64,000 nucleotides of DNA from Halorubrum alkaliphilum (GTDB lineage: Archaea > Halobacteriota > Halobacteria > Halobacteriales > Haloferacaceae), in NCBI RefSeq assembly GCF_017873815.1, contig NZ_JAGGKQ010000001.1, positions 1 to 64,000 of the forward strand, written 5' to 3'. The notes below the pieces were generated by a model that had not been told where the DNA came from, ran no database searches, and saw nothing but the letters and a program-made list of their open reading frames with translations. Below are positions 1-64,000 of this stretch, one piece after another; the first letter of the stretch is position 1, and each line of letters starts with the position of its first letter. The position numbers and the translations under genes were made by a program.

Positions 1-539
1 TTCACCCCGAACTGCCCCTCATCGGGGCAGTCGGGGTGAGCCGCAACTGTCTCTGTTCCACAGGAATCGCACTGGTAGTAGTGGCGGTTGTACCGGGTGA
101 TTTCTGGGGGTTGGGGATCAGGGATCTCCTCGACGAGTCGGGGGCTGACGCCCACCGACTCGTCGAAGCGGTCGCCACACTCAGGACAACAGTCACAGGT
201 GACTTCGATTTCTTCGTCAGGATCGGCCGTAGAACGCCACTCCGGATCGTGACCATCCTTCCGACCGGGAGTGCCACCGTCAGTTCGGACATCGTCGTCT
301 TCGTCATCTTGCGAGGTCGGGGACCCATCGGTCCCCGACCGTCGCCTGCTGGGTGGAGTGTGCGGATTCTCGTATTTGCGAAGACGTGTTTCGAGTTCTT
401 CGATCCGCTCGTCTTTCTCTTGTAACTTCTCTCGGAGCTGTGCGTTGTCTTGTTCAAGCTCTTCGACTCGTTGTTCAAGTTGTAAAAACCGGGAGAGCAA
501 CTCCTCTTTGGTGAGATCATCTCCGTTCACAGATCCCAC
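1..539 (-). CDS. IS66-family transposase, N-terminal part (cut by window edge)
   Basis: About 179 codons are visible from a GTG at 539 (a second in-frame GTG is at 530). The protein opens with a leucine-zipper-like coiled coil (LLSRFLQLEQRVEELEQDN and following heptads, residues about 15-55), then a Pro/Ser/Asp-rich linker containing TPPSRRRSG, then a Cys-pair zinc-binding segment (CDCCPECG, later CDSCG). This order of coiled coil, linker and zf-IS66 motif is typical of the N-terminus of IS66 transposases, including haloarchaeal ISH10-like elements. The DDE catalytic domain would lie to the left of the window. Codon use is more A/T-rich than in the neighbouring chromosome, as expected of a mobile gene. 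Whether the element is intact cannot be judged. Confidence 0.82.
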   Translation of the reverse strand, partial: MGSVNGDDLTKEELLSRFLQLEQRVEELEQDNAQLREKLQEKDERIEELETRLRKYENPHTPPSRRRSGTDGSPTSQDDEDDDVRTDGGTPGRKDGHDPEWRSTADPDEEIEVTCDCCPECGDRFDESVGVSPRLVEEIPDPQPPEITRYNRHYYQCDSCGTETVAAHPDCPDEGQFGV

Positions 540-565
540 CTTCCAGTACAGACAGCAGAGGTAAC

Positions 566-594
566 GGGATGGGCTCCACGACGGAGCCCATCCC
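566..594. repeat. perfect 12-bp inverted repeat beside the transposase gene
   Basis: The arms are gggatgggctcc (566-577) and ggagcccatccc (583-594), separated by five bases. The palindrome lies between the transposase start and the orphan ORF on the other strand, so it could be an element-end structure, an operator or a bidirectional hairpin. I cannot tell which. Confidence 0.7.
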
Positions 595-638
595 TGAGAA
601 TCATCACGAACCTCTGCTGCCAGTTCATACAGGCTAAG

Positions 639-824
639 TTGTGCGCCTTCTATGAGATAGCAGCGAAATCAGTTCGGGCTAAACACGTACCGTCTGAGGA
701 AGCGGTAGATGTGGAAGAAATGGTGGAGTTATTCTTTGAGACCGGAGCAACCACTGAGGAAATTGAACAAGAGGGAGGGAGTGTCTCGGTTGCGGGCCGC
801 GTTGTCCGCATACTATTTAGTTAA
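639..824 (+). CDS. small orphan ORF beside the transposase, acidic, function unknown
   Basis: This is a 61-codon frame with a TTG start at 639; the frame remains open further upstream. The product is acidic (EEAVDVEEMVELFFETGATT) with no motif I recognise. Its base composition is more A/T-rich than the surrounding core genes, like the IS66 gene next to it. It could be an accessory ORF of the element, the remnant of another insertion, or non-coding. No TATA box or Shine-Dalgarno sequence decides the start. Confidence is low. Confidence 0.3.
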   Translation: MCAFYEIAAKSVRAKHVPSEEAVDVEEMVELFFETGATTEEIEQEGGSVSVAGRVVRILFS

Positions 825-909
825 CACGTCTCACAGCCGACGAACCGCCCCCGAGCACGATGCTCGGACTCCTCGCTACTGCTCGTCGTTGTGAAGTGCG
901 GGCAGAAAG

Positions 910-982
910 TGGGCCGGCACGAATTTGAATCGTGGTTACGGCCACCCGAAGGCCGAAGGATACCAAGCTACCCCACCGGCCC
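910..982 (-). tRNA. tRNA-Pro (anticodon CGG)
   Basis: Read on the minus strand, it is a 73-nt cloverleaf. The acceptor stem is GGGCCGG/CCGGCCC with an A discriminator. The D arm contains AGCTTGGTA. The anticodon stem CGGCC/GGCCG encloses loop TTCGGGT, giving anticodon CGG. The T arm is CACGA-TTCAAAT-TCGTG. No intron and no encoded CCA are seen. The insertion-like DNA starts just downstream of its 3' end, a common position for integrated elements. Confidence 0.93.
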
Positions 983-1006
983 GCATCTGAAAGAAGGCCG
1001 CTCGTT

Positions 1007-1014
1007 CTTTTAAT
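1007..1014 (-). promoter_or_regulatory. TATA box of tRNA-Pro
   Basis: TTAAAAGA on the minus strand lies 25-32 bases before the first base of the tRNA, the expected distance for an archaeal TATA box. Confidence 0.6.
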
Positions 1015-1042
1015 CCTTCCGAAAGTCGGGACGCCCCGGCGA

Positions 1043-1420
1043 TCACTGCTCGAAGTACGCGTCGTGGTGGTCCCGACAGCCGGGATTGAATCCGGCTCCA
1101 CAGGATGGACAGGCGTCGTCGCTCGTGAGATACTCCTTGGCCGTCAGTCGCTCGCGACAGACGCCACACAGGACCGCCGCCTCGTCGAACCGGGCGCGAG
1201 GCCACGGCTCAGCCTCGTGGTCGGTCGCCTCGTCGTGACACGACGCACACGGGTAGTACGTCTCACAGCAGCCGAAGCGCAGGGCGATCACGTCCACGGG
1301 CGAGTCCCAGTGAGTGCATCGCGTTTCGGCGTCGACATCGACTCCCCGAAGCGGAACCGTGAACCGCTCGTCAAGAGCTGGCACACGACTCGTGTGTCGG
1401 TCGTCGTCAGCGTCACTCAT
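1043..1420 (-). CDS. CHY zinc-finger protein
   Basis: The product is 125 aa and dense in Cys and His: CTHWDSPVDVIALRFGCC, YYPCASCHDEATDH, VLCGVCRERLT and CPSCGAGFNPGCRDHH. The spacing matches the CHY-type zinc finger found in eukaryotic Pirh2 and in stand-alone haloarchaeal proteins, so several zinc ions are probably bound. The gene lies 19 bases downstream of trmY on the same strand and may be co-transcribed with it. The molecular role of the stand-alone archaeal proteins is not established; redox or protein-binding roles are guesses. Confidence 0.8.
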   Translation of the reverse strand: MSDADDDRHTSRVPALDERFTVPLRGVDVDAETRCTHWDSPVDVIALRFGCCETYYPCASCHDEATDHEAEPWPRARFDEAAVLCGVCRERLTAKEYLTSDDACPSCGAGFNPGCRDHHDAYFEQ

Positions 1421-1439
1421 GTCGGATCACCACGACGGG

Positions 1440-2036
1440 TCAGTACGAGGCGTACCCGTCCGTGTCGAGCCAGTTGTGGACGACGGAGACAGTGTGGTCG
1501 GCGTGTACGCGCTTCGGGCCGACGCGGACTCGCCGGTCGGCCGCGTCGGCGAGGAGCGATGACTCCGCGTCGGTGAAATCGTTGTGATCCGAGAGGACGA
1601 ACACGGGATCGCTCGGGGGTTCGGCGTCGACGAGGGGGTCGCCGTCCTCGTGGAGGTGGACAAGTGTTCCCGCCTCGGCCAGCCGGTCCAGCGTCGCGGA
1701 CAGCCCCATCCGCCGGAGTTCGACGCCCGGCGAGACGTCGGCAGGCATGTGTCCGATGGCGTCCTCGCGAGCGTCGAGCGCGTCGCGAATTCGCGCAGCG
1801 ACGTTGCGCTCGTCCGGGTGAAGGTGCCGGAGGCTGGCCGCGTCGAAGGTGACGGTGAACTCGTCGGCATAGACGAGGTGGACGCGTGTGTCCTCACGGA
1901 TTCCGTGTGAGAGGAACACGCCGGTTGCGACACACCGACAGAGGAGGTCGAGTCGCCCCGCACCGGGAAGGTCCGATAGCGAGACGGCGTCCGGATCGGT
2001 CGGGACGTCGTGGCCGACGACGACGAACTGGCGCAT
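1440..2036 (-). CDS. trmY: tRNA (pseudouridine(54)-N1)-methyltransferase
   Basis: At 198 aa it has the usual TrmY length. It starts [20 protein letters not shown] and carries [13 protein letters not shown] and the SPOUT knot region near [15 protein letters not shown] and [20 protein letters not shown]. TrmY methylates N1 of pseudouridine 54 in the T-loop of archaeal tRNAs with S-adenosylmethionine, giving m1Psi in place of m5U. The start at 2036 is supported by a TATA box (ATTATAAG) on the minus strand about 26 bases upstream, implying a leaderless mRNA. It is divergent from the small zinc-finger gene at 2087 and probably in an operon with the CHY gene. Confidence 0.92.
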
Positions 2037-2057
2037 AGCGATCCCTTCGCCCCGACG

Positions 2058-2065
2058 CTTATAAT
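2058..2065 (-). promoter_or_regulatory. TATA box of trmY
   Basis: ATTATAAG on the minus strand is centred about 26 bases before the trmY ATG at 2036, which places transcription start at or near the start codon. Confidence 0.6.
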
Positions 2066-2086
2066 GCGCCCGACCGGAGGACGGCC

Positions 2087-2317
2087 ATGAGCGTAGCCGG
2101 TCTCTGTCAGGTGTGTGAAAACGCCCAAGCCGAACACGCCTGCCGGACCTGCGGCCGGCAGGTGTGTGATGACCACTGGAGCGATACGGTCCGGGCGTGC
2201 TCGGCGTGTGCCCGCGGCGTCGACGCGGACGATCCCGGAGGCGAGGGGCCCGCTTCCGGAGGCGAGGGCCCCGATCCGGGACGCGGGGACTCCAATCCCG
2301 GAGACGGCTACCGGTGA
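2087..2317 (+). CDS. small HIT/CPxCG-like zinc-finger protein
   Basis: The product is 76 aa. Its N-terminal half has the pattern [21 protein letters not shown] then H and CSAC, which looks like a HIT- or B-box-like small zinc finger. The C-terminal half is a Gly/Pro/Asp-rich tail with two near repeats ([13 protein letters not shown]). Unlike many neighbours it has a clear Shine-Dalgarno sequence (GGAGG at 2076-2080) six bases before the ATG. Its last codons overlap the pyrF stop region tail-to-tail. Haloarchaea have many such small zinc-finger proteins and most have no known function. Confidence 0.72.
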
Positions 2318-3144
2318 CGATTCAGCCGTTTTTTCAGCCGTTTGGCCGCGTCGCCGGCGGCACCGAAGTAGGTCGCCTCGTCGTCCGGGCGCGACGACTC
2401 CTCGCCGGCGAAGATGATCCCCCGAGAGGAGTTGACGAGGCCAACAGACACATCGGCGTCGGAGTGCGGATACGCCGCAAGGCCGTGTTCGACTGCTGCC
2501 TCGGCGTCACCGCCCTGCGCACCGACGCCGGGCACGAGGAACGGAATCTCCGGGACGAGTTCACGGACCGTCGCGAGCTCCTCGGTTGTCGTCGCACCGA
2601 CGACGAGCCCCACGTCGCCGTCGGCGTTCCAGACATCAGCCAGCGCCGCGACGCGCTGATACAGTGGCTCCCCCGAATCGAGTTCGAGGTCTTGGAGGTC
2701 GCTCCCGCCCGGGTTCGAGGTGCGACAGAGCACGAACACGCCCTTTCCCTCTCGGTCAAGGAACGGCTGAAGCGAGTCACGACCCATATACGGGTTCACG
2801 GTAATGGCATCGACCCAGTCGAGGACCTCGGCGTACTGCCGAGTTGTATTCCCAATGTCGGCGCGTTTGGCGTCTAACAGGACGGGTACGTCCTTCCCGG
2901 CCGCGTACGCCACCGTTTCACGCAGGGCACGCCAGCCGTCGGCGTCCTCGTAGAAGGCCGCGTTCGGTTTATAACAGGCCGCGTGTTCGTGCGTCGCATC
3001 GATGATCCGTCTGTTGAACGCCCACCGCGGGAGATCGGCATCCGCGAGGAACTCCGGGATCCGGTCCGGATCCGGATCGAGACCGACGGAGACGACGCTG
3101 TCCGTCCGCTCGATTCGGTCCGCAAGCCGCTCGAAGAATCGCAT
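2308..3144 (-). CDS. pyrF: orotidine 5'-phosphate decarboxylase (type 2)
   Basis: PyrF converts OMP to UMP, the last step of de novo UMP synthesis. The 278-aa protein starts at the ATG at 3144 ([26 protein letters not shown]). It carries the catalytic signature [20 protein letters not shown] and the phosphate-binding end [12 protein letters not shown], and its length fits the longer type-2 branch. The frame extends upstream to 3330, but nothing there resembles the family. It lies downstream of carB on the same strand, with a 216-base gap. Two pyrimidine genes together are consistent with a shared pathway. Confidence 0.93.
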
Positions 3145-3360
3145 ACACGAGTGTGTGTCAGACGCCACGCTAAACGTTGTGTTCCCGGTCGGGCCGTGGG
3201 CCGGACAGCTTATATCTGATACCGAGACCACGTCCCGCGTGACCTGAACACCGTCCCACGGCGAACCGAGACCGGTGTGCGGCACGCCGTCGTGGGGACG
3301 ATGAAAACGCGTGTGTCGCCTGTTCGCCACCCACGACTTCCAGCGTCCCGATCGGTATCG

Positions 3361-6300
3361 CTACCGTCCCCAGTCGGCGACGCGCTTCGGCCGGTCCGAG
3401 ACCGCCATGACGTCGATGTCGTCGCCCGCGTGGCCGATCGCTTCGAGCGCCGCCTTCGCGCTGGGATGCGTCGAGAAGTAGGTGATCTCCTCCTCGACGG
3501 CCACCTCGAGCAGGTCGCGCTGGCGGGAGACGATCAGGTCGATCTCGCCCCGTTTCGTCGCCTCGATCAGGTCCGTCGCCGTCGACAACTCGAAGTGCTC
3601 CGCGTATCCGTCGACGAGCGCTTCGCCCGCCTCGGTGCCGGGGTCGGGGAACTCCCCGGCGGAGAGATCGACCACCGCGGTGCCCGATTCCGGAATTGGC
3701 TTTCCGGTGGAGTCCTGCGCCTTGTCGTACGCTTTTCCGAACGAGCGAGCCGTCCCCATCACCTCGCCTGTCGACTTCATCTCAGGGCCGAGCCGCGGGT
3801 CCGAGCCCGGCAGCCTGTCGAACGGGAGCACGACCTCCTTGACGCTACGGTGTTCGGGGATCTGTTCGTCGACGTCGAGGTCGGCAAGCGAGATATCATC
3901 GGTCATCACCTTCGCGGCGAGTTTCGCGATAGGGACGCCCGTCGCCTTCGAGACGAACGGAACCGTCCGCGAGGACCGGGGGTTCGCCTCCAGCACGTAC
4001 ACCTGTGGGTCTGCCTCAGGGTCGTGGACGCCGGTCACGGCGAGTTGAACGTTCAACAGACCGACGGTGTCCAGCGCGCGGGCAATGTCCTCCGTGACCT
4101 CCCGCACTCGGGCGAGCGTCGTCTCGTCAAGCGAGCGCGGCGGGATCATACACGCCGAGTCGCCGGAGTGGACGCCAGCACTCTCGACGTGTTCCATCAC
4201 GCCGCCAATCAGGACATCGTCGCCGTCAGCAACCGCGTCGACGTCGAGTTCGACTGCGTCCGAGAGGAACTGGTCGACGAGGATCGGCTTGTCGGGAGCA
4301 ACCCGAACCGCCTCTTCGATGTACCGCTCCAGCTCCTCGTCGTCCTCGACGACCCGCATCGCGCGTCCGCCGAGCACGTACGAGGGACGGACGAGGACCG
4401 GATAGCCGATCCGGTGGGCCATGTCGAGCGCCTCCTCCCGGCTCGTCGCGGTGCCACCGTCGGGCTGGGCGACGCCGATCTCGTCCATCAGGACGTTGAA
4501 CCGGTCGCGGTCCTCGGCTAGATCCATCGCACCGACGCTCGTGCCCAGTATCTCGCAGTCGAGGCCGCGCCGTTGTATCTCTTCCTCCAGCGGCTCGCCA
4601 ACGTTGACAGACGTCTGGCCGCCGAACTGTACCATCACTCCGTCCGCGCCGGTCGTCTCGATCACGTCCGCGATCTCTTCGGCCGAGATCGGCTCGAAGA
4701 AGAGCCCGTCGGAGGTGTCGTAGTCGGTCGAAACCGTCTCCGGATTGTTGTTAACGACGTGTGCGTCGATGCCGAGTTCACGGAGCGCGCGGACCGCGTG
4801 GACCGCACAGTAATCGAACTCGACGCCCTGCCCGATCCGGATCGGTCCTCCGCCAACGACAACGACGCTCTCGACGTCGGGGTCGACGCGAACCTCGTTC
4901 GAGGCACCTGCTGTGTCCGATCCCGCCAGGAACTCCGGAAGCCGCGCGGAGTAGTAGTACGGCGTCGACGCCTCGAACTCCCCGGCACAGGTGTCGACCT
5001 GCTTGAACGTCCGATCGGGAACCGCGGTCTCGACGTCTCCGACGCTGGCGTCCACGCCGCCGGCACCGGCGACGGCGGCGATCTCCGCGTTCGTCCGACC
5101 GACGGACGCCGCCGGAGTGAAATCGCCCTCGGCGGCGGCAGCGGTTGCCTCCGCGACGTTTGCGAAGCGTTCGACGTACCAGCGGTGGATGTCGGTGAGG
5201 TCGATCACTTCGTCGACGGAGTAGCCGCGATCGAACGCCTCGAACATCGCGTACGGGCGGTCCGGGCTCGGCCGGACGAGGTACTCGCCTTCCAGCTCCT
5301 CGTCGTCGACCGCCCCGAAGTCCACGGCGGGGTCGTACTCTGAGGACCGCAGCGCCTTCGTGAGGCTCTCTTCGAACGTCCGACCGATCGACATCGCTTC
5401 TCCCGTCGACTTCATCGCCGTGCCGAGTTCGAAGTCGACATCGTCGAACTTGTCGATAGGCCACCGCGGGACTTTCGTCACCACGTAGTCGATTGCGGGT
5501 TCGAACGCGGCGGTCGTCTCGCCGGTAATTTCGTTGTCGATCTCGTGAAGCCGCTTGCCGAGGGCCACCTTCGCGGTGACGCGGGCGATCGGGTACCCGG
5601 TCGCTTTCGAGGCGAGCGCGGAGGAGCGAGAGACGCGAGGGTTCACCTCTACCACGCGGTACTCGCCGCCGGGTGTGCCGTCATCACGCCACGCAAACTG
5701 GATGTTACAGCCGCCTTGAATGCCGAGCTCACGGATCACGCCGAGCGCGGCGTCGCGCATTTCTTGGTGGCCGTCGTCGGGGATGACCTGTGAGGGAGTG
5801 ACGACCGTCGACTCGCCGGTGTGGATCCCCATCGGGTCGATGTTCTCCATGTTACAGATGATGATACAGGAGTCGTCGGCGTCCCGCATCACCTCGTACT
5901 CGAGTTCGACCCAGCCGGCGATGGATTCGGTGATCAACACCTCGCTGTTCCGGGACAGTCGGAGTCCCTTGCGAACGCGCTCGACGAGCTCCTCGAACTC
6001 GTCGACGACGCCGGACCCCGAGCCGCCGAGCGTGTACGTCGTCCGGGCGATGACGGGGAGCCCTCCGACGTGGTCGACGGCGTTCTGGACCCGATCGCGG
6101 AGTGCGCTCTCGTCGAAATCGGTGACGGACTCACCCTCGTCGAGAGCGATCGTCGTCGACTTCGGAACGGGCTGGCCGATGGCCTCCATGCGCTGGCGGA
6201 ACAGGTCCCGGTCCTCGGTCGCGTAGATCGTGTCGAGCGGCGTCCCCATCACCTCCACGTCGTACTCCTCCAGGATCCCCTCTTCGGCGAGCTCGGCCGT

Positions 6301-6585
6301 GACGTTGAGTCCGGTCTGACCGCCGAGTCCGGCGATAACGCCGTCGGGCTCCTCGATCCGGATCACCTCCGCGATCGCCTCGGTCGTGATCGGCTCGATG
6401 TACACCCGATCCGCCGTATCCGGATCGGTCATGATCGTCGCCGGGTTCGAGTTCACCAGAACGACGCGGGCACCCTCTTCTTGGAGGGCGCGACACGCTT
6501 GCGCGCCGGAGTAGTCGAACTCCGCCGCCTGTCCGATCTGGATCGGTCCGCTACCGATGAGCAGTATGGTCCGGTCCTCGGTCAT
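3361..6585 (-). CDS. carB: carbamoyl-phosphate synthase large subunit
   Basis: CarB makes carbamoyl phosphate from bicarbonate, ammonia (delivered by CarA) and two ATP, for pyrimidine and arginine synthesis. The 1074-aa protein has the two homologous halves of the family. The first begins ILLIGSGPIQIGQAAEFDYSG and the second VVVVGGGPIRIGQGVEFDYC. Each half has an ATP-grasp domain, and there is a C-terminal MGS-like regulatory domain (the last ~130 residues, containing YFSTHPSAKAALEAIGHAGD). An acidic, Ala-rich linker lies near residues 485-540. No carA is visible in the window. A TTATTA box on the minus strand about 26 bases before the ATG suggests a leaderless start. Confidence 0.97.
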   Translation of the reverse strand: MTEDRTILLIGSGPIQIGQAAEFDYSGAQACRALQEEGARVVLVNSNPATIMTDPDTADRVYIEPITTEAIAEVIRIEEPDGVIAGLGGQTGLNVTAELAEEGILEEYDVEVMGTPLDTIYATEDRDLFRQRMEAIGQPVPKSTTIALDEGESVTDFDESALRDRVQNAVDHVGGLPVIARTTYTLGGSGSGVVDEFEELVERVRKGLRLSRNSEVLITESIAGWVELEYEVMRDADDSCIIICNMENIDPMGIHTGESTVVTPSQVIPDDGHQEMRDAALGVIRELGIQGGCNIQFAWRDDGTPGGEYRVVEVNPRVSRSSALASKATGYPIARVTAKVALGKRLHEIDNEITGETTAAFEPAIDYVVTKVPRWPIDKFDDVDFELGTAMKSTGEAMSIGRTFEESLTKALRSSEYDPAVDFGAVDDEELEGEYLVRPSPDRPYAMFEAFDRGYSVDEVIDLTDIHRWYVERFANVAEATAAAAEGDFTPAASVGRTNAEIAAVAGAGGVDASVGDVETAVPDRTFKQVDTCAGEFEASTPYYYSARLPEFLAGSDTAGASNEVRVDPDVESVVVVGGGPIRIGQGVEFDYCAVHAVRALRELGIDAHVVNNNPETVSTDYDTSDGLFFEPISAEEIADVIETTGADGVMVQFGGQTSVNVGEPLEEEIQRRGLDCEILGTSVGAMDLAEDRDRFNVLMDEIGVAQPDGGTATSREEALDMAHRIGYPVLVRPSYVLGGRAMRVVEDDEELERYIEEAVRVAPDKPILVDQFLSDAVELDVDAVADGDDVLIGGVMEHVESAGVHSGDSACMIPPRSLDETTLARVREVTEDIARALDTVGLLNVQLAVTGVHDPEADPQVYVLEANPRSSRTVPFVSKATGVPIAKLAAKVMTDDISLADLDVDEQIPEHRSVKEVVLPFDRLPGSDPRLGPEMKSTGEVMGTARSFGKAYDKAQDSTGKPIPESGTAVVDLSAGEFPDPGTEAGEALVDGYAEHFELSTATDLIEATKRGEIDLIVSRQRDLLEVAVEEEITYFSTHPSAKAALEAIGHAGDDIDVMAVSDRPKRVADWGR

Positions 6586-6789
6586 TATCGCGACGGAGTA
6601 CGCTCATCGTAATAAGGTCGGCGATAGAGTACGAATCTCGCAGTACTTTTGCGATTTTCGCAAGGTATGGCGTCTCATACCATTTGGCTCGCGTTGCTTA
6701 CGTACTCGTAGCCGCCGCTCTCTCTGTCCCGGGACGAACGAGGCCGCTCGGCCGACGAGAGCGGATCTACCGACTAGTACGTTCGGCTA

Positions 6790-6996
6790 TTACGTGTTGA
6801 GTCGATAGCGATACGGTCGCTTTGCTATCACTTCCACCTCGTCACGCTCGGCCCACCGCCCAAGCACGGTCGCGACACGGTGTGGACTGTCGAGATCCTC
6901 GGTGTCCTCCAGCAAAGCAAGTATCTCTCGCGCCGTCAGCGGCTCGTCGGCCTCCGCGAGCACACCGCGGATACGCTCGTACTCGTGGGTGTGCAT
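6790..6996 (-). CDS. small winged-helix-like protein
   Basis: The product is 68 aa. The pattern EYERIRGVLAEADEPLTARE followed by ILALLEDTE and HRVATVLGRWAERDEVEVIA resembles a single DNA-binding winged helix. No other domain is present. The start at 6996 is supported by an ATATAC box on the minus strand near 7018-7026. It sits between carB and a DUF5815-like gene with no operon link that I can prove. It could be a small transcription regulator; targets are unknown. Confidence 0.6.
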   Translation of the reverse strand: MHTHEYERIRGVLAEADEPLTAREILALLEDTEDLDSPHRVATVLGRWAERDEVEVIAKRPYRYRLNT

Positions 6997-7110
6997 GTGT
7001 CTTACACACGCGTTCTACACGTATATGATTCAGTGAGACAGGAGTCCGACATATGTCGGACGGAGGCGGCTGAGGCCCGCGTTATCGACCGTTCCGGACA
7101 CTCCCGTGCG

Positions 7111-7644
7111 TCAGGCGTACGGGTCCTCGGCTTCGAGGTCGCGTTCGGCGCGATACTGATCGACGAACTCCGCGACATCGAACTCCATCATCTCGCGTTC
7201 GAACTGCGAGAGGGCATCGTTGTCCTCGGCGTGGCTCACGGCGTGTTCCATCAGTTCGACGACGAGTTCGACGATGGTTTCGTGGAGCCGGCGAGAGTCG
7301 AAGTCGGCCACCCACACCATCGCGAATCCCACGTCGCCGTCGCCGCTCGCGTCGTGTGTGACGACGGCCTCGGGAAACTCCTCCAACACTACTCCGAGCA
7401 GGTGTGGCGTGTCGAACTCCGGCATCTCCTCGCTCGTCGTCTCGATGGCCTCACGGAGCACGTCGACGAGGAACTCCGGGAGGAACCGCTCCGGGGGATG
7501 GACGTCCATCACGACCGCGTGCGTCTCGCCGCAGTCGCAGTCGAACTCCCGCATCCCGAGGTCCAACTCGCCGATCCCGACGGTCTCCCCGCATGCGAGC
7601 TCCAAGGAGTGGTCGTCGCCACCGGGGACGCGTGGCCCAGTCAT
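7111..7644 (-). CDS. DUF5815-like haloarchaeal protein
   Basis: The 177-aa acidic protein begins MTGPRVPGGDDHSLELACGE and has an early Cys cluster (FDCDCGETHAVVMDVHPPERF) followed by helices ending in EFVDQYRAERDLEAEDPYA. From memory it matches the haloarchaeal DUF5815 family, whose function is unknown; the family name needs confirmation. A CTTTTAACC TATA box lies about 27 bases before the ATG at 7644, so it has its own promoter rather than depending on cdcH upstream. Confidence 0.65.
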   Translation of the reverse strand: MTGPRVPGGDDHSLELACGETVGIGELDLGMREFDCDCGETHAVVMDVHPPERFLPEFLVDVLREAIETTSEEMPEFDTPHLLGVVLEEFPEAVVTHDASGDGDVGFAMVWVADFDSRRLHETIVELVVELMEHAVSHAEDNDALSQFEREMMEFDVAEFVDQYRAERDLEAEDPYA

Positions 7645-7705
7645 ATCACGTCTTGGCCGGTGTGTCGGTTAAAAGGCGCGGAAGGTACCGAAACGTCCGG
7701 TCGTA

Positions 7706-9928
7706 CTACTGGAACCCGACCCGGCCACTGGTGTCCCGGACCGTGTCGCGGCCACCGCCCTTGAACTCCTGTTCCACGTCCTCGTAGTAGGACATGAGGT
7801 CCTCGGTGATCGTCGGCCGAACCGACTCCATCGCTCGACGAAAGTGTTTCATTTCCACGTCCTCGGCGTCGTCGTCGTCACGAAGCGCCTCGATGGCCGC
7901 CTCGCGAGCGATTCCTTCGAGATCGGATCCGACGTAGCCGTCGGTGATGTCCGCGACCTCACGGAGGCTGACGTCGGGCGCGAGCGGCGTGTCCTGCGTG
8001 TGGATCTCGAGGATCCGTTCCCGCCCCTCCTGATCGGGCTGGCCGATCATCACGAGCCGGTCGAACCGACCCGAACGGATCAGTGCGGGATCGATCATGT
8101 CCGGCCGGTTGGTCGCACCGATCACCATCACGTCGCCCATCTCCTCTAACCCGTCGAGCTCGGTGAGCAGCTGGTTGACGACGCGTTCGGAGACGTTGTT
8201 CCCCATCTCTTGGCCGCGTGCGGGCGCGAGACTGTCGAGTTCGTCGAAGAAGATGATCGTTGGGCTCACCTGTCGAGCCTTCCGGAACGTCTGTCGGATC
8301 GCTTTTTCGGACTCACCGACCCACTTCGAGAGCAGCTGCGGGCCCCGAACCGAAATGAAGTTGGCGTTCGTCTCGTTGGCGACCGCTTTCGCCATCAGCG
8401 TCTTCCCGGTTCCGGGCGGACCGTACAGCAACACGCCCTTGGGCGCTTCCACGCCCATTCGTTCGAACTTCTCGGGGGACGTGAGGGGCCACTCGACGGA
8501 TTCCTGAACCTGCTGTTTCGCGTCCTCCAGCCCGCCGACATCGTCCCACGACATCTTCGGAAGCTCGACGAGCACCTCTCGCATCGCCGAGGGCTCGACC
8601 TCGTTCAACGCGCCACCGAAGTCGTCCCGTTTGACGATCATCCTGTCGATCAGGCTCGGCGGGACCTCCTCCTCATCGAGGTCGATCTCGGGGAGGTACC
8701 GGCGGAGCGCCTTCATCGCCGCCTCCTTGGTGAGGCTCTCGATGTCGGCGCCGACGAACCCGTGGGTCTCGTCCGCGAGGTGGTCCAGGCTCACGTCGTC
8801 CGAAAGCGGCATGCCGCGCGTGTGGATCTGGAGTATCTCCTTGCGACCGACCTCGTCGGGCACGCCGATCTCTATCTCGCGGTCGAACCGGCCGGGGCGG
8901 CGGAGCGCCGGGTCGACGCTGTCCACGCGGTTGGTCGCGCCGATGACGACCACCTGCCCGCGCGTTTCGAGACCGTCCATCATCGTCAGTAGCTGCGCGA
9001 CGACGCGGCGCTCGACCTCGCCGGTGACGTCCTCGCGTTTCGGCGCGATCGAGTCGAGCTCGTCGATGAAGATGATGCTCGGGCTCTCCTCTTTCGCGTC
9101 CTCGAAGATCTCCCGGAGCTGCTGTTCGGACTCCCCGTAGTACTTCGAGATAATCTCGGGGCCGGCGATCGAGAAGAACGAGGCGCTCGTCTCGTTGGCC
9201 ACCGCCTTCGCGAGCAGCGTCTTCCCGGTGCCCGGCGGGCCGTGTAACAGGACCCCCTGTGGCGGCTCGATCCCGAGCTTCGAGAAGATCTGCGGGTGCT
9301 TCATCGGGAGTTCGACCATCTCCCGAACCCGTTGGATCTCGTTTTGGAGGCCGCCGATGTCCTCGTACGTGATTCCGCCGCCGGTCTTCTCGAAGCCGGA
9401 GATCGGCTCCTCACGCAGTTCGACCTCGGTGTCCTCGGTGACGAGACAGACGCCCTCGGGCTCGGTCTCCACCGCGATCAGGGGGATCGCCTGACCGGGC
9501 GAGCGCATGAACGGATGGTTCGTCGAACTCATTACGGGGACGATGTCGCGCTCGACGACCGGGCGCTTGAGGATCTGTCGTTTCACCATCCCGGCGGCGT
9601 CGGAGCCGAACTGGACGGACGCCTCCTCGGGCGGGGCCAAGACGAGCTTGTCGGCCTTCTCCGCCTCGGCTTTCCGGATGGTAACGCGTTCGCCGATCCC
9701 CACGTCCGCATTCTGACGGGTGAACCCGTCGATGCGGACCGTGTCGGTGTTCCAGTCCTGACGATCCGCTCGCCAGACCTTCGCGGCAGTCGTCTCCGCG
9801 CCCTCGATCTCGATGATGTCGCCGGGCGAGAGCTTGAGATGCAACAGCGTGTCGGGGTCGAGTCGAGCGATACCGCGACCCGAGTCGTTCGGGTACGCCT
9901 TCGCCACTTCGAGTTGGACTTCGTTCAT
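7706..9928 (-). CDS. cdcH: CDC48/VCP-type AAA+ ATPase
   Basis: The 740-aa protein has the p97 plan. The N-terminal substrate-binding domain covers roughly residues 1-185 (double-psi barrel start [20 protein letters not shown]). Two AAA+ modules follow. D1 has Walker [14 protein letters not shown], Walker [13 protein letters not shown] and an R-finger region [16 protein letters not shown]2 has [13 protein letters not shown] and [12 protein letters not shown]. The acidic tail ends [19 protein letters not shown]48 unfoldases extract or unfold proteins by threading and in archaea probably feed the proteasome. All ATPase motifs look intact. Confidence 0.96.
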
Positions 9929-10220
9929 GATTCCTCGCGGGGGTTGCCCGTAACTCCTCCCGGTTCGGGAATAAGCCTGTTGCCCGCCGGCGTCACGGTT
10001 CCCGATCGGTCAGCTCTCTCCGATCGACCGTCGATCGTAGAGGACCATGTCATCATATAGCGTGGTACGGCTTCCGTAAATAAAACCCCGTCGTATGCGT
10101 GGGTTTTCACCGTCGTCGACGGTCGAATCGGAGACCGACGTGTTCGTCTCTCCTGCGGTCAGTGTGGACGTTCGTGTGAGCGATGTCGGGAGTGGGTCTC
10201 GCAATACGTTGGAGTGAGTG

Positions 10221-10312
10221 TTTATAAGTGGGGTAGTGGTATTGTTGGCGGCTGTTTATAAATAGATGGTGCTGTGGTGAACAGTTCCACATCTCTAGCT
10301 GTTCGTTTATAA
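10221..10312 (+). promoter_or_regulatory. triple TTTATAA box array of copy A
   Basis: Three identical GTTTATAA-type boxes start at 10221, 10255 and 10306. Each has the form of a haloarchaeal TATA box on the plus strand, but none is followed by an ORF at leaderless distance. The 34- and 51-base spacing recurs in copies B and C. Confidence 0.55.
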
Positions 10313-10354
10313 ACGGTTGGCAACGAATCAGTGGTGGACACCTCCAAAGCCCCA

Positions 10355-10503
10355 GTCTGCTCCGGTCGAGGGGCTCGCTGCGCGCTCACACGGCTCGCTG
10401 CGCTCGCCCTTTTTGAGTGCTTGCGTCGTCATCAGAACGCTCCGCGTTCTGATCGGCTCACGAGAGCGCCGCTCTCGTGAACGCCCATCTTCCCGGAGCA
10501 GAC
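10355..10503. repeat. nested hairpin region of copy A
   Basis: A perfect 11-bp stem (gtctgctccgg at 10355-10365 with ccggagcagac at 10493-10503) encloses further perfect hairpins, such as ATCAGAACGC/GCGTTCTGAT and CACGAGAGCG/CGCTCTCGTG. The corresponding stretch in copy C has a different closing stem, and in copy B it is missing. Confidence 0.7.
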
Positions 10504-10861
10504 TGCCCCTTTGAGTCCCGCCCCGCACAGCACCCGCACCTCACGCCTCCCCAGCCTCGTCGGCCGGCCTCCGCTTCGCTTCGGCCGACCGACTCCCTCG
10601 CGCCGTCGGTTCGCGCCCTCAAAAGGGCGCGAACCGGGGCGCGCCACCGCACGGTTTGTTTATAAGCGATCGTTGCTGTCGCTCACAGTCCGTTTAAATA
10701 CGATCACGTCGCTGCCGATTTGCGAGACCCACTCCCGGAATCACTCACAGGCGTATCAGTATCGACCTGATCGCGGTCGATACGTATCACCGCCGGAGGA
10801 TCGCGACGTAGTCGACCGATCCGAGCGCAACCACTACGACGCTCGCGGACGTGGTCGTCAC

Positions 10862-11641
10862 ATGGAGTTCTCCGGAGCGGTCATCGACGTCGACGGGACG
10901 GTCGTTCGCGGTAACGACCCGATCCCCGGCGCACCAGAGGGGTACCGCCGGATCCGTGAGGCCGGGATCGATCCGCTGTTCGTCTCGAACAACCCGACGA
11001 AAGCACCGCCGGCGTACGTCGACCGGCTCGGATCTGCGGGGTACGACGTGGACACGGACCGCGTCATCACGGCCGGCACGGTGACGACGGAGTATCTCCG
11101 GCGACACCACCCCGACGACGAACTGCTCTGTATCGGCGCGCCCGGGCTGTTCGACCAGTTCGTCGACGCCGGACTCTCGACGACCGAGGACGTGGACGCG
11201 GCGGACGCGCTGGTCGCGTCCATCGACCGCGAGTTCGACTACGACGACCTGTGTACCGCCCTGTGGGCGCTCGATCGTGGGATCCCCTTCATCGGAACGG
11301 ATCCCGACGTCGTCATTCCCGCGCCCGAACGCGACGTACCCGGATCCGGTGCGGTGATCCGATCGATCGCCGGGGTCGCGGAGCGCGACCCCGATGTCGT
11401 CCTCGGAAAACCCTCGGAGCCCGCGATCGAGATGGTCCGCGAGCGACTCCCCTCCCCGCCCGAGGAGTGTCTCGTGGTCGGGGACCGCCTCGACACCGAC
11501 ATCGAACTCGGCGCACGCGCCGGCATGACGACCGTACTCGTGCGCTCGGGCGTCACCGACGAGGCGACGCTTGCCGAGAGCCATCTCGACCCCGATTACG
11601 TCCTCGACCATCTCGGCGAGATCGGTCGCGTGATCGGCTGA
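10862..11641 (+). CDS. HAD-superfamily phosphatase, NagD/HAD-IIA type
   Basis: The 259-aa protein starts at the ATG at 10862 (MEFSGAVIDVDGTVVRGNDP). Motif I is DVDGT, with both catalytic Asp residues. Motif II is FVSNNPTKAPP. The C2-cap region follows, then a motif III Lys in VLGKPSEPAIEMV and motif IV VVGDRLDTDIELGARAGM. This is the NagD / 4-nitrophenylphosphatase / phosphoglycolate-phosphatase-like arrangement, so a small-molecule phosphatase is expected; the substrate cannot be read from sequence. The frame stays open upstream into repeat copy A, but that part lacks family similarity. Confidence 0.87.
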   Translation: MEFSGAVIDVDGTVVRGNDPIPGAPEGYRRIREAGIDPLFVSNNPTKAPPAYVDRLGSAGYDVDTDRVITAGTVTTEYLRRHHPDDELLCIGAPGLFDQFVDAGLSTTEDVDAADALVASIDREFDYDDLCTALWALDRGIPFIGTDPDVVIPAPERDVPGSGAVIRSIAGVAERDPDVVLGKPSEPAIEMVRERLPSPPEECLVVGDRLDTDIELGARAGMTTVLVRSGVTDEATLAESHLDPDYVLDHLGEIGRVIG

Positions 11642-11673
11642 ACCCGGCTTCTTCGAAAGCTACCCGAGAAAGA

Positions 11674-11681
11674 TTTATATA
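11674..11681 (+). promoter_or_regulatory. strong TATA box of the 36-codon gene
   Basis: TTTATATA is centred 26 bases before the ATG at 11704. This is the canonical geometry of a haloarchaeal leaderless promoter. Confidence 0.75.
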
Positions 11682-11703
11682 CACCCAATTCATTCTCCCG
11701 CAC

Positions 11704-11814
11704 ATGACAGTCGTTGACTCACACGAACCGACGCCGGACGACGAGGAGGATCCCGAGCGGCACGTCCGCGTCATCGAGGGACACGCGGTACAGTTCAACG
11801 AGTACCGCTACTGA
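11704..11814 (+). CDS. 36-aa leaderless microprotein, function unknown
   Basis: This short frame encodes an acidic peptide starting MTVVDSHEPTPDDEEDPERH and ending HAVQFNEYRY. The case for it being real is the perfect TTTATATA box 26 bases before the ATG, its own stop codon, and its acidic composition, which resembles real haloarchaeal proteins more than a random frame. It lies 62 bases after the HAD gene. No domain is recognisable. It could be a small regulatory or adaptor protein, or the 5' part of a longer transcript with no coding role. Confidence 0.5.
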   Translation: MTVVDSHEPTPDDEEDPERHVRVIEGHAVQFNEYRY

Positions 11815-11833
11815 GTCAGCGGACGATCGGTTC

Positions 11834-11884
11834 CGACGACGGAGAGTGACGACGACGGAGAGTGACGACGACGACGACGAGTGA
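11834..11884 (+). repeat. 16-bp tandem repeat
   Basis: The unit cgacgacggagagtga occurs twice in a row (11834-11849 and 11850-11865). It is followed by a degenerate third unit of repeated CGA triplets, in the gap after the microprotein gene. Confidence 0.75.
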
Positions 11885-11952
11885 CCACGGTTGGCCCCGG
11901 GGCCGCGACCCGTTGTCGGGAGGGTTAAGTGGTCGTCGGGGGTATTCCGCGT

Positions 11953-13284
11953 GTGAATCGGAGGTCCCGACGCGCGAGCGCCTTCGCCGCGATGGCCGCG
12001 CTCGTGGTGATCACGCCGACGCTCGGCGACGCCGCAGTCGTGCCGTTTCTCGCGCTTGCCGGCCTCTTTCTCTTCGGGATCCGGGACGGCGAGTGGTTCG
12101 AGACGCTCGCGCTCCCCGGCGACCGGGAGGCCGAGCGGCTGTACGGGATCGGATCGTTCGCGCTCGCGCTCGCCGGACTCGCCGCGTTCGCGACGTGGCC
12201 GCGGGTCCCGTTGCCGTTCGGCGCGTTCGCTGCCGCCGCCCTCGTCGTCGGCGGCGGCCGTCCGGGTCGGGCGGCGTTCGAACGCCGGTTCGACGGCGAG
12301 TTCGAACTCGTGGGTGGCTACCTCGTCGGAGCCGGTCTCGCGGCGGTCGCCGGCCAGACCGCAGTCGCCCTCATCGCCGGCGACATCGCTCCGGGTGCGG
12401 TCGTCGAGGCGCTTCCCGTCTTCACGTTCCTCGGAGCCGTCGCAGCACTGACCGCTGCGTTGGTCCGTTCGCTCGTATACGCCCGGGACGCACATCTCAC
12501 GGTGGTCATCGTCGCGTTCGTCGTTTGGGGGTTCACGACGCTGGAGCCGACGGTGAGTGCCCTCGGAATCGCCGTCGGACTCGCGGTGACCGTCGGACTG
12601 GGCTACGTCTCGTACGCGCTCGGTGCCGCCTCCGTTCCGGGAATGCTCACGGGCGTCCTCCTCGCGCTTCTCACGGTCGTTCTCGGGGGGCCCGGCTGGT
12701 TCCTCGTGTTGATCGCGTTCTACTCGATCGGCGCGCTCGCCTCGAAGTACCGGTTCGACGAGAAGGCCGACCGCGGAGTCGCCCAAGAGAACGAGGGTGC
12801 CCGCGGAACCGGCAACGTGCTCGCGAACTCCGCGGTCGCTCTGCTCGCGCTGCTCGGCTACGCCGCGACCGACCACGTCGACGTCCCCGCGATCGTGTTC
12901 GCGCTCGCGTTCGCCGGCGCGTTCGCCACCGCGCTCGCGGACACCCTCTCCTCCGAGATCGGTGGCCTCTTCGACGATCCGCGGCTGATAACGACGCTCC
13001 GGCGGGTCGAGCCGGGAACGGACGGTGCGGTGACGTGGCAGGGCGAGCTCGCGGGACTGTCTGGGGCAGTCCTTGTCGGGACCATCGCCGGCGTGGCGAT
13101 GCCGGTTGGGGATCCGCTCGTCGGGGGCGTGATCGTCGCCGCCGCCGGCGTCGGGGGAATGACCGTCGACAGCCTCCTCGGAGCGGTGATCGAAGGGGGT
13201 CGGATCGGAAACCAGACCGTGAACTTCCTTGCGACCGTTTCGGGTGCGGCCATCGCGGTCGCGGCCGGCGTCACGCTCGCATGA
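11953..13284 (+). CDS. DUF92 / TMEM19-family integral membrane protein
   Basis: The product is about 443 aa from the GTG at 11953 (NRRSRRASAFAAMAALVVITPT); an in-frame GTG at 11929 is possible. It is almost entirely hydrophobic, with roughly 10-12 membrane segments. The C-terminal half carries the DUF92 hallmarks: FYSIGALASKYRFDEKADRG, ALADTLSSEIGGLFD and AAGVGGMTVDSLLGAVIEGG. Plant and bacterial relatives include phytyl-phosphate kinase-like proteins (VTE6), so a prenyl-phosphate role is possible, but in archaea this is unproven. Its stop overlaps the next start (ATGA), so the downstream acetyltransferase is translationally coupled. Confidence 0.85.
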   Translation: MNRRSRRASAFAAMAALVVITPTLGDAAVVPFLALAGLFLFGIRDGEWFETLALPGDREAERLYGIGSFALALAGLAAFATWPRVPLPFGAFAAAALVVGGGRPGRAAFERRFDGEFELVGGYLVGAGLAAVAGQTAVALIAGDIAPGAVVEALPVFTFLGAVAALTAALVRSLVYARDAHLTVVIVAFVVWGFTTLEPTVSALGIAVGLAVTVGLGYVSYALGAASVPGMLTGVLLALLTVVLGGPGWFLVLIAFYSIGALASKYRFDEKADRGVAQENEGARGTGNVLANSAVALLALLGYAATDHVDVPAIVFALAFAGAFATALADTLSSEIGGLFDDPRLITTLRRVEPGTDGAVTWQGELAGLSGAVLVGTIAGVAMPVGDPLVGGVIVAAAGVGGMTVDSLLGAVIEGGRIGNQTVNFLATVSGAAIAVAAGVTLA

Positions 13285-13742
13285 CCCGATCGACCGATCC
13301 TAATCCGCAGGTTCGACGCGCAGAACCGACGGACTCGGGCCGGATCCGCGAGCTCCAATCCTACCTCCGACAGCCGAGTCCGGACCTGCTGGAGTACGGA
13401 CTGGTCACCGGGGACGTACTGGTGAGCGTCGAGACGACCGAAGCGGACGGGACGACCGAAGCGGGCGGGGGAGTCGTCGGCTATCTCCTCCCGGTCGACG
13501 CCCCGAACAGGGCGGGCTGTCACCTGGCGGAACTGGTCGTCGACCCGGCGTTTCGACGGGAGGGTCGTGCGCGCGGCCTCCTCTCCGCGGTCCTTCGCGA
13601 CGCCGACGGGCCGGTGACGCTACAGGCACACCCCGGGAACGACGCCGCGCTCTCCCTGTACGACTCGCTCGGGTTCACCGTGGTCGACCGTCGACCGGAC
13701 GCGTACGCCGACGGCGACGCGCTCGTGTTGCGGTACGACTGA
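13281..13742 (+). CDS. GNAT-family N-acetyltransferase
   Basis: The product is 153 aa. The acetyl-CoA-binding core is AELVVDPAFRREGRARGLL (motif A, with the R/Q-x-x-G-x-G/A loop), followed by ALSLYDSLGFTVVDRRPDAY (motif B). The ATG overlaps the stop codon of the DUF92 gene by four bases, indicating coupled translation. Many GNATs modify protein N-termini or small amines; the substrate here is not deducible. Confidence 0.85.
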   Translation: MTRSTDPNPQVRRAEPTDSGRIRELQSYLRQPSPDLLEYGLVTGDVLVSVETTEADGTTEAGGGVVGYLLPVDAPNRAGCHLAELVVDPAFRREGRARGLLSAVLRDADGPVTLQAHPGNDAALSLYDSLGFTVVDRRPDAYADGDALVLRYD

Positions 13743-13808
13743 CCGGTCGGCGAACCGATGACGCTCACACACAAAAGGCCTATTCGGAGCGCACGCGTTT
13801 TCCGAGGT

Positions 13809-14231
13809 ATGAGCCAGACCGACACGGACTCCGAGGCGGACGCCGGGGGCGGAAGAACGGAAACGACCGACGCCGCCGTCGACGTCGATTTCGGCGAGGA
13901 CGGGCTCGTTCCCGCGATCGCACAGGACGCCGCGGACGGCGAGGTGCTGATGCTCGCGTACGTCTCGCCGGAGGCCCTCGAGCGAACCCGCGAGACCGGC
14001 GAGGCCCACTACTACTCCCGGTCACGGGACGAGCTCTGGCACAAGGGCGGCTCCTCCGGACACACGCAGTCCGTCCGGGAGATCCGTGTCGACTGTGACG
14101 CCGACACCCTGTTGTACGTCGTCGACCAGTCGGTCGGGGCGTGTCACACCGGACACCGCTCGTGTTTCTATCGGACGGTGGACGGTGAGCACGTGGGCGA
14201 GCACGCGTTCGACCCCGACGAGGTGTACTGA
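13809..14231 (+). CDS. hisI: phosphoribosyl-AMP cyclohydrolase
   Basis: HisI opens the purine ring of phosphoribosyl-AMP in histidine synthesis. The 140-aa protein starts at the ATG at 13809 after an acidic, non-conserved N-terminus. It carries [36 protein letters not shown], the metal-binding stretch [14 protein letters not shown] and the Cys-rich end [12 protein letters not shown]. Length matches stand-alone archaeal HisI without the HisE domain. Its TGA overlaps the next gene's ATG by one base. Confidence 0.95.
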
Positions 14232-15385
14232 TGTCGTCCGAGGGGTCGCAAACCGACGCAGACCCGATCCGTGCCGCCGGTGAGGCGGCGGCCGAGCTCC
14301 GGGAGCGGTACGACGGGCTCCGACGGGTCGAGTCACGGATCGCAGATCTCGGCGAGGGTCGCGTCGAGGCCGCCGCGGACGCGTATCGCCGGGCCCACCG
14401 TGTGCTCGACCAGTACGAGGAGGACGCGGTCGGCAGCGGTGATTTCAAGTCGTACGTCCAGTTCGAGGGCGCGTTCGCGAACGCGACGAGCGTCGACGAC
14501 GACGCGCTCGCGGCGGAGGCGTTCGCCGCCGCGGACGACGCGGTGGACAAACGACGGCTCTCGGGGAGCGACTTCGCGGCCGCCCGCGAGGCGCTCGACC
14601 CCGCCGAGGCGTACGTCGATCTGCTGACCGAGCGCGACGACGCGGGGGACGACTACCGTGCCGCCCGGAAGGCCGCTCGCGACGCGCACGACGACCTCGC
14701 CGACCGTCTCTCGGAGCTTCAGGAGGTCGCCGACATGGCGGATGCGGACCTCGATGCCGACGTCGAGCGACTGCGCGACCCGGTCGAGGAGTACAACGAA
14801 TCGGTCCGGGAGGCGTTTCGGACGTTCTATCGATCGGCCTCGGCTCGGGAGGTCCTCGATTTCGTCGAGCGCGCGGACGATACCCCGTTCGTCGACATCG
14901 ACCTCCCGCCGCCGGATCTACGGGAGTACGTCGACGAGTACGGGGCGGGGGAGGAGCCGCTACCGACGTTGCTCGAGTACGCCGACTACTCGAACTCGAA
15001 GCTCGACCACTACGTCGACGACGCCGGAGCGCTCCGTACCGCGGTCGCGGTCCACAAGACGTATCTCAACCGGATCGACGGCGAGCCGCTGACGATCGAC
15101 TGGCCGCCCGCGCCCGGCGACGAACTCTCCTACGAGATCGACGAGCTGATCCCGCTGGTCTCGCGGATCGCCGACAACGAGACGGTGGCGACGCTCCGAT
15201 CGGTCCGCGATCTGGCTCGATCGGACGAGTACGAACGCCTCCGGCGCGCCGCGGAGGTGCGTCATGCCCTCGACCCTCCGGAGCTCGCGCTCCTCGATTC
15301 CGGCGCGATCGACGACCGGGTTCGTGAGGCGGAGCGCACCCTCGAACTCGTCGAGGACGTGTTGGCGGAGACGGACCGGGACTGA
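14231..15385 (+). CDS. haloarchaeal helical/coiled-coil protein, function unknown
   Basis: The 384-aa protein is very acidic and Ala/Glu/Arg-rich with long predicted helices, for example AAGEAAAELRERYDGLRRVE and DDLADRLSELQEVADMADAD. It has no enzyme motif I can recognise. Its start overlaps the hisI stop (TGATG), so it is translated with hisI. It may belong to one of the haloarchaea-specific DUF7xxx families. The coupling suggests co-expression, but not necessarily a role in histidine synthesis. Confidence 0.75.
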   Translation: MSSEGSQTDADPIRAAGEAAAELRERYDGLRRVESRIADLGEGRVEAAADAYRRAHRVLDQYEEDAVGSGDFKSYVQFEGAFANATSVDDDALAAEAFAAADDAVDKRRLSGSDFAAAREALDPAEAYVDLLTERDDAGDDYRAARKAARDAHDDLADRLSELQEVADMADADLDADVERLRDPVEEYNESVREAFRTFYRSASAREVLDFVERADDTPFVDIDLPPPDLREYVDEYGAGEEPLPTLLEYADYSNSKLDHYVDDAGALRTAVAVHKTYLNRIDGEPLTIDWPPAPGDELSYEIDELIPLVSRIADNETVATLRSVRDLARSDEYERLRRAAEVRHALDPPELALLDSGAIDDRVREAERTLELVEDVLAETDRD

Positions 15386-15402
15386 CACGTGGCGAGCGGA
15401 AG

Positions 15403-15422
15403 CCCACCCCTTCAGGGGTGGG
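15403..15422. terminator. 8-bp GC hairpin, possible terminator or IS200/IS605-like end remnant
   Basis: cccacccc-ttca-ggggtggg forms a perfect stem 17 bases after the preceding stop codon. It is preceded by AAG, giving the AAGCCCACCCCTTCAGGGG pattern that I associate with right ends (omega-RNA regions) of haloarchaeal tnpB elements. No tnpB lies nearby, so it could also be a simple stem-type terminator. Confidence 0.4.
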
Positions 15423-15470
15423 TCTGAGCGACGAGTCGGAAGCCGCACGAACGCGAACCGCGACTGATCG

Positions 15471-15478
15471 TTTATATA
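15471..15478 (+). promoter_or_regulatory. TATA box for the 132-aa hypothetical gene
   Basis: TTTATATA is centred 26 bases before the ATG at 15501 and so fixes that start as leaderless. Confidence 0.7.
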
Positions 15479-15500
15479 CTGCGAGCGACGAACCCGACGT

Positions 15501-15899
15501 ATGACCCGATTCGACGCCGCGACCGAGTCCGAGCGCCTCTCGTTGTTCGCGGACGCGGCGGCGGCCCACCGCGCCCGGTCGAGCGACGTGATGACCGTCG
15601 ATATCGACCCCGACAGCGACACCTCCGACGGCGGCGAGGTACCGCCGTGGATCCAGCTTGTCGGCACGGAAGTGGTGATGGACTGTACCGACGAGGAGCT
15701 GGACCGACTGAAAAGTCTACTTACCGAGTTCCCGGAGTTCCGGATTGACGAGCTCGTGACACCGGAGGAGGCCGAAGGGACGAACGCCGTGATCACGGCG
15801 CGCTCGGACGCGAACCGCGTCGCCGGCTTCATCGAACGCGCGTTTCTGGACGTGTACGAGCTCGAACCGGAGTACAAAGCGTGGGTGACGGCTATTTAA
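15501..15899 (+). CDS. conserved-looking haloarchaeal hypothetical protein
   Basis: The product is 132 aa, acidic and soluble. It contains VPPWIQLVGTEVVMDCTDEE, LKSLLTEFPEFRIDELVTPE and an end rich in aromatic and charged residues (LDVYELEPEYKAWVTAI). No catalytic motif is recognised. The TATA box at 15471-15478 gives it its own promoter. The following gene is convergent. Confidence 0.7.
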   Translation: MTRFDAATESERLSLFADAAAAHRARSSDVMTVDIDPDSDTSDGGEVPPWIQLVGTEVVMDCTDEELDRLKSLLTEFPEFRIDELVTPEEAEGTNAVITARSDANRVAGFIERAFLDVYELEPEYKAWVTAI

Positions 15900-15914
15900 A
15901 TAGGACCCCCGCAG

Positions 15915-16298
15915 TCAGGGCGCGACGAACGCCTCGCCGTACACCGGAACCATCGCGAGCAGCAGTAACACTGCACCGGGCCACGCGAGGAGGAGCGCGA
16001 CCGAAGCCGGACTCGGGTCGACCCGGAGAGCGACGTATCCCGACAGGCCGAGGACCAGTACCTGACTCACGAGTTCGACGTACGACAGCGGCTGACCACC
16101 CCACCCCGTGGTGAGGAGTACGGCCGTCGCAACCGTGGAGAAGGCGACGAGCCCGCCCATCGTGGCGGTGTAGCCTGAGCGAACCTCGGCGACGTGGGCC
16201 ACGTACGCGAGCATCGCGACGTTACACACGAGCCGGAGGCCGATCAGCACCGCGATCGCTTCGGGGTTCGTCCAGTTCGGGAACAACGCGTCAAACAC
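15915..16298 (-). CDS. small multi-pass membrane protein, function unknown
   Basis: The 127-aa product has about four hydrophobic segments: AIAVLIGLRLVCNVAMLAYV, MGGLVAFSTVATAVLL, LVSQVLVLGLSGYVAL and VALLLAWPGAVLLLLAMVPV. No family motif is seen. It is convergent with the preceding 132-aa gene, with only 15 bases between stops. Confidence 0.65.
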   Translation of the reverse strand: MFDALFPNWTNPEAIAVLIGLRLVCNVAMLAYVAHVAEVRSGYTATMGGLVAFSTVATAVLLTTGWGGQPLSYVELVSQVLVLGLSGYVALRVDPSPASVALLLAWPGAVLLLLAMVPVYGEAFVAP

Positions 16299-16517
16299 GT
16301 TCAGGAGTACCGGTATGGACGACTTATTGGTTCCGGCAGTCGTCGATCACGACGGTCGCGAAGACGCCTCTCGCTGGAAGCCAGCGGAAGGTCGACGACG
16401 GTGTTACGCTACGCGCACGGCTAGCAGCGACTTTGCCGCAGGCGACGGGGTCGGGATGGGTGAGGAGTCGTTCGTCGGATCAATAGGTTGAAATCCACGC
16501 CGACTCGGAATACTGGT

Positions 16518-16682
16518 ATGGCGCTCGAAAACGACGTGGACTGTCCGTCGTGTGAGGAGACGACCTCGTTCTACCGAACGGCCGCGATGACGGTACACCT
16601 CGGCGAGAAGACGAAGTGGCGTTGCCCGGAGTGTGGCTACGGCTTCGTCGCGATCAACGGGATCGACACGCTCCCGGCCTGA
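16518..16682 (+). CDS. small zinc-ribbon protein
   Basis: The 54-aa product has two CxxC pairs, DCPSCEETTSFYRT and WRCPECGYGFVAIN, that form a zinc ribbon. The chosen ATG at 16518 gives MALENDVDCPSC, and a longer frame from 16488 is less natural. It matches from memory a haloarchaeal family of putative zinc beta-ribbon proteins (DUF7838-like). It is probably a nucleic-acid- or protein-binding accessory; the partner is unknown. Confidence 0.7.
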   Translation: MALENDVDCPSCEETTSFYRTAAMTVHLGEKTKWRCPECGYGFVAINGIDTLPA

Positions 16683-16711
16683 GCGATCCGATATCGGTCT
16701 TTTCCGGGTGC

Positions 16712-17551
16712 TTACTCCCGTTTCCGAACCACGTCAGCCTCCAGCACGCCGACGCCGTCGACCTCCGCACGAACCGTGTCGCCGTCCTCGATGACTCCCG
16801 CGCCGGGCGTGCCGGTCGAGATCAGGTCACCCGCTTCCAGCGTCATCACCCGCGAGTGGACGGCGACGAGTTCGGGCGGCGAGAACAGCATTCGGTCGAG
16901 CGTGTTCTCGGCGACCACCTCGTCGTTCACGACCGTCCTGACCTCGATATCCCCGAAGCGGTCGACAGTCGCGGGTGCGGATACCCACGGCCCGACGACG
17001 CAGAACGTGTCGTAGCTCTTCGCTCTGGTGAGGAATCGGGGATTGCGCTCCAGCACGTCCTCCGCGGTTACGTCGATCACGGGGACGAACCCGGCGACGA
17101 CGTCGCCGAACGCCGCCTCCTCGACGTCCGTACAGGTCCGACCGATGACGACCCCGAGCTCCGCCTCGGCGGTCACGCGCGCCGACTCCGAGCGGGGCGG
17201 GAGCCGGATCGGACCGCCGGGCGCGGCCAGCGTCGTAGCCGGCTTCATGAAACTCGCCGGCTCGTCGGGACGAGTCTCGTCGAGGTCGGCGGCGTGGTCC
17301 GCGTAGTTGAGCCCGATGCCCCACAGCTTCCCCGGGTCGAACGGGAGCCCGAACGACAGGTGGTCTGCGGGGGTCGGACTCGCAGGAAGCGCGTCGACCG
17401 GCGGGAGCACCGCTGGACCGCCGGTCACTGCGCCAAGCGAGTCCTCCACGGTATCGATCCCGGCAGTCGCCAGCGGAACGAACCCGTCCTCGTCGCCGAC
17501 GAGCGGCGACCCCTCGACGGTCCGGGCGAAGCGGTGTGTCTCGCCGAACAT
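16712..17551 (-). CDS. fumarylacetoacetate hydrolase (FAH) family protein
   Basis: The product is 279 aa from the ATG at 17551; a GTG one codon earlier is possible. The catalytic FAH domain shows KLWGIGLNYADHAADL, the acidic metal ligands in VTAEAELGVVIG and VPVIDVTAEDVLERN, and a C-terminal GDLISTGTPGAGVIEDGDTV. These Mg2+ enzymes cut C-C bonds of beta-diketo acids or isomerise catechol breakdown products. The exact substrate is open. Its ATG overlaps the cupin stop (TGATG), so the two form a coupled pair. Confidence 0.87.
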   Translation of the reverse strand: MFGETHRFARTVEGSPLVGDEDGFVPLATAGIDTVEDSLGAVTGGPAVLPPVDALPASPTPADHLSFGLPFDPGKLWGIGLNYADHAADLDETRPDEPASFMKPATTLAAPGGPIRLPPRSESARVTAEAELGVVIGRTCTDVEEAAFGDVVAGFVPVIDVTAEDVLERNPRFLTRAKSYDTFCVVGPWVSAPATVDRFGDIEVRTVVNDEVVAENTLDRMLFSPPELVAVHSRVMTLEAGDLISTGTPGAGVIEDGDTVRAEVDGVGVLEADVVRKRE

Positions 17552-17898
17552 CACTCCTCGCGGTCGGTCCAGAAGTCGAAGCCACGGCCGGGCGCGAACA
17601 CGTCGAGCCCGACGGCGCGCTCGTCAGTCGCGTTCTCGACGCGGTGGGTCTCCCACGCGTCGAGGTGGACGGAGTCGTACTCGCCGAGCGTCACGCTCCG
17701 CTCCTCGGTGTGAACCGTCAGCTCGCCCTCCAGACAGACGCACACCTGCTCGTTCTCGTGGTCGTGATCGGGCGAGGCGTGACCCGGTGGCTTCTCGAAC
17801 CACTCGAACGTGAACCGGTCGCTGCCGGCGAGCGCGGCGCGACCCCAGCCTGCCTCCGGTTCGTACCTCTCCGCCTCGTCGAACGGAACGTGTTCCAT
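17551..17898 (-). CDS. single-domain cupin protein
   Basis: The 115-aa product has the cupin metal site HASPDHDHENEQVCVCLEGE (G-x5-H-x-H-x3-E type) and a second motif near DSVHLDAWETHRVENATDE. It is followed directly by the FAH gene with a one-base overlap. A cupin plus FAH pair is typical of aromatic or keto-acid breakdown modules, so it may be a dioxygenase-like or isomerase partner, but this is inference. The start is the ATG at 17898. Confidence 0.82.
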   Translation of the reverse strand: MEHVPFDEAERYEPEAGWGRAALAGSDRFTFEWFEKPPGHASPDHDHENEQVCVCLEGELTVHTEERSVTLGEYDSVHLDAWETHRVENATDERAVGLDVFAPGRGFDFWTDREE

Positions 17899-18008
17899 GG
17901 GAGAGAAACGACGAGGACCTGGAAATCTGTTCGGGTCGCGGCGGCCCACGCGACGACTGCGGCAGATCGCGGGACGACCGCGATGGGTCACGTGACGGCC
18001 GCGACAGC

Positions 18009-18932
18009 TCACGCGACGGCCCCGACGAGTTCGATGAGAACGAAAAGCGAGAGCACGGACGCGACCGTCGTCACGAACACGTTCAGCGAGGCGAACTCCG
18101 CGTCGCCGCCGAGCTCCGCCGCGAACACGTACGTCGAGACCGCGGTGGGCATCCCCAGCATGACGACCCCTGCCGTGAACGTCGCGGCTCCGACGTCCAG
18201 AAACGAGAACACGGCCCACGCGATGGCGGGCATACACGCCACCTTGACCGCCACGACCGACGCGGTGGCACCGACGTCGACGTTCGGCAGATCCACTTGA
18301 AGCGACGCGCCGACACACAGCAGGGCAAGGGGGAGCGCGAGCGACCCGAGTCCGTCGAGTCCGAGCGCGACCGGTCCGGGAACGCCGACGCCGACCCATC
18401 CGATCGCGAGACCGGCGACGAGCGCGATCAGAACCGGATTCCGCACGAGCCGGGCGACCTCCCGGAGTAACGAGACGTCGGCGTCCGCGTCGTTGATCGT
18501 GACGAGGAGAAACACCGTCAGCGGCACTTGGACGAGCGCGCCGAGCCCGAGGATCACGCTGGCGATGGCAGTCACCGCCGAGTCGAACGTCGCCGCGATC
18601 AGCGGCACTCCGAGGTAGCCGAGGTTCGAGTGGTACGACTGGACGATCGCGACGCTGCGGCGCGCGTCCGAGGCCCGGTTCCGGTGGACGCCCCACGCGA
18701 CCAGCGCCGTGGCGAGGAGGACGACGGTGACCCCGACGGCGAGCCCCACGGAGGCGATCTCACCGACGTCTTGGTCGTACGTCGCCACGAACACGAGCGC
18801 CGGCAGCGCGACGTAGTAGGTCGCGGCGTTCAGTCGCTCCGTCCGGGTGGCGTCGAGGATCCCGGTCGTCCGGAGCGCGGTCCCGACGAGGAGGACGGCG
18901 AGCAGCGCGAGCAGCCGACCGAGTACCTCCAT
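18009..18932 (-). CDS. AEC-family (auxin efflux carrier-like) transporter
   Basis: The 307-aa product has about ten hydrophobic segments in two halves. Family features are ATYYVALPALVFVATYDQD in the first half, IVQSYHSNLGYLGVPLIAAT before the middle, and the conserved end VVMLGMPTAVSTYVFAAEL. AEC proteins export or import small organic anions; the substrate is unknown. It is flanked by the cupin/FAH pair and an SDR on the same strand, but gaps of 58-110 bases leave the operon uncertain. Confidence 0.87.
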   Translation of the reverse strand: MEVLGRLLALLAVLLVGTALRTTGILDATRTERLNAATYYVALPALVFVATYDQDVGEIASVGLAVGVTVVLLATALVAWGVHRNRASDARRSVAIVQSYHSNLGYLGVPLIAATFDSAVTAIASVILGLGALVQVPLTVFLLVTINDADADVSLLREVARLVRNPVLIALVAGLAIGWVGVGVPGPVALGLDGLGSLALPLALLCVGASLQVDLPNVDVGATASVVAVKVACMPAIAWAVFSFLDVGAATFTAGVVMLGMPTAVSTYVFAAELGGDAEFASLNVFVTTVASVLSLFVLIELVGAVA

Positions 18933-18990
18933 TATCGGGAACGGATCCGGCTTCGAGAACGGAGGTCATCGGTCATCACGGACGCCGAAT

Positions 18991-19788
18991 TCACAGGTTA
19001 GACGCGCCCGCACCGCCGTCGATCACGATCGACTGACCGGTGATATACCCCGACTTCGGCGATGAGAGGAACGCAACGGTGTTTCCAAGCTCCATCGGGT
19101 CGCCGATGCGTTCGAGCGGGACGCCCTCGCCCCAGTCGGCGAGCCCGTCCTCGTAGGAGTCGTACTCGCCGCGCTCGACCGCCTGCTCGACGAGCTCCTC
19201 GATCCGGCTGGTCTCGTGGGGGCCCGGAAGCACGGCGTTCGCGCGCACGTCCGGCGCGAGCTCCGCGGAGAGCGTCTTCTCCAGCCCGATCACGCTCATC
19301 CGCACGGAGTTCGAGAGCACGAGCCCGTCGATGGCCTCCTTGACAGAGCGAGAGGTGACGTTGACGATGGTGCCACCGTTCCCCGCCTGTAGCGGCTCGG
19401 CAGCCGCCCGACAGAGCCTGACGGCGCTCATCACGAGCAGCTCGTAGGCGTCGTACCAGTCCTCATCGTCGGTTTCCAGGAACGGACCGGACGGCGGGCC
19501 ACCCGCGGAGGTGACGAGGTGGTCGAGCCGGCCGAACTCGTCGAGCGTCTCGTCGACGAGTCCGACGACCGCGTCCTCGTCGGTCAGGTCCGCCTGAATC
19601 GGGTGAACACGGGCGTCGCCGGCGGCCTCCTCACGGAGCGTCTCGGTGGCGGCTCCGAGTCGGTCCGCGTCGCGGCCGTTGATGACCACGTTGACGCCCT
19701 CGCGGACGAGCGCGGTCGCGGCCGCGTTTCCGAGGCCGGCACTGGACGCCGTCGTCAGCGCGACGTTGCCGTCGATATCGAGATCCAT
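18991..19788 (-). CDS. SDR-family protein with a divergent active site
   Basis: The 265-aa Rossmann-fold protein starts [20 protein letters not shown], and its C-terminus [19 protein letters not shown] is typical of FabG-like SDRs. The catalytic Ser may be in [10 protein letters not shown]. Where YxxxK is expected, the sequence reads [18 protein letters not shown], with no Tyr. This matches a known BKR-like subgroup in which the Tyr is absent, so it may not be a normal oxidoreductase. It is divergent from the CoA-transferase gene. Confidence 0.85.
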
Positions 19789-19934
19789 GTCCGGACGTGG
19801 CGGTCCCGGCGGCTTAACGGTTGGCGACGCGGCAGCGGGGTCGGATCACAGCAGTCGAACCGACGACCCGGGCCGGGATCGCCGGGAACGGTTTTAACCG
19901 GTCGCGCTCGGTGGTCGACGTATGCGTGATAGCC

Positions 19935-21173
19935 ATGGTCGGTGAGGCGCGGAACCCGTCCGGAGAGACGGGGCCGCTCGACGGAGTGACCGTCCTCGAC
20001 GCCTCCCGCGTGCTCGTTGGCCCCTTCTGCACACTACAATTGGGCGACCTCGGCGCGGAGGTGATCAAGGTCGAGCGCCCCGGAACGGGCGACCAGACCC
20101 GAACGTGGGTGCCACCGGCCTTCGGCGAAGGCGAGGGCGCACAGAGCGCCTACTACGCCAGCGTCAACCGCAACAAGCGCTCGATCGAGGTGAACCTCGC
20201 CTGCGAGGAGGGACGCGCAGTGTTCCGTGATCTCGCCCGTGAGGCCGACGTGCTGGTCGAGAACTTCCGGGTCGGCAAGACCGCGGAGTGGGGACTCGAC
20301 TATCCCGACCTCGTCGAGGAGAACCCGGGACTCGTCTACTGCGGGATCTCCGGCTATGGCGAGTGGGGCCCCGACCGCGACGAGCCCGCGTACGACATCG
20401 TGATGCAGGCGAAGGGCGGCCTGATGTCGATCACGGGCGTCGAGGACGGTCCGCCCGTTCGGATCGGGGTCGCGCTCGCGGACATCGGCGCGGGGATGTA
20501 CGCGACACAGGCGATACTCGCGGCCCTGCTCGAACGAGAACTCGGGGACGGGTCCGGTCAGAAGATCGATATCAGTCTTCTCGACGGGCAGGCGGCGTGG
20601 ACCAGCTATATGGCGACGAACTACTTCGCGAGCGGCGAGGTTCCCGGACGGATGGGGAGCAAACACCCGAACATCGTTCCGTATCGCGCGTTCGAGACCC
20701 GCGACGATTACGTCGTTGTCGCCTGCTCGGCGGACGCGTTCTGGCCCCTGCTCTGTGCGGCGCTCGATCGCCCTGATCTGGCCGCAGACGAGCGGTTCGA
20801 GACGAACGAGAAGCGGGTACGGAACCGCGATGCTCTCGACGCGGAGCTGGAACCCGAGTTCGCCGACCTGACGACGGCGGAGGCCGTGGCGGTGCTGACC
20901 GACCACGACGTGCCGGCGAGTGGCGTCCGCGACATGGCGGAGCTGTTCGCGGACCCGCAGATCGAGGCCCGGGACATGCGCGTAACCGTCGACCACCCGA
21001 CCGCCGGCGAGATGACGATGCCCGGGTCGCCGATGAAGTTCTCGCGAACGCCGACGACGGTCCGGCGACATCCCCCGTCGCGAGGCGAACACACGACCGC
21101 CGTGCTCCGCGAGTACGGCTACGCCGACGGCGACCTCGCCGCGCTACGGGAGGCGGACGCGATCCCGGAGTGA
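19935..21173 (+). CDS. CaiB/BaiF family (class III) CoA transferase
   Basis: The product is 412 aa from the ATG at 19935. A TTTTAA box lies near 19892. An out-of-frame ATG at 19922 opens only a seven-codon frame. Family features are LDGVTVLDASRVLVGPFCTL, GAEVIKVERPGTGDQTR, YYASVNRNKRSIEVNL, GISGYGEWGP and GVALADIGAGMYATQAI with the catalytic Asp. These enzymes move CoA between carboxylic acids. Together with the divergent SDR it may act in acyl-CoA metabolism; the substrate is unknown. Confidence 0.92.
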   Translation: MVGEARNPSGETGPLDGVTVLDASRVLVGPFCTLQLGDLGAEVIKVERPGTGDQTRTWVPPAFGEGEGAQSAYYASVNRNKRSIEVNLACEEGRAVFRDLAREADVLVENFRVGKTAEWGLDYPDLVEENPGLVYCGISGYGEWGPDRDEPAYDIVMQAKGGLMSITGVEDGPPVRIGVALADIGAGMYATQAILAALLERELGDGSGQKIDISLLDGQAAWTSYMATNYFASGEVPGRMGSKHPNIVPYRAFETRDDYVVVACSADAFWPLLCAALDRPDLAADERFETNEKRVRNRDALDAELEPEFADLTTAEAVAVLTDHDVPASGVRDMAELFADPQIEARDMRVTVDHPTAGEMTMPGSPMKFSRTPTTVRRHPPSRGEHTTAVLREYGYADGDLAALREADAIPE

Positions 21174-21223
21174 GTACTACCCGCGATCGATGGACCGAAA
21201 TCCGGGGAGCGTGATCGGCGAGC

Positions 21224-22474
21224 ATGGAGACGACGACCGCGTTCGACGGCCTCTCGTGTGTCGACTGCGGGGCGACGTTCGACGCCGAGACGACGACGCA
21301 CCGCTGTCCCGACTGCGACGGTATCCTCGACCCGACGTACGACTACGACCGGATCGACCTGACGCCGGCCGACCTCGACCGTCAGGAGGGCGACTCGATG
21401 TGGCGGTACGCCGAGCTGCTGCCGTTCCCGCGGTCTGCCGCGGTGTCGCTCGGGGAGGGGGCGACCCCGCTCGTCGAGTGTCCGTCGCTTGCGGACGCGA
21501 TGGGCGTCGGGCGGGTCCTCCTGAAGGACGAGGGTGCGAACCCGACGGGGACGTTCAAGGACCGCGGGCAGTCGCTCGCGATGACGGCCGCACGCCAACA
21601 CGACGCGACGGACGTGGCGCTGAACAGCGCCGGCAACGCGGGACAGGCGGCGGCCGCCTACGCCGCACGCGCCGACCTCGATGCCCACGTGTTCCTCCCG
21701 TCGCGGGCGGGGTTCACCCAGAAGGCGATGACGGAGGTCCACGGCGCGGCGCTGACCGTCACCGATCCGATGGACGGGAACTCACAGATCGGCGACGCCG
21801 GGGCCGCCTACGCCGCGGCGATGGACGAGCACCCGGAGTGGTACTCCGCGAAGACGTTCGTGACGCCGTACCGCCACGAGGGCAAGAAGACGATGGCGCT
21901 GGAACTGCTCGAAGCGCTCGACTGGGAGGCCCCGGACGCCGTCGTCTATCCGACCGGTGGCGGCGTCGGGCTCGTCGGGATGCACAAGGCCGCGCGCGAG
22001 GCCCGCGATCTGGGATGGACCGACGAACTCGTCCCCATGTACGCCGCGCAGGCAACGGGATGTGCACCGGTCGTCGAGGCGTACGAGTCCGGCGCGGACC
22101 GTCACGAGCCGGTCAGGGACGACGATATCGACACGGGCTGTAACGGGATCGCGATCCCCGACCCGGGCGCGAGCCACCTCATACTGGAGGCGATCCGCGA
22201 GTCCGAGGGCGGCGCGGTGGCGACGACCGACCGCGAGATCCTCGACGCCGCGATCGAGGTCGCCCGCGAGGAGGGGTTGGAGGTCGGCGCGACCTGTGCG
22301 GCCGCGGCCTCGGGCGCGTTCGCGCTGGCCGACGCGGGCGAGTTCGGCCCCGACGACACGGTCGTCCTCTTAAACACCGGCGCGGGCAACAAGGACGTGG
22401 ACACGCTCCGAGCACACCTCGGAGAGCGGGAGGGGACCGACGCGGAGCCGGACGCGCCGGAGGCCGACGACTGA
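21224..22474 (+). CDS. thrC: threonine synthase
   Basis: ThrC converts O-phosphohomoserine to threonine using PLP. The 416-aa protein has an N-terminal zinc-ribbon-like segment (LSCVDCGATF, HRCPDCDGIL), the PLP lysine in NPTGTFKDRGQSLAMTAA, and the PLP phosphate loop near YPTGGGVGLVG. An acidic tail is typical of halophiles. It starts 50 bases after the CoA-transferase gene on the same strand. Confidence 0.92.
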   Translation: METTTAFDGLSCVDCGATFDAETTTHRCPDCDGILDPTYDYDRIDLTPADLDRQEGDSMWRYAELLPFPRSAAVSLGEGATPLVECPSLADAMGVGRVLLKDEGANPTGTFKDRGQSLAMTAARQHDATDVALNSAGNAGQAAAAYAARADLDAHVFLPSRAGFTQKAMTEVHGAALTVTDPMDGNSQIGDAGAAYAAAMDEHPEWYSAKTFVTPYRHEGKKTMALELLEALDWEAPDAVVYPTGGGVGLVGMHKAAREARDLGWTDELVPMYAAQATGCAPVVEAYESGADRHEPVRDDDIDTGCNGIAIPDPGASHLILEAIRESEGGAVATTDREILDAAIEVAREEGLEVGATCAAAASGAFALADAGEFGPDDTVVLLNTGAGNKDVDTLRAHLGEREGTDAEPDAPEADD

Positions 22475-22582
22475 CCCGACCGCGTCGACCCCGTTAGAAC
22501 CCCATTGACCGACCCCCACTCACGTAAACCGACTCGCTGATCGACACTATCTCCTGATCGACATCGGGAGCATATCGAACAT

Positions 22583-22995
22583 ACTGAGGCGGTGGTATTT
22601 ATAACGGAGAGAGCGGTGTTGCTGGCGGCGGTTTATAACTGATCGAGGGTGTGTTGAACTACTCAAAAACTCCAGCCGCTCGTTTATAAGTCGAGGACTG
22701 CGGATCGACGGTGACGACCTCCAAAGCCCCGCCCTGCCCCGCACCCGCACCTCATGCCTCCCCAGCCTCGTCAGGGACGGTCGCCGAGCGGTTCCGGCGA
22801 CCGTCCCTGACTCCAGCGAGAATCGGAGATACTCTGGCAGCCGGCGGCTCCGCCGCCGGTGACGCCAACCGCCTCGTTCGTTTATAAGGGAGCGTTGCTG
22901 TCGCTCACAGTCCAGTTATATATGACCGCGTCGCTGCCGATGTGATCGATTCACTCCCGCCATCGCTCACCGACGTATCCGTACTGATCGGGGCC
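22583..22995 (+). repeat. dispersed structured non-coding element, copy B (short form)
   Basis: It has the same plan and orientation as copy A. TTTATAA boxes lie at 22598, 22632 and 22683 (spacing 34 and 51), then CCTCCAAAGCCCC at 22718-22730, again 35 bases after the third box. Here the nested-hairpin region is almost gone: only 16 bases separate the first block from GCACCTCATGCCTCCCCAGC at 22747. A perfect 16-bp hairpin (22770-22785 with 22796-22811) and a 7-bp one (22841-22847 with 22853-22859) follow. Boxes at 22881 and about 22915 are again 34 apart, and the tail contains CGTCGCTGCCGAT and TTCACTCCCGCCATCGCTCA. This copy accounts for the gap between thrC and the next gene. Confidence 0.8.
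22770..22811. repeat. 16-bp perfect hairpin of copy B
   Basis: gtcagggacggtcgcc pairs perfectly with ggcgaccgtccctgac around a 10-base loop. The hairpin sits directly after the CCCCAGCCTC block, as do the unrelated-sequence hairpins of copies A and C. Confidence 0.8.
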
Positions 22996-23038
22996 AAAGA
23001 GGGAGCGTCGCTTGGCAAGGGTTCGTTGGTGCCAGTGA

Positions 23039-23045
23039 TTTATAA
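23039..23045 (+). promoter_or_regulatory. TATA box of the membrane protein gene
   Basis: TTTATAA is centred about 26 bases before the ATG at 23068. This selects that start over the earlier in-frame codon at 22942, which lies inside repeat copy B. Confidence 0.7.
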
Positions 23046-23067
23046 TGGATCGGGCGAAAGTCGGGTT

Positions 23068-23790
23068 ATGCCCGTTACGGAGAGCCCGCTGCTGTTCGCG
23101 CTGCTCTGTCTCAACTCGCTCGTCGGTCTCGTACTGGTTCTGGGCGCGTACGACCTCAAGGGGCTCGTGTTGGGATGGACCGGGTGGATAGCCGGCGCGT
23201 TCGGCGGCGGAGTGTTGGGGTGGGTCGTCCTCCCCGAACTCGCTGCCGGGAGCCTCACGACCGGTGGGCGCGTCGGATTCGCCGCCGTGCTTGTGTTGAT
23301 CGGTGCGGTGTTCGGGCGCGCGCTCCTCCCGTTCGTCGCGCGTTTCGCGGTTGCCATCGCGGCGTTCGTCGTCTCGACGCTCGCGACGCTGGTGTTCACC
23401 GTCGGAGAGTCCGTGCTCGAGTTAGTCTACGACCCCGCCGGACCTGACGAATCGGTGATCGAGGCAGTACAGGTCGAGCCGATCGTCGAGTCGGGCCTCT
23501 TCTCCCAGCCCGAGTTCCAACAGTTCTTCCTCGTCTCCGTCGTCGTCGGCGTCGTCGCCGGCGTCCTCGCGATGCGGTACGCGGATCTCGTCATCTCGGC
23601 GGCGTTGACCGGTCTCGGTGCGGGCGTCCTCGCGACGACGTACCCGGTCTGGCGAGCCCTCGTCGCCGGCGATGGGATCGCGCTCGCCCAGCAGGCCGAG
23701 CTCTCGACCGTACTCTTCCTCGTGCTCCTGCTCGGCGGCGCGGCGTTCCAGTACGCGCGGCACGGCCGAAACGGCGGTCCGCTCGCCTGA
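23068..23790 (+). CDS. multi-pass membrane protein (TMEM198/DUF4203-like topology)
   Basis: The 240-aa product has about seven or eight hydrophobic helices beginning ALLCLNSLVGLVLVLGAYDL, with Gly-rich segments such as GWTGWIAGAFGGGVLG. One extramembrane stretch (VYDPAGPDESVIEAVQVEPI) separates two halves. The layout recalls DUF4203/TMEM198 proteins, but there is no diagnostic motif, so the function is unknown. It is convergent with the VTT-domain gene, with three bases between stops. Confidence 0.7.
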   Translation: MPVTESPLLFALLCLNSLVGLVLVLGAYDLKGLVLGWTGWIAGAFGGGVLGWVVLPELAAGSLTTGGRVGFAAVLVLIGAVFGRALLPFVARFAVAIAAFVVSTLATLVFTVGESVLELVYDPAGPDESVIEAVQVEPIVESGLFSQPEFQQFFLVSVVVGVVAGVLAMRYADLVISAALTGLGAGVLATTYPVWRALVAGDGIALAQQAELSTVLFLVLLLGGAAFQYARHGRNGGPLA

Positions 23791-23793
23791 CGG

Positions 23794-24456
23794 TCACGTC
23801 CCCGCGATATCGGTCTCATTCGAGACCGCCCGATACACCGGTCCGGCGAGCAGCAACACGCCGACGAGCGCGGTCGCGACGAGGAGCGTCGGATCGGCCG
23901 TGGACAGGTCGTTACGGGCAAGCCTGTCGACCGAGACGCCGATCGCGATACCGACAACGGCCCACGGGAACTCGCCGATCGCGGTCCCGGCGAGGAAGGG
24001 CCGAAGCCGAACGCCGGCGACGCCGGCGGCGACCGAGACGGCGTCGGCAGGCACCGGAAGGAACCGGGTGGCCGCGATGGCTCGAACGCCACCGGCGTCG
24101 GCCACGAAGCGATCGACCGCGTCGGACGCGCCGGCGAGCGTTCCCGCTCCGCGAGCGAGGCGTGGCCGGCCGGCTCCCGCGAGCCAATACGGCGGCAGTG
24201 CCGTCAGCGTGAGCAGGAGTACGGCGAGCGGGAGACCGACCCACCCGTAGCCGAATCCGACGGCGACGGCGACGAGCGTCGTCGGCCAGGCGAGGAACGG
24301 GCGGACCGCCGCCAACGCCACTAACGCGATCCCGAAGCGGACCGGGTCGGCCGCGAGCCACGCCAAGGCGTCGAGCGCCGCGGTCGGCGAGGTGGTCCAC
24401 GCGAGGGCGATGACGCCAGCAACGAGAAGCCCTCCGGCGACGTATCGACGGTTCAC
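23794..24456 (-). CDS. TVP38/TMEM64 (VTT/SNARE-associated) family membrane protein
   Basis: The product is about 220 aa from the GTG at 24456, chosen because a TTTA box lies 27 bases upstream; an ATG at 24519 is also in frame. Membrane helices surround the family segment PFLAWPTTLVAVAVGFGYGW and the re-entrant-like RFLPVPADAVSVAAGVAGVR, with FLAGTAIGEFPWAVVGIAIG near the end. VTT proteins are scramblase- or transporter-like membrane proteins of unclear substrate in archaea. Confidence 0.75.
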   Translation of the reverse strand: MNRRYVAGGLLVAGVIALAWTTSPTAALDALAWLAADPVRFGIALVALAAVRPFLAWPTTLVAVAVGFGYGWVGLPLAVLLLTLTALPPYWLAGAGRPRLARGAGTLAGASDAVDRFVADAGGVRAIAATRFLPVPADAVSVAAGVAGVRLRPFLAGTAIGEFPWAVVGIAIGVSVDRLARNDLSTADPTLLVATALVGVLLLAGPVYRAVSNETDIAGT

Positions 24457-24499
24457 GGCGATCGGACACGGCCGGGTGGTAAACGTCTTGTGCCGGTCA

Positions 24500-25069
24500 T
24501 CACCGGGCGTCTCTCTCATCGAACGATCCGCTTTCGGTCTCGGTCCCATCGACGAAGGCCTCCCGGAACTCCGCCGAGAGATGCCGTCGTTGCCAGTTGC
24601 GAATCCGCGTCTCGTCGAGGCGAGCGCCCCAGACCGACAGGACGAACAGGAACATCGACAGTCCCGGAATCACGAGCACGACCGCGGTAACGAGGAGACC
24701 GACGTCGAGGAAGACCCACGTGATCCGGTCCCGGATCGCGCTCCACACGGGGCCGAACGTGAGCCATCGGATCGCGACGGGGACGACCAGCACGGTCGAG
24801 ACGGGGTACACCAGGGCCGACGTCACCGGTCCGCCTCTGCCGCGGACGAACGCAACCGAGTACACCCCCCAACAGGCCAGCGAGGCGACGGACGAGGCGA
24901 GCCATCGGGGGAGGTTCGGTCCACCGTGGTCGAGAACCGAGAGATCGAAGACGAGGACTGCCGTTCCGACGTATCCGACGGCGCAGGCGATCGTCCCGAT
25001 ACCAACGACGAGGGCGTGTTCTCGGCACGTCTGATCGACGAACGGATCCAGCGCCGTGGGGCGTTCCAT
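24500..25069 (-). CDS. multi-pass membrane protein, function unknown
   Basis: The 189-aa product has about five hydrophobic segments: ALVVGIGTIACAVGYVGTAV, WLASSVASLACWGVYSVAFV, ALVYPVSTVLVVPVAI and FLDVGLLVTAVVLVIPGLSM among them. It ends in an acidic, Arg-rich cytoplasmic tail (NWQRRHLSAEFREAFVDG). I recognise no family. It lies between the NAD kinase gene and the VTT gene on the same strand. Confidence 0.65.
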   Translation of the reverse strand: MERPTALDPFVDQTCREHALVVGIGTIACAVGYVGTAVLVFDLSVLDHGGPNLPRWLASSVASLACWGVYSVAFVRGRGGPVTSALVYPVSTVLVVPVAIRWLTFGPVWSAIRDRITWVFLDVGLLVTAVVLVIPGLSMFLFVLSVWGARLDETRIRNWQRRHLSAEFREAFVDGTETESGSFDERDAR

Positions 25070-25129
25070 ACACGGGATCGGAACGGCTGCCGGATTGAAC
25101 GTTGTGCGTCGCGGGCGCCCGATCGCCCG

Positions 25130-25954
25130 TCAGGACAGTTTGTCGAGCGCACGGAAGAAATCGGAGTCCGGGCCCGCGATCCGCATGGGCGGCGTCGTCC
25201 GTTCGACGGTCACCTCGACCGGCCCGTCCAGTTCCGTGGCGTTTCGTCCGTCGCCTACCACTACAGCCCCATCGGGATCCGAGACGGAAACCGTCACGGT
25301 CGCGTCGACGCCGACCACGAGCGGGGGCATTCCGGTCTCGGAGACCATTTCGTTGACGACCAGACCCGCAACGTCGGGGTGAACGATCGGCCCCCTCTCC
25401 GAGAGGTTGTACGCAGTCGAACCGGTCGGCGTCGCCACGAGGACGCCGTCAGCGTGTCCGGTCGAGTATCGGGATCCGTTGACGCCCAGTTCGTAGGCGA
25501 TCCCTCCTCCGGGCCCGCGCCGATCACCCTGAACCACGACCTCGTTGGCCGCGGGAACGGACTCCCAGCCGTCGGTCCGGGCGGCAAGCCGTGGGGACTC
25601 CCGGACGCTCATCGAGCCGTCACGGAACGCCTCGACGGCCGAGAGGACTGCTTCCTCCGCCTCGTCCGGCGAAACGACGTTGAGGAACCCGACCTCGCCG
25701 AGGTTGACTCCGAGGACGGGAGTGCCACCGGCGTTTCGCGCGACGAAGAGGAAGGTCCCGTCGCCGCCGATCGCGACCGCGAGGTCGCAGTCCACGAGCG
25801 CGTCGACGGATCGGCCACGATCCTCGCCGATGGCGCTCGCGGTCTGATCGTCGACCCAGACGGATGCCCCGCGGGCACGGACCGCGTCTCGAACCCGGGC
25901 AGCAACCGCTGCTGCGTCCGGGTTTCCTTTCCGGGCCACGATTCCGATCTCCAT
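25130..25954 (-). CDS. nadK: NAD(+)/NADH kinase
   Basis: The enzyme phosphorylates NAD to NADP. The 274-aa protein starts MEIGIVARKGNPDAAAVAAR and has the GGDGTFLF motif (AVAIGGDGTFLFVARNAGG), GVNLGEVGFLN, the NEVVVQ segment and the glycine-rich end VLVATPTGSTAYNLSERGP. The start at 25954 is supported by a CTTTTAC box about 28 bases upstream. The NAD synthetase gene lies about 7 kb away, so both ends of NAD(P) supply are in the window. Confidence 0.93.
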   Translation of the reverse strand: MEIGIVARKGNPDAAAVAARVRDAVRARGASVWVDDQTASAIGEDRGRSVDALVDCDLAVAIGGDGTFLFVARNAGGTPVLGVNLGEVGFLNVVSPDEAEEAVLSAVEAFRDGSMSVRESPRLAARTDGWESVPAANEVVVQGDRRGPGGGIAYELGVNGSRYSTGHADGVLVATPTGSTAYNLSERGPIVHPDVAGLVVNEMVSETGMPPLVVGVDATVTVSVSDPDGAVVVGDGRNATELDGPVEVTVERTTPPMRIAGPDSDFFRALDKLS

Positions 25955-26074
25955 ACCCGCTAGGTCTCGCGGGCCGGAGTAAAAGCATGTGGACATCGTC
26001 CCGGCTCCGGAAAGGTTCAAACCATCGGCCCCCGTTTCGGGCCATATGGCGACCCTGTGCGGCCGCCCGGAACC

Positions 26075-27415
26075 ATGAGCGAGGACGACGACGAGGACTG
26101 GTTCGAGCGCGCGCTTCGTGAGCTCGACGAGGAGGGTCCCGAGTCCGAGGCCGCCGCCGAGGAGGAGCACGTACAGGACGACGAGTCACGCCCCGATGAC
26201 GGGATCGAACCGCAAGCGAGGGAGGGATCCGACGACGAGGCGGAACCGGACGACGAGGCGGAACTGGACGACGCAGTCGAGAGCCGATCGGATGGCGATG
26301 TCGACGTGTCGGCCGAGCGATCACCGAACGGGAGCGGTCGCGAGCAGGAACCGTCCGAATCCTCCAACTCCGGAGCCTCCAGCTCCGGATCCTCCGGATC
26401 CGGGTCCTTCGGGCAGGACGATCCGTTCGGAGGCGGTAGCGGCGGTGATGAGTCGTTCGGAGGTGGGTCTTTCGGGCAGGACGATCCGTTCGGAGGTGGT
26501 GGAGACAGTGGGGATGGTAACGATCCGTTCGGCGGCGGTGGTGGCAATGGGGACAGCGACGATCCGTTCGGAGGAGGATCTTTCGGAGAGGGCGACCCCT
26601 TCGGAGGTAGCGGATCCGCCGGGAACGTGGGTGACGATCCCTTTGGCGGGTCACGGTCGATGGACACGGAGGCTCCGAGCGGGTTCGACGAGGACGCGGC
26701 GGCGGAACTGGACTCCGACATCGATCGGACGGACATCGGCATCGCCGGTCTCGACGAGATGATCCTCGGCGGGGTTCCCAGCCGGTCGTTGTTGTCGGTC
26801 ATCGGCGGTGCCGGGACGGGGAAAACGACGTTCGCGCTCCAGTTCCTCAACGAGGCGCTGGAGTCGGGCGATCGCGGAGTGTACATCACTCTCGAACAGA
26901 GCCGCGAGTCGATCCTCTCGACCGCCGAGGAGAAGGGATGGCCGTTCCGGGAGCACGCGGAGGCCGGACGACTGGCGGTCGCCGCGCTCGACCCGATCGA
27001 GATGGCGAACTCGCTCGCTTCCATTCGAAACGATCTCGCGAGACTCATCGAGTCGTTCGAGGCGGATCGGTTGGTGCTCGACTCCGTCTCGCTGTTGGAG
27101 ATGATGTACGATCACCCGGCCAAGCGCCGTTCCGAGGTGTTCGGGTTCACACGATCGCTGAAGGAGGCGGGCGTGACGACGCTTCTCACCTCGGAGGCCA
27201 GCGACGAGACGCCCTACTCCTCGCGGTACGGGATCGTCGAGTACCTCACCGACGCGGTGTTCGTTCTCCAGTACGTCCGAGGGTCCGACTTCCGTGAGAC
27301 GAGACTCGCCGTCGAGATACAGAAGATCCGTGACGCGAACCACTCCCGTGAGACCAAGCCCTACGAGATAACGAACGCCGGGATATCCGTGTACCGACAG
27401 GCGAACATCTTCTGA
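26075..27415 (+). CDS. RAD55/KaiC-like ATPase with DPFGG-repeat N-terminus
   Basis: The 446-aa product is two-part. Residues 1 to about 205 are low-complexity: an acidic Asp/Glu stretch, a Ser/Gly stretch, then six copies of a DPFGG motif between Gly/Ser-rich spacers. Residues 215-446 form a RecA-like domain. Walker A is GGAGTGKTTFALQF (about 244-257), followed by GVYITLEQSRESILSTAEEK, Walker B DRLVLDSVSLLEMM, and TLLTSEASDETPYSSRYGIV. A single KaiC/RAD55 domain of this type is common in haloarchaea, usually with roles in signalling or gas-vesicle-type regulation. The repeat tail is likely disordered. Confidence 0.8.
   Translation: MSEDDDEDWFERALRELDEEGPESEAAAEEEHVQDDESRPDDGIEPQAREGSDDEAEPDDEAELDDAVESRSDGDVDVSAERSPNGSGREQEPSESSNSGASSSGSSGSGSFGQDDPFGGGSGGDESFGGGSFGQDDPFGGGGDSGDGNDPFGGGGGNGDSDDPFGGGSFGEGDPFGGSGSAGNVGDDPFGGSRSMDTEAPSGFDEDAAAELDSDIDRTDIGIAGLDEMILGGVPSRSLLSVIGGAGTGKTTFALQFLNEALESGDRGVYITLEQSRESILSTAEEKGWPFREHAEAGRLAVAALDPIEMANSLASIRNDLARLIESFEADRLVLDSVSLLEMMYDHPAKRRSEVFGFTRSLKEAGVTTLLTSEASDETPYSSRYGIVEYLTDAVFVLQYVRGSDFRETRLAVEIQKIRDANHSRETKPYEITNAGISVYRQANIF
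26420..26655 (+). repeat. degenerate coding repeat (DPFGG units)
   Basis: The codons for GACGATCCGTTCGGAGG-like units recur six times, giving an imperfect tandem repeat within the 5' third of the RAD55-like gene. It is likely to vary in copy number between strains. Confidence 0.7.
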
Positions 27416-27490
27416 GATCCCCGATCGGTCGCAAATACCTTACTGGGATGGTACGTACGTTATTACTGATCCGCCCATATAAATCGGTGT

Positions 27491-27901
27491 ATGCAACGAT
27501 TTGCCGACGATCGACGAGAGATATACGTACACCCGAACGCGACGGTCGACGACCTCCCCCTAACGGGCGAGTTCGATGTCCCACCCGTCGCTGACACCGA
27601 ACCGTTCGTCCCGGACAACATGAAGGACCCCAAAATATACCCGGGAGACGTGATAGCGGGCGTCGTCGGTGGCGAGGTCGCGTTCGTCGAGCTCATCGTT
27701 GACAAGGACGAAGACCTCGTCATCGTGACCCCGCTCGATAGGGGTATCCCGACGTATATTCGGGACAACATCTTCAGTGCCCGTATCTTCCGGGCGGATC
27801 GGGTCCACGTCTTCGAGGCGGTCGGAGAGACGATCGATGAACCGGACGTGGCGTTCGACGTCTCGAAGCTTCGGACGCCCGAAGAGGAGCGCCCGCGGTA
27901 A
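27491..27901 (+). CDS. haloarchaeal hypothetical protein
   Basis: The 136-aa product is acidic and soluble, starting MQRFADDRREIYVHPNATVD. It has a beta-rich middle (IYPGDVIAGVVGGEVAFVEL, VIVTPLDRGIPTYIRDNIFS) and no catalytic motif I know. An A/T-rich stretch with ATATAAAT lies close before the ATG. It sits between the RAD55-like and OLD-like ATPase genes on the same strand with gaps of 75 and 102 bases, so co-function is possible but unproven. Confidence 0.65.
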   Translation: MQRFADDRREIYVHPNATVDDLPLTGEFDVPPVADTEPFVPDNMKDPKIYPGDVIAGVVGGEVAFVELIVDKDEDLVIVTPLDRGIPTYIRDNIFSARIFRADRVHVFEAVGETIDEPDVAFDVSKLRTPEEERPR

Positions 27902-28003
27902 CGAGCGAGTGGTGGTCCGGACGCGACGCGCTCCGGCACCCGCTCGACCCGGTTCCGGAGTATCATCCACGAATCCCATCCGTTTTTCGAGCGACAACCA
28001 GTT

Positions 28004-29779
28004 ATGAAGCCAGAACGCGCACGCGTCAGGAACTACAAGAGCATCGACGATACGGGGTGGGTCGAGATCGACGATCTCACCTGCCTCATCGGAAAAAACG
28101 AATCCGGAAAGACCGTCCTCATGGAGGCGCTGACGCGTCTCAACCCCGCTCAGGGGGAGAGTTCGTTCACGCCGTACGAGGACTATCCGAGACGTCGGTG
28201 GTCCGAATACAAGGACCGACACGACGACAACCCCGACCCGGTCGTGAGCGTCGAGTTCGCGCTCGACCGGGAGGAGCGTTCCCTGCTCGACGAGCACGGG
28301 GGCCGCGCTCCGAACGGAACGGTCGTGGTGACGAAGGACTACGCGAACGACCGGCACTGGGATATCGAAGTCGACGAGTCGACGGCGGCCGCCGCCGACC
28401 AGATCGGTGAGGAAGTGCTCGCTCCCGAGCTCCCGGCGTTCCAGTACGTCGGAGAGTACAGCTCGCTGGACGCGTCCATCGACCTCGACGCGTTCGCCGA
28501 GCGGGTCGAAACGGGCGAACGAACCGCCTCGGATCGCGTGTTCGAGTCGTTGCTCTCGGTGGCCGACCTGTCGGTCGACTCGCTTCGGCAGGAGGACTGG
28601 CGCGAGACGCTCACCGATCTCGAGGCCGCCTCAAGCGAGGTGACGAGCGCGGTCACCGACTACTGGAGCCAAGCGGACGACGTGGTGGTTCGACTCCGCG
28701 GGGTCGACGGGGAGTCGCGAACGGTGGAGGTGCGCGTCGAGAACCCACATCATGGAGTGACCGTCGAGTTCGACCAGCGATCACAGGGGTTCCGCTGGTT
28801 CTTTTCGACGTTCTGTACCCTGTTTGCCCTCCGGGATGCGGACGAGGAGGTGGTCCTACTGCTTGACGAGCCGGGTCTCCATCTCCATCCCAAGGCCAAA
28901 CGCGAGTTCCTCTCGTTCCTCGACGAGGAGATCGCTGCCGATGGGACCGTTATGTACAGCACCCACTCGCCGTTCATGATCGATCTCGACCGGGCCCACC
29001 GGACGAAGATGATCCACAAGGATCCGGAAACCGGATCCACCGTGCTCTCGGATCCCGACGACGCGGACGCGTACACGCGGTTCCCGCTCCAGAACGTGTT
29101 CGAGCTCGGCGTGATGGAGACGATGGTGTCGCGGTCGCAACTCCTGTTGGTTGAGGACGGAACGACCTACGAGTACCTCTATAACGTCTCCGACCTGCTT
29201 GAGGACACCGACGCGCCGGTGTTGGATCGCGGGTGGACCGTCCTCCCGATCGGTACCCTCGAAAACACGGCGACGGTTCGGTCCGTCTTCGACACCGGCG
29301 AACGGGAGGTCGCGATCGTTCACGACGGAACGGAGCTCGGCGGCTCTCCGCCTCCCGGAGACGTCACCGTCGTCGGAATCGGTTCACACGCGCTCGTCGA
29401 CGGAGACGCGACGATCGAGGACGTCCTCTCGGAGTCGTTCTATCTCGAACTCGTCAACCGGACGTACGCCGGTGAGTTCTCGGCCGCCTCCGGGGCCCCG
29501 GACCGCGTAACGAGCGCGGGACTCGCCGACGTCGCGTCGACGGGGCCGATCGTCGACCGACTCGACCGGTACTTCGCGGAACACGGGATCGCCGACGGCT
29601 CGTTCGAGCGATCGCGGCCCGCAACGTACCTCCAACGACATCGCGGGGAGTTCGCCGACGAGGTGGACATGGACACCCGGAAGGCGTTCGGGTCGCTGGC
29701 TCGTGAACTGAACCGGACGCTCGGACACTTCGACGGCGACCGGAAGACCGGGTTCTTCGAGTCGCTGTTCGGCGGGTAG
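28004..29779 (+). CDS. OLD-family-like AAA ATPase with degenerate Toprim region
   Basis: The 591-aa product has an ABC-type ATPase. Walker A is LIGKNESGKTVLMEAL (residues about 28-43), Walker B is VVLLLDEPGLHLHPKAKREF, and the H-loop is YSTHSPFMID. A C-terminal region follows like the Toprim part of OLD nucleases (SQLLLVEDGTTYEYL, TVLPIGTLENTATV, EDVLSESFYLELVN). Where Toprim nucleases carry a DxD pair, the sequence reads AIVHDGTELG, so the second acid is missing. OLD proteins act in phage defence or DNA repair. Nuclease activity is doubtful here. It directly precedes repeat copy C. Confidence 0.75.
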   Translation: MKPERARVRNYKSIDDTGWVEIDDLTCLIGKNESGKTVLMEALTRLNPAQGESSFTPYEDYPRRRWSEYKDRHDDNPDPVVSVEFALDREERSLLDEHGGRAPNGTVVVTKDYANDRHWDIEVDESTAAAADQIGEEVLAPELPAFQYVGEYSSLDASIDLDAFAERVETGERTASDRVFESLLSVADLSVDSLRQEDWRETLTDLEAASSEVTSAVTDYWSQADDVVVRLRGVDGESRTVEVRVENPHHGVTVEFDQRSQGFRWFFSTFCTLFALRDADEEVVLLLDEPGLHLHPKAKREFLSFLDEEIAADGTVMYSTHSPFMIDLDRAHRTKMIHKDPETGSTVLSDPDDADAYTRFPLQNVFELGVMETMVSRSQLLLVEDGTTYEYLYNVSDLLEDTDAPVLDRGWTVLPIGTLENTATVRSVFDTGEREVAIVHDGTELGGSPPPGDVTVVGIGSHALVDGDATIEDVLSESFYLELVNRTYAGEFSAASGAPDRVTSAGLADVASTGPIVDRLDRYFAEHGIADGSFERSRPATYLQRHRGEFADEVDMDTRKAFGSLARELNRTLGHFDGDRKTGFFESLFGG

Positions 29780-29794
29780 CCGCCACGCTTATTT

Positions 29795-30395
29795 ATCACG
29801 CATTGATCGATAGCGGGAGTGAATCGCTCGGATCGACGGCGACGAGACCGTATTTAAATGGGTGTGAGCGGCGTTGTCAACCACTTATAAGTGATCGATG
29901 CGGTGGCGCGCGCCGTGAGCGGCCCGGAGGGCCGCGAACGACCGCGCGAGGGAGTCGGGGGGCCCCCCCCCCCCGGGGGGGGGGGGGGGGCCCCCGACGA
30001 GGCTGGGGAGGTGTGAGGTGCGGTGGCGGTTGCGGTTCGGGGTGGGACTCAAAAGGGCAGTCGCCGGACTACGTCCGGCTGCCAGAGGCGGGGAGCGCCT
30101 CGCTGCCGTGCGGGCGGCGTACGCTCGTTGCGCTCCTCACTCGGTCGCAAGCTCCCTCGTTGCGGTGTCGCCGGCGGCGGAGCCGCCGGCTGCCCGTGGC
30201 GCGGAGCGCCACACTGCTTACGTCACCTACGCCGCCCGCACGGATGGGGCTTTGGAGGTCTCCACCGACGATCCGCAGTCAACTACTTATAAACGAACGG
30301 TCGGGACTGCGGTGGCGTCTACTCCGTTTTCGATCACTTATAAACCCCCCGCCAGCAACACCACTCTCTCATTTATAAACGACCGCTCCGTTGGT
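29795..30395 (-). repeat. dispersed structured non-coding element, copy C (inverted)
   Basis: Read on the minus strand, the order is as in copies A and B. TTTATAA boxes have 5' ends at 30379, 30344 and 30293 (spacing 35 and 51), then CCTCCAAAGCCCC at 30258-30246, 35 bases on. A nested-hairpin region follows, closed by a perfect 14-bp stem (30228-30241 with 30108-30121). The GCACCTCACACCTCCCCAGC block starts at 30021. A G/C homopolymer palindrome (29954-29998) and a hairpin (29919-29925 with 29929-29935) come next. The fourth and fifth boxes are at about 29891 and 29858, then the tail GATTCACTCCCGCTATCGAT. It lies between the OLD-like gene and tRNA-Gly and contains no credible gene. Confidence 0.8.
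29954..29998. repeat. G/C homopolymer palindrome inside copy C
   Basis: The tract consists of runs of 6 G, 12 C, 16 G and 5 C between flanking gtc and gac. It occupies the site where copies A and B have an ordinary hairpin. It is either real slippage of a hairpin or a base-calling/assembly artefact. Confidence 0.75.
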
Positions 30396-30430
30396 ACGCT
30401 CCGATCTCGTCTGTTTCGATTCCGCAGGAA

Positions 30431-30501
30431 TGCACCGTCCGGGAATTGAACCCGGGCTATTAGCTTGGGAAGCTAATGTCCTACCACTGGACCAACGGTG
30501 C
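30431..30501 (-). tRNA. tRNA-Gly (anticodon CCC)
   Basis: On the minus strand, a 71-nt cloverleaf has acceptor GCACCGT/ACGGTGC with discriminator A. The D arm contains GGTCCAGTGGTAGGAC. The anticodon stem TTAGC/GCTAA has loop TTCCCAA, giving anticodon CCC. The T arm is CCGGG-TTCAATT-CCCGG. No intron or encoded CCA is seen. It lies next to repeat copy C. Confidence 0.95.
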
Positions 30502-30598
30502 CCGATTCGTCGTATCCGACCGTCCCACTTCAACGTAGCGCTTTCACGGTCTCGGGGGCTGCCCACAGGATTAACTCCCGTCCGACGGAGGGATCGGT

Positions 30599-32062
30599 AT
30601 GAGAGAGGAAACGTCCGAAGCGGACCACCCGCCAACCGAAAGCGATCACCGTGCGGAACACGACCCTGCCACTCTTGAGCGCGTTCATGACCACCGCGAG
30701 CGACTCGCACCCTCCATCGGCCGCGCGTGGACCGACGCCGAGCCGTGGCGCTTCCTGACCGATCTCACCGCGATCGGGAGCCGCATGGCGGGCAGCGAGG
30801 GGGAACGGCGCGCGGCCGACCTCGTCGTCGACGCCTTCGAGCGCGCGGGGCTGCGAAACGTCCGATCCGATTCGTTCGGGATCGCGGCGTGGGAGCGGGG
30901 AGACGCCGACCTCCGCGTCACGACGCCCGGACGGAACGGCAGCGATCGGACGCGGTCCTTCGAGGCCCTCGCGCTTCCGTACTCTCCGGCCGGGGACGTC
31001 GGGGGCGCGCTCGTCGACGTGGGGTACGGCACGCCCGAGGAGGTCGACGCCGTCGACGTCGAGGGGCGGATCGCGGTCGCGTCGACGACGACGCCCGCGG
31101 ACTCCCGGTTCGTCCATCGCATGGAGAAGTTCGGCTACGCGGTCGAGTCCGGCGCGGTCGGGTTCGTCTTCGTCAACCACCTCGACGGCCAGCTACCGCC
31201 GACCGGGTCGCTCACCTTCGGCGAGGAAGCGGCGGCCCCGGCGGTCGGCGTCTCGAAGGAAACCGGCGAGTGGCTCCGCGAGTACGCCGCGAACACGGCC
31301 GGTCCGGTCGCGAGCGTCGAGTGTTCAGTCGACGCCGAAACGACGCCCGGAGAGTCGAGAAACGTGATCGGGCGGGTCGGTCCCGACACCGAGGAGCGCC
31401 TGCTGCTGCTCGCACACTACGACGGCCACGACATCGCGGAGGGCGCACTGGACAACGGCTGTGGGATCGCGACGATCGTCACCGCGGCCGGGATCCTGGC
31501 CGAGGCGTACGGGGCGGACGACGAACTGCTTCCGATCGGCGTCGACGTCGTCGCGGTCGGCTGTGAGGAGGTCGGACTCCTCGGCTCCGAACGCCTCGCG
31601 GAGAGGACCGATCTCGGTTCCGTTCGCGGCGTCGTCAACGCGGACGGCGCGGGTCGGTTCCGCGACCTCGTGGCGCTGACACACACCTCCGACGACGCCG
31701 CCTCGGTCGTGAACGCCGTCTCGGCGGCGACGCGACACCCCATCGACGTGGAGCCGGAGCCGCATCCCTTCTCCGACCAGTGGCCGTTCGTTCGGCGCGG
31801 CGTGCCCGCGCTTCAGCTCCACAGCGATTCCGGCGAACGCGGTCGTGGGTGGGGGCACACGCACGCGGACACGAGGGACAAGGTCGACGACCGAACCGTC
31901 CGGGAACACGCCGGGTTGACGGCACTGCTCGTCGCCGGGTTTGCGGCGGTCGACCGGGAGCCATCACGGCTCGATCCGAACGCGCTCGCGGCCGCGTTCC
32001 GGGAGGCAGGATTCGAAACCGGGATGCGTGCGGCCGACCTGTGGCCCGCCGAGTGGGAGTGA
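30599..32062 (+). CDS. M28-family zinc aminopeptidase with PA-like insert
   Basis: The 487-aa product has the co-catalytic zinc ligands of M28 peptidases in order: AHYDGHD (His), ALDNGCGIAT (Asp), GCEEVGLLGS (Glu pair), VNADGAGRF (Asp) and WGHTHADTRDKVDDRTVR (His). Residues about 120-255 form a PA-like domain. No signal peptide is seen, so it is probably cytoplasmic. M28 enzymes remove N-terminal amino acids from peptides; specificity is unknown. Confidence 0.9.
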   Translation: MREETSEADHPPTESDHRAEHDPATLERVHDHRERLAPSIGRAWTDAEPWRFLTDLTAIGSRMAGSEGERRAADLVVDAFERAGLRNVRSDSFGIAAWERGDADLRVTTPGRNGSDRTRSFEALALPYSPAGDVGGALVDVGYGTPEEVDAVDVEGRIAVASTTTPADSRFVHRMEKFGYAVESGAVGFVFVNHLDGQLPPTGSLTFGEEAAAPAVGVSKETGEWLREYAANTAGPVASVECSVDAETTPGESRNVIGRVGPDTEERLLLLAHYDGHDIAEGALDNGCGIATIVTAAGILAEAYGADDELLPIGVDVVAVGCEEVGLLGSERLAERTDLGSVRGVVNADGAGRFRDLVALTHTSDDAASVVNAVSAATRHPIDVEPEPHPFSDQWPFVRRGVPALQLHSDSGERGRGWGHTHADTRDKVDDRTVREHAGLTALLVAGFAAVDREPSRLDPNALAAAFREAGFETGMRAADLWPAEWE

Positions 32063-32100
32063 GGGACGACCGGGTGAACCGTGTCACCCGCCGATCCGCG

Positions 32101-32997
32101 CTACTCGTCGACCGGATCCGACTCGTTCCTCTCCGGTATCGGCGGCGTGGATCGTTTATGTACCGTCGCCCGGTATCGGTCGAGGAGCCGGGCGACGACG
32201 TCCGGATCGACGTCGCCGCCGATCCGTGAGGCGACCGCGTCGGGATCGAGGCCCGTATCGGCCGTCTCGCCGTCGATCCCGTCGTCGACCGCAACCCGGA
32301 GGACCGGGTCGATCACCTCGTACGGCGCGCCGAGGTCGTCGACGTCGCGCTGGCCGGGCAGAAAGCCGGCGGACGGCGGTTTGTCGACGACGAACTCGGG
32401 AACGTCGAGCTCCTCGGCGAGGGCCCTGACCTCTGTCTTGTACAGGTGGCCGATCGGCAGTAGGTCGGCAGCTCCGTCGCCGTGTTTGGTCACGTAGCCG
32501 AGGAGTCGCTCGCTTCGATTGGTCGTCCCGCACACGAGCCGACCGGTCGCGTTGGCGGCGAGATACGCGAGGGTCATGCGCAGCCGTGCGATGGCGTTGC
32601 CCGTGAGCGTCGGCTCGTCGTGGAGGTCGAACCGGTCCGGGGCTACGGTTCCGAACTGTGCGAAGAGCGGTTGGAGGTGGATCGTGTCGTGCTCGATCCC
32701 CAACGCTTCGGCGATCCCCTCGGCGTCCCGTGCGTGAAGCGCGCCGAGCTTGTTACACGGAAGTATCAACCCGTACACTCGATCCGGGCCGAGTGCTTCG
32801 ACGGCGACCGCGGCGGTGACCGTCGAGTCGAGCCCGCCGCTCATGTTGATCACGACGCCGTTCGCGTTCGCGGCGTCGACGGTCGCCCGAACGAACGACG
32901 CTATTCGGTCAATCTCCGCCCCCGGGTCGAAGTCGACGTGTCCCGGAGACGAACCGGTCGTCGCGGTCCCCTCGTCAGTACGCGTGGAAGTGTTCAT
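32101..32997 (-). CDS. nadE: NAD(+) synthetase (ammonia-dependent)
   Basis: NadE makes NAD from deamido-NAD, ATP and ammonia. The 298-aa protein starts at the ATG at 32997; a GTG one codon earlier is less likely. It carries the PP-loop VVINMSGGLDSTVTAAVAVE, VCGTTNRSERLLGYVTKHGDG, DLLPIGHLYKTEVRALAEEL and KPPSAGFLPGQRDVDDLG. No glutaminase domain is present. A TATTTATG TATA box lies 26-32 bases upstream. It is divergent from the winged-helix regulator at 33301. Confidence 0.95.
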   Translation of the reverse strand: MNTSTRTDEGTATTGSSPGHVDFDPGAEIDRIASFVRATVDAANANGVVINMSGGLDSTVTAAVAVEALGPDRVYGLILPCNKLGALHARDAEGIAEALGIEHDTIHLQPLFAQFGTVAPDRFDLHDEPTLTGNAIARLRMTLAYLAANATGRLVCGTTNRSERLLGYVTKHGDGAADLLPIGHLYKTEVRALAEELDVPEFVVDKPPSAGFLPGQRDVDDLGAPYEVIDPVLRVAVDDGIDGETADTGLDPDAVASRIGGDVDPDVVARLLDRYRATVHKRSTPPIPERNESDPVDE

Positions 32998-33300
32998 CAC
33001 GGATGGCGGTCGCCGATCGACGCATAAATACGCTCCGTGGGTATTATATAAGGGAATCTGCGCCCCGATCGGATCCGGTCGGCGGTCTCGCCGACCACTA
33101 CTTTCCGACCGATCACCGATCCGGGTTGCTCGGTCGAAACCCGAGGAGATCCACGTCTCCTGTGGGTCGAAATCGACCGTCCGTGTGCCTCAACACATAA
33201 TCTTACAGTATTATACCATATCGACCGTAATTTGCCGTATCTAAGAATATAAGGTGTATATAACCTAACGTTTATACAGTAACGACTGCGTTTCCCCTGT
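32998..33300. other. divergent intergenic region between nadE and a regulator gene
   Basis: This 303-base gap holds promoters in both directions: TATTTATG for nadE at 33023-33030 (minus) and TTTATACA at 33271-33278 (plus), centred about 27 bases before the regulator ATG. The right-hand part is unusually A/T-rich, with several TATA-like stretches (TATTATACC, AATATAAGG, GTATATAACC). I see no gene or RNA in the left-hand part. Confidence 0.6.
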
Positions 33301-33900
33301 ATGTCTACGTTAGAGCTGAGCGCGAGTCAGAAGCGGATCCTCACGTCGCTCGTGAACCTCGCGGACGACGAGGAGAGCGTCATCTGTGGTCGGGAGATCG
33401 CTGACGGGATCGACCGAAACCCGGGGACCGTCCGGAATCGGATGCAGAGCCTCCGTTCGCTGGGACTCGTCGAGGGCGTCGCCGGGCCGGACGGCGGGTA
33501 CAAGCCGACGGAGAAGGCGTACGACGTACTCGATCTACGGCGACTCCGTGATTCGGAGCCCGTTCCGGTCGAGCGGAGCGGAACGCCGGTCGAGGGCGTG
33601 ACGGTCCGCGAGATCGACCTCTCCAGCGTCAACAACCCCGAACTGTGCCGTGCGGAAGTCGTGCTTCACGGCTCTGTCCGGCCGTTTGCGGGCGGCGACC
33701 GCGTGACCGTCGGGCCGACGCCGGCCGCCGGCCTCCGACTGTCCGGCGTCGTCGACGCCGCGGACATCGACGGAAACACGTTGATGATCCGGGTCGACTC
33801 CATGGAGACGGCACCCCCGACGACGAACGAGGCGACGACGAACGAGGCGACGAACGAGGCGACGAACGAGACGGCGACGGCTCGTTCCGCAAGCGACTGA
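33301..33900 (+). CDS. winged-helix transcription regulator, Rrf2/TrmB-like
   Basis: The 199-aa product opens with a winged helix: SASQKRILTSLVNLADDEES, REIADGIDRNPGTVRNRMQS and LRSLGLVEGVAGPDGGYKPT, which resembles Rrf2-like regulators. The middle (residues about 95-165) is a beta-rich ligand- or dimer-type domain (VTVREIDLSSVNNPELCRAE). The end is a repetitive tail with TTNEA/TNEA units. A TATA box 27 bases upstream and an A/T-rich leader suggest strong leaderless transcription. Targets are unknown; nadE is divergent and could be one. Confidence 0.75.
   Translation: MSTLELSASQKRILTSLVNLADDEESVICGREIADGIDRNPGTVRNRMQSLRSLGLVEGVAGPDGGYKPTEKAYDVLDLRRLRDSEPVPVERSGTPVEGVTVREIDLSSVNNPELCRAEVVLHGSVRPFAGGDRVTVGPTPAAGLRLSGVVDAADIDGNTLMIRVDSMETAPPTTNEATTNEATNEATNETATARSASD
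33819..33872 (+). repeat. coding tandem repeat (TNEA units)
   Basis: acgaacgaggcg-type units occur four to five times in a row, encoding TTNEATTNEATNEATNET at the C-terminus of the regulator. Copy number may vary between strains. Confidence 0.75.
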
Positions 33901-33945
33901 ACGACGTCGATCGCAGCCGGCTCTGTTCGCCCGAGACTACGAATA

Positions 33946-34839
33946 TCACGCCTCGACGTTCGTGATCCGGGTCCGGATCCGGTCGCGGATCGCTCCGGTT
34001 GCCGCCGCGGCGTGACGGGCGTCGCGATATCGTTCGCCGAAGACGTCCAGTGCGCTCGCGGCCGCCTCCGCGTCGACTGCGAACTCGAGGCCATCGTACT
34101 CGACGGTCCACAGAACGAGCGGCTCCGGCGGTGCGGGTCCGACACCGTGTTCTCCCGGGATCGGCTCCGGATCGAGGAGTCGATCGACGAACGCGGGCTC
34201 GGCCGTCCCCCGTCCGACCGTCTCGACGACGGCGGCGAGTCGGCGGACGAGTGCCCGCGGGAACCCGTCGGCGGCCACCTCGATGACGAGTACGTCGTCC
34301 TCGCGGGTCGCCGTCGCCCGGAGGTCCCGAGTCGTCCCGCGGTCGTCGCTCGTGAGATTGTGGAAGTCGTGTTCCCCCGAGAGCCGGTCAAGTACGTCGT
34401 GAACCGCGCCGTCGTCGATTGTCGAGCCGTCGGATTCAGGACCGGTCGCGGCCGACTCCGAACCGCCTCCTCGCGGCGCGTACAGGTGATACCGGTAGGT
34501 CCGACACACCGCGTGGTGGGTCGCGTGGAAGCCGTCGTCGACATCCGCGGCTCCCCAGACGCGGATCGACCCGGGGAGATGGCCGTTGAACGCTCGCGGC
34601 GTGAGCCAGTCGGGCGCATCGAAGGCGACCGTCTGGGCGACCGCGGAGACTCCCGCGTCCGTGCGGCCAGCCGCGGCGTAGCTCGGCGGCGTGGCGTGGG
34701 TCGGACCGTCGCCGCGCTCGACGATACCGTGATCTGCCAGCGCCCGCAACAGCGTCCCCTCGACGGTCGTCGCGTGTGGCTGTCGCTGGAACCCCGCATA
34801 CTCGCGGCCGTCGTAGGCGACCCGAAAGGCGCTGGTCAC
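33946..34839 (-). CDS. truA: tRNA pseudouridine(38-40) synthase
   Basis: TruA isomerises uridines 38-40 in the anticodon arm. The 297-aa protein begins at GTG (34839), giving TSAFRVAYDGREYAGFQRQP. It has the catalytic Asp loop AAGRTDAGVSAVAQTVAFDA, the FHATHHAVCRTYRYHLY segment and VIEVAADGFPRALVRRLAAV. Its start overlaps the uspA stop as GTGA, so the two genes are translationally coupled. Confidence 0.93.
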   Translation of the reverse strand: MTSAFRVAYDGREYAGFQRQPHATTVEGTLLRALADHGIVERGDGPTHATPPSYAAAGRTDAGVSAVAQTVAFDAPDWLTPRAFNGHLPGSIRVWGAADVDDGFHATHHAVCRTYRYHLYAPRGGGSESAATGPESDGSTIDDGAVHDVLDRLSGEHDFHNLTSDDRGTTRDLRATATREDDVLVIEVAADGFPRALVRRLAAVVETVGRGTAEPAFVDRLLDPEPIPGEHGVGPAPPEPLVLWTVEYDGLEFAVDAEAAASALDVFGERYRDARHAAAATGAIRDRIRTRITNVEA

Positions 34840-35273
34840 GTCTCGCGGTCGGCCATCGGAACGGTGACGACCGGAACCGGGGACACCCGCACGATCTTCT
34901 CCGTGACGCTCCCTAGGAGGACGCGCTGGAGGCCGGTGCGGGTATGGGTCGGCATCACGACGATGTCCGCCCCGGTGTCCTCGATGGCGTTTTTGATGAC
35001 TTGAAGCGGATCCCCGTGGATGACGTTGCCGACGACGTCGATCCCCGCCTCCTCGAGTTCCGTCGTCACCGTCTCGACTCGCCGTTCCGCCCCCGCCTCG
35101 ACGCGATCGGCGAGCGACGCGACGCGAGGGCCGCTCAGCGTGTGTTCGAGCGTGTCGACCGCGCTCACGACGTGGACGGTCGCGTCGTAGCGCTCGGCGA
35201 GACTCCGCGCGTGCGGGACCGCGTCGTTGGCGGCGCTTCCCGGCGCGACCGGCAGCAGAATGTCGTCGTACAT
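34836..35273 (-). CDS. universal stress protein (UspA family)
   Basis: The 145-aa single Usp domain starts at the ATG at 35273 (MYDDILLPVAPGSAANDAVP) and ends with the nucleotide-binding motif GSVTEKIVRVSPVPVVTVPM, preceded by DIVVMPTHTRTGLQRVLLG. The ATP-binding G-x2-G-x9-G(S/T) pattern looks intact. It is coupled to truA by a four-base overlap. Role: stress or energy sensing, partner unknown. Confidence 0.9.
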   Translation of the reverse strand: MYDDILLPVAPGSAANDAVPHARSLAERYDATVHVVSAVDTLEHTLSGPRVASLADRVEAGAERRVETVTTELEEAGIDVVGNVIHGDPLQVIKNAIEDTGADIVVMPTHTRTGLQRVLLGSVTEKIVRVSPVPVVTVPMADRET

Positions 35274-35463
35274 GCCGAAAGGTGGATCCGCCGGGCGCAA
35301 AACGGTACCGGCCAAAGTCGTCCGTCGCTCGGTCACGGTTGATTTATCACCCTCACGGCGTAACGACGGTCGTGGTGGCCGTGACGACGTGTTACCCCCA
35401 CCGAGCCCCGTGTGACGATGGGCTTTCCTCCGAGCCACCACGCTAACGCCCGTTAGCGACCGC

Positions 35464-36594
35464 TCAGTACGAGGCCGCTCGCTTGTCGAGACCCGCAGCG
35501 GCGATGTCCTCGCCGTCGACTGAGGTGCGGAGCGCGTCCATTCCGTCGTCGCGGTCGATGCCGAAGTTCGTCGCGTACAGCTCCTCCAGCCGCTCGTACT
35601 CGGCGTCCGTGATCGGCGGGACGTCGCTGGCGGCGCTCCACTCGGCGATGTCGTCGGCGTTCCGGAACGTCGGGGTGACGGAGGCGACCTCGTCGTGGGC
35701 GAGCAGCCAGCGGATCGACGCCTGACCAAGCGTCCTCGTTCCCGCCGTTCCCTCGGCGTCCTCCGGGTTCTCGAGGAACCGGATCGCCTCGACCTTCTCC
35801 CAGCCGGCCTCGTACCACTCCTTCGGGCGGTGCGAGCGGTGGTCGCCGTCCTCGAGGACGGTGTCCGGCGTCACCTGCTCGTTGAGCAGTCCCGAGGAGT
35901 GCGGGACGCGCGCGATGACGGAGGTGTCGGAACCGCTATCGCGGATCGTGTCGATGAAGTGGCGGCCCGGCTCCTGTTCGAAGAGATTGAACACGGTCTG
36001 AACCGCGTCGAACTCCTCGTACTCGACCGCCGCGTCGCCCTCGGCGAGCCAGCCGATCGAGGGGCCGAGCGCCCAGCCGAGCGCCCGGACGCGACCCTCC
36101 GTCTTCCACTCGCGGAGGAGGTCCCGAACCTCGGGCGTCACCTCGTCGACGTTCGCGTTGTGTAGCTGGAGCACGTCGACGTAGTCGGTGTCGAGCCTGT
36201 CCAGCGACGATTCCAGCGCCTCGCGGAGGTACTCCTCGTTCAGCTCCTTCGGGAGCTCGCCGTGGCCGGCCTGCGGGTTGTCGTAGAAGTCGTAGCCGAT
36301 CTTCGTCGAGAGCGTCACCTCGTCGCGACGGCCGTCGATCGCCTCGCCGACGATCCGCTCGCTGTCGCCGTGGCCGTACACGTCCCCGGTATCGACGTAG
36401 GTGACGCCGGCGTCGAGGGCGTCCTCGACCATCCCGACGGCCTGCTCGTCCGAACGGTCGCCCCACCAGTCGGTTCCCACAACCCACGCGCCGAAGCCGA
36501 CTTCCGACACTTCGACGCCGGACCCTCCGAGTTCACGGTTATACATGTCGTCACGTTCGGCCCGGTCCCACTTATCGGGCGCGGTCTTCCCCAT
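35464..36594 (-). CDS. aldo/keto reductase
   Basis: The product is 376 aa from the ATG at 36594, chosen because TATATA lies 26 bases upstream. An ATG at 36546 (MYNRELGGSGVEVSEVGFGA) is where family similarity begins, so the first 16 residues may be an extension. The AKR catalytic tetrad is visible: Asp and Tyr in YVDTGDVYGHGDSE, Lys in LSTKIGYDFYD, His in VLQLHNANVDE. The NADP-binding end is TLGQASIRWLLAHDEVASVT. The substrate is unknown. Confidence 0.88.
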   Translation of the reverse strand: MGKTAPDKWDRAERDDMYNRELGGSGVEVSEVGFGAWVVGTDWWGDRSDEQAVGMVEDALDAGVTYVDTGDVYGHGDSERIVGEAIDGRRDEVTLSTKIGYDFYDNPQAGHGELPKELNEEYLREALESSLDRLDTDYVDVLQLHNANVDEVTPEVRDLLREWKTEGRVRALGWALGPSIGWLAEGDAAVEYEEFDAVQTVFNLFEQEPGRHFIDTIRDSGSDTSVIARVPHSSGLLNEQVTPDTVLEDGDHRSHRPKEWYEAGWEKVEAIRFLENPEDAEGTAGTRTLGQASIRWLLAHDEVASVTPTFRNADDIAEWSAASDVPPITDAEYERLEELYATNFGIDRDDGMDALRTSVDGEDIAAAGLDKRAASY

Positions 36595-36683
36595 CGATCG
36601 GGGACTGGAACGGGGGTATATACCTTCCGGCGGAGTCGTCGCACAACCGAACCCATTTGTGGATCGCCGTCGAACGGTCGACG

Positions 36684-37595
36684 ATGACAAAGCGACACGT
36701 GTCCCTACCGGACGCCGCGGAGGCGTCGGTCCAGGCGTTCATCGACGAGGTGGACGAGCGGCTCGCCTCGGCGGAGGACACCTGCGAGGTCGTTCGGGAC
36801 ACGCTGATCGACTTACACGGGGACCGAGACCGCTGGGAGGCGTGGCAGAACGGCGAGGACGTGTCGAAGGCCGAACGGGTTCGTTTACAGGGGTACGACC
36901 CGTGTAACGCCACGCTGGAATCCGAGTACTACGCGGAGAAGGACGAGGATCGCTTCCAGCGCTCGAAACACCTCCAGTGGCTCTGGCGGCAGTTCGATGC
37001 CACGCCGATGGCCGACAACGTCGAGTTCGCCCTCCGGTTCCGGAACATGCTCGGCAACCACCTCTTCGCCGAGTGCGGCGAGGACTGTCGGTTCTTCAAG
37101 GGAATCTCGGTCACCTATGGCCACAACATCGAGATCGGCGACAACGTCGTGATCCACGACGACGTCCACCTCGACGACCGCGGCAAGCTGACGATCGGCG
37201 ACCGCGCGTCCGTCTCCGACGGGGTCCACCTCTACAGCCACGACCACGACCTCGTCGACCAGACGGAGGTCCGCAACTACCACACGATCGTCGAGGACGA
37301 CGCTCGCGTCACCTACGACGCGATGGTTCGCGCGGGCTGTCGCGTCGGCGAGAACAGCGTCGTCGGCGCGCGGGCGGTCGTTCAGGGCGACGTGCCCGAC
37401 CACCACGTCGTCGTCGGCACGCCCGCACGGAGCATCCGCGTGAAGCCCGGCTGGGAGGACGTCGCTGAGGAGCTGGAGGACGGCCGACTCGTCAACCGCG
37501 GCGACGAACGCGAGATCGAGTACGAGCTCGACGACGAACTCGAACGGTTCGACGAGTTCCAGCGCGACCTCAGTCCGCCGAGCGCGACGAGGTAG
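36684..37595 (+). CDS. left-handed beta-helix acyltransferase
   Basis: The product is 303 aa from the ATG at 36684. The N-terminal third is helical and acidic (LPDAAEASVQAFIDEVDERL). From about residue 135 it has hexapeptide repeats (NIEIGDNVVIHDDVHLDDRG, KLTIGDRASVSDGVHLYSHD) and the end GENSVVGARAVVQGDVPDHH then VVVGTPARSIRVK. This is the fold of maltose/galactoside O-acetyltransferases such as LacA/NodL. The acceptor is unknown. Confidence 0.85.
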   Translation: MTKRHVSLPDAAEASVQAFIDEVDERLASAEDTCEVVRDTLIDLHGDRDRWEAWQNGEDVSKAERVRLQGYDPCNATLESEYYAEKDEDRFQRSKHLQWLWRQFDATPMADNVEFALRFRNMLGNHLFAECGEDCRFFKGISVTYGHNIEIGDNVVIHDDVHLDDRGKLTIGDRASVSDGVHLYSHDHDLVDQTEVRNYHTIVEDDARVTYDAMVRAGCRVGENSVVGARAVVQGDVPDHHVVVGTPARSIRVKPGWEDVAEELEDGRLVNRGDEREIEYELDDELERFDEFQRDLSPPSATR

Positions 37596-37630
37596 CCGGG
37601 TCGGTCGCTCCACGATACTTCGCTTCCATC

Positions 37631-38416
37631 ATGCCCCGCGCCGTCGCCGTCAACGTCGCCGCCAACACCAACGAGCCGGGCTTTCGCGGCCCGGTCTTTC
37701 CCGACGGCTCCTTCGCGTACGTCCCGATCCCGGAATCGGCGGAAACACTCCCACGCGAGGGGTTTCCAGTTGACGAGCCCGTGCCGACATACGCCGACCT
37801 CGATCTCCCGTTCTCGCTGCCCGAGAGCCTACGAGGAACCCCGGTTCACATGGACCCGGAGTTCCCGGGCGTCCACGGGCGGACGGCGGCGACGTACGGC
37901 GACCCCTATCCGATCAAGGCGGGACCGATCGCGGCGTTGGAGCCGGGCGACTGGCTACTTTTTTATGCGACCCTGACGCTCCGTCCGGCGAACTGGGGAG
38001 GGCCGGTCGGCGAGGGTCGGTCGGCGACGCCCGACCCCGCCGCCGTCGACGACGACCTCGCACCCGAGTGGGGCGCGTATCTGTTCGCCGGCATGCGTAT
38101 CGAGCGCGTCGTCGACACCGCCGACCGCGACGCTTCCGACCGCGACGCGGCCGCGACGCTAACCCCGACCAACGCACATCTGAAACGCGACCCGTTCGAC
38201 GCCCGGGTCGTCGCCGCCGGCGACCCGCACGCGTCGGGACTGTTCGACCGCGTCGTCCCGCTGAGTGTCGCCGAGGCGGGTGTGGAGGCGAACCGGCTGG
38301 TGACCGATCTGTCGAGCGATTCGGGGAAGGGCCCGTGGTGGCGGCGGCCAATGCGGTTCGACGAGGCGGCGACGGCGACGCTTCTCGATCGGCTCCCGTC
38401 GCGGCTCCGTCGATAA
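37631..38416 (+). CDS. protein similar to nucleotide-modification-associated domain 3 (Nmad3)
   Basis: The 261-aa product begins PRAVAVNVAANTNEPGFRGP with VFPDGSFAYVPIPESAETLP, then PTYADLDLPFSLPESLRGTP, AATYGDPYPIKAGPIAALEP and GDWLLFYATLTLRPANWGG. From memory this resembles the Nmad3 proteins found beside predicted DNA-base-modification genes. No such partners are visible here: neighbours are an acyltransferase and hisS. The family call is moderate. An orphan copy might have another role. Confidence 0.55.
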   Translation: MPRAVAVNVAANTNEPGFRGPVFPDGSFAYVPIPESAETLPREGFPVDEPVPTYADLDLPFSLPESLRGTPVHMDPEFPGVHGRTAATYGDPYPIKAGPIAALEPGDWLLFYATLTLRPANWGGPVGEGRSATPDPAAVDDDLAPEWGAYLFAGMRIERVVDTADRDASDRDAAATLTPTNAHLKRDPFDARVVAAGDPHASGLFDRVVPLSVAEAGVEANRLVTDLSSDSGKGPWWRRPMRFDEAATATLLDRLPSRLRR

Positions 38417-38423
38417 CGACGCG

Positions 38424-39746
38424 CTACTCGTAGTCCTCGTAGGTCGGCCGCCCGGACTCCGGCGGGAACTCGTCGACGGGGACAGTCGTCTCGTCGCCGC
38501 GTTCCATGTCCTTCACCGTGTACTCGCCGTTCTCCAGGTCGCGCTCGCCGACCACGACCACCGTCTCCGCGTTGATCGAGTCGGCGTAGCCGAGCTGCGC
38601 GCCGAACGATCTGTCCGAGACGTCCTGCTCGACGACCACGTCGTCGCCGAGCGCGCGGAGGTCACGGGCGAGCGCGGCGGCCTCGCTTCGCGTGTCGCCG
38701 ACGGAGAGCACGTAGTAGTCGGTCGAAAGGGCCTCGTCCGGCCAGACGCCCGCGCGCTGACAGAGCAGCTTGAGCGTCGCGTGTCCGGGCGCGACGCCGA
38801 CCGCGGGCGTTGGCTGGCCGCCGAAGCTCTCGATGAGGTCGTCGTAGCGGCCGCCGCCGAAGACGGAGCGCGACACCTCGCCGGTGGAGTCGAAACACTC
38901 GAAGACGACGCCGGTGTAGTAGTCGAGCCCGCGGGCGGTCGTCAGCGATACCTCACAGAACTCGCCTGCGCCGAAGTCGTCGGCCGCGGCGAGCACGTTT
39001 CGGAGGTTCTCGACGGCGGCCTCGACGTCCTCGCCGCCGGCCTCGGCGACCGCGTCGAGGTCGTCGACGGTCTCGACGCTCGTGATCAGATCGTCGAACT
39101 CGCGAGCCGTGTCGCGGTCGAGTCCGGCGTCGGAGAGGAGTCCGTGGTACTCGCCGTCGTCGACCTTCACGCGCTTGTCGACCGCGCGGATCGCGGCCGC
39201 GGTGTCGACCGCGTCGGGGTCGGCCGCGAGCGCTCGAACGAGTCCGCCGAGAACGTCTCGGTGTGAGACCCGGAACTCGAAGTCGTCGCCGGTGAGTCCG
39301 AGCGACGTGAGCGCGTCGGCCGCGACCGCGAGCACCTCGGCGTCGGCTTCGGGGGCCGACGAGCCGAAGATGTCGATGTTCGTCTGGTAGAACTCCCGGA
39401 ACCGGCCCTGCTGGACCTGCTCGTAGCGCCAGAACGGGCGGGTCGACGTCCACTTGATCGGCTTGGAAAGCTCCTGGCCCTTTGCGACGACCATCCGGGC
39501 GACGGTCGGGGTGAGTTCGGGCGTCAGCGCAACGCCGCGGCCACCCTTGTCCTCGAACGCGTACAGCTCCTCGACGATCTCCTCCCCGGACTTGTCGACG
39601 TACATCTGCGTTCGCTCCAAGGCGGGCGTGGCGATCTCGCGGAACCCGTACCGGCTCGCGGCGTTCTCGATCGCGTCCGTCACCTCGCGGCGGGCCGACT
39701 GTTCGCCCGGGTAGAAATCGCGGAATCCTTTGAGTCCGTCGTACAT
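38424..39746 (-). CDS. hisS: histidine-tRNA ligase
   Basis: The 440-aa class II synthetase starts MYDGLKGFRDFYPGEQSARR. Motif 2 lies around TRPFWRYEQVQQGRFREFYQ. The histidine-specific signatures are AARGLDYYTGVVFECF-like (TTARGLDYYTGVVFECFDST) and the motif 3 region FGGGRYDDL, followed by the anticodon-binding domain (EALSTDYYVLSVGDTRSEAA onward). It is convergent with the Nmad3-like gene, with seven bases between stops. Confidence 0.96.
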   Translation of the reverse strand: MYDGLKGFRDFYPGEQSARREVTDAIENAASRYGFREIATPALERTQMYVDKSGEEIVEELYAFEDKGGRGVALTPELTPTVARMVVAKGQELSKPIKWTSTRPFWRYEQVQQGRFREFYQTNIDIFGSSAPEADAEVLAVAADALTSLGLTGDDFEFRVSHRDVLGGLVRALAADPDAVDTAAAIRAVDKRVKVDDGEYHGLLSDAGLDRDTAREFDDLITSVETVDDLDAVAEAGGEDVEAAVENLRNVLAAADDFGAGEFCEVSLTTARGLDYYTGVVFECFDSTGEVSRSVFGGGRYDDLIESFGGQPTPAVGVAPGHATLKLLCQRAGVWPDEALSTDYYVLSVGDTRSEAAALARDLRALGDDVVVEQDVSDRSFGAQLGYADSINAETVVVVGERDLENGEYTVKDMERGDETTVPVDEFPPESGRPTYEDYE

Positions 39747-39842
39747 GGACGCGAGTTCGGCAAGCGCCCGCTTGAAAGCATCCTTTCGGGGGCGGGGAGA
39801 CGGCTCCTCAGTGGGCAGGGACGAGAGTCCGTGGCGTCCGCG

Positions 39843-42215
39843 TCACTCGGTCCCGGTCGTCCCCCCATCGGCGGCCGCGCGAGACCCGGAATCCGCCCCC
39901 GTACCATTCGTGTCCGCCGCCGGATCGAGGTCCGCGTCGGTCTCGAACCTGTCGAGGGTCGCCGAGAGCCGAGTGGCTCGCTCGGAGAGCGACGAGACGG
40001 ACTCCGAAACGTCCGTGAGCGAGGTGGTCTGTTCCTCGGCGGCCGCGGCGACCGTGTCCGCTTCGGAGGCGGTCTCCTCGCTGATCGTCGCCACCTCGTC
40101 CGCCATGGCAACGACCTCCTCGGTGGAGGCGGCTTGCTCCTCGGTGACGTCGGAGATCTCCTGAACGCCGTCGTTGGTCTCGTCGGCGAGTTCGGCGATG
40201 TGTTCGAGGTCGTCGACGGCAGCCGCCACGCGCTCCGCCGCGTCGTCGATCTGTTCGCTCGTCGACTCGACCTCGGCCGTCGACTGGTCCATCCGCTCGC
40301 GGATCGCGTCGATACGGGACTCGGCCGTCTCCGCGGCGTCCTTCACCTCGTCGGACAACGCCTTGATCTCCTCCGCGACCACCTCGAACCCCTTGCCGGC
40401 CTCGCCCTCCGAACGGGCGGCCTCGATGTTGGCGTTCAACGCGAGGATGTTCGTCTGTTCCGCGATCTCCGTGATCCGGTCTATCAGCTGGTCCACCTCG
40501 CTCACCTCGTCGTCGAGCGCGTGGATCGCCGCGACCGCCTCCTCGACGGTCTCCTCGGTCGCCTCCATCCCGGCGATCGCGTCTTTGGCGGCCTCCTGCC
40601 CGCGGTTGCCCGCCTCCGCCGTCCGCGCTGCGGCGTCGGCGACCTGATCGGACGACGAGGCGACCTCCTCGATCGTCGCCGAGAGGTCGCTCATCTCGTC
40701 GCTCACCTCGGTCAGCGACTCGCTCTGGTCGGCCGCGCCGCGGGAGATCTCGTCGACCGATCCCGCGACCTCCGACGCTGTTTCCGCCACCGCTTCGGTG
40801 GACTCGGTCGCCCGCTCGGACGCCGAGGCGACCTCGTCGGCAAACGTCGTGAGCTGCGCGTACGTCCGCTCGATCTCCGCGATCATCTCGTTGAACTCCT
40901 CGGCGATCGCCGCCATCGCCTCGTCGTCCGCGTCGGTCCGCATCCGCACAGTGAGATCCCCCTCGGCCGCATCTCGCATCGTCTCGCCGTAGTCGTCGGC
41001 CGTCGACTGGAGTCGGTCGTTACGCCGTGCCATCCGCTCACGCTCCGTCTCAGCGGCCTCCTGTGCGGTCTCGGCCTCCTCTATCTTGGTGCTGAGGGAG
41101 TCGCGCATCGCCCCGAACGACCCGTACAGCCGACCGATCTCGTCGACCCGCGGCGTCTCCAGACCGACCGAGAGGTCGCCGCTCTCCATGCGCTCCGCGC
41201 GGTCACGGAGGTCACGCAGCGGCCCGACCGTCTGCCGATTCAACGCGAACCCGACCACCATGAGCGAGAGGAGGCCGGCACCGATCACCGTCAGAACGCT
41301 CGTCCCGACCGCGTCGCTCGCGGCGAACGCCTGTGCGGTCGGAACGGTGGTGACGGCGACCCACTCCTTGTCGCCGGTCGAGGCGTACGCCACCACCTCG
41401 TCGTCACCGCGGTCGAACGCCGTCCCGTCGCGGGCCGCCCCGAGTTCGCCGACGACGTCGAGGTCGGCGTCCACCGCACCGGCGTCGCTGGAGAGGATCG
41501 CCTCGCCGTCCGCGCCGATGATCGTCGTCTCTTGGTCGGCGTGGAGTTGCCGGAGGTTGTCGACTCGGTACTCCAGCGTCCCGACGACCACGACGACGCG
41601 CGACTCGTCGCCCGCGACGGGACTGGCGAACGCCATCACCTGATCTCCCATTGCGCTCGACTCGTAGGCTGTCGGAGAGTTCCAGACGTCGTTCGACGAC
41701 GTGAGGTCGACCCCGGGCTCGACGTCGCTCCACGGGGCTGTGACCTCGTCTACGGAGTCGCCACGGAGATCGGGTGACGTGCTCGTGACGACCGTTTCAT
41801 CGGCCGTGTCGACGAGGTGGACCGCCCGCACGTCGACCGGGAGCTGTGCCTGTTTCTGTATCAGTTCTTCCTCGGCGGTTCCGGCGTCCGCCCCGGAGAG
41901 AGCCTGTACCGAGGAGACAGAGCGGGTGTGCGTCTCCATCGACACCGCCCACTCGTTGATCGAGTCCCCGTGCATGTCGACCATCGAGGTGAGCTGCTGT
42001 TCGGCGTCTTCCTCGACCGTCGCCTCTGCGCTTACATAGTTCACACCACCGACGGCCCCGAGGACGACCACGACGAGAAGAATGGAAATCACGAACTTCG
42101 CCCGATAGTTCCGCCGTATCACCCCGGGAGTGAGACGCCTCGCGACCCGGCCGACGACGGACTCGTCGGCGTCGGCCGAGGAGTCGGGAGACCGGTGTGG
42201 TTCGCCGTCGGTCAT
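39843..42215 (-). CDS. methyl-accepting chemotaxis transducer (dCache-HAMP-MCP)
   Basis: The 790-aa product has a TM helix at about 41-62 ([20 protein letters not shown]), a Cache-like extracellular sensor (about 63-305), a second TM (about 309-332) and two HAMP-like segments. The cytoplasmic signalling coil has the hairpin tip [20 protein letters not shown] ([19 protein letters not shown]). Its ATG overlaps the stop of the upstream binding-protein gene (ATGA). This is the plan of the Halobacterium BasB-BasT and CosB-CosT pairs, where a lipoprotein presents a ligand to the transducer. Confidence 0.93.
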
Positions 42216-43471
42216 GCTCCCACCTCCGGGGAGACCTCCTCGATGACGTCGATCCCGTCGGCCTCGTACCGGAAGTACTCGTAGTCGATGCCGGAGACGT
42301 CGCCGTTGTCGTCGAACGTGACCTCGCTTGAGGCACCTCGGTACTCAACCGGGTCGCCGGCTGCGGCCCGACAAACGCCCTCCGTGAGAGAATCGGGCGT
42401 CACCTCAGTGCCGCCCTCCGAGGCGACGCGACGCATCCGGCCACGTATTTTTCCCCCGTCGTTCTCGCCCGCGGCGGCGTTCGCGAGGAGGAACACTGCC
42501 GCGGCGTCGTAGCCGTTCGCGGTGAAGATGCTCGGATCCTCGCCGTACTCGGACGCGTAGTGCTCCGCGAAGGCGTCGTACCCGGGACCGTTCGAGGACG
42601 GGGCCGTCCCGTACACGTTCGTCATCGGCTCGCCCACCTGTTGTGGAAGCGACGAGTCCATCATTCCGTCGGTGGTGAACACGGTCTCGTCGCCGGCGTA
42701 GCCGTCGTAGTAGTGGCCGAAGATCTCGACACCGTCCGCCGGGTAGCCGACCACGAAGAGCAGGTCGGGATCGTCGGAGAGCGCGGTCGCGAGCGGCTCC
42801 TCGTACTCGTCCGAAAAGGGAACCTGTCGCTGTACCTCGCCGTTGAACGACGTGGCGAAGGCGCCGGAGAGCTGTCGTCCGTAGTCGCCCGCGATGTGAA
42901 GCGTCGCGACGGACGACGCGTCGTGTTCGTCGGCCGCGAGCTCGGCTGCGACGACCGCCTGTAGCGAGTCGTCGGGCGCGGTCCGAAAGCTGAACCCGCG
43001 ATCGTTGAGGATCGAGAGGGTCGGCGTCGTGCTCGCGGGCGAACAGTTGACGACCTCTCCCGGGATGGAGGCCTGCTGGACCGCTTGGAGGGTCACGTCG
43101 GATCCGAGCGGTCCGGCAACGGCCGGATAGCCCGCGTCGACGAGCGTTCGCATCGCGTCGATCCCGCCTCGCGCCGTCGTCCCGGAGTCCTCGATCCGCC
43201 ACTCGACGTCGGCCTCGATACCTGACGCGTCGAGCTGTTTCCCCGGGAGCTCGACCGCGTCGGCGATTGGCGTACCGACGGATCCCAATCCGCCCGAAAG
43301 CGCCATCACACCTCCATACCGGAGGGTCCGTTCCGACAGGGAGGTCCGACCGTCTTCCCTATTCCCGGCGTTCGATCCGAGACAGCCGCTGATCCCGAGA
43401 GTGGCAGCTCCGGCCGTCGCGGCCAACAGGTCGCGACGCCCGTGTTCCGATATCCGTCTATCAGGACACAT
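42212..43471 (-). CDS. ABC-type branched-chain-amino-acid-like binding lipoprotein
   Basis: The product is 419 aa from the ATG at 43471, with a TTAAAAA TATA box about 26 bases upstream. The N-terminus is a Tat lipoprotein signal: twin Arg in [20 protein letters not shown] with the lipobox Cys at residue 30. The rest is a periplasmic-binding fold of the LivJ type ([40 protein letters not shown]). No permease or ATPase genes follow; the next gene is the chemotaxis transducer, overlapping by four bases. It therefore probably works in sensing rather than uptake, like BasB. Confidence 0.9.
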
Positions 43472-43645
43472 GTGCCATCGAAATCGGGATCGGTTTTTAA
43501 CTCCCAACTCCCGATTCTCAGAAGTGATATTTGATCAGCTATCCACGACTGAAGTCGGAGCGTTCCGGTCTCGTCCCGCCGTCAGAACCGAGCCGTCGCC
43601 CACGACATGGTTCCGAACGTCACGATCGATATCCTCCGAGAAACG

Positions 43646-43653
43646 TTTATATA
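43646..43653 (+). promoter_or_regulatory. TATA box of the DUF5802-like gene
   Basis: TTTATATA lies 30-37 bases before the ATG at 43683, predicting a very short leader. Confidence 0.6.
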
Positions 43654-43682
43654 CTGGCGTGTCAGAGGTTATCACGCACAGC

Positions 43683-44027
43683 ATGTTCGAACGCTTTTCC
43701 AGCGGATACTACTTGGGGGAACTGTACGTCGAGCCCCACGACGGCGAGCGCGCCGTCATCCAGCAGGCCGACCACGAACACGTTAACGAGCAACTGTACG
43801 CGGCGGGAACGGGCCTCGAACGGCTCGATGCCCCCCTCGTAATGAAGGTCGGCGGCGGACACATCCCCGTCGACGGCGACGAGGCGGTGCCGAGCGGGAC
43901 GCTCGCGGTTCCGCGAGCCATCGCCGACGAGACCCTTCCGGACACTCGGAACGTCCTGCTCGCGGACGCCGACCGCGCGGAGAACCTCCTCCGCTGGGAG
44001 GGCTGGGAACCGTCCGTGAACGCCTAG
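43683..44027 (+). CDS. DUF5802-like haloarchaeal protein
   Basis: The 114-aa product starts MFERFSSGYYLGELYVEPHD and contains HEHVNEQLYAAGTGLERLDA, PLVMKVGGGHIPVDGDEAVP and a C-terminal LLADADRAENLLRWEGW. From memory this is the DUF5802 family, widespread in haloarchaea and of unknown function. It has its own promoter. A longer frame open to 43401 reads through the divergent gene's promoter region and is not supported. Confidence 0.75.
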   Translation: MFERFSSGYYLGELYVEPHDGERAVIQQADHEHVNEQLYAAGTGLERLDAPLVMKVGGGHIPVDGDEAVPSGTLAVPRAIADETLPDTRNVLLADADRAENLLRWEGWEPSVNA

Positions 44028-44083
44028 CGAGGGTGTCGCCGTCGACCGTCGACCGGCGAACCGTTCCCTCCGGGCGATGGGCC

Positions 44084-44091
44084 TTTTATAT
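44084..44091 (+). promoter_or_regulatory. TATA box of the Vms1-like gene
   Basis: TTTTATAT is centred about 24-25 bases before the ATG at 44112, a leaderless arrangement. Confidence 0.6.
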
Positions 44092-44111
44092 CCCGGGAAC
44101 GATCCTCCGGT

Positions 44112-45011
44112 ATGATCGACCGGCTGCTCGGCCGCGCCGAGCTGAAAGAGCGGATCGAGACGCTCGAGGAGGAGAAGGAACATCTGGAGCGGCGCGCAGA
44201 GGCCGAGGGCGAGCGCCGCTCGGAGGCCGTCGCCGACCGTCAGCGAGCCGAGGAACGCGTCAACCAGCTTGAAGACCGGATCGAATCCCTCGAGGACCGT
44301 GTCGATCGAGCCGAGAGCGACGTGGTGACCGTGGAGTTCCGTCGCGTGAGCGACGCCAGCGGTGACCGACTCGCGGACGTCCTCGACCGGCTTCGCGGGA
44401 TCCGAAGCGCGGATCCGGAGGGCGTGCTCTCAGCGTTCGTTCCCGACGACGACGCGGTCCCGACGGCCGTCTCCGACTGGTTCGGCGACCGTTCCCGGCT
44501 CGTTCGGCGAGCCGCACCCGCGGTCGTGGTCGCCGACGACACCGGGGCCGTGAGCGTCGCGCTCTCTCCGCCGATAGCACCCGAACCGTTCGATGAGTGG
44601 TCGGACGCGCCCCGACTCGATCCGACGTGGTTCCGCCCCACGGGCCGGTTCGCGTTCGCGCTCGTCCGCTCGGACACGTTCGCGCTCGGCGTGTACGAGG
44701 GCGACGAGCGCGTCGATTTCGAAGGATTCGACTCCGACGTCAAGGACGCCCACTCGAAGGGCGGGTTCTCACAGGGGCGCTTCGAGCGGCGGCGCGAGGG
44801 ACAGATAGACGACCATCTGAAACGCGCTCGATCCGTCCTAGACGGCGTTGAGGACGTGGACCGAACGATAGTCGTCGGCGAGCGGAGCGTCCTCGGCGAC
44901 GTCCGCGAGCACGCCGACTACACCGATGTCACCGACGCCACCGGCCGGCCGAAAGAGGCGCTTCACGACGCGTTCCGGGACTTCTGGACGGTTCGGGTCC
45001 ACGCGATCTGA
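44112..45011 (+). CDS. Vms1/Ankzf1 (VLRF1)-family peptidyl-tRNA hydrolase-like protein
   Basis: The 299-aa product has an N-terminal coiled coil (residues about 8-70) followed by a VLRF1-type domain. The family signature is DVKDAHSKGGFSQGRFERRR, with the presumed catalytic Gln at about residue 221. In yeast, Vms1 frees stalled nascent chains from tRNA on split ribosomes. The archaeal proteins are usually annotated as Vms1/Ankzf1-family peptidyl-tRNA hydrolases, so ribosome rescue is a reasonable inference. The tip differs from the eukaryotic GGQ/GSQ-like loop, so activity should not be assumed. Confidence 0.75.
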   Translation: MIDRLLGRAELKERIETLEEEKEHLERRAEAEGERRSEAVADRQRAEERVNQLEDRIESLEDRVDRAESDVVTVEFRRVSDASGDRLADVLDRLRGIRSADPEGVLSAFVPDDDAVPTAVSDWFGDRSRLVRRAAPAVVVADDTGAVSVALSPPIAPEPFDEWSDAPRLDPTWFRPTGRFAFALVRSDTFALGVYEGDERVDFEGFDSDVKDAHSKGGFSQGRFERRREGQIDDHLKRARSVLDGVEDVDRTIVVGERSVLGDVREHADYTDVTDATGRPKEALHDAFRDFWTVRVHAI

Positions 45012-45244
45012 CCGCTTACGGCCTGTGACCGGGGTTTGCCCGCGCCTAACCACGCGAGAATCGCGCCCCGATCCGAGGGTATACACCGAATGACTATGTG
45101 ACTCCTCGGCGTACCGTTCCGTGGAGGGACACGTCACACGCCCCTCCCCCTTTCTATCGACCCGATACCGGCCGGAACGATCCGCGGGTCGTTTCACTAA
45201 CCTGATGGACAGAGATAATGCCGCCGAACCCTCCGTTCTACCGT

Positions 45245-47461
45245 ATGAACCGGCTGGAGGATCGACTCGGTAGTCGGGCGATGACCGTCGCGGTCGTGGT
45301 CACCGTGCTGTTGATCGCGGGCGTCGGCGTCGCGGTCGGCGGCGGGATCGACACGGGATCGCTCGCGGACGAGTCCGACACGGAATCGCTCGCGGACGGG
45401 CCCGTCTCCGAGGAGATCGCTTCCGAGAGGGCCGTTCTCGACGGGAGTCACGCGATCGAGCCTAGACCGGACACCCCGTTCGACGTCGATGACGATACGA
45501 TCCTAGTCCGCCACGAGCTATCCACGAACGACGAGCCCGGAACGGTCGACGTCACGACCGAGGCCCGGCTTCCGGATCGAGTTACCGGTCTCCGTCTCAC
45601 CCCGTTGAGCGCGACCGACGATGCGATCGAGGCTGACGGGTTCGACCGCGAGACGACCGATGACGGCGGGGAAGAGTGGGTCTGGGACGGCGAAACGACG
45701 CGGCCGTCGCTCACCTACACGATGGACGGGAACGAGACGGAGGAGCGTGAGGGGCCGCTCGCCGGTGAGGGTGCCTACCGGTTCGTCGACGTCGGCGACT
45801 GGGCGATCGTTCGCCCGCCACGAGCCTCGATCGCGTGGAGTTTCACCGGTGGCCCCGGCGGAAGCGTCTCCGTCGAGCGCGAGAACTCGGTCGCCGGCGA
45901 CGGCGTCGCCTCGCAGGCGTTGGCGGTTCTCGGCCCCTACGAGGAGCACGTCCACGAGGCCGCCGACCAGCGGTTCCGGCTGATCGTTCCCGACGCGGCG
46001 GATCCGGAGCCGTCGCCGGGAGCGGTGTTCGAGGCGTTCGAGGGCGCGTCGACGGCGCTTCAGGTCGGCGCGCGCGACGACGAGGTGTTCGCGGTCGCCG
46101 CGCCGACCGAGTCGGTGTCGTGGGCACCCCGTGGCCTACAGATCGGCGACGCCGACCTCTGGGTTCGTGACACGGAGCCGGCCGGCACCGCCGACGACGT
46201 CTGGACTCACGAGTACGTCCACACCCGCCAGTCGTACCGGGCGGAGCGGAGCGCCCGTTGGTTCACCGAGGCGACCGCCACGTACTACGCCGCGCTGTTC
46301 GCGCTCGAACGCGGTGCTGCCGACTTCGAGGCGTTCGAGCGGACCCTCTCGGCGGGCGAGCGCGACCCGTACGCCGGCTCCGTTCTCGCGAACCCCGACG
46401 CGTGGGCCGCCAACGCCGACTACGTCAAAGGGGCGCTCGTCGCCGGCGAGATCGACCGTCGCATCCGGGTGGCAACCGACGGACGAGCGTCGCTCGCGAC
46501 GGTGTTCCGCGAGTTCAACGACGCCCCCGTCGATCCCGATGACCGGGACACGTGGGTCACCAACGACGACTTCCTCGACGCGGTCGAGGACGCGGCCGCC
46601 GAGGGCGGCGACGACGCCGTCGCGACCGAGATCCGCGAGGAGGCCGAGCGCCTGACGACGACGGACGCGACGCCCGAGTTCTGGGGTCGCGAGACGCACG
46701 CCGAGGCGTTCGGGGAGACGCCCGCGCAGGTCGGCTACGGGATCGACGACGAGGGCGTCCGCGCGGTCGGCGAGTACCGCGATCGTGCGATCGAGCGCGA
46801 CCCGGTTCGACTCGTCGACGGCGAGCGCCTCGCGCTCGCGGTCCGCGTCTCGAACACGGGCGGGACCGCCGGGAGCTACGAGGTGTCGATACGCGTCGAC
46901 GGCGAGACCGTCACAACCCGATCCGGAAGCGTTGAGGCCGGAGCAGAGACGGTCGAGCGCCTCGAACACGAGTTCACGGACGCCGGGGAGTACGAGGTTC
47001 GAGTCGGCAGCGAGACCCTCGATGTCGTCGTCTCCGAGCCCGGGTCCGTGAGCGTCCGGGACGTCGCGACGGACGCCGCCGACGTCGCTGCGGGCGAGTC
47101 GGTCCGCGTGACGACCACCGTCGGAACCGACGCGGGGATCCCGGCCGACGGACCGATCGAGTTCCTCGTGAACGGCGAGCCGGTCGGAACCGACCCCGTG
47201 AAACTCGACGCGGACGCGGAAACGACCGTGGAGCGTGACGTGGTCCTCGAAACGGTCGGAACAGCGACGATCACCGTCGTCGGGCCCGAAAACGAGGCGT
47301 CAGTGTCGGTGAGCGTCGGGGAGTCCGACGGAACCGACGACTCCGTCGGCGGGGGCGCGGACTCGGACGACGACGTCGCCGTGAGCGTTCCCGGATTCGG
47401 TCTCGTGGTCGCGGTGGTCGCACTGCTCTCGGCCGTCGGACTCTTCGCTCGACGCCGGTAG
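45245..47461 (+). CDS. surface-anchored gluzincin-type metalloprotease with PGF-CTERM signal
   Basis: The product is 738 aa from the ATG at 45245. A TM or signal helix (residues about 13-34) and an acidic spacer come first. The protease core has HEYVH (322-326) and the third zinc ligand in WFTEATATYYA (Glu about 342), the gluzincin HExxH-E pattern. Two beta-sandwich, CARDB-like segments follow (VRVSNTGGTAGSYEVSIRVD). The end is VSVPGFGLVVAVVALLSAVG plus Arg residues, a PGF-CTERM tag processed by archaeosortase. It probably degrades proteins at the cell surface. Confidence 0.85.
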   Translation: MNRLEDRLGSRAMTVAVVVTVLLIAGVGVAVGGGIDTGSLADESDTESLADGPVSEEIASERAVLDGSHAIEPRPDTPFDVDDDTILVRHELSTNDEPGTVDVTTEARLPDRVTGLRLTPLSATDDAIEADGFDRETTDDGGEEWVWDGETTRPSLTYTMDGNETEEREGPLAGEGAYRFVDVGDWAIVRPPRASIAWSFTGGPGGSVSVERENSVAGDGVASQALAVLGPYEEHVHEAADQRFRLIVPDAADPEPSPGAVFEAFEGASTALQVGARDDEVFAVAAPTESVSWAPRGLQIGDADLWVRDTEPAGTADDVWTHEYVHTRQSYRAERSARWFTEATATYYAALFALERGAADFEAFERTLSAGERDPYAGSVLANPDAWAANADYVKGALVAGEIDRRIRVATDGRASLATVFREFNDAPVDPDDRDTWVTNDDFLDAVEDAAAEGGDDAVATEIREEAERLTTTDATPEFWGRETHAEAFGETPAQVGYGIDDEGVRAVGEYRDRAIERDPVRLVDGERLALAVRVSNTGGTAGSYEVSIRVDGETVTTRSGSVEAGAETVERLEHEFTDAGEYEVRVGSETLDVVVSEPGSVSVRDVATDAADVAAGESVRVTTTVGTDAGIPADGPIEFLVNGEPVGTDPVKLDADAETTVERDVVLETVGTATITVVGPENEASVSVSVGESDGTDDSVGGGADSDDDVAVSVPGFGLVVAVVALLSAVGLFARRR

Positions 47462-47487
47462 TCGGATTCCTCGCTCGACGCCGGTAG
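47445..47487 (+). repeat. 17-bp direct repeat across the protease stop codon
   Basis: TCGCTCGACGCCGGTAG occurs at 47445-47461, where it encodes the basic tail and stop, and again 26 bases later at 47471-47487. This is a recent-looking local duplication. Confidence 0.8.
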
Positions 47488-47530
47488 CCGACCTCGGCGC
47501 ATGACGGTCGCTACTGCGGTGCGAAGCGCG

Positions 47531-47944
47531 TCAGAACGGGGCGTCCGGCCCTTCCGACTCCACGTTGCTCCCCGACAGGTCCCCCTCCGATTCCGCGTTT
47601 TCTTCCGACTCCGTCGTGACCAGATCACCCACGTCGCGTTCCCACGCCTCGATCCCGCCGCGGAGGCTCTCCACGCGGGCGTCCGTCGTCCCCTCGTAGC
47701 TCCCAATCAGCTGTGCCGCCTGTCGGCTAGCGATGCCGTGCGGACAGACGGTGACGATCCGTTCCGCACCCTCCAGTTCGGGGACCCGAGTCGTGAGCTC
47801 GGGAAACGGGATCGACTCGCTTCCCGGGAGATGACCGCGATCGAACGCCCGCGTGTCGCGGATGTCGACGACTCGGAGGCCGTCCTCGGAGTCCCCTTCA
47901 CCGAGAAGCACCACCAGCTCGTCCGGATCGATCTCGTCGACCAT
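47531..47944 (-). CDS. rhodanese-like sulfurtransferase
   Basis: The 137-aa single rhodanese domain has LRVVDIRDTRAFDRGHLPGS and the active-site loop IVTVCPHGIASRQAAQLIGS with the catalytic Cys at about residue 67. An acidic tail (TTESEENAESEGDLSGSNVE) is halophile-typical. Its ATG overlaps the stop of the upstream cupin gene by one base (TGATG). Sulfur transfer or persulfide handling is expected; the partner is unknown. Confidence 0.88.
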   Translation of the reverse strand: MVDEIDPDELVVLLGEGDSEDGLRVVDIRDTRAFDRGHLPGSESIPFPELTTRVPELEGAERIVTVCPHGIASRQAAQLIGSYEGTTDARVESLRGGIEAWERDVGDLVTTESEENAESEGDLSGSNVESEGPDAPF

Positions 47945-48270
47945 CAGGAGAGCGGACAGAGGCTCGCGGTGAGCACGGCGCGTTCGTCGGTGTCGTTGCG
48001 GGCTCCGTGGACATCGCCGCGCTCGTTGAGCACGACGGCGGGCGCGGCGAGCCGCTCGGTCTCGCCGTCGCGGACGACGGTTGGCGCTCCCTCCAGTACG
48101 TGGAAGACGTTCGTCGCGTCCCCGTGCTTGTGGGCGTCGACCTCGCCGCCTGATCCGAGAACGAACGCCTTCACCAGCACGTCGTCGGTGACGATGAGTT
48201 CGACGGTCTCCACCTCGCCGTCCGCGGGATCGAGGCTGTCGACGGCGTCGGCGTATCGATCGAGTGCCAT
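47944..48270 (-). CDS. cupin-like small protein
   Basis: The 108-aa product starts at the ATG at 48270 (MALDRYADAVDSLDPADGEV). A cupin-type motif is AHKHGDATNVFHVLEGAPTV, with a second half near LNERGDVHGARNDTDERAVL. It is coupled to the rhodanese gene. A longer frame to 48315 lacks support. Metal-dependent binding or oxygenase roles are possible but cannot be assigned. Confidence 0.75.
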   Translation of the reverse strand: MALDRYADAVDSLDPADGEVETVELIVTDDVLVKAFVLGSGGEVDAHKHGDATNVFHVLEGAPTVVRDGETERLAAPAVVLNERGDVHGARNDTDERAVLTASLCPLS

Positions 48271-48339
48271 GGTCGTCAGTCGGTCCACCGAGACAAAAGC
48301 GATCGGTCGGGTCACGCCGGATACGATCGACCGCTCGGG

Positions 48340-49293
48340 TTACTCCCGCGCGCCGGGAGGGAAGGGATCCGTATGGTCGATGACCGCGTCGGCAACGCGA
48401 TGCGGGTCCTCGTGGATCACCCAGTGTGTCGCGGCGTCGATCGTCAGTAGCCGTCCGTCCGCGCAGTAGTCGACGCTCTCGCCGGCCAGCCGCTTCTGGA
48501 GGAAGGGGTCGTTCGCGCCCCAGACCACGAGCGTCGGCACGTCGACCTCGGGCGTCGCCGGCTCCGGACGGTCGCGAACGATCGCCCGGTACCAGTTCAC
48601 CATGGCCTCGAACGCGCCATCCCGGTTCCACGCCCGACGGTACCGCCGGAAGTCCTCCGCGTCGAACGTTCCGGGTTCGCTCGTCTCGCGGAGGCTGCGA
48701 ACCGCGAGCCGCCAGTTCCCGGCGCTGGCGACCGCCTCGGGGAGCTTCGGGAGCTGGAACGCGACCATGTACCAGCTCCTGAACCGCTGGCTCCAGGAAC
48801 TTCGGAGCGCGCGCTCGAAGACGGTCGGATGGGGAACGTTGACCGCGACGAACTCCGAGAGCCGGTCGGGGTGGTGGATCGCGAGCCACCAGCCGACCGC
48901 GGCCCCCCAGTCGTGGCCGGCGATGGCGGCCGTGTCACGGTCGTAGGCGTCGATCAACCCGACCACGTCGTCCGCGAGCGTGTCGATCCGGTAGTCGCCG
49001 ACCGCGGGCGGTTTCTCCGAGAGGTTGTAGCCGCGCTGGTCGGGGACGACCACCCGATATCCCGCGTTCGCGAGCGGCGCAATCGTCTCGTGCCAGCCGT
49101 ACCAGAACTCGGGGAAGCCGTGAAGCAACACGAGCAGTTTCCCGTCCTCCGGGCCGGCTTCGACGACGTGGAGATCGACGCCGTTCGTCCGAACGACTCG
49201 CGAGCGACCGGGGACGGGGTCAGGGATCTCGTCGTCCGGAACCGGCTCCGGAAGTGCTCCGTCCGCTGGGGAGGTGATAGATGCGTCCGGCAT
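48340..49293 (-). CDS. alpha/beta hydrolase, epoxide hydrolase type
   Basis: The 317-aa product has an oxyanion region LLHGFPEFWYGWHETI, nucleophile motif AGHDWGAAVGWW with an Asp (about residue 128) instead of Ser, and an acid/His end (LVVWGANDPFLQ, ATHWVIHEDPHRVADAV). An Asp nucleophile with HGFPE is characteristic of epoxide hydrolases and haloacetate dehalogenases. A GTATTAG box lies about 27 bases upstream of the ATG at 49293. Confidence 0.88.
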   Translation of the reverse strand: MPDASITSPADGALPEPVPDDEIPDPVPGRSRVVRTNGVDLHVVEAGPEDGKLLVLLHGFPEFWYGWHETIAPLANAGYRVVVPDQRGYNLSEKPPAVGDYRIDTLADDVVGLIDAYDRDTAAIAGHDWGAAVGWWLAIHHPDRLSEFVAVNVPHPTVFERALRSSWSQRFRSWYMVAFQLPKLPEAVASAGNWRLAVRSLRETSEPGTFDAEDFRRYRRAWNRDGAFEAMVNWYRAIVRDRPEPATPEVDVPTLVVWGANDPFLQKRLAGESVDYCADGRLLTIDAATHWVIHEDPHRVADAVIDHTDPFPPGARE

Positions 49294-49470
49294 ACTTCAC
49301 CCGTCACACGCGAGCGACTAATACGTGCGTTTCACGTGGACACCAACCGCCAAAAAATCGATCCGGGCTTGTCCCGATCGTGGTTGCCCCCGCCCCGACC
49401 GTGGTCGGCCCCGTCTCGATCGGATTCGAGCCGCGCTCGACCCGCCTATTCGAGCCGCGTTCGGTTCAGT

Positions 49471-51889
<2,419 letters not shown>

Positions 51890-53212
51890 ATGGACGGCAA
51901 ACGCTTCCTGTTCGTCTCGGCGGACGCAGCTCTCATCACCGACCTCGCGTGGCAGGTCCACCGAGAGGGCCACGAGGTGAAGTACTACATCGAGTCCGAG
52001 GGCGATCGGGAGATCGGCGACGGGTTCGTCCCCAAGACGGACGACTGGACGACCGACGTCGACTGGGCCGACGTGATCGTCTTCGACGACATCTGGATCG
52101 GCTCCGAGGTCGGTACCGGCGAGCTCGCGCGGGATCTCCGTGAGCGTGGCCACGCCGTCGTCGGCGGGACGCCGAACACGGATCGCCTCGAAGAGGACCG
52201 TGGCTACGCGATGGAGATGCTCGAAGAACACGGCGTCAACACGGTCGAACATCACGTCTTCGACGATTTCGACGCGGGTATTCGACACGTACGGGAGAAC
52301 CCGGCACCCTACGTGATCAAGCCGCTCGGCGAGGTACAGAACGTCAAGCGACTCCTCTACGTGGGCAACGAGACCGACGGAAGCGACGTCGTCGACGTGC
52401 TCCGGGCGTACAAGAAGGCGTGGGGCCACCGAATGAAAGGGTTCCAACTCCAGCGGAAAGTCAATGGCGTTGAGATCGCAGTCTGTGGCTTCTTCAACGG
52501 AGCGGAGTTCATCGATCAGGTCAACTTCAACTTCGAGCACAAGAAGCTGTTCCCCGGAAACATCGGCCCGCAGACCGGTGAGATGGGAACGTCGATGTTC
52601 TGGGCCGGGCGAAACGAGCTGTTCGAGGAGACGCTCGGAAAGCTCGAAGGGTGGCTCGCCGACGAGGGGTACGTCGGGAGCATCGACGTCAACTGTATCG
52701 TGAACGAGACGGGGATCTACCCGTTGGAGTTCACGCCACGGTTCGGCTATCCGACGATCGCCTTACAGGAGGAGTCGATCGAGTCGTCCACCGGCGAGTT
52801 CCTTTCCGACCTCGCACACGGTCGCGATCCCGACGTCGCGGTCCACAACGGCTACCAGATCGCGGTTCGAGTCGTCCTCCCGCCGTTCCCGTTCGACGAC
52901 GAGAAGACGTACGACGAGAACTCGCGGAACGCCGCCGTAGTGTTCGAGACCGAGAGCCGTGAGGGGATCCACATCGAGGACGCAAAGAAGGTCGATGGTC
53001 AGTGGCGCGTCGCCGGCGGCAACGGAATGCCGATCGTGGTTACCGGAAAGGGGGACACGATGTATGCCGCACGCGAGCAGGCGTACGACCGGATCGACGA
53101 CATCGTGATGCCGAACATGTACTACCGGGACGACATCGGCGAGCGGTGGATCGATGGCGACGGGGACCGGCTACTAGCGTGGGGATATTTGGGTCCGAGT
53201 CACGCCGAGTAG
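51890..53212 (+). CDS. PurD-like ATP-grasp ligase, substrate unknown
   Basis: The product is 440 aa from the ATG at 51890. The first ~100 residues form a Rossmann-like pre-ATP-grasp domain (RFLFVSADAALITDLAWQVH). The ATP-grasp body shows PYVIKPLGEVQNVKRLLYVG, AVCGFFNGAEFIDQVNFNFE and the acidic metal site YPLEFTPRFGYPTIALQEES. It resembles phosphoribosylamine-glycine ligase (PurD) in its second half. The usual PurD N-terminus (VLVVGGGGREHA type) is absent, so it is probably not the purine enzyme but a related ligase. It is divergent from katG. Confidence 0.75.
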   Translation: MDGKRFLFVSADAALITDLAWQVHREGHEVKYYIESEGDREIGDGFVPKTDDWTTDVDWADVIVFDDIWIGSEVGTGELARDLRERGHAVVGGTPNTDRLEEDRGYAMEMLEEHGVNTVEHHVFDDFDAGIRHVRENPAPYVIKPLGEVQNVKRLLYVGNETDGSDVVDVLRAYKKAWGHRMKGFQLQRKVNGVEIAVCGFFNGAEFIDQVNFNFEHKKLFPGNIGPQTGEMGTSMFWAGRNELFEETLGKLEGWLADEGYVGSIDVNCIVNETGIYPLEFTPRFGYPTIALQEESIESSTGEFLSDLAHGRDPDVAVHNGYQIAVRVVLPPFPFDDEKTYDENSRNAAVVFETESREGIHIEDAKKVDGQWRVAGGNGMPIVVTGKGDTMYAAREQAYDRIDDIVMPNMYYRDDIGERWIDGDGDRLLAWGYLGPSHAE

Positions 53213-53241
53213 CGGGGCCGGTTCATCGAATCGGGATCCAG

Positions 53242-55023
53242 TCACGTCAACAGGTCGATGGTCACGACGTTTCCCGTCTCGTCGACGTCCTCGAACGACA
53301 TCGATCCGTTCGACCGGCGGACGACCCAGTAGACGAACCAGAGGTCGAGTCCCTGCCCGTGGTTGAGCGGGTTGATCTCGTCGGTGTCCAACAGGACGTC
53401 CTGTTCGATCTCCGGGATCGGCTTCGCGTCGTTGGCGATCCGGATCCGGACCCCGGAATCGGTCTCGGCGATGGTAACGTCGACGTACGGGTGGTCCGCG
53501 TCCGCGTGATCGAGAAGGTACTCGACGATCCTCGTGACCGCGTCGGCGGCGTTCTCGGTCGCGAACACGACCCGATCGTCCGGACACGACGGCGAAAAGG
53601 CGATCGTCGCGTCCGGACGCGTCCGACGCAGGTCCTCAAGCGCGTGGGAGACCTCCGGAACGATCTCGAGTTCCACGCGATTGGGTCGCTCCAGAAGCAT
53701 CCGGTTGATCTCCCGGCCACGCTCGGCCATCCGGAGGACATCCTCGACGGCCGCCATCGTTTTTTCCGCGTGCTCGGCGACCGGTTCGCCGGCCGCGGCC
53801 TCGCGGATCGCCTCCCCGTGACCCATGATGACGTTGAGCCGGTTCCGAAGGTCGTGTCTGAGAACGCGATCCAGCGTCCCTAGGTGCCGTTCGTGTTCCT
53901 TCCGTGTCGTGATGTCCTCCTGAAACCCGACGTAGTGGGTGACGGTGCCCTCCTCGTCGCGGATCGGCGCGACCGTGAGTCTGTTCCAGAACTCCGCTCC
54001 GTCCTTTCGGTAGTTCAGTAGCTCGACCGTGACGGGCTTGCCCGCCTCGATCGCGTCCCGAACCGTCCGCACCGGCTCCTCACGGGTCCCGTCACCCTGG
54101 AGGAATCGGCAGTTCCGTCCGAGTATCTCCGCCTCTGAGTAGCCGCTTAGCTCCTCGAACCGGTCGTTGGCGTACACGAGCGGGAGGTCGTCGGCTTCGG
54201 CGTCCGCGAGGACGATCCCGACCGGCGCGTCGTCAACGGCCCGACTCTTGATGGCGAGTTCGTGTTCCGTCGCCCGCCGGTCGGACACGTCCGCCACGAC
54301 GTACACGATCGACCGGGAACCCCGCCAGTCGGCGCGCGCGATGCTCACCTCCACGGGGACGTATCCGCGGTTGGGGACGAGGAGGTCGACCTCGACGCGC
54401 GCGAACGCCCGCCGTCCGTCGACCACCGGTTCGGCGACCGCCTCGAGCGTCCCGTCGGTCGACCGAAGCACTCGGTCGACTCGTTCGCGTTCCAAACCGC
54501 TCGAACCGTCCGCGAGAAACACGCCGGCACGTTCGTTGCTGAAGACGATCCGACCGTCGCGAACGACGAGCACGCCGTCCGGGATCGCGTTCAACACCGC
54601 TGCGGTGTGCGTCGTCGTGTCGATGGACTCGTCGCGGTTCCGCCGATGCGACACCGCGTCGGTTATCAGCGCTCCCAGGCGGTCCCACTGGTCACCGAAC
54701 CGCTCCTTTATGAGGTAGTCGGTGACGTCGGCGGTGATCGCGTCGCTGGCGATCTCCTGGGTTCCACACGAGGTGAACAGAACGAACGGGAGCGTCGGCG
54801 CGCTCGCGCGCACGACCTGCAGCAGCCGGACCCCGTTTGAGTCCGGCAGGTCGTAGTCGCTGACGACGCAGTCGACGTCCGCCGTCGAGAGACGCGCGAC
54901 CGCCTCATCGACGGTGGCCGCGGTCGTCACCTGAAACCCCGCGGTATCCCCGAGAGCACCCTCGAACTCGGCGAGGTACTCCTCGTCAGCACTGACGAGG
55001 AGGACGAGGGTCGGCTCGGACAT
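53242..55023 (-). CDS. REC-PAS-LOV histidine kinase (probable blue-light receptor)
   Basis: The 593-aa soluble protein has four parts. A receiver domain (1-125) has the phospho-acceptor Asp at about 56 (CVVSDYDLPDSNG). A PAS domain spans about 140-250. A LOV domain spans about 256-375, with GRNCRFLQG (adduct Cys about 305) and flavin contacts in LLNYRKDGAEFWNRL and YVGFQED. The kinase has H-box LDRVLRHDLRNRLNV (His about 390). The ATPase domain is divergent: ANDAKPIPE replaces DxGxGI, while GQGLDLWF is kept. Blue-light sensing is inferred from the Cys and Asn/Gln set. No partner regulator is adjacent. Confidence 0.85.
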   Translation of the reverse strand: MSEPTLVLLVSADEEYLAEFEGALGDTAGFQVTTAATVDEAVARLSTADVDCVVSDYDLPDSNGVRLLQVVRASAPTLPFVLFTSCGTQEIASDAITADVTDYLIKERFGDQWDRLGALITDAVSHRRNRDESIDTTTHTAAVLNAIPDGVLVVRDGRIVFSNERAGVFLADGSSGLERERVDRVLRSTDGTLEAVAEPVVDGRRAFARVEVDLLVPNRGYVPVEVSIARADWRGSRSIVYVVADVSDRRATEHELAIKSRAVDDAPVGIVLADAEADDLPLVYANDRFEELSGYSEAEILGRNCRFLQGDGTREEPVRTVRDAIEAGKPVTVELLNYRKDGAEFWNRLTVAPIRDEEGTVTHYVGFQEDITTRKEHERHLGTLDRVLRHDLRNRLNVIMGHGEAIREAAAGEPVAEHAEKTMAAVEDVLRMAERGREINRMLLERPNRVELEIVPEVSHALEDLRRTRPDATIAFSPSCPDDRVVFATENAADAVTRIVEYLLDHADADHPYVDVTIAETDSGVRIRIANDAKPIPEIEQDVLLDTDEINPLNHGQGLDLWFVYWVVRRSNGSMSFEDVDETGNVVTIDLLT

Positions 55024-55173
55024 AGTCCTAACAACCTAGGTCGGCGTCCCGGTTAGTCCTGTTGGATCCCGATACAGCGGTCCGGGACGAGGCGGTTCCG
55101 GGGCCGGGTCACAGCGTCTGCGCTCCCGAGAACACCCGCCATCTTTTATCACTGCGGGAGCACTGTTCCGGAT

Positions 55174-55740
55174 ATGCCGAAATACTCGACGGGCGGCGGA
55201 GGCGGCGGCGACGACGGCGACGCCTGTGAGCTCTGCGGACGCGAGACGTCGAACCTCCAACGGGCGAACGTCGCCGGCGCACAACTGCTCGTCTGCTCGA
55301 ACTGCCGGCCGCACGACGACGCGAGCAAGAACTCCGGGGGGCACGGCGGCTCCGGCGGGGGTGGAGGCGGTGGGAGCGCCGGCGGCAGCTCCGGCGGTGC
55401 CGACGGCGACTCGACCGCGACCGAGAGCCGGAAGAAGGAGATCGCCCGGAAGCAGGCCAAGATGTACGACTCGGCCACCGGCGACTCGAAACGATGGGAG
55501 GAGGAGGGGACGGACTACGAGGACGACCGACTCCCGTACCTCGTGTCGGGATACGGCGAGATCGCGCAGGATGCCCGTCAGGACGCCGGGCTCACGGTCG
55601 AGGAACTGGCCGAGGAGCTCGGGATCGACGAGGACGACCTGTTGGCGATCGAGGACGGCAGAGCGGCGACCGCGAACGTCGGCGGCTCCGCCGTTCGCGC
55701 GGTCGCGGACCGGCTCGGTGTCGACCTCGTCGACGAGTAG
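55174..55740 (+). CDS. MBF1-family multiprotein bridging factor
   Basis: The 188-aa product has an N-terminal zinc ribbon (CELCGRETSNLQRANVAGAQ then CSNC), a Gly/Ser-rich linker (about residues 58-90), and a C-terminal Cro-like helix-turn-helix (ARQDAGLTVEELAEELGIDE). This is the archaeal MBF1 plan. MBF1 is linked to transcription and the 30S ribosomal subunit. A CTTTTATC box lies about 29 bases before the ATG at 55174. Confidence 0.92.
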   Translation: MPKYSTGGGGGGDDGDACELCGRETSNLQRANVAGAQLLVCSNCRPHDDASKNSGGHGGSGGGGGGGSAGGSSGGADGDSTATESRKKEIARKQAKMYDSATGDSKRWEEEGTDYEDDRLPYLVSGYGEIAQDARQDAGLTVEELAEELGIDEDDLLAIEDGRAATANVGGSAVRAVADRLGVDLVDE

Positions 55741-55848
55741 GATCGGACGCCGAACCCGACAGCGTCGTCGTTGACCCGTTTCCGCCAACGGACGTTCCCT
55801 CTCCGCCTATCACAGCACGTATTACTCCGGGAATCTGAAGTAGAACCG

Positions 55849-56805
55849 ATGTCACAGCGGCCCTCCATCTCCCGCCGCCGAGCATTGTCGCTGGCGGGAG
55901 GCACGGCTCTCGGATCGCTTGCCGGCTGTCTCGACGTGTTCGACCCTCGTGACGGGACAGACGGAAACGGTGACGGATTCGTCGACACGACGGACGTTCC
56001 CGAACCGGAATACGGCCACTGGTTCGACGGCGGCGTCGACTACGCTGGTACCGTCGACCGGCGCGGCGAGGAGGAGGTCCGGATCGACGTCGGCGGTGGC
56101 GCAAGCGGACTTCGGTTCGATCCGGCCGCGGTATGGATCGATTACGGGACGACCGTTCGCTGGGTGTGGACCGGCGAGGGCGGCGCACACGATGTTGTCA
56201 CGTACGACGGGCCCGCGGCGCTCGAATCCGAGCTCACCGACGAGGCGGGCCACGAGTACGCGGTCACCGTGACGGAGGCAGACGAGGGAATCACCAGATA
56301 CGTCTGCCGGCCGCACCAGCTCGTCGGGAAGCACGGGGCGCTCGTCGTCGGCCCTGACATTGAGGAGTACGTCACGGAGTACGACACGACCCCCGTCGAC
56401 TACGGCGACTGGTTCGAGGGGACACCCGACGTCGGCGAGACCGAGAACCCGCTGCGACGCGACTCCGTCACCGTCCGCGTCGGTGGCACTGGTCGCTACG
56501 ACACGGACGCCGAGGCGTGGGACACTGCCCCCGTCTACGACACCCCCGCAGTTCGCGTCACACCCGGAACGACGGTCACGTGGCGCTGGGTCCCCGGTGC
56601 GGGAGAACACAGCATCGTCGCCGAGGACGGCTCGTTCCGGAGCGACCTCGTCGCCGTCGAAGCGGCCGAAAATCTGGACGAACAGGAGGACGAACACGCG
56701 TTCAGTCACACGTTCGAGGATCCCGGAACCTACCGGTACGCCTGCGAGCGTCATCGTGACCAGGGAATGCGTGGCGCCGTGGTCGTCGCCGAGTCGCGAC
56801 ACTGA
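55849..56805 (+). CDS. two-domain halocyanin, one copper site altered
   Basis: The 318-aa Tat lipoprotein has signal SRRRALSLAGGTALGSLAGC with lipobox Cys 27. It holds two plastocyanin-like domains. Domain 2 has the normal type-1 copper ligands His 254, Cys 299, His 302 and Met 307 (YACERHRDQGMRG). Domain 1 has His 114, Cys 153 and His 156, but reads CRPHQLVGKHG, so Lys replaces the axial Met. Halocyanins carry electrons at the outer face of the membrane. The start is the ATG at 55849; a longer frame upstream is unsupported. Confidence 0.9.
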   Translation: MSQRPSISRRRALSLAGGTALGSLAGCLDVFDPRDGTDGNGDGFVDTTDVPEPEYGHWFDGGVDYAGTVDRRGEEEVRIDVGGGASGLRFDPAAVWIDYGTTVRWVWTGEGGAHDVVTYDGPAALESELTDEAGHEYAVTVTEADEGITRYVCRPHQLVGKHGALVVGPDIEEYVTEYDTTPVDYGDWFEGTPDVGETENPLRRDSVTVRVGGTGRYDTDAEAWDTAPVYDTPAVRVTPGTTVTWRWVPGAGEHSIVAEDGSFRSDLVAVEAAENLDEQEDEHAFSHTFEDPGTYRYACERHRDQGMRGAVVVAESRH

Positions 56806-56876
56806 CGAGTGGATACGGACGGCGACTCGCCTCCGAGTCGAAACGACCAATTCCTCGGGGGACCGACCGCGTGTCA

Positions 56877-58064
56877 ATGAAGGCGATCAAGGACAGCGTC
56901 CACGGCCACGTTCGGCTGGGCCCGGTCGCGGCCGAACTGATCGACACGCCCGCGTTCCAGCGGCTCCGGCACGTCAAACAGCTGTCCACCGTTCGACTCG
57001 TCTACCCCTCGGCGAACCACACCCGATTCGAGCACAGCCTCGGCGTCTACCACCTCGCGCGACAGGCGCTCGACGGGCTCGAGTTGGACCCCGATACCGC
57101 CGCGCACGTCCGTGCCGCCGCGCTCCTTCACGACGTGGGACACGGCCCGTACGGCCACCAGACCGAGGGGATCATCCGACGGCAAACCGGCCGCGATCAC
57201 GACGACGTCGACTGGCTGTTGAGCGACGCCGACCGCGAGATCTGCCGCGTCCTCGAACGCAACGGCCTCGACCCCGAGCGCGTCGCGGCGCTGATCGCGG
57301 GCGGCGAGGGGGTCGGCGCGCTCGTCTCGGGCGAGCTCGACGTGGACCGGATGGACTATCTCGTCCGCGACGCCCACCACACCGGGGTCCCCTACGGAAC
57401 CGTCGACACCGGGCGACTGGTGAACGAGCTTCGACTCACTGATCCGCCGGAGACGGCGCTCGTCCTCGCCGAGGGCAACGTCGCGACCGCCGAGAGCCTG
57501 CTCGTCGCCCGGTCGCTGATGAACGCGGTCGTCTACCGCCATCACGTCTCCCGCGTCGCCGGCGCGATGCTGGAGCGCGCCTGCGAGCGCTACCTCGACC
57601 GGACGGACGCGACAATCGAGGAGTTTCGGCGGATGGCGGACCACGACCTGCTCGTCGCCCTCCGCGAGCACGTCCCGGAGCTCGGCGGTCGGATCGAGCG
57701 CCGCGACCTCTACAAGCGAGCAGTCTGGGTCGGGCTCGGCGACGTTCCGGCTGGAACGGTCGACGCCGCCCACGACGAGGAGCTCGCCGGCGAGCGCGAG
57801 ATCGCCGATCGCGTCGGGATCGATCGCGAGTCCGTGATCGTCGACGTCCCCTCTCGGCCCGGACTCAAGGAGTCCGCCTCGACGGTCGTCGTCGACGGCG
57901 TCCCGCAGCGGCTGGAGGACGCCTCGGAGCTCGTGGCCGGACTCCGGGCCGCGGAGCGACGACGATGGACCCTCGGCGTGTACTGTCCGGCGGACCACGT
58001 CGAAGCCGTGAGCGACGCGGCCGCCGACGTGCTCGGACTCCGAACCGCAGGGCGACCGGCGTAA
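56877..58064 (+). CDS. HD-domain phosphohydrolase (dNTPase-like), paralogue 1
   Basis: The product is 395 aa from the ATG at 56877 (MKAIKDSVHGHVRLGPVAAE). The HD motif is HTRFEHSLGVYHLARQAL (first His), LLHDVGHGPYGH (His-Asp) and a later Asp in SGELDVDRMDYLVRDAHHTG. This is the dGTPase/SAMHD1-like signature (QRLRHVKQLSTVRLVYPSAN). A GTG two codons earlier is possible. A close paralogue follows at 58607, with an opposing uspA gene between them. Confidence 0.9.
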   Translation: MKAIKDSVHGHVRLGPVAAELIDTPAFQRLRHVKQLSTVRLVYPSANHTRFEHSLGVYHLARQALDGLELDPDTAAHVRAAALLHDVGHGPYGHQTEGIIRRQTGRDHDDVDWLLSDADREICRVLERNGLDPERVAALIAGGEGVGALVSGELDVDRMDYLVRDAHHTGVPYGTVDTGRLVNELRLTDPPETALVLAEGNVATAESLLVARSLMNAVVYRHHVSRVAGAMLERACERYLDRTDATIEEFRRMADHDLLVALREHVPELGGRIERRDLYKRAVWVGLGDVPAGTVDAAHDEELAGEREIADRVGIDRESVIVDVPSRPGLKESASTVVVDGVPQRLEDASELVAGLRAAERRRWTLGVYCPADHVEAVSDAAADVLGLRTAGRPA

Positions 58065-58092
58065 CGAGACGGTCGGTGTCCGATCCCGATGT

Positions 58093-58494
58093 CTACGCGT
58101 CGGAGGGCCGGGGAACCGTGAGCACGGGACGGTCGCTCGAACGGATCACGTCCTGTGTGACGCTCCCGAACACCGCCTTTCCGGTCGGGCTTCGCTTGCG
58201 GCCCGAGACACAGATCGTGTCGGCGTCGACCTCCTCGGCGGCGGCGACGATCTCCGGGCCCGGATCGCCGCTCGCCTCGTAGTGTACGCAGGTCACGCCG
58301 GCGTCTTCCAGCGTTTCGCGGGCACGCCGAACCGCCGAGAGCTGGTTGACCGACGCCCCTTCGGGGTTATCCGTAAACACGTGACAGAGGTGAGCCGTCA
58401 GACCGTCCGCCGATCCCGGCAGGGCGGCGATCGCTTGACCCTGTGCGACCGCTCGCGTCTCGTCGGCGTCGATGGCGATGAGAACGTCGTACAT
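58093..58494 (-). CDS. universal stress protein (UspA family)
   Basis: The product is 133 aa from the ATG at 58494 (MYDVLIAIDADETRAVAQGQ). The Usp nucleotide-binding end is GRKRSPTGKAVFGSVTQDVI then RSSDRPVLTVPRP, with both glycines and the Ser-Val motif. It lies between, and opposite to, the two HD-protein genes. Longer upstream frames overlap the HD paralogue and are not used. Confidence 0.88.
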   Translation of the reverse strand: MYDVLIAIDADETRAVAQGQAIAALPGSADGLTAHLCHVFTDNPEGASVNQLSAVRRARETLEDAGVTCVHYEASGDPGPEIVAAAEEVDADTICVSGRKRSPTGKAVFGSVTQDVIRSSDRPVLTVPRPSDA

Positions 58495-58576
58495 ACGCGA
58501 CGATCGGTCGCATGGGGACATAAATCGTGTCGCCTTCGGCACGACCGACCCGTCGAGCGCAGTCGATGACGCGGCC

Positions 58577-58586
58577 GTTTTTAACC
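58577..58586 (+). promoter_or_regulatory. TATA box of HD paralogue 2
   Basis: GTTTTTAACC is centred about 26 bases before the ATG at 58607, so the second HD gene has its own leaderless promoter. Confidence 0.6.
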
Positions 58587-58606
58587 GGTGATGACGAACG
58601 TCCCCC

Positions 58607-59875
58607 ATGATAACGGTCAAGGACACCGTTCACGACCACATCGAGATAGACGGTGTCGCCGCGGCCCTCCTCGACACGCCGGCCGTCCAGCGGCTCCGCC
58701 ACGTCAAACAGCTCGGCACCGTCCAACTGGTGTACCCGTCCGCGAACCACACCCGCTTCGAGCACAGCCTCGGGGTCTACCACCTCGCCCGACGGGCGCT
58801 CGACCACCTCGAGATCGAGGGGAGACACGCTGACCGGATCGAGGCCGCCGCGATGCTCCACGACGTCGGTCACGGCCCGTTCAGCCACAATCTGGAGTCG
58901 CTCACGCATCGGCGAACCGGGAAGTACCACGACGACGTCGGCGAACTGCTCGCGACCGGCGAGGTGGGGGCAGTCCTCCGCGATCACGACCTCGATCCCG
59001 GACACATCGCCGACATCGTCGGCGGCGAGGGAACCTACGGCCAGCTCGTCTCGGGCGAGCTCGACGTGGACCGGATGGACTACCTCGTCCGCGACGCCTA
59101 CCACACGGGAGTCCCGTACGGCACCATCGATACCGGTCGGTTCGTTCGCGAGTTGGCGTTCGTCGACGAGGGTGACGACGCGGACGCCGTGGGCGGAAGC
59201 CGGACCCTCGACGGCCCGTCGCTCGTGCTCGACGAGGGGAACGTCCAGACCGCAGAGAGCCTGCTGTTGGCGCGCGCTCTGATGAACCCCGTCGTCTACA
59301 CCCATCCTGTCGCGCGGATCTCGAAGGCGATGTTGCGCCGTGCCGCCGCCGACCTCCTCGACGCGACGTCGACGAGCGCGGAAGGACTCCGGCGAATGGA
59401 CGACCACGACTTCCTCGCGGCGCTTCGCGGATGCTCGGAGACCGCGGAGCTGTCGCGCCGCTACGACGAGCGAGACCTGTACAAGCGAGCGGTCTGGGCC
59501 GAGTACGACGACGTTCCGGACCGGGTTCATGAAGCTGACCACGACACAGAGGTCTCGCTGGAACGGGAGATCGCCGAGGAGGCGGGACTCGACCGCGAAC
59601 ACGTCCTGCTCGACGTTCCCTCGGAGCCCTCGATGCGTGAGTCGACCGCGCGCGTCACGGTCAACGGGGAGGTTCGTCGCTTGGAGCGGCAGTCTCCGCT
59701 GGTCTCCGCGCTCCGGACGGCCCAGCGGAACCAGTGGCGACTCGGCGTGTACGCGCCCGCAGCCGCGACCGATCGGGTCGGGCGAGCGGCCGCGGACGTG
59801 CTCGGGCTCGACCCCGACGCGCTGGTGAGCGAGGTCCGAAAGGCCATGCCAACGACGCTCGACGAGTTCGAATAG
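58607..59875 (+). CDS. HD-domain phosphohydrolase (dNTPase-like), paralogue 2
   Basis: The 422-aa product is clearly paralogous to the gene at 56877: same start (ITVKDTVHDHIEIDGVAAAL), HTRFEHSLGVYHLARRAL, MLHDVGHGPFSH, SGELDVDRMDYLVRDAYHTG and DERDLYKRAVWAEYDDVPD. It has an extra insertion near residue 195 (EGDDADAVGGSRTLDGPSLV). All metal ligands are present. Such proteins hydrolyse dNTPs or other nucleotides; in bacteria and animals relatives limit phage or virus replication. A role here is inference. Confidence 0.9.
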   Translation: MITVKDTVHDHIEIDGVAAALLDTPAVQRLRHVKQLGTVQLVYPSANHTRFEHSLGVYHLARRALDHLEIEGRHADRIEAAAMLHDVGHGPFSHNLESLTHRRTGKYHDDVGELLATGEVGAVLRDHDLDPGHIADIVGGEGTYGQLVSGELDVDRMDYLVRDAYHTGVPYGTIDTGRFVRELAFVDEGDDADAVGGSRTLDGPSLVLDEGNVQTAESLLLARALMNPVVYTHPVARISKAMLRRAAADLLDATSTSAEGLRRMDDHDFLAALRGCSETAELSRRYDERDLYKRAVWAEYDDVPDRVHEADHDTEVSLEREIAEEAGLDREHVLLDVPSEPSMRESTARVTVNGEVRRLERQSPLVSALRTAQRNQWRLGVYAPAAATDRVGRAAADVLGLDPDALVSEVRKAMPTTLDEFE

Positions 59876-60111
59876 GACTTTTTATCCGGGGGTTCGCCGA
59901 CCAAAAACTCCACTAAAAAGCCGCGAGACTCGTCGTCGGGCGCCTGCGGCGCCCTCCGGCTCGCTCGCGGTACGACGGATCACCGCAGCTGCCACAGCCA
60001 CCCTAACCACGAACGACGTTCCGTCCGTTGGATCCGTGATCCATCGCGAGGGAAGTATACAGTCCCGTTTCGGTTCGTGAAGCTTTACCCCCGCCCGGAC
60101 GACGCTCGCGT

Positions 60112-61173
60112 ATGCACCTTGAGGGGACGATACTCGTCGGATCGGAGTTCGACCCGGTCGAGGGCCGGGTCGTCGTCGCGGACGGCGAGATCGTCCGGAT
60201 CGAGGAGAGGTCGACCGACAGCGATGCTATCGTGCTCCCGGCGTTCGTCAACGCCCACACGCACATCGGTGACTCGATCGCGAAGGAGGCCGGCGCGGGG
60301 CTCTCGCTCGACGAACTCGTCGCCCCGCCGGACGGACTGAAACACCGGCTGTTACGGGCCGCGAGCCACGAGGAGACGGTGGCGGCGATGGCTCGGTCGC
60401 TCCGCTACATGGAGTCGACGGGCACGGGGACGTTCATCGAGTTCCGTGAGGGTGGCGTCGACGGCGTGCGGGCGATCCGGGACGCACTCGCGGGCGAGGG
60501 GGTCGACCTCGACGAGCGCGCGATCCGGGCGGTCGTCCTCGGACGCGACGACCCCGATGTCCTGCCCGTTGCGGACGGATACGGTGCCTCCGGCGCGCGC
60601 GACGGCGACTTCGAGTCGGTGCGGACGGCGACCCGGGAGGCGGGTAAACTGTTCGGGATCCACGCGGGCGAGCGCGATGCGGACGACGTGGACGCGGCGA
60701 TGGACCTCGACCCGGAGTTCCTCGTCCACATGGTTCATACCGAGCCACACCAGATGGACCGGCTCGCAGACCGGGAGACACCGGTCGTCGTCTGTCCACG
60801 CTCGAACCTCGTGACGAACGTCGGCGTCCCGCCGATCCGCGAGCTTGCGGAGCGGACCACGGTCGCGCTCGGGACCGACAACGTGATGCTCGACTCGCCG
60901 TCGATGTTCCGCGAGATGGAGTTCGCGGCGAAGCTGTCCGACCTGCCCGCCCGCGAGGTACTGCGGATGGCGACCGTAAACGGGGCGCAGATTGCCGGAT
61001 TACATCGCGGCGTGATCGCCGAGGGGGCCGACGCGGACCTGCTCGTGCTCGACGGCGACTCCGACAACCTCGCCGGCGTGCGGGACGTCGTCCGAGCGAT
61101 CGTCCGGCGGGCGGGCGCGTCAGATGTCTCCCGGGTCGTGCTCGACGGCGAGACGGTCCATCGATCCGAATAG
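60112..61173 (+). CDS. amidohydrolase-family deaminase-like protein
   Basis: The 353-aa product has the TIM-barrel amidohydrolase motifs: metal site PAFVNAHTHIGDSIAKEA, GIHAGERDADDVDAAMDL, His in LVHMVHTEPHQMDRLADR, and the Asp in TVALGTDNVMLDSPSMFREM. The end has ADLLVLDGDSDNL. The HxH, His, His, Asp set fits 5'-methylthioadenosine/S-adenosylhomocysteine deaminase or guanine-deaminase-like enzymes. The protein is shorter than typical MtaD (about 430 aa), so substrate assignment is open. A CTTTACC box lies before the ATG. Confidence 0.85.
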   Translation: MHLEGTILVGSEFDPVEGRVVVADGEIVRIEERSTDSDAIVLPAFVNAHTHIGDSIAKEAGAGLSLDELVAPPDGLKHRLLRAASHEETVAAMARSLRYMESTGTGTFIEFREGGVDGVRAIRDALAGEGVDLDERAIRAVVLGRDDPDVLPVADGYGASGARDGDFESVRTATREAGKLFGIHAGERDADDVDAAMDLDPEFLVHMVHTEPHQMDRLADRETPVVVCPRSNLVTNVGVPPIRELAERTTVALGTDNVMLDSPSMFREMEFAAKLSDLPAREVLRMATVNGAQIAGLHRGVIAEGADADLLVLDGDSDNLAGVRDVVRAIVRRAGASDVSRVVLDGETVHRSE

Positions 61174-61280
61174 TCGTCGGTTCGCGTTCGCCCGGATCCG
61201 TTCCCGACCCGCGCCCGGACTGCCGCCCGAACGCTCCCCGAGCGACGGGGTCAAACCGATCGCGACCGTAGGCGAACGTG

Positions 61281-61745
61281 ATGGTTGAGTTCTCGTTTCT
61301 CGGCGGGCTCGTCGTCGGCCCGGCCGTCGGACTGCTCGCGACGCTCGCGATGGACCGCGTCATGCCGCGATTGCCGGAGGGGGCGACCGCGCCGCGGGTC
61401 GCCGCGAGCGTCCTGACCGGGACGCACGTCGACGACGCGCCCGACCGTCTGGCAACGTGGATCCACTACGTCGCCGGCGTCGGATCCGGAGTGTTGTTTC
61501 TCGCGTTAGTCGCCGCCACCGCGACGCTCGGAGCGACCCCGGTCGTGACGCTCGGACTCGCGGGCGTCGTCATGGTCGGACTGATGGTCGGCTTTTTCGC
61601 GCTCGTTCCGCTCCCGCGTGCGTCGGGCCTGCCACGACAGCGGATCGACCAGATCCGCCGTGACTGGGGTGTCTGTGCGGTGACGTACGTCGTCGTCGCC
61701 GGGGTTCTCGTCGGCGTCGTCGATGCGGGTCTCCCGCCGCTCTGA
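61281..61745 (+). CDS. four-helix membrane protein, function unknown
   Basis: The product is 154 aa from the ATG at 61281 (MVEFSFLGGLVVGPAVGLLA). It has about four TM helices: the N-terminal one, ATWIHYVAGVGSGVLFLALV, VTLGLAGVVMVGLMVGFFAL and VCAVTYVVVAGVLVGVVDAG, with a cytoplasmic basic loop RASGLPRQRIDQIRRDW. I recognise no family. It lies between the amidohydrolase gene and tdk on the same strand. Confidence 0.65.
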   Translation: MVEFSFLGGLVVGPAVGLLATLAMDRVMPRLPEGATAPRVAASVLTGTHVDDAPDRLATWIHYVAGVGSGVLFLALVAATATLGATPVVTLGLAGVVMVGLMVGFFALVPLPRASGLPRQRIDQIRRDWGVCAVTYVVVAGVLVGVVDAGLPPL

Positions 61746-61839
61746 GCGCGAGGCGAGCGCCCACGTTTCGGGGCGGACGACCCGGGGGTGAGCCGTCGGG
61801 AAGGAAACCGTTTAGTCGCTGGCTGGACCCCGTCATCGC

Positions 61840-62529
61840 ATGCACGCGATCACCCGGACGGGGTGGATCGAGGTCATCACCGGATCGATGTTCTCCGGGA
61901 AGACCGAGGAGCTCCTTCGGCGACTCCGGCGCTCGGAGATCGCCGGCCAGTCCGTCGCGGTATATAAGCCCGCCATCGACGACCGCTACGGCGAGGAGAC
62001 GATCGGTACCCACAACGGTCGACAGTGGGAGGCGACCGTCGTCGACAACGAGGACGACGGGCCCCTGGAGATCCTCGACGCCGACCCGGACGCGGAAGTC
62101 GTCGCGATCGACGAGGCGAACTTCTTTTCTGAGACGCTGGTCGGAGTCTGTGACGCGCTTGCGGATCGCGGGACCCGTGTGATCGTCTCGGGGCTCGACC
62201 AGACGTTTCGCGGCGAGCCGTTCGAGCCCGTCCCGCAGCTGATGGCGACCGCCGAGTATGTCGACAAGCTCCGCGCGATCTGCTCGCAGTGCGGCGAGCC
62301 AGCCACCCGAAACCAGCGGCTCATCGAGGGAGAGCCCGCCCACGTCGACGATCCGACCATCCTCGTGGGTGCGGAGGAGTCCTACGAGGCCCGCTGTCGC
62401 GCCTGCCACGTGCTCCGAACCGGCGAGGAGGGGTACCATGGTTCCGGAACGAGCACGGACGAGAACGGGACCGGAAACGTGACCGAGTCCTCGACGGACG
62501 AGAGTCCACACACGTCGACGAACGATTGA
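61840..62529 (+). CDS. tdk: thymidine kinase (type II)
   Basis: Tdk phosphorylates thymidine for salvage. The 229-aa protein has Walker A ITGSMFSGKTEELLRRL, the AIDEANFF motif and the lasso-loop SGLDQTFRGEPFEPVPQLMA. The zinc Cys set is in AICSQCGEPATRNQRL and EARCRACHVLR. About 35 residues of a Thr/Ser/Asp-rich tail are extra. It follows the HD phosphohydrolases and amidohydrolase, so several nucleotide-metabolism genes lie together. Confidence 0.94.
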   Translation: MHAITRTGWIEVITGSMFSGKTEELLRRLRRSEIAGQSVAVYKPAIDDRYGEETIGTHNGRQWEATVVDNEDDGPLEILDADPDAEVVAIDEANFFSETLVGVCDALADRGTRVIVSGLDQTFRGEPFEPVPQLMATAEYVDKLRAICSQCGEPATRNQRLIEGEPAHVDDPTILVGAEESYEARCRACHVLRTGEEGYHGSGTSTDENGTGNVTESSTDESPHTSTND

Positions 62530-62554
62530 TCGGCCGACGCGTTCGAGTTCGATC

Positions 62555-62640
62555 CGACCGACTCCATCAAATATCACTTCGTTGCCATCGATCTGAGCGA
62601 TTCACTCCCGCTATCGCTCACACGTCCTCCCGTACAGATA
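62555..62640 (+). repeat. dispersed element, partial tail copy D
   Basis: Only the end of the element is present: ACTCCATCAAATATCAC, then CGTTGCCATCGATCTGAGC and ATTCACTCCCGCTATCGCTC. These align with the tails of copies A, B and C, for example TTCACTCCCGCCATCGCTCA in B. The five-box ladder and the hairpins are missing. It lies immediately upstream of the deleted transporter pseudogene. Confidence 0.7.
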
Positions 62641-62694
62641 CGGAGTGGAACGGAGTTCGTCACTCTCCGGCAGTGTCAACGGACCCACCGATCC

Positions 62695-62701
62695 TTTTAA
62701 A
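62695..62701 (+). promoter_or_regulatory. TATA box of the transporter pseudogene
   Basis: TTTTAAA lies about 27 bases before the ATG at 62725, so the promoter of the dead gene looks intact. Confidence 0.6.
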
Positions 62702-62724
62702 TCGATCTCGTGCGACGCCGACGC

Positions 62725-63031
62725 ATGCGCGTCCCCTCCCGGAGCGATCTCGGTCGCCCGCTCGGCCCCGCCGCGTTCGCGGCGCTGTGGATCGGCGGCG
62801 ACGGGCTCGGGATCGCTCCCGACGCCGCCGCTGACGCTGATGGCGACGGTCGCGCTCGCGGCGTCGTTCGCGTTCGTGCTCCCGGTGGCGACCGCACCCA
62901 ACGCCATCGTCTTCGGCTCGGGCTACCTGACGATCCCCGAGATGGCGAAGGTCGGGGGCGCGGTCAGCGTGACCGGGACAGCCGTCATCGTCGTCGGCGT
63001 GGTCTGGTGGCTCCCGTTCGTGTGGGGATGA
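62725..63031 (+). pseudogene. SLC13/DASS-family transporter remnant with large internal deletion
   Basis: The ATG at 62725 opens MRVPSRSDLGRPLGPAAFAA, like the N-terminus of a haloarchaeal SLC13/DASS sodium-coupled anion transporter. From about 62835, in a different frame, the last ~70 residues of such a transporter follow (LPVATAPNAIVFGSGYLTIP, EMAKVGGAVSVTGTAVIVVG), ending in a stop at 63031. The family is normally over 450 aa, so most of the gene is missing and the ends are joined out of frame. Promoter and both termini remain, pointing to a recent internal deletion. Confidence 0.75.
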
Positions 63032-63109
63032 GACGGAGGCGGCGACGTGTCCGGGGTCGTCGGGGCCGGAACCGGAACCACTACGGCGGGCGCTCGCCAC
63101 CGCCCGCAT

Positions 63110-64000
63110 ATGCAACTGGGCGTCATCGGACTCGGGCGGATGGGGCAGATCGTCGTGAACCGGTCGATGGACGCGGGCCACGACGTGGTGGCGTTCGACC
63201 TCTCGGCGGAGGCGACGGCGACCGCGGCGGAGAACGGCGCAGAGCCCGCGGATTCGGTCGCGGACCTGTGTGACCGGCTCGGCGGGCCGGCCGAGGGGGA
63301 CGGTGAGGAGAAACGGATCTGGCTGATGGTGCCCGCGGGCGACGCGGTCGACGCCACCCTCGATGACCTCGAACCACACCTTTCCGACGACGATGTCGTC
63401 GTCGACGGCGGTAACTCCCGGTTCCAGGCGTCGGTCCGACGCGCCGAGGCGACGGACGCCGCGTATCTCGACTGCGGGACTTCGGGGGGTCCCGCCAGCG
63501 CGACGGAGGGGTTCTCGTTGATGATCGGCGGCCCGAAGTGGGCCTACGAGACCATGACGCCCGTCTTCGACGCGGTCGCGACCGGGCCGGACGGCCACGA
63601 CCGGATGGGCGAGTCGGGCGCGGGCCACTACGTCAAGATGGTCCACAACGGCGTGGAGTACGCGCTGATGCAGGCGTACGGCGAGGGGTTCGAGCTGCTC
63701 CACGACGGGCGCTACGACCTCGACATGGAGACGGTCGCGCGCACGTGGAACAACGGTGCGGTGATCCGCTCGTGGCTGCTCGAACTCTGTGAGGAGGCGT
63801 TCGCGGAGGAGGGAAGCGACCTCGGCGACGTCGCGGACCACGTCGCCGGCGGATCGACCGGCACGTGGACGGTTCAGGAGGCGCTCGAACAGGAGGTTCC
63901 GGTTCCACTCATATACGGTGCGCTCGCGGAACGGTTCGACTCGCGCAACGAGGGTCGATTCTCCCGCCGCCTCGCGAACCGGCTGCGATACGGATTTGGT
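63110..64000 (+). CDS. gnd: 6-phosphogluconate dehydrogenase, decarboxylating (3' end outside window)
   Basis: The visible part is 297 codons from the ATG at 63110; the frame is open at the right edge, where only a few codons should be missing in this short, about 300-aa class. Features are the Rossmann GVIGLGRMGQIVVNRSMDAG, VDGGNSRFQASVRRAE, substrate motif DCGTSGGPASATEGFSLMIG and the catalytic Lys region GHYVKMVHNGVEYALMQAYG. It oxidises 6-phosphogluconate to ribulose 5-phosphate with NAD(P)H release, the oxidative pentose phosphate route used by haloarchaea. Confidence 0.93.
   Translation, partial: MQLGVIGLGRMGQIVVNRSMDAGHDVVAFDLSAEATATAAENGAEPADSVADLCDRLGGPAEGDGEEKRIWLMVPAGDAVDATLDDLEPHLSDDDVVVDGGNSRFQASVRRAEATDAAYLDCGTSGGPASATEGFSLMIGGPKWAYETMTPVFDAVATGPDGHDRMGESGAGHYVKMVHNGVEYALMQAYGEGFELLHDGRYDLDMETVARTWNNGAVIRSWLLELCEEAFAEEGSDLGDVADHVAGGSTGTWTVQEALEQEVPVPLIYGALAERFDSRNEGRFSRRLANRLRYGFG

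Follow-up and report, generated by a model that had tools for sequence, protein, structure and literature searches.

The REP and BIME sequences of enterobacteria are imperfect palindromes that lie between genes in high copy number and often occur as inverted pairs. The BOX elements of Streptococcus pneumoniae are interspersed, non-coding, and present in high copy number, and are built from fixed end modules and variable tandem middle modules. They possess inverted-repeat ends, form stem-loops, and are found in excess between convergent genes, a placement that has been taken as a sign of mobile, parasitic repeats (PMC3049150). Correia elements of Neisseria are small and feature inverted repeats, promoter-like sites, and the possibility of inversion (PMC10969869). 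Among haloarchaea, the sections of the Haloquadratum walsbyi study considered here describe MITEs and SMRs as transposase-free, inverted-repeat mobile repeats, some of them nested in mobile elements (PMC3119063). Furthermore, the halovirus HF2, which infects Halorubrum, carries intergenic repeats of 56–58 bp with TATA promoters whose transcription start sites lie 26 nt downstream; TATA-bearing repeats of such length can act as promoters in a haloarchaeal host (PMC8707807).

The window (the whole stretch of 64,000 nt of Halorubrum DNA that was analysed) contains three long copies of a repeat, termed elements A, B, and C, along with a truncated fourth copy. Their features are as follows.

10187–10737, plus strand: element A between its inner inverted repeats, 551 bp, with a perfect 17-bp inverted repeat at both ends; member of a genome-wide family
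10187–10203, plus strand: left inverted repeat of element A, CGGGAGTGGGTCTCGCA
10221–10227, plus strand: box 1 of A, TTTATAA, the best conserved 7-column window of the left module (ascertainment-biased)
10255–10261, plus strand: box 2 of A, TTTATAA, recognised by sequence and conservation
10306–10312, plus strand: box 3 of A, TTTATAA, which opens a 57-bp unit and lies 34 bp before ACCTCCAAAG
10341–10523, plus strand: hairpin P1 of A, containing a nested palindrome as an insert (covariance model R1, 55.5 bits)
10559–10593, plus strand: hairpin P2 of A, whose arms pair within copies and not between copies
10599–10643, plus strand: hairpin P3 of A, recognised by sequence and fold
10659–10665, plus strand: box 4 of A, TTTATAA, recognised by sequence
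10693–10700, plus strand: box 5 of A, TTTAAATA, recognised by sequence
10721–10737, plus strand: right inverted repeat of element A, TGCGAGACCCACTCCCG
10738–10815, plus strand: decayed IS5-type end (class I frame) beyond the right inverted repeat of A (12.6 bits)
22565–22959, plus strand: element B, with a P2 hairpin at 22770–22811 and no P1 match
22598, 22632, 22683, and 22881, plus strand: TTTATAA boxes of element B; fifth box TTATATA at 22916
29814–30406, minus strand: element C, directly downstream of tRNA-Gly (30431–30501, minus strand)
30379, 30344, and 30293, minus strand: TTTATAA boxes of element C; fourth box CTTATAA at 29891 and fifth box TTTAAATA at 29858
30113–30187, plus strand: apical part of P1 in element C, oriented opposite to the remainder of C (covariance model R1, 46.3 bits)
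62565–62622, plus strand: truncated fourth copy, a lone right end with its inverted repeat at 62594–62610 and a decayed box 5

The traits listed above for BOX recur in these elements, which differ in being archaeal, in bearing a TATA-type box in the middle units, and in enclosing an interior hairpin that is found across the order. The likeness claimed is one of architecture only, since no sequence relation of the genus-limited Halorubrum elements to boxA, boxB, and boxC is known (PMC3049150). Unlike the sites of Correia elements, which they resemble in the traits given, the Halorubrum boxes are archaeal TATA sequences, number up to five or more, point one way by an outer T, and do not stand upstream of genes (PMC10969869). 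SMR-A of Haloquadratum is about 110 bp, and neither a ladder nor a covarying hairpin is described in the sections considered (PMC3119063). The HF2 repeats, which are proven promoters, match the 57-bp unit in length, TATA box, and link to Halorubrum, but feature the core TCTTTAAGTC, are sited before viral genes, and have no such hairpin described (PMC8707807). A similarity to the class I repeats of HF2 failed on the different core motif and on the lack of any phage BLAST match for element A. P1 shares with REP and BIME the imperfect palindrome, the intergenic position, the high copy number, and the frequent inverted pairs, while it is about 126 bp long with 32 pairs, archaeal, and unlinked to a RAYT-type transposase. 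Its likeness to the attC sites of integrons was noted in a structure kept over changing sequence.

In the first-pass annotation, each long copy was described as a ladder of five promoter-strength boxes in the same orientation, and all box coordinates in A, B, and C were verified against the sequence. Exact TTTATAA accounts for 11 of the 15 boxes, the remaining four being close variants, and the spacings are 34/51/.../34 (35 in C). With 12 occurrences in the window against 0.06 expected, GTTTATAA is not a product of chance. The common orientation holds by one outer T only, because TTATAA is its own reverse complement and the palindromic core gives no direction. Similarly, the number five is correct for A, B, and C and varies elsewhere, with fewer or more boxes in other copies. 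The 17-bp terminal inverted repeat, the extensive hairpin interior, and the roughly 79 seed matches across the genome do not figure in that annotation.

The build of the elements explains this variation. An intact copy reads, in order, inverted repeat CGGGAGTRGGTCTCGCA, boxes 1 and 2, 57-bp units, hairpins P1–P3, boxes 4 and 5, and inverted repeat. Each 57-bp unit starts with a box, and the units can stand in tandem, from 1 to about 8 copies between the end modules. Several loci repeat the unit in tandem with a period of exactly 57 bp, and one relative carries seven near-identical copies. Moreover, boxes 1, 2, and 3 each open a divergent copy of one repeat, which appears at its full 57 bp or truncated to 51 and 34 bp. 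A seed from the unit core, ACCTCCAAAGCCCC, gave 79 matches in the genome at no more than one mismatch against one for its reversed control, and element A as a BLAST query returned 81 pieces of the genome. The sequence CGGGAGTRGGTCTCGCA is common to both ends; the fetched loci contain 43 left ends and 35 right ends that bear it, although a single right end is spurious. Within a single copy, the left and right inner repeats resemble each other more closely than those of different copies do (p = 0.0076, inner 17 bp).

The shell of the element is confined to one genus. A search with a 179-bp left consensus detected it in 48 of 53 genomes of Halorubrum and in 0 of 118 other genomes of the family. 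The same ladder is also present in two Halorubrum records, one of which aligns with the family through P1. The ladder pattern by itself is useless as a search key because AT-rich genomes swamp the results. The end modules gave no clear structure signal in three of four strand and module tests, the left module on the plus strand reaching z = -3.5 with few pairs. A coding tandem repeat, conceivable for a unit length divisible by 3, was rejected: of the six reading frames through the longest array, five are broken by stops, and the one that stays open is read from the reverse strand. A viral origin was also rejected, with no BLAST match of element A in phages and 0 viral-contig matches for the module of boxes 1 and 2; an 18-mer of the 57-bp unit has six viral-contig matches, none of which has a P1 match.

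Outside the inner repeats, some copies retain insertion sequence ends marked by the terminal repeat GGCTCYGTTGAAATCC, which was matched 43 times in the search and twice in its control. Profiles built from insertion sequence ends without a ladder placed 13 of 77 flanks above 10 bits and none of 300 controls. An insertion sequence with frame-type ends (C24:37033–38640; G000, L343) encodes an IS5-family transposase (NF033579) interrupted by one TAG stop, and such ends are absent from the other NF033579 transposases of the genome. IS6-type ends, as suggested by GGCTCTGTTGAAATCC, were rejected: PF13610 matched weakly at two places, and the end-bearing insertion sequence, whose transposase belongs to the IS5 family, was not among them. 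Framed copies resemble MITEs in being short (588–746 bp) and having no recognised coding ORF, and in a minority of copies the outer ends match an IS5-family insertion sequence, as terminal repeats related to a resident transposon should. The inner inverted repeats have no match among the transposons found. The ladder lies one way within the frame in L007 and L009 and the opposite way in L065 and L008. Around the L065 copy, a near target duplication, TTATAACT/TTATAATT, was observed as a single case. Neither A nor C offered a clean empty site; synteny was too poor for exact junctions, and locus A is non-syntenic in other species. Most copies lack a recognisable IS5 frame, so that transposition in trans by an IS5-type enzyme stands as an inference. 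Taken as a whole, the elements are probably non-coding mobile mosaic repeats on an old P1 core with a Halorubrum TATA shell, partly framed by IS5-type ends. The ladder is a real and heritable feature of a single genus, and it is the visible part of this mosaic mobile repeat.

The hairpin core is the larger and less expected result. Using covariance model R1 at E <= 1e-4, P1 was detected in 279 of 392 Halobacteriales genomes and in 73 of the 95 genera sampled, with a maximum of 90 matches per genome; the 113 genomes of the order with no P1 match serve as an internal negative control. No TATA ladder was found on P1 outside Halorubrum. In other genera (L379–L408), it takes the form ..GCGAACA NNNN GAAAGCCCC-(stem)-GCCCCTTTCAGTCCCACCC and is often arranged in inverted pairs with the CCCACCC ends facing. 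A second, inverted P1 is present in 7 of 30 loci, with the same ends facing in all seven. No Rfam RNA family matched above its gathering score, and the exact sequence of P1 had no match in the openly accessible literature searched. The hairpin core of the mosaic repeat is common to most halophilic archaea and undescribed in the databases and literature searched. Together with its compensatory changes, this distribution suggests that one of the best-studied archaeal groups harbours a widespread repeat or structured element. Since the boxes are genus-limited and P1 is order-wide, the ladder is a genus-specific, promoter-like shell on an older hairpin repeat.

The stem of P1 keeps its pairing while its sequence varies. 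It is bracketed by two conserved connectors, CCTCCAAAGCCCCAG and CTGCCCCTTTGAGTCCC; the stem between them differs in sequence among copies and retains its complementarity, and the arms of both P1 and P2 pair with those of the same copy and not with those of different copies (0 of 5000 permutations each). Compensatory changes were observed in 23 of the 32 pairs among 31 sequences. Across the order, 49 sequences showed 96.1% of cells paired and double changes in 27 of 32 pairs. The covariation score was 0.70 for these 49 sequences, against 0.17 when shuffled and no more than 0.09 when slid; this alignment was made by fitting to the model, a procedure that favours pairing, but the slid controls derive from the same alignment. 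For instance, the closing helix is CAAAG/CTTTG in Halorubrum and GAAAG/CTTTC elsewhere, a compensatory change. Arm-to-arm repair of the palindrome could imitate such covariation without selection, while conserved mismatches within the stem speak against repair alone.

Several features bear on the level, DNA or RNA, at which the hairpin is maintained. Wobble-type cells are scarce in both readings, with 12 GT and 17 AC among 1440 cells (two odd pairs excluded). On the side of RNA, the minus strand gives the better RNA fold in 30 of 31 sequences, because the invariant TC/TC mismatches are read there as tandem GA. Tandem GA on the minus strand also aids a DNA hairpin, and P1 is computed to be stable as single-stranded DNA. 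Additionally, C (window positions 30113–30187) and the loci L070, L251, L265, L066, L076, and L047 carry the apical part of P1 flipped with respect to the remainder of the element, as if the loop had been inverted by recombination between the stem arms. Scarce wobble pairs and inverted apices favour a palindrome acting at the DNA level. P1 may be a DNA hairpin used as a site of recombination or transposition, REP-, attC-, or IS200/605-like, to which the TATA shell is incidental. This explanation, held with less than even confidence, draws on a structure that is kept despite sequence change with nearly all pairs of Watson-Crick type, on its stability as single-stranded DNA, on the inverted apical parts, and on the inverted pairs with their identical facing arrangement. 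It is weakened as no recombinase or transposase is linked to P1 and as the possible repair between arms could mimic the covariation.

The relation of the boxes to native promoters was assessed at 222 gene starts, where strong AT hexamers peak 27–31 bp before the start codon. At this position, TTTATA and TTTTAA are the commonest hexamers, with 7 of 22 each. The boxes, which contain TTTATA, therefore look like TATA elements of this organism's own promoters. Of the units in this genome, 66 of 81 have a TATA-like hexamer 30–37 bp ahead of the hairpin edge, as do 47 of 84 from other Halorubrum loci and 0 of 39 from other genera; shared ancestry by itself would account for this fixed spacing. Within this genome, the box columns belong to the better conserved parts of the element, a ranking partly biased by the selection of ends, with ascertainment bias for boxes 1 and 5. 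In other Halorubrum species, the boxes are not conserved above the rest of the 57-bp unit. Inspection of the aligned copies by eye revealed no haloarchaeal BRE (CGAAA) upstream of the boxes; it was likewise not visible in a small set of native promoters. Judged from the sequence, promoter use of the boxes is plausible.

On that basis, the boxes might be working tandem promoters of a multi-copy non-coding RNA family that yields short structured RNAs spanning P1–P3. The native-like hexamer, the constant 34-bp distance to a strongly structured hairpin, the covariation of P1, the HF2 precedent of repeats with TATA promoters and starts 26 nt downstream (PMC8707807), and the tandem GA pairs of the better-folded minus strand all speak for it. 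In A, the segment 10336–10658, from the predicted start downstream of box 3, folds with z = -7.1. The proposal is nevertheless rather doubtful, as P1 in other genera stands without any TATA (0 of 39), wobble pairs are few in either reading, which is atypical of evolving RNAs, several copies (C among them) carry the top of P1 in inverted orientation, and the better-folding strand is not the one that the boxes face. A broader proposal, in which P1 is an undescribed, order-wide functional hairpin (single-stranded DNA or RNA) that Halorubrum has set under multiplied TATA promoters, either for structured transcripts or for DNA opening towards extrusion or recombination, is considered unlikely.

A further function ascribed to the ladders is sequestration, in which they would act as a sink or memory for TBP and TFB paralogues. 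The elements span less than 2% of contig C1 and contain 27 of its 47 TTATAA sites, a count made up of 25 in set element intervals and two identified by eye in a truncated copy (85050–85124). Nevertheless, copy number varies widely among species, the elements are wholly missing from some of them, and no BRE was seen, which renders sequestration very improbable. Because so many of the perfect TTATAA sites on this contig fall within the elements, TBP and TFB maps and promoter predictions in Halorubrum must take them into account. A free-standing promoter array is ruled out by the family, the inverted repeats, and the hairpin interior. The earlier suggestion that an array without ORFs implies several short transcripts or TBP sequestration gives way to an array that arises as a side effect of tandem units within a mobile mosaic repeat.

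The placement of copies relative to genes was examined in the same light. For the 23 complete copies with both neighbours called, 12 gaps are convergent, 8 co-directional, and 3 divergent; the convergent share departs from 25% with p = 0.005. The right neighbour is co-oriented in just 7 of 24 copies. Element A is located in a divergent gap, with its box 5 directed outward to a gene that starts near 10862 and has no TATA of its own near the start, which is the case in favour of boxes that drive adjacent genes in the manner of Correia elements. The gene to the right of element B, in contrast, carries a TATA box of its own, 30 bp ahead of the ATG. The set of 23 does not show the positioning expected of Correia-like promoters of neighbouring genes, and box placement argues against the driving of neighbours, which is regarded as improbable. 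About 25 bp separate the tRNA-Gly gene at 30431–30501 from element C, which lies downstream of it. In the element-free relatives G034 and G050, neither a tRNA nor an element is present just after the homologue of the gene at 28004–29779.

The mobile mosaic repeat was probably assembled in the following manner. The core P1 is an old imperfect-palindrome repeat spread across haloarchaea, whose left edge, in the Halorubrum lineage, appears to have acquired a TATA box 34 bp upstream and so to have given rise to the 57-bp unit. Slippage or unequal recombination could then have multiplied this unit into the ladder of boxes 1–3 and the related boxes 4 and 5. The 17-bp inverted repeats would have closed the assembly, along with IS5-type insertion sequence ends in some copies, and an IS5-type transposase probably moved the element in trans. 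TBP likely binds the boxes, and some of them may start transcripts into the hairpins, about 8 nt before P1 if transcription begins 26 nt after the box. Copies would persist mainly where neighbours are least disturbed, that is, between convergent genes. Two minor observations concern the palindromes themselves. The P2 stem of C (29958–30001) and those of L084 and L089 contain a long C run with G after or before it, which may be a hypervariable palindrome or an assembly artefact. The palindrome nested in P1 of A (10419–10483) has relatives of 81–90% identity on plasmids of Natrinema, Haloterrigena, Haloferax, and others.
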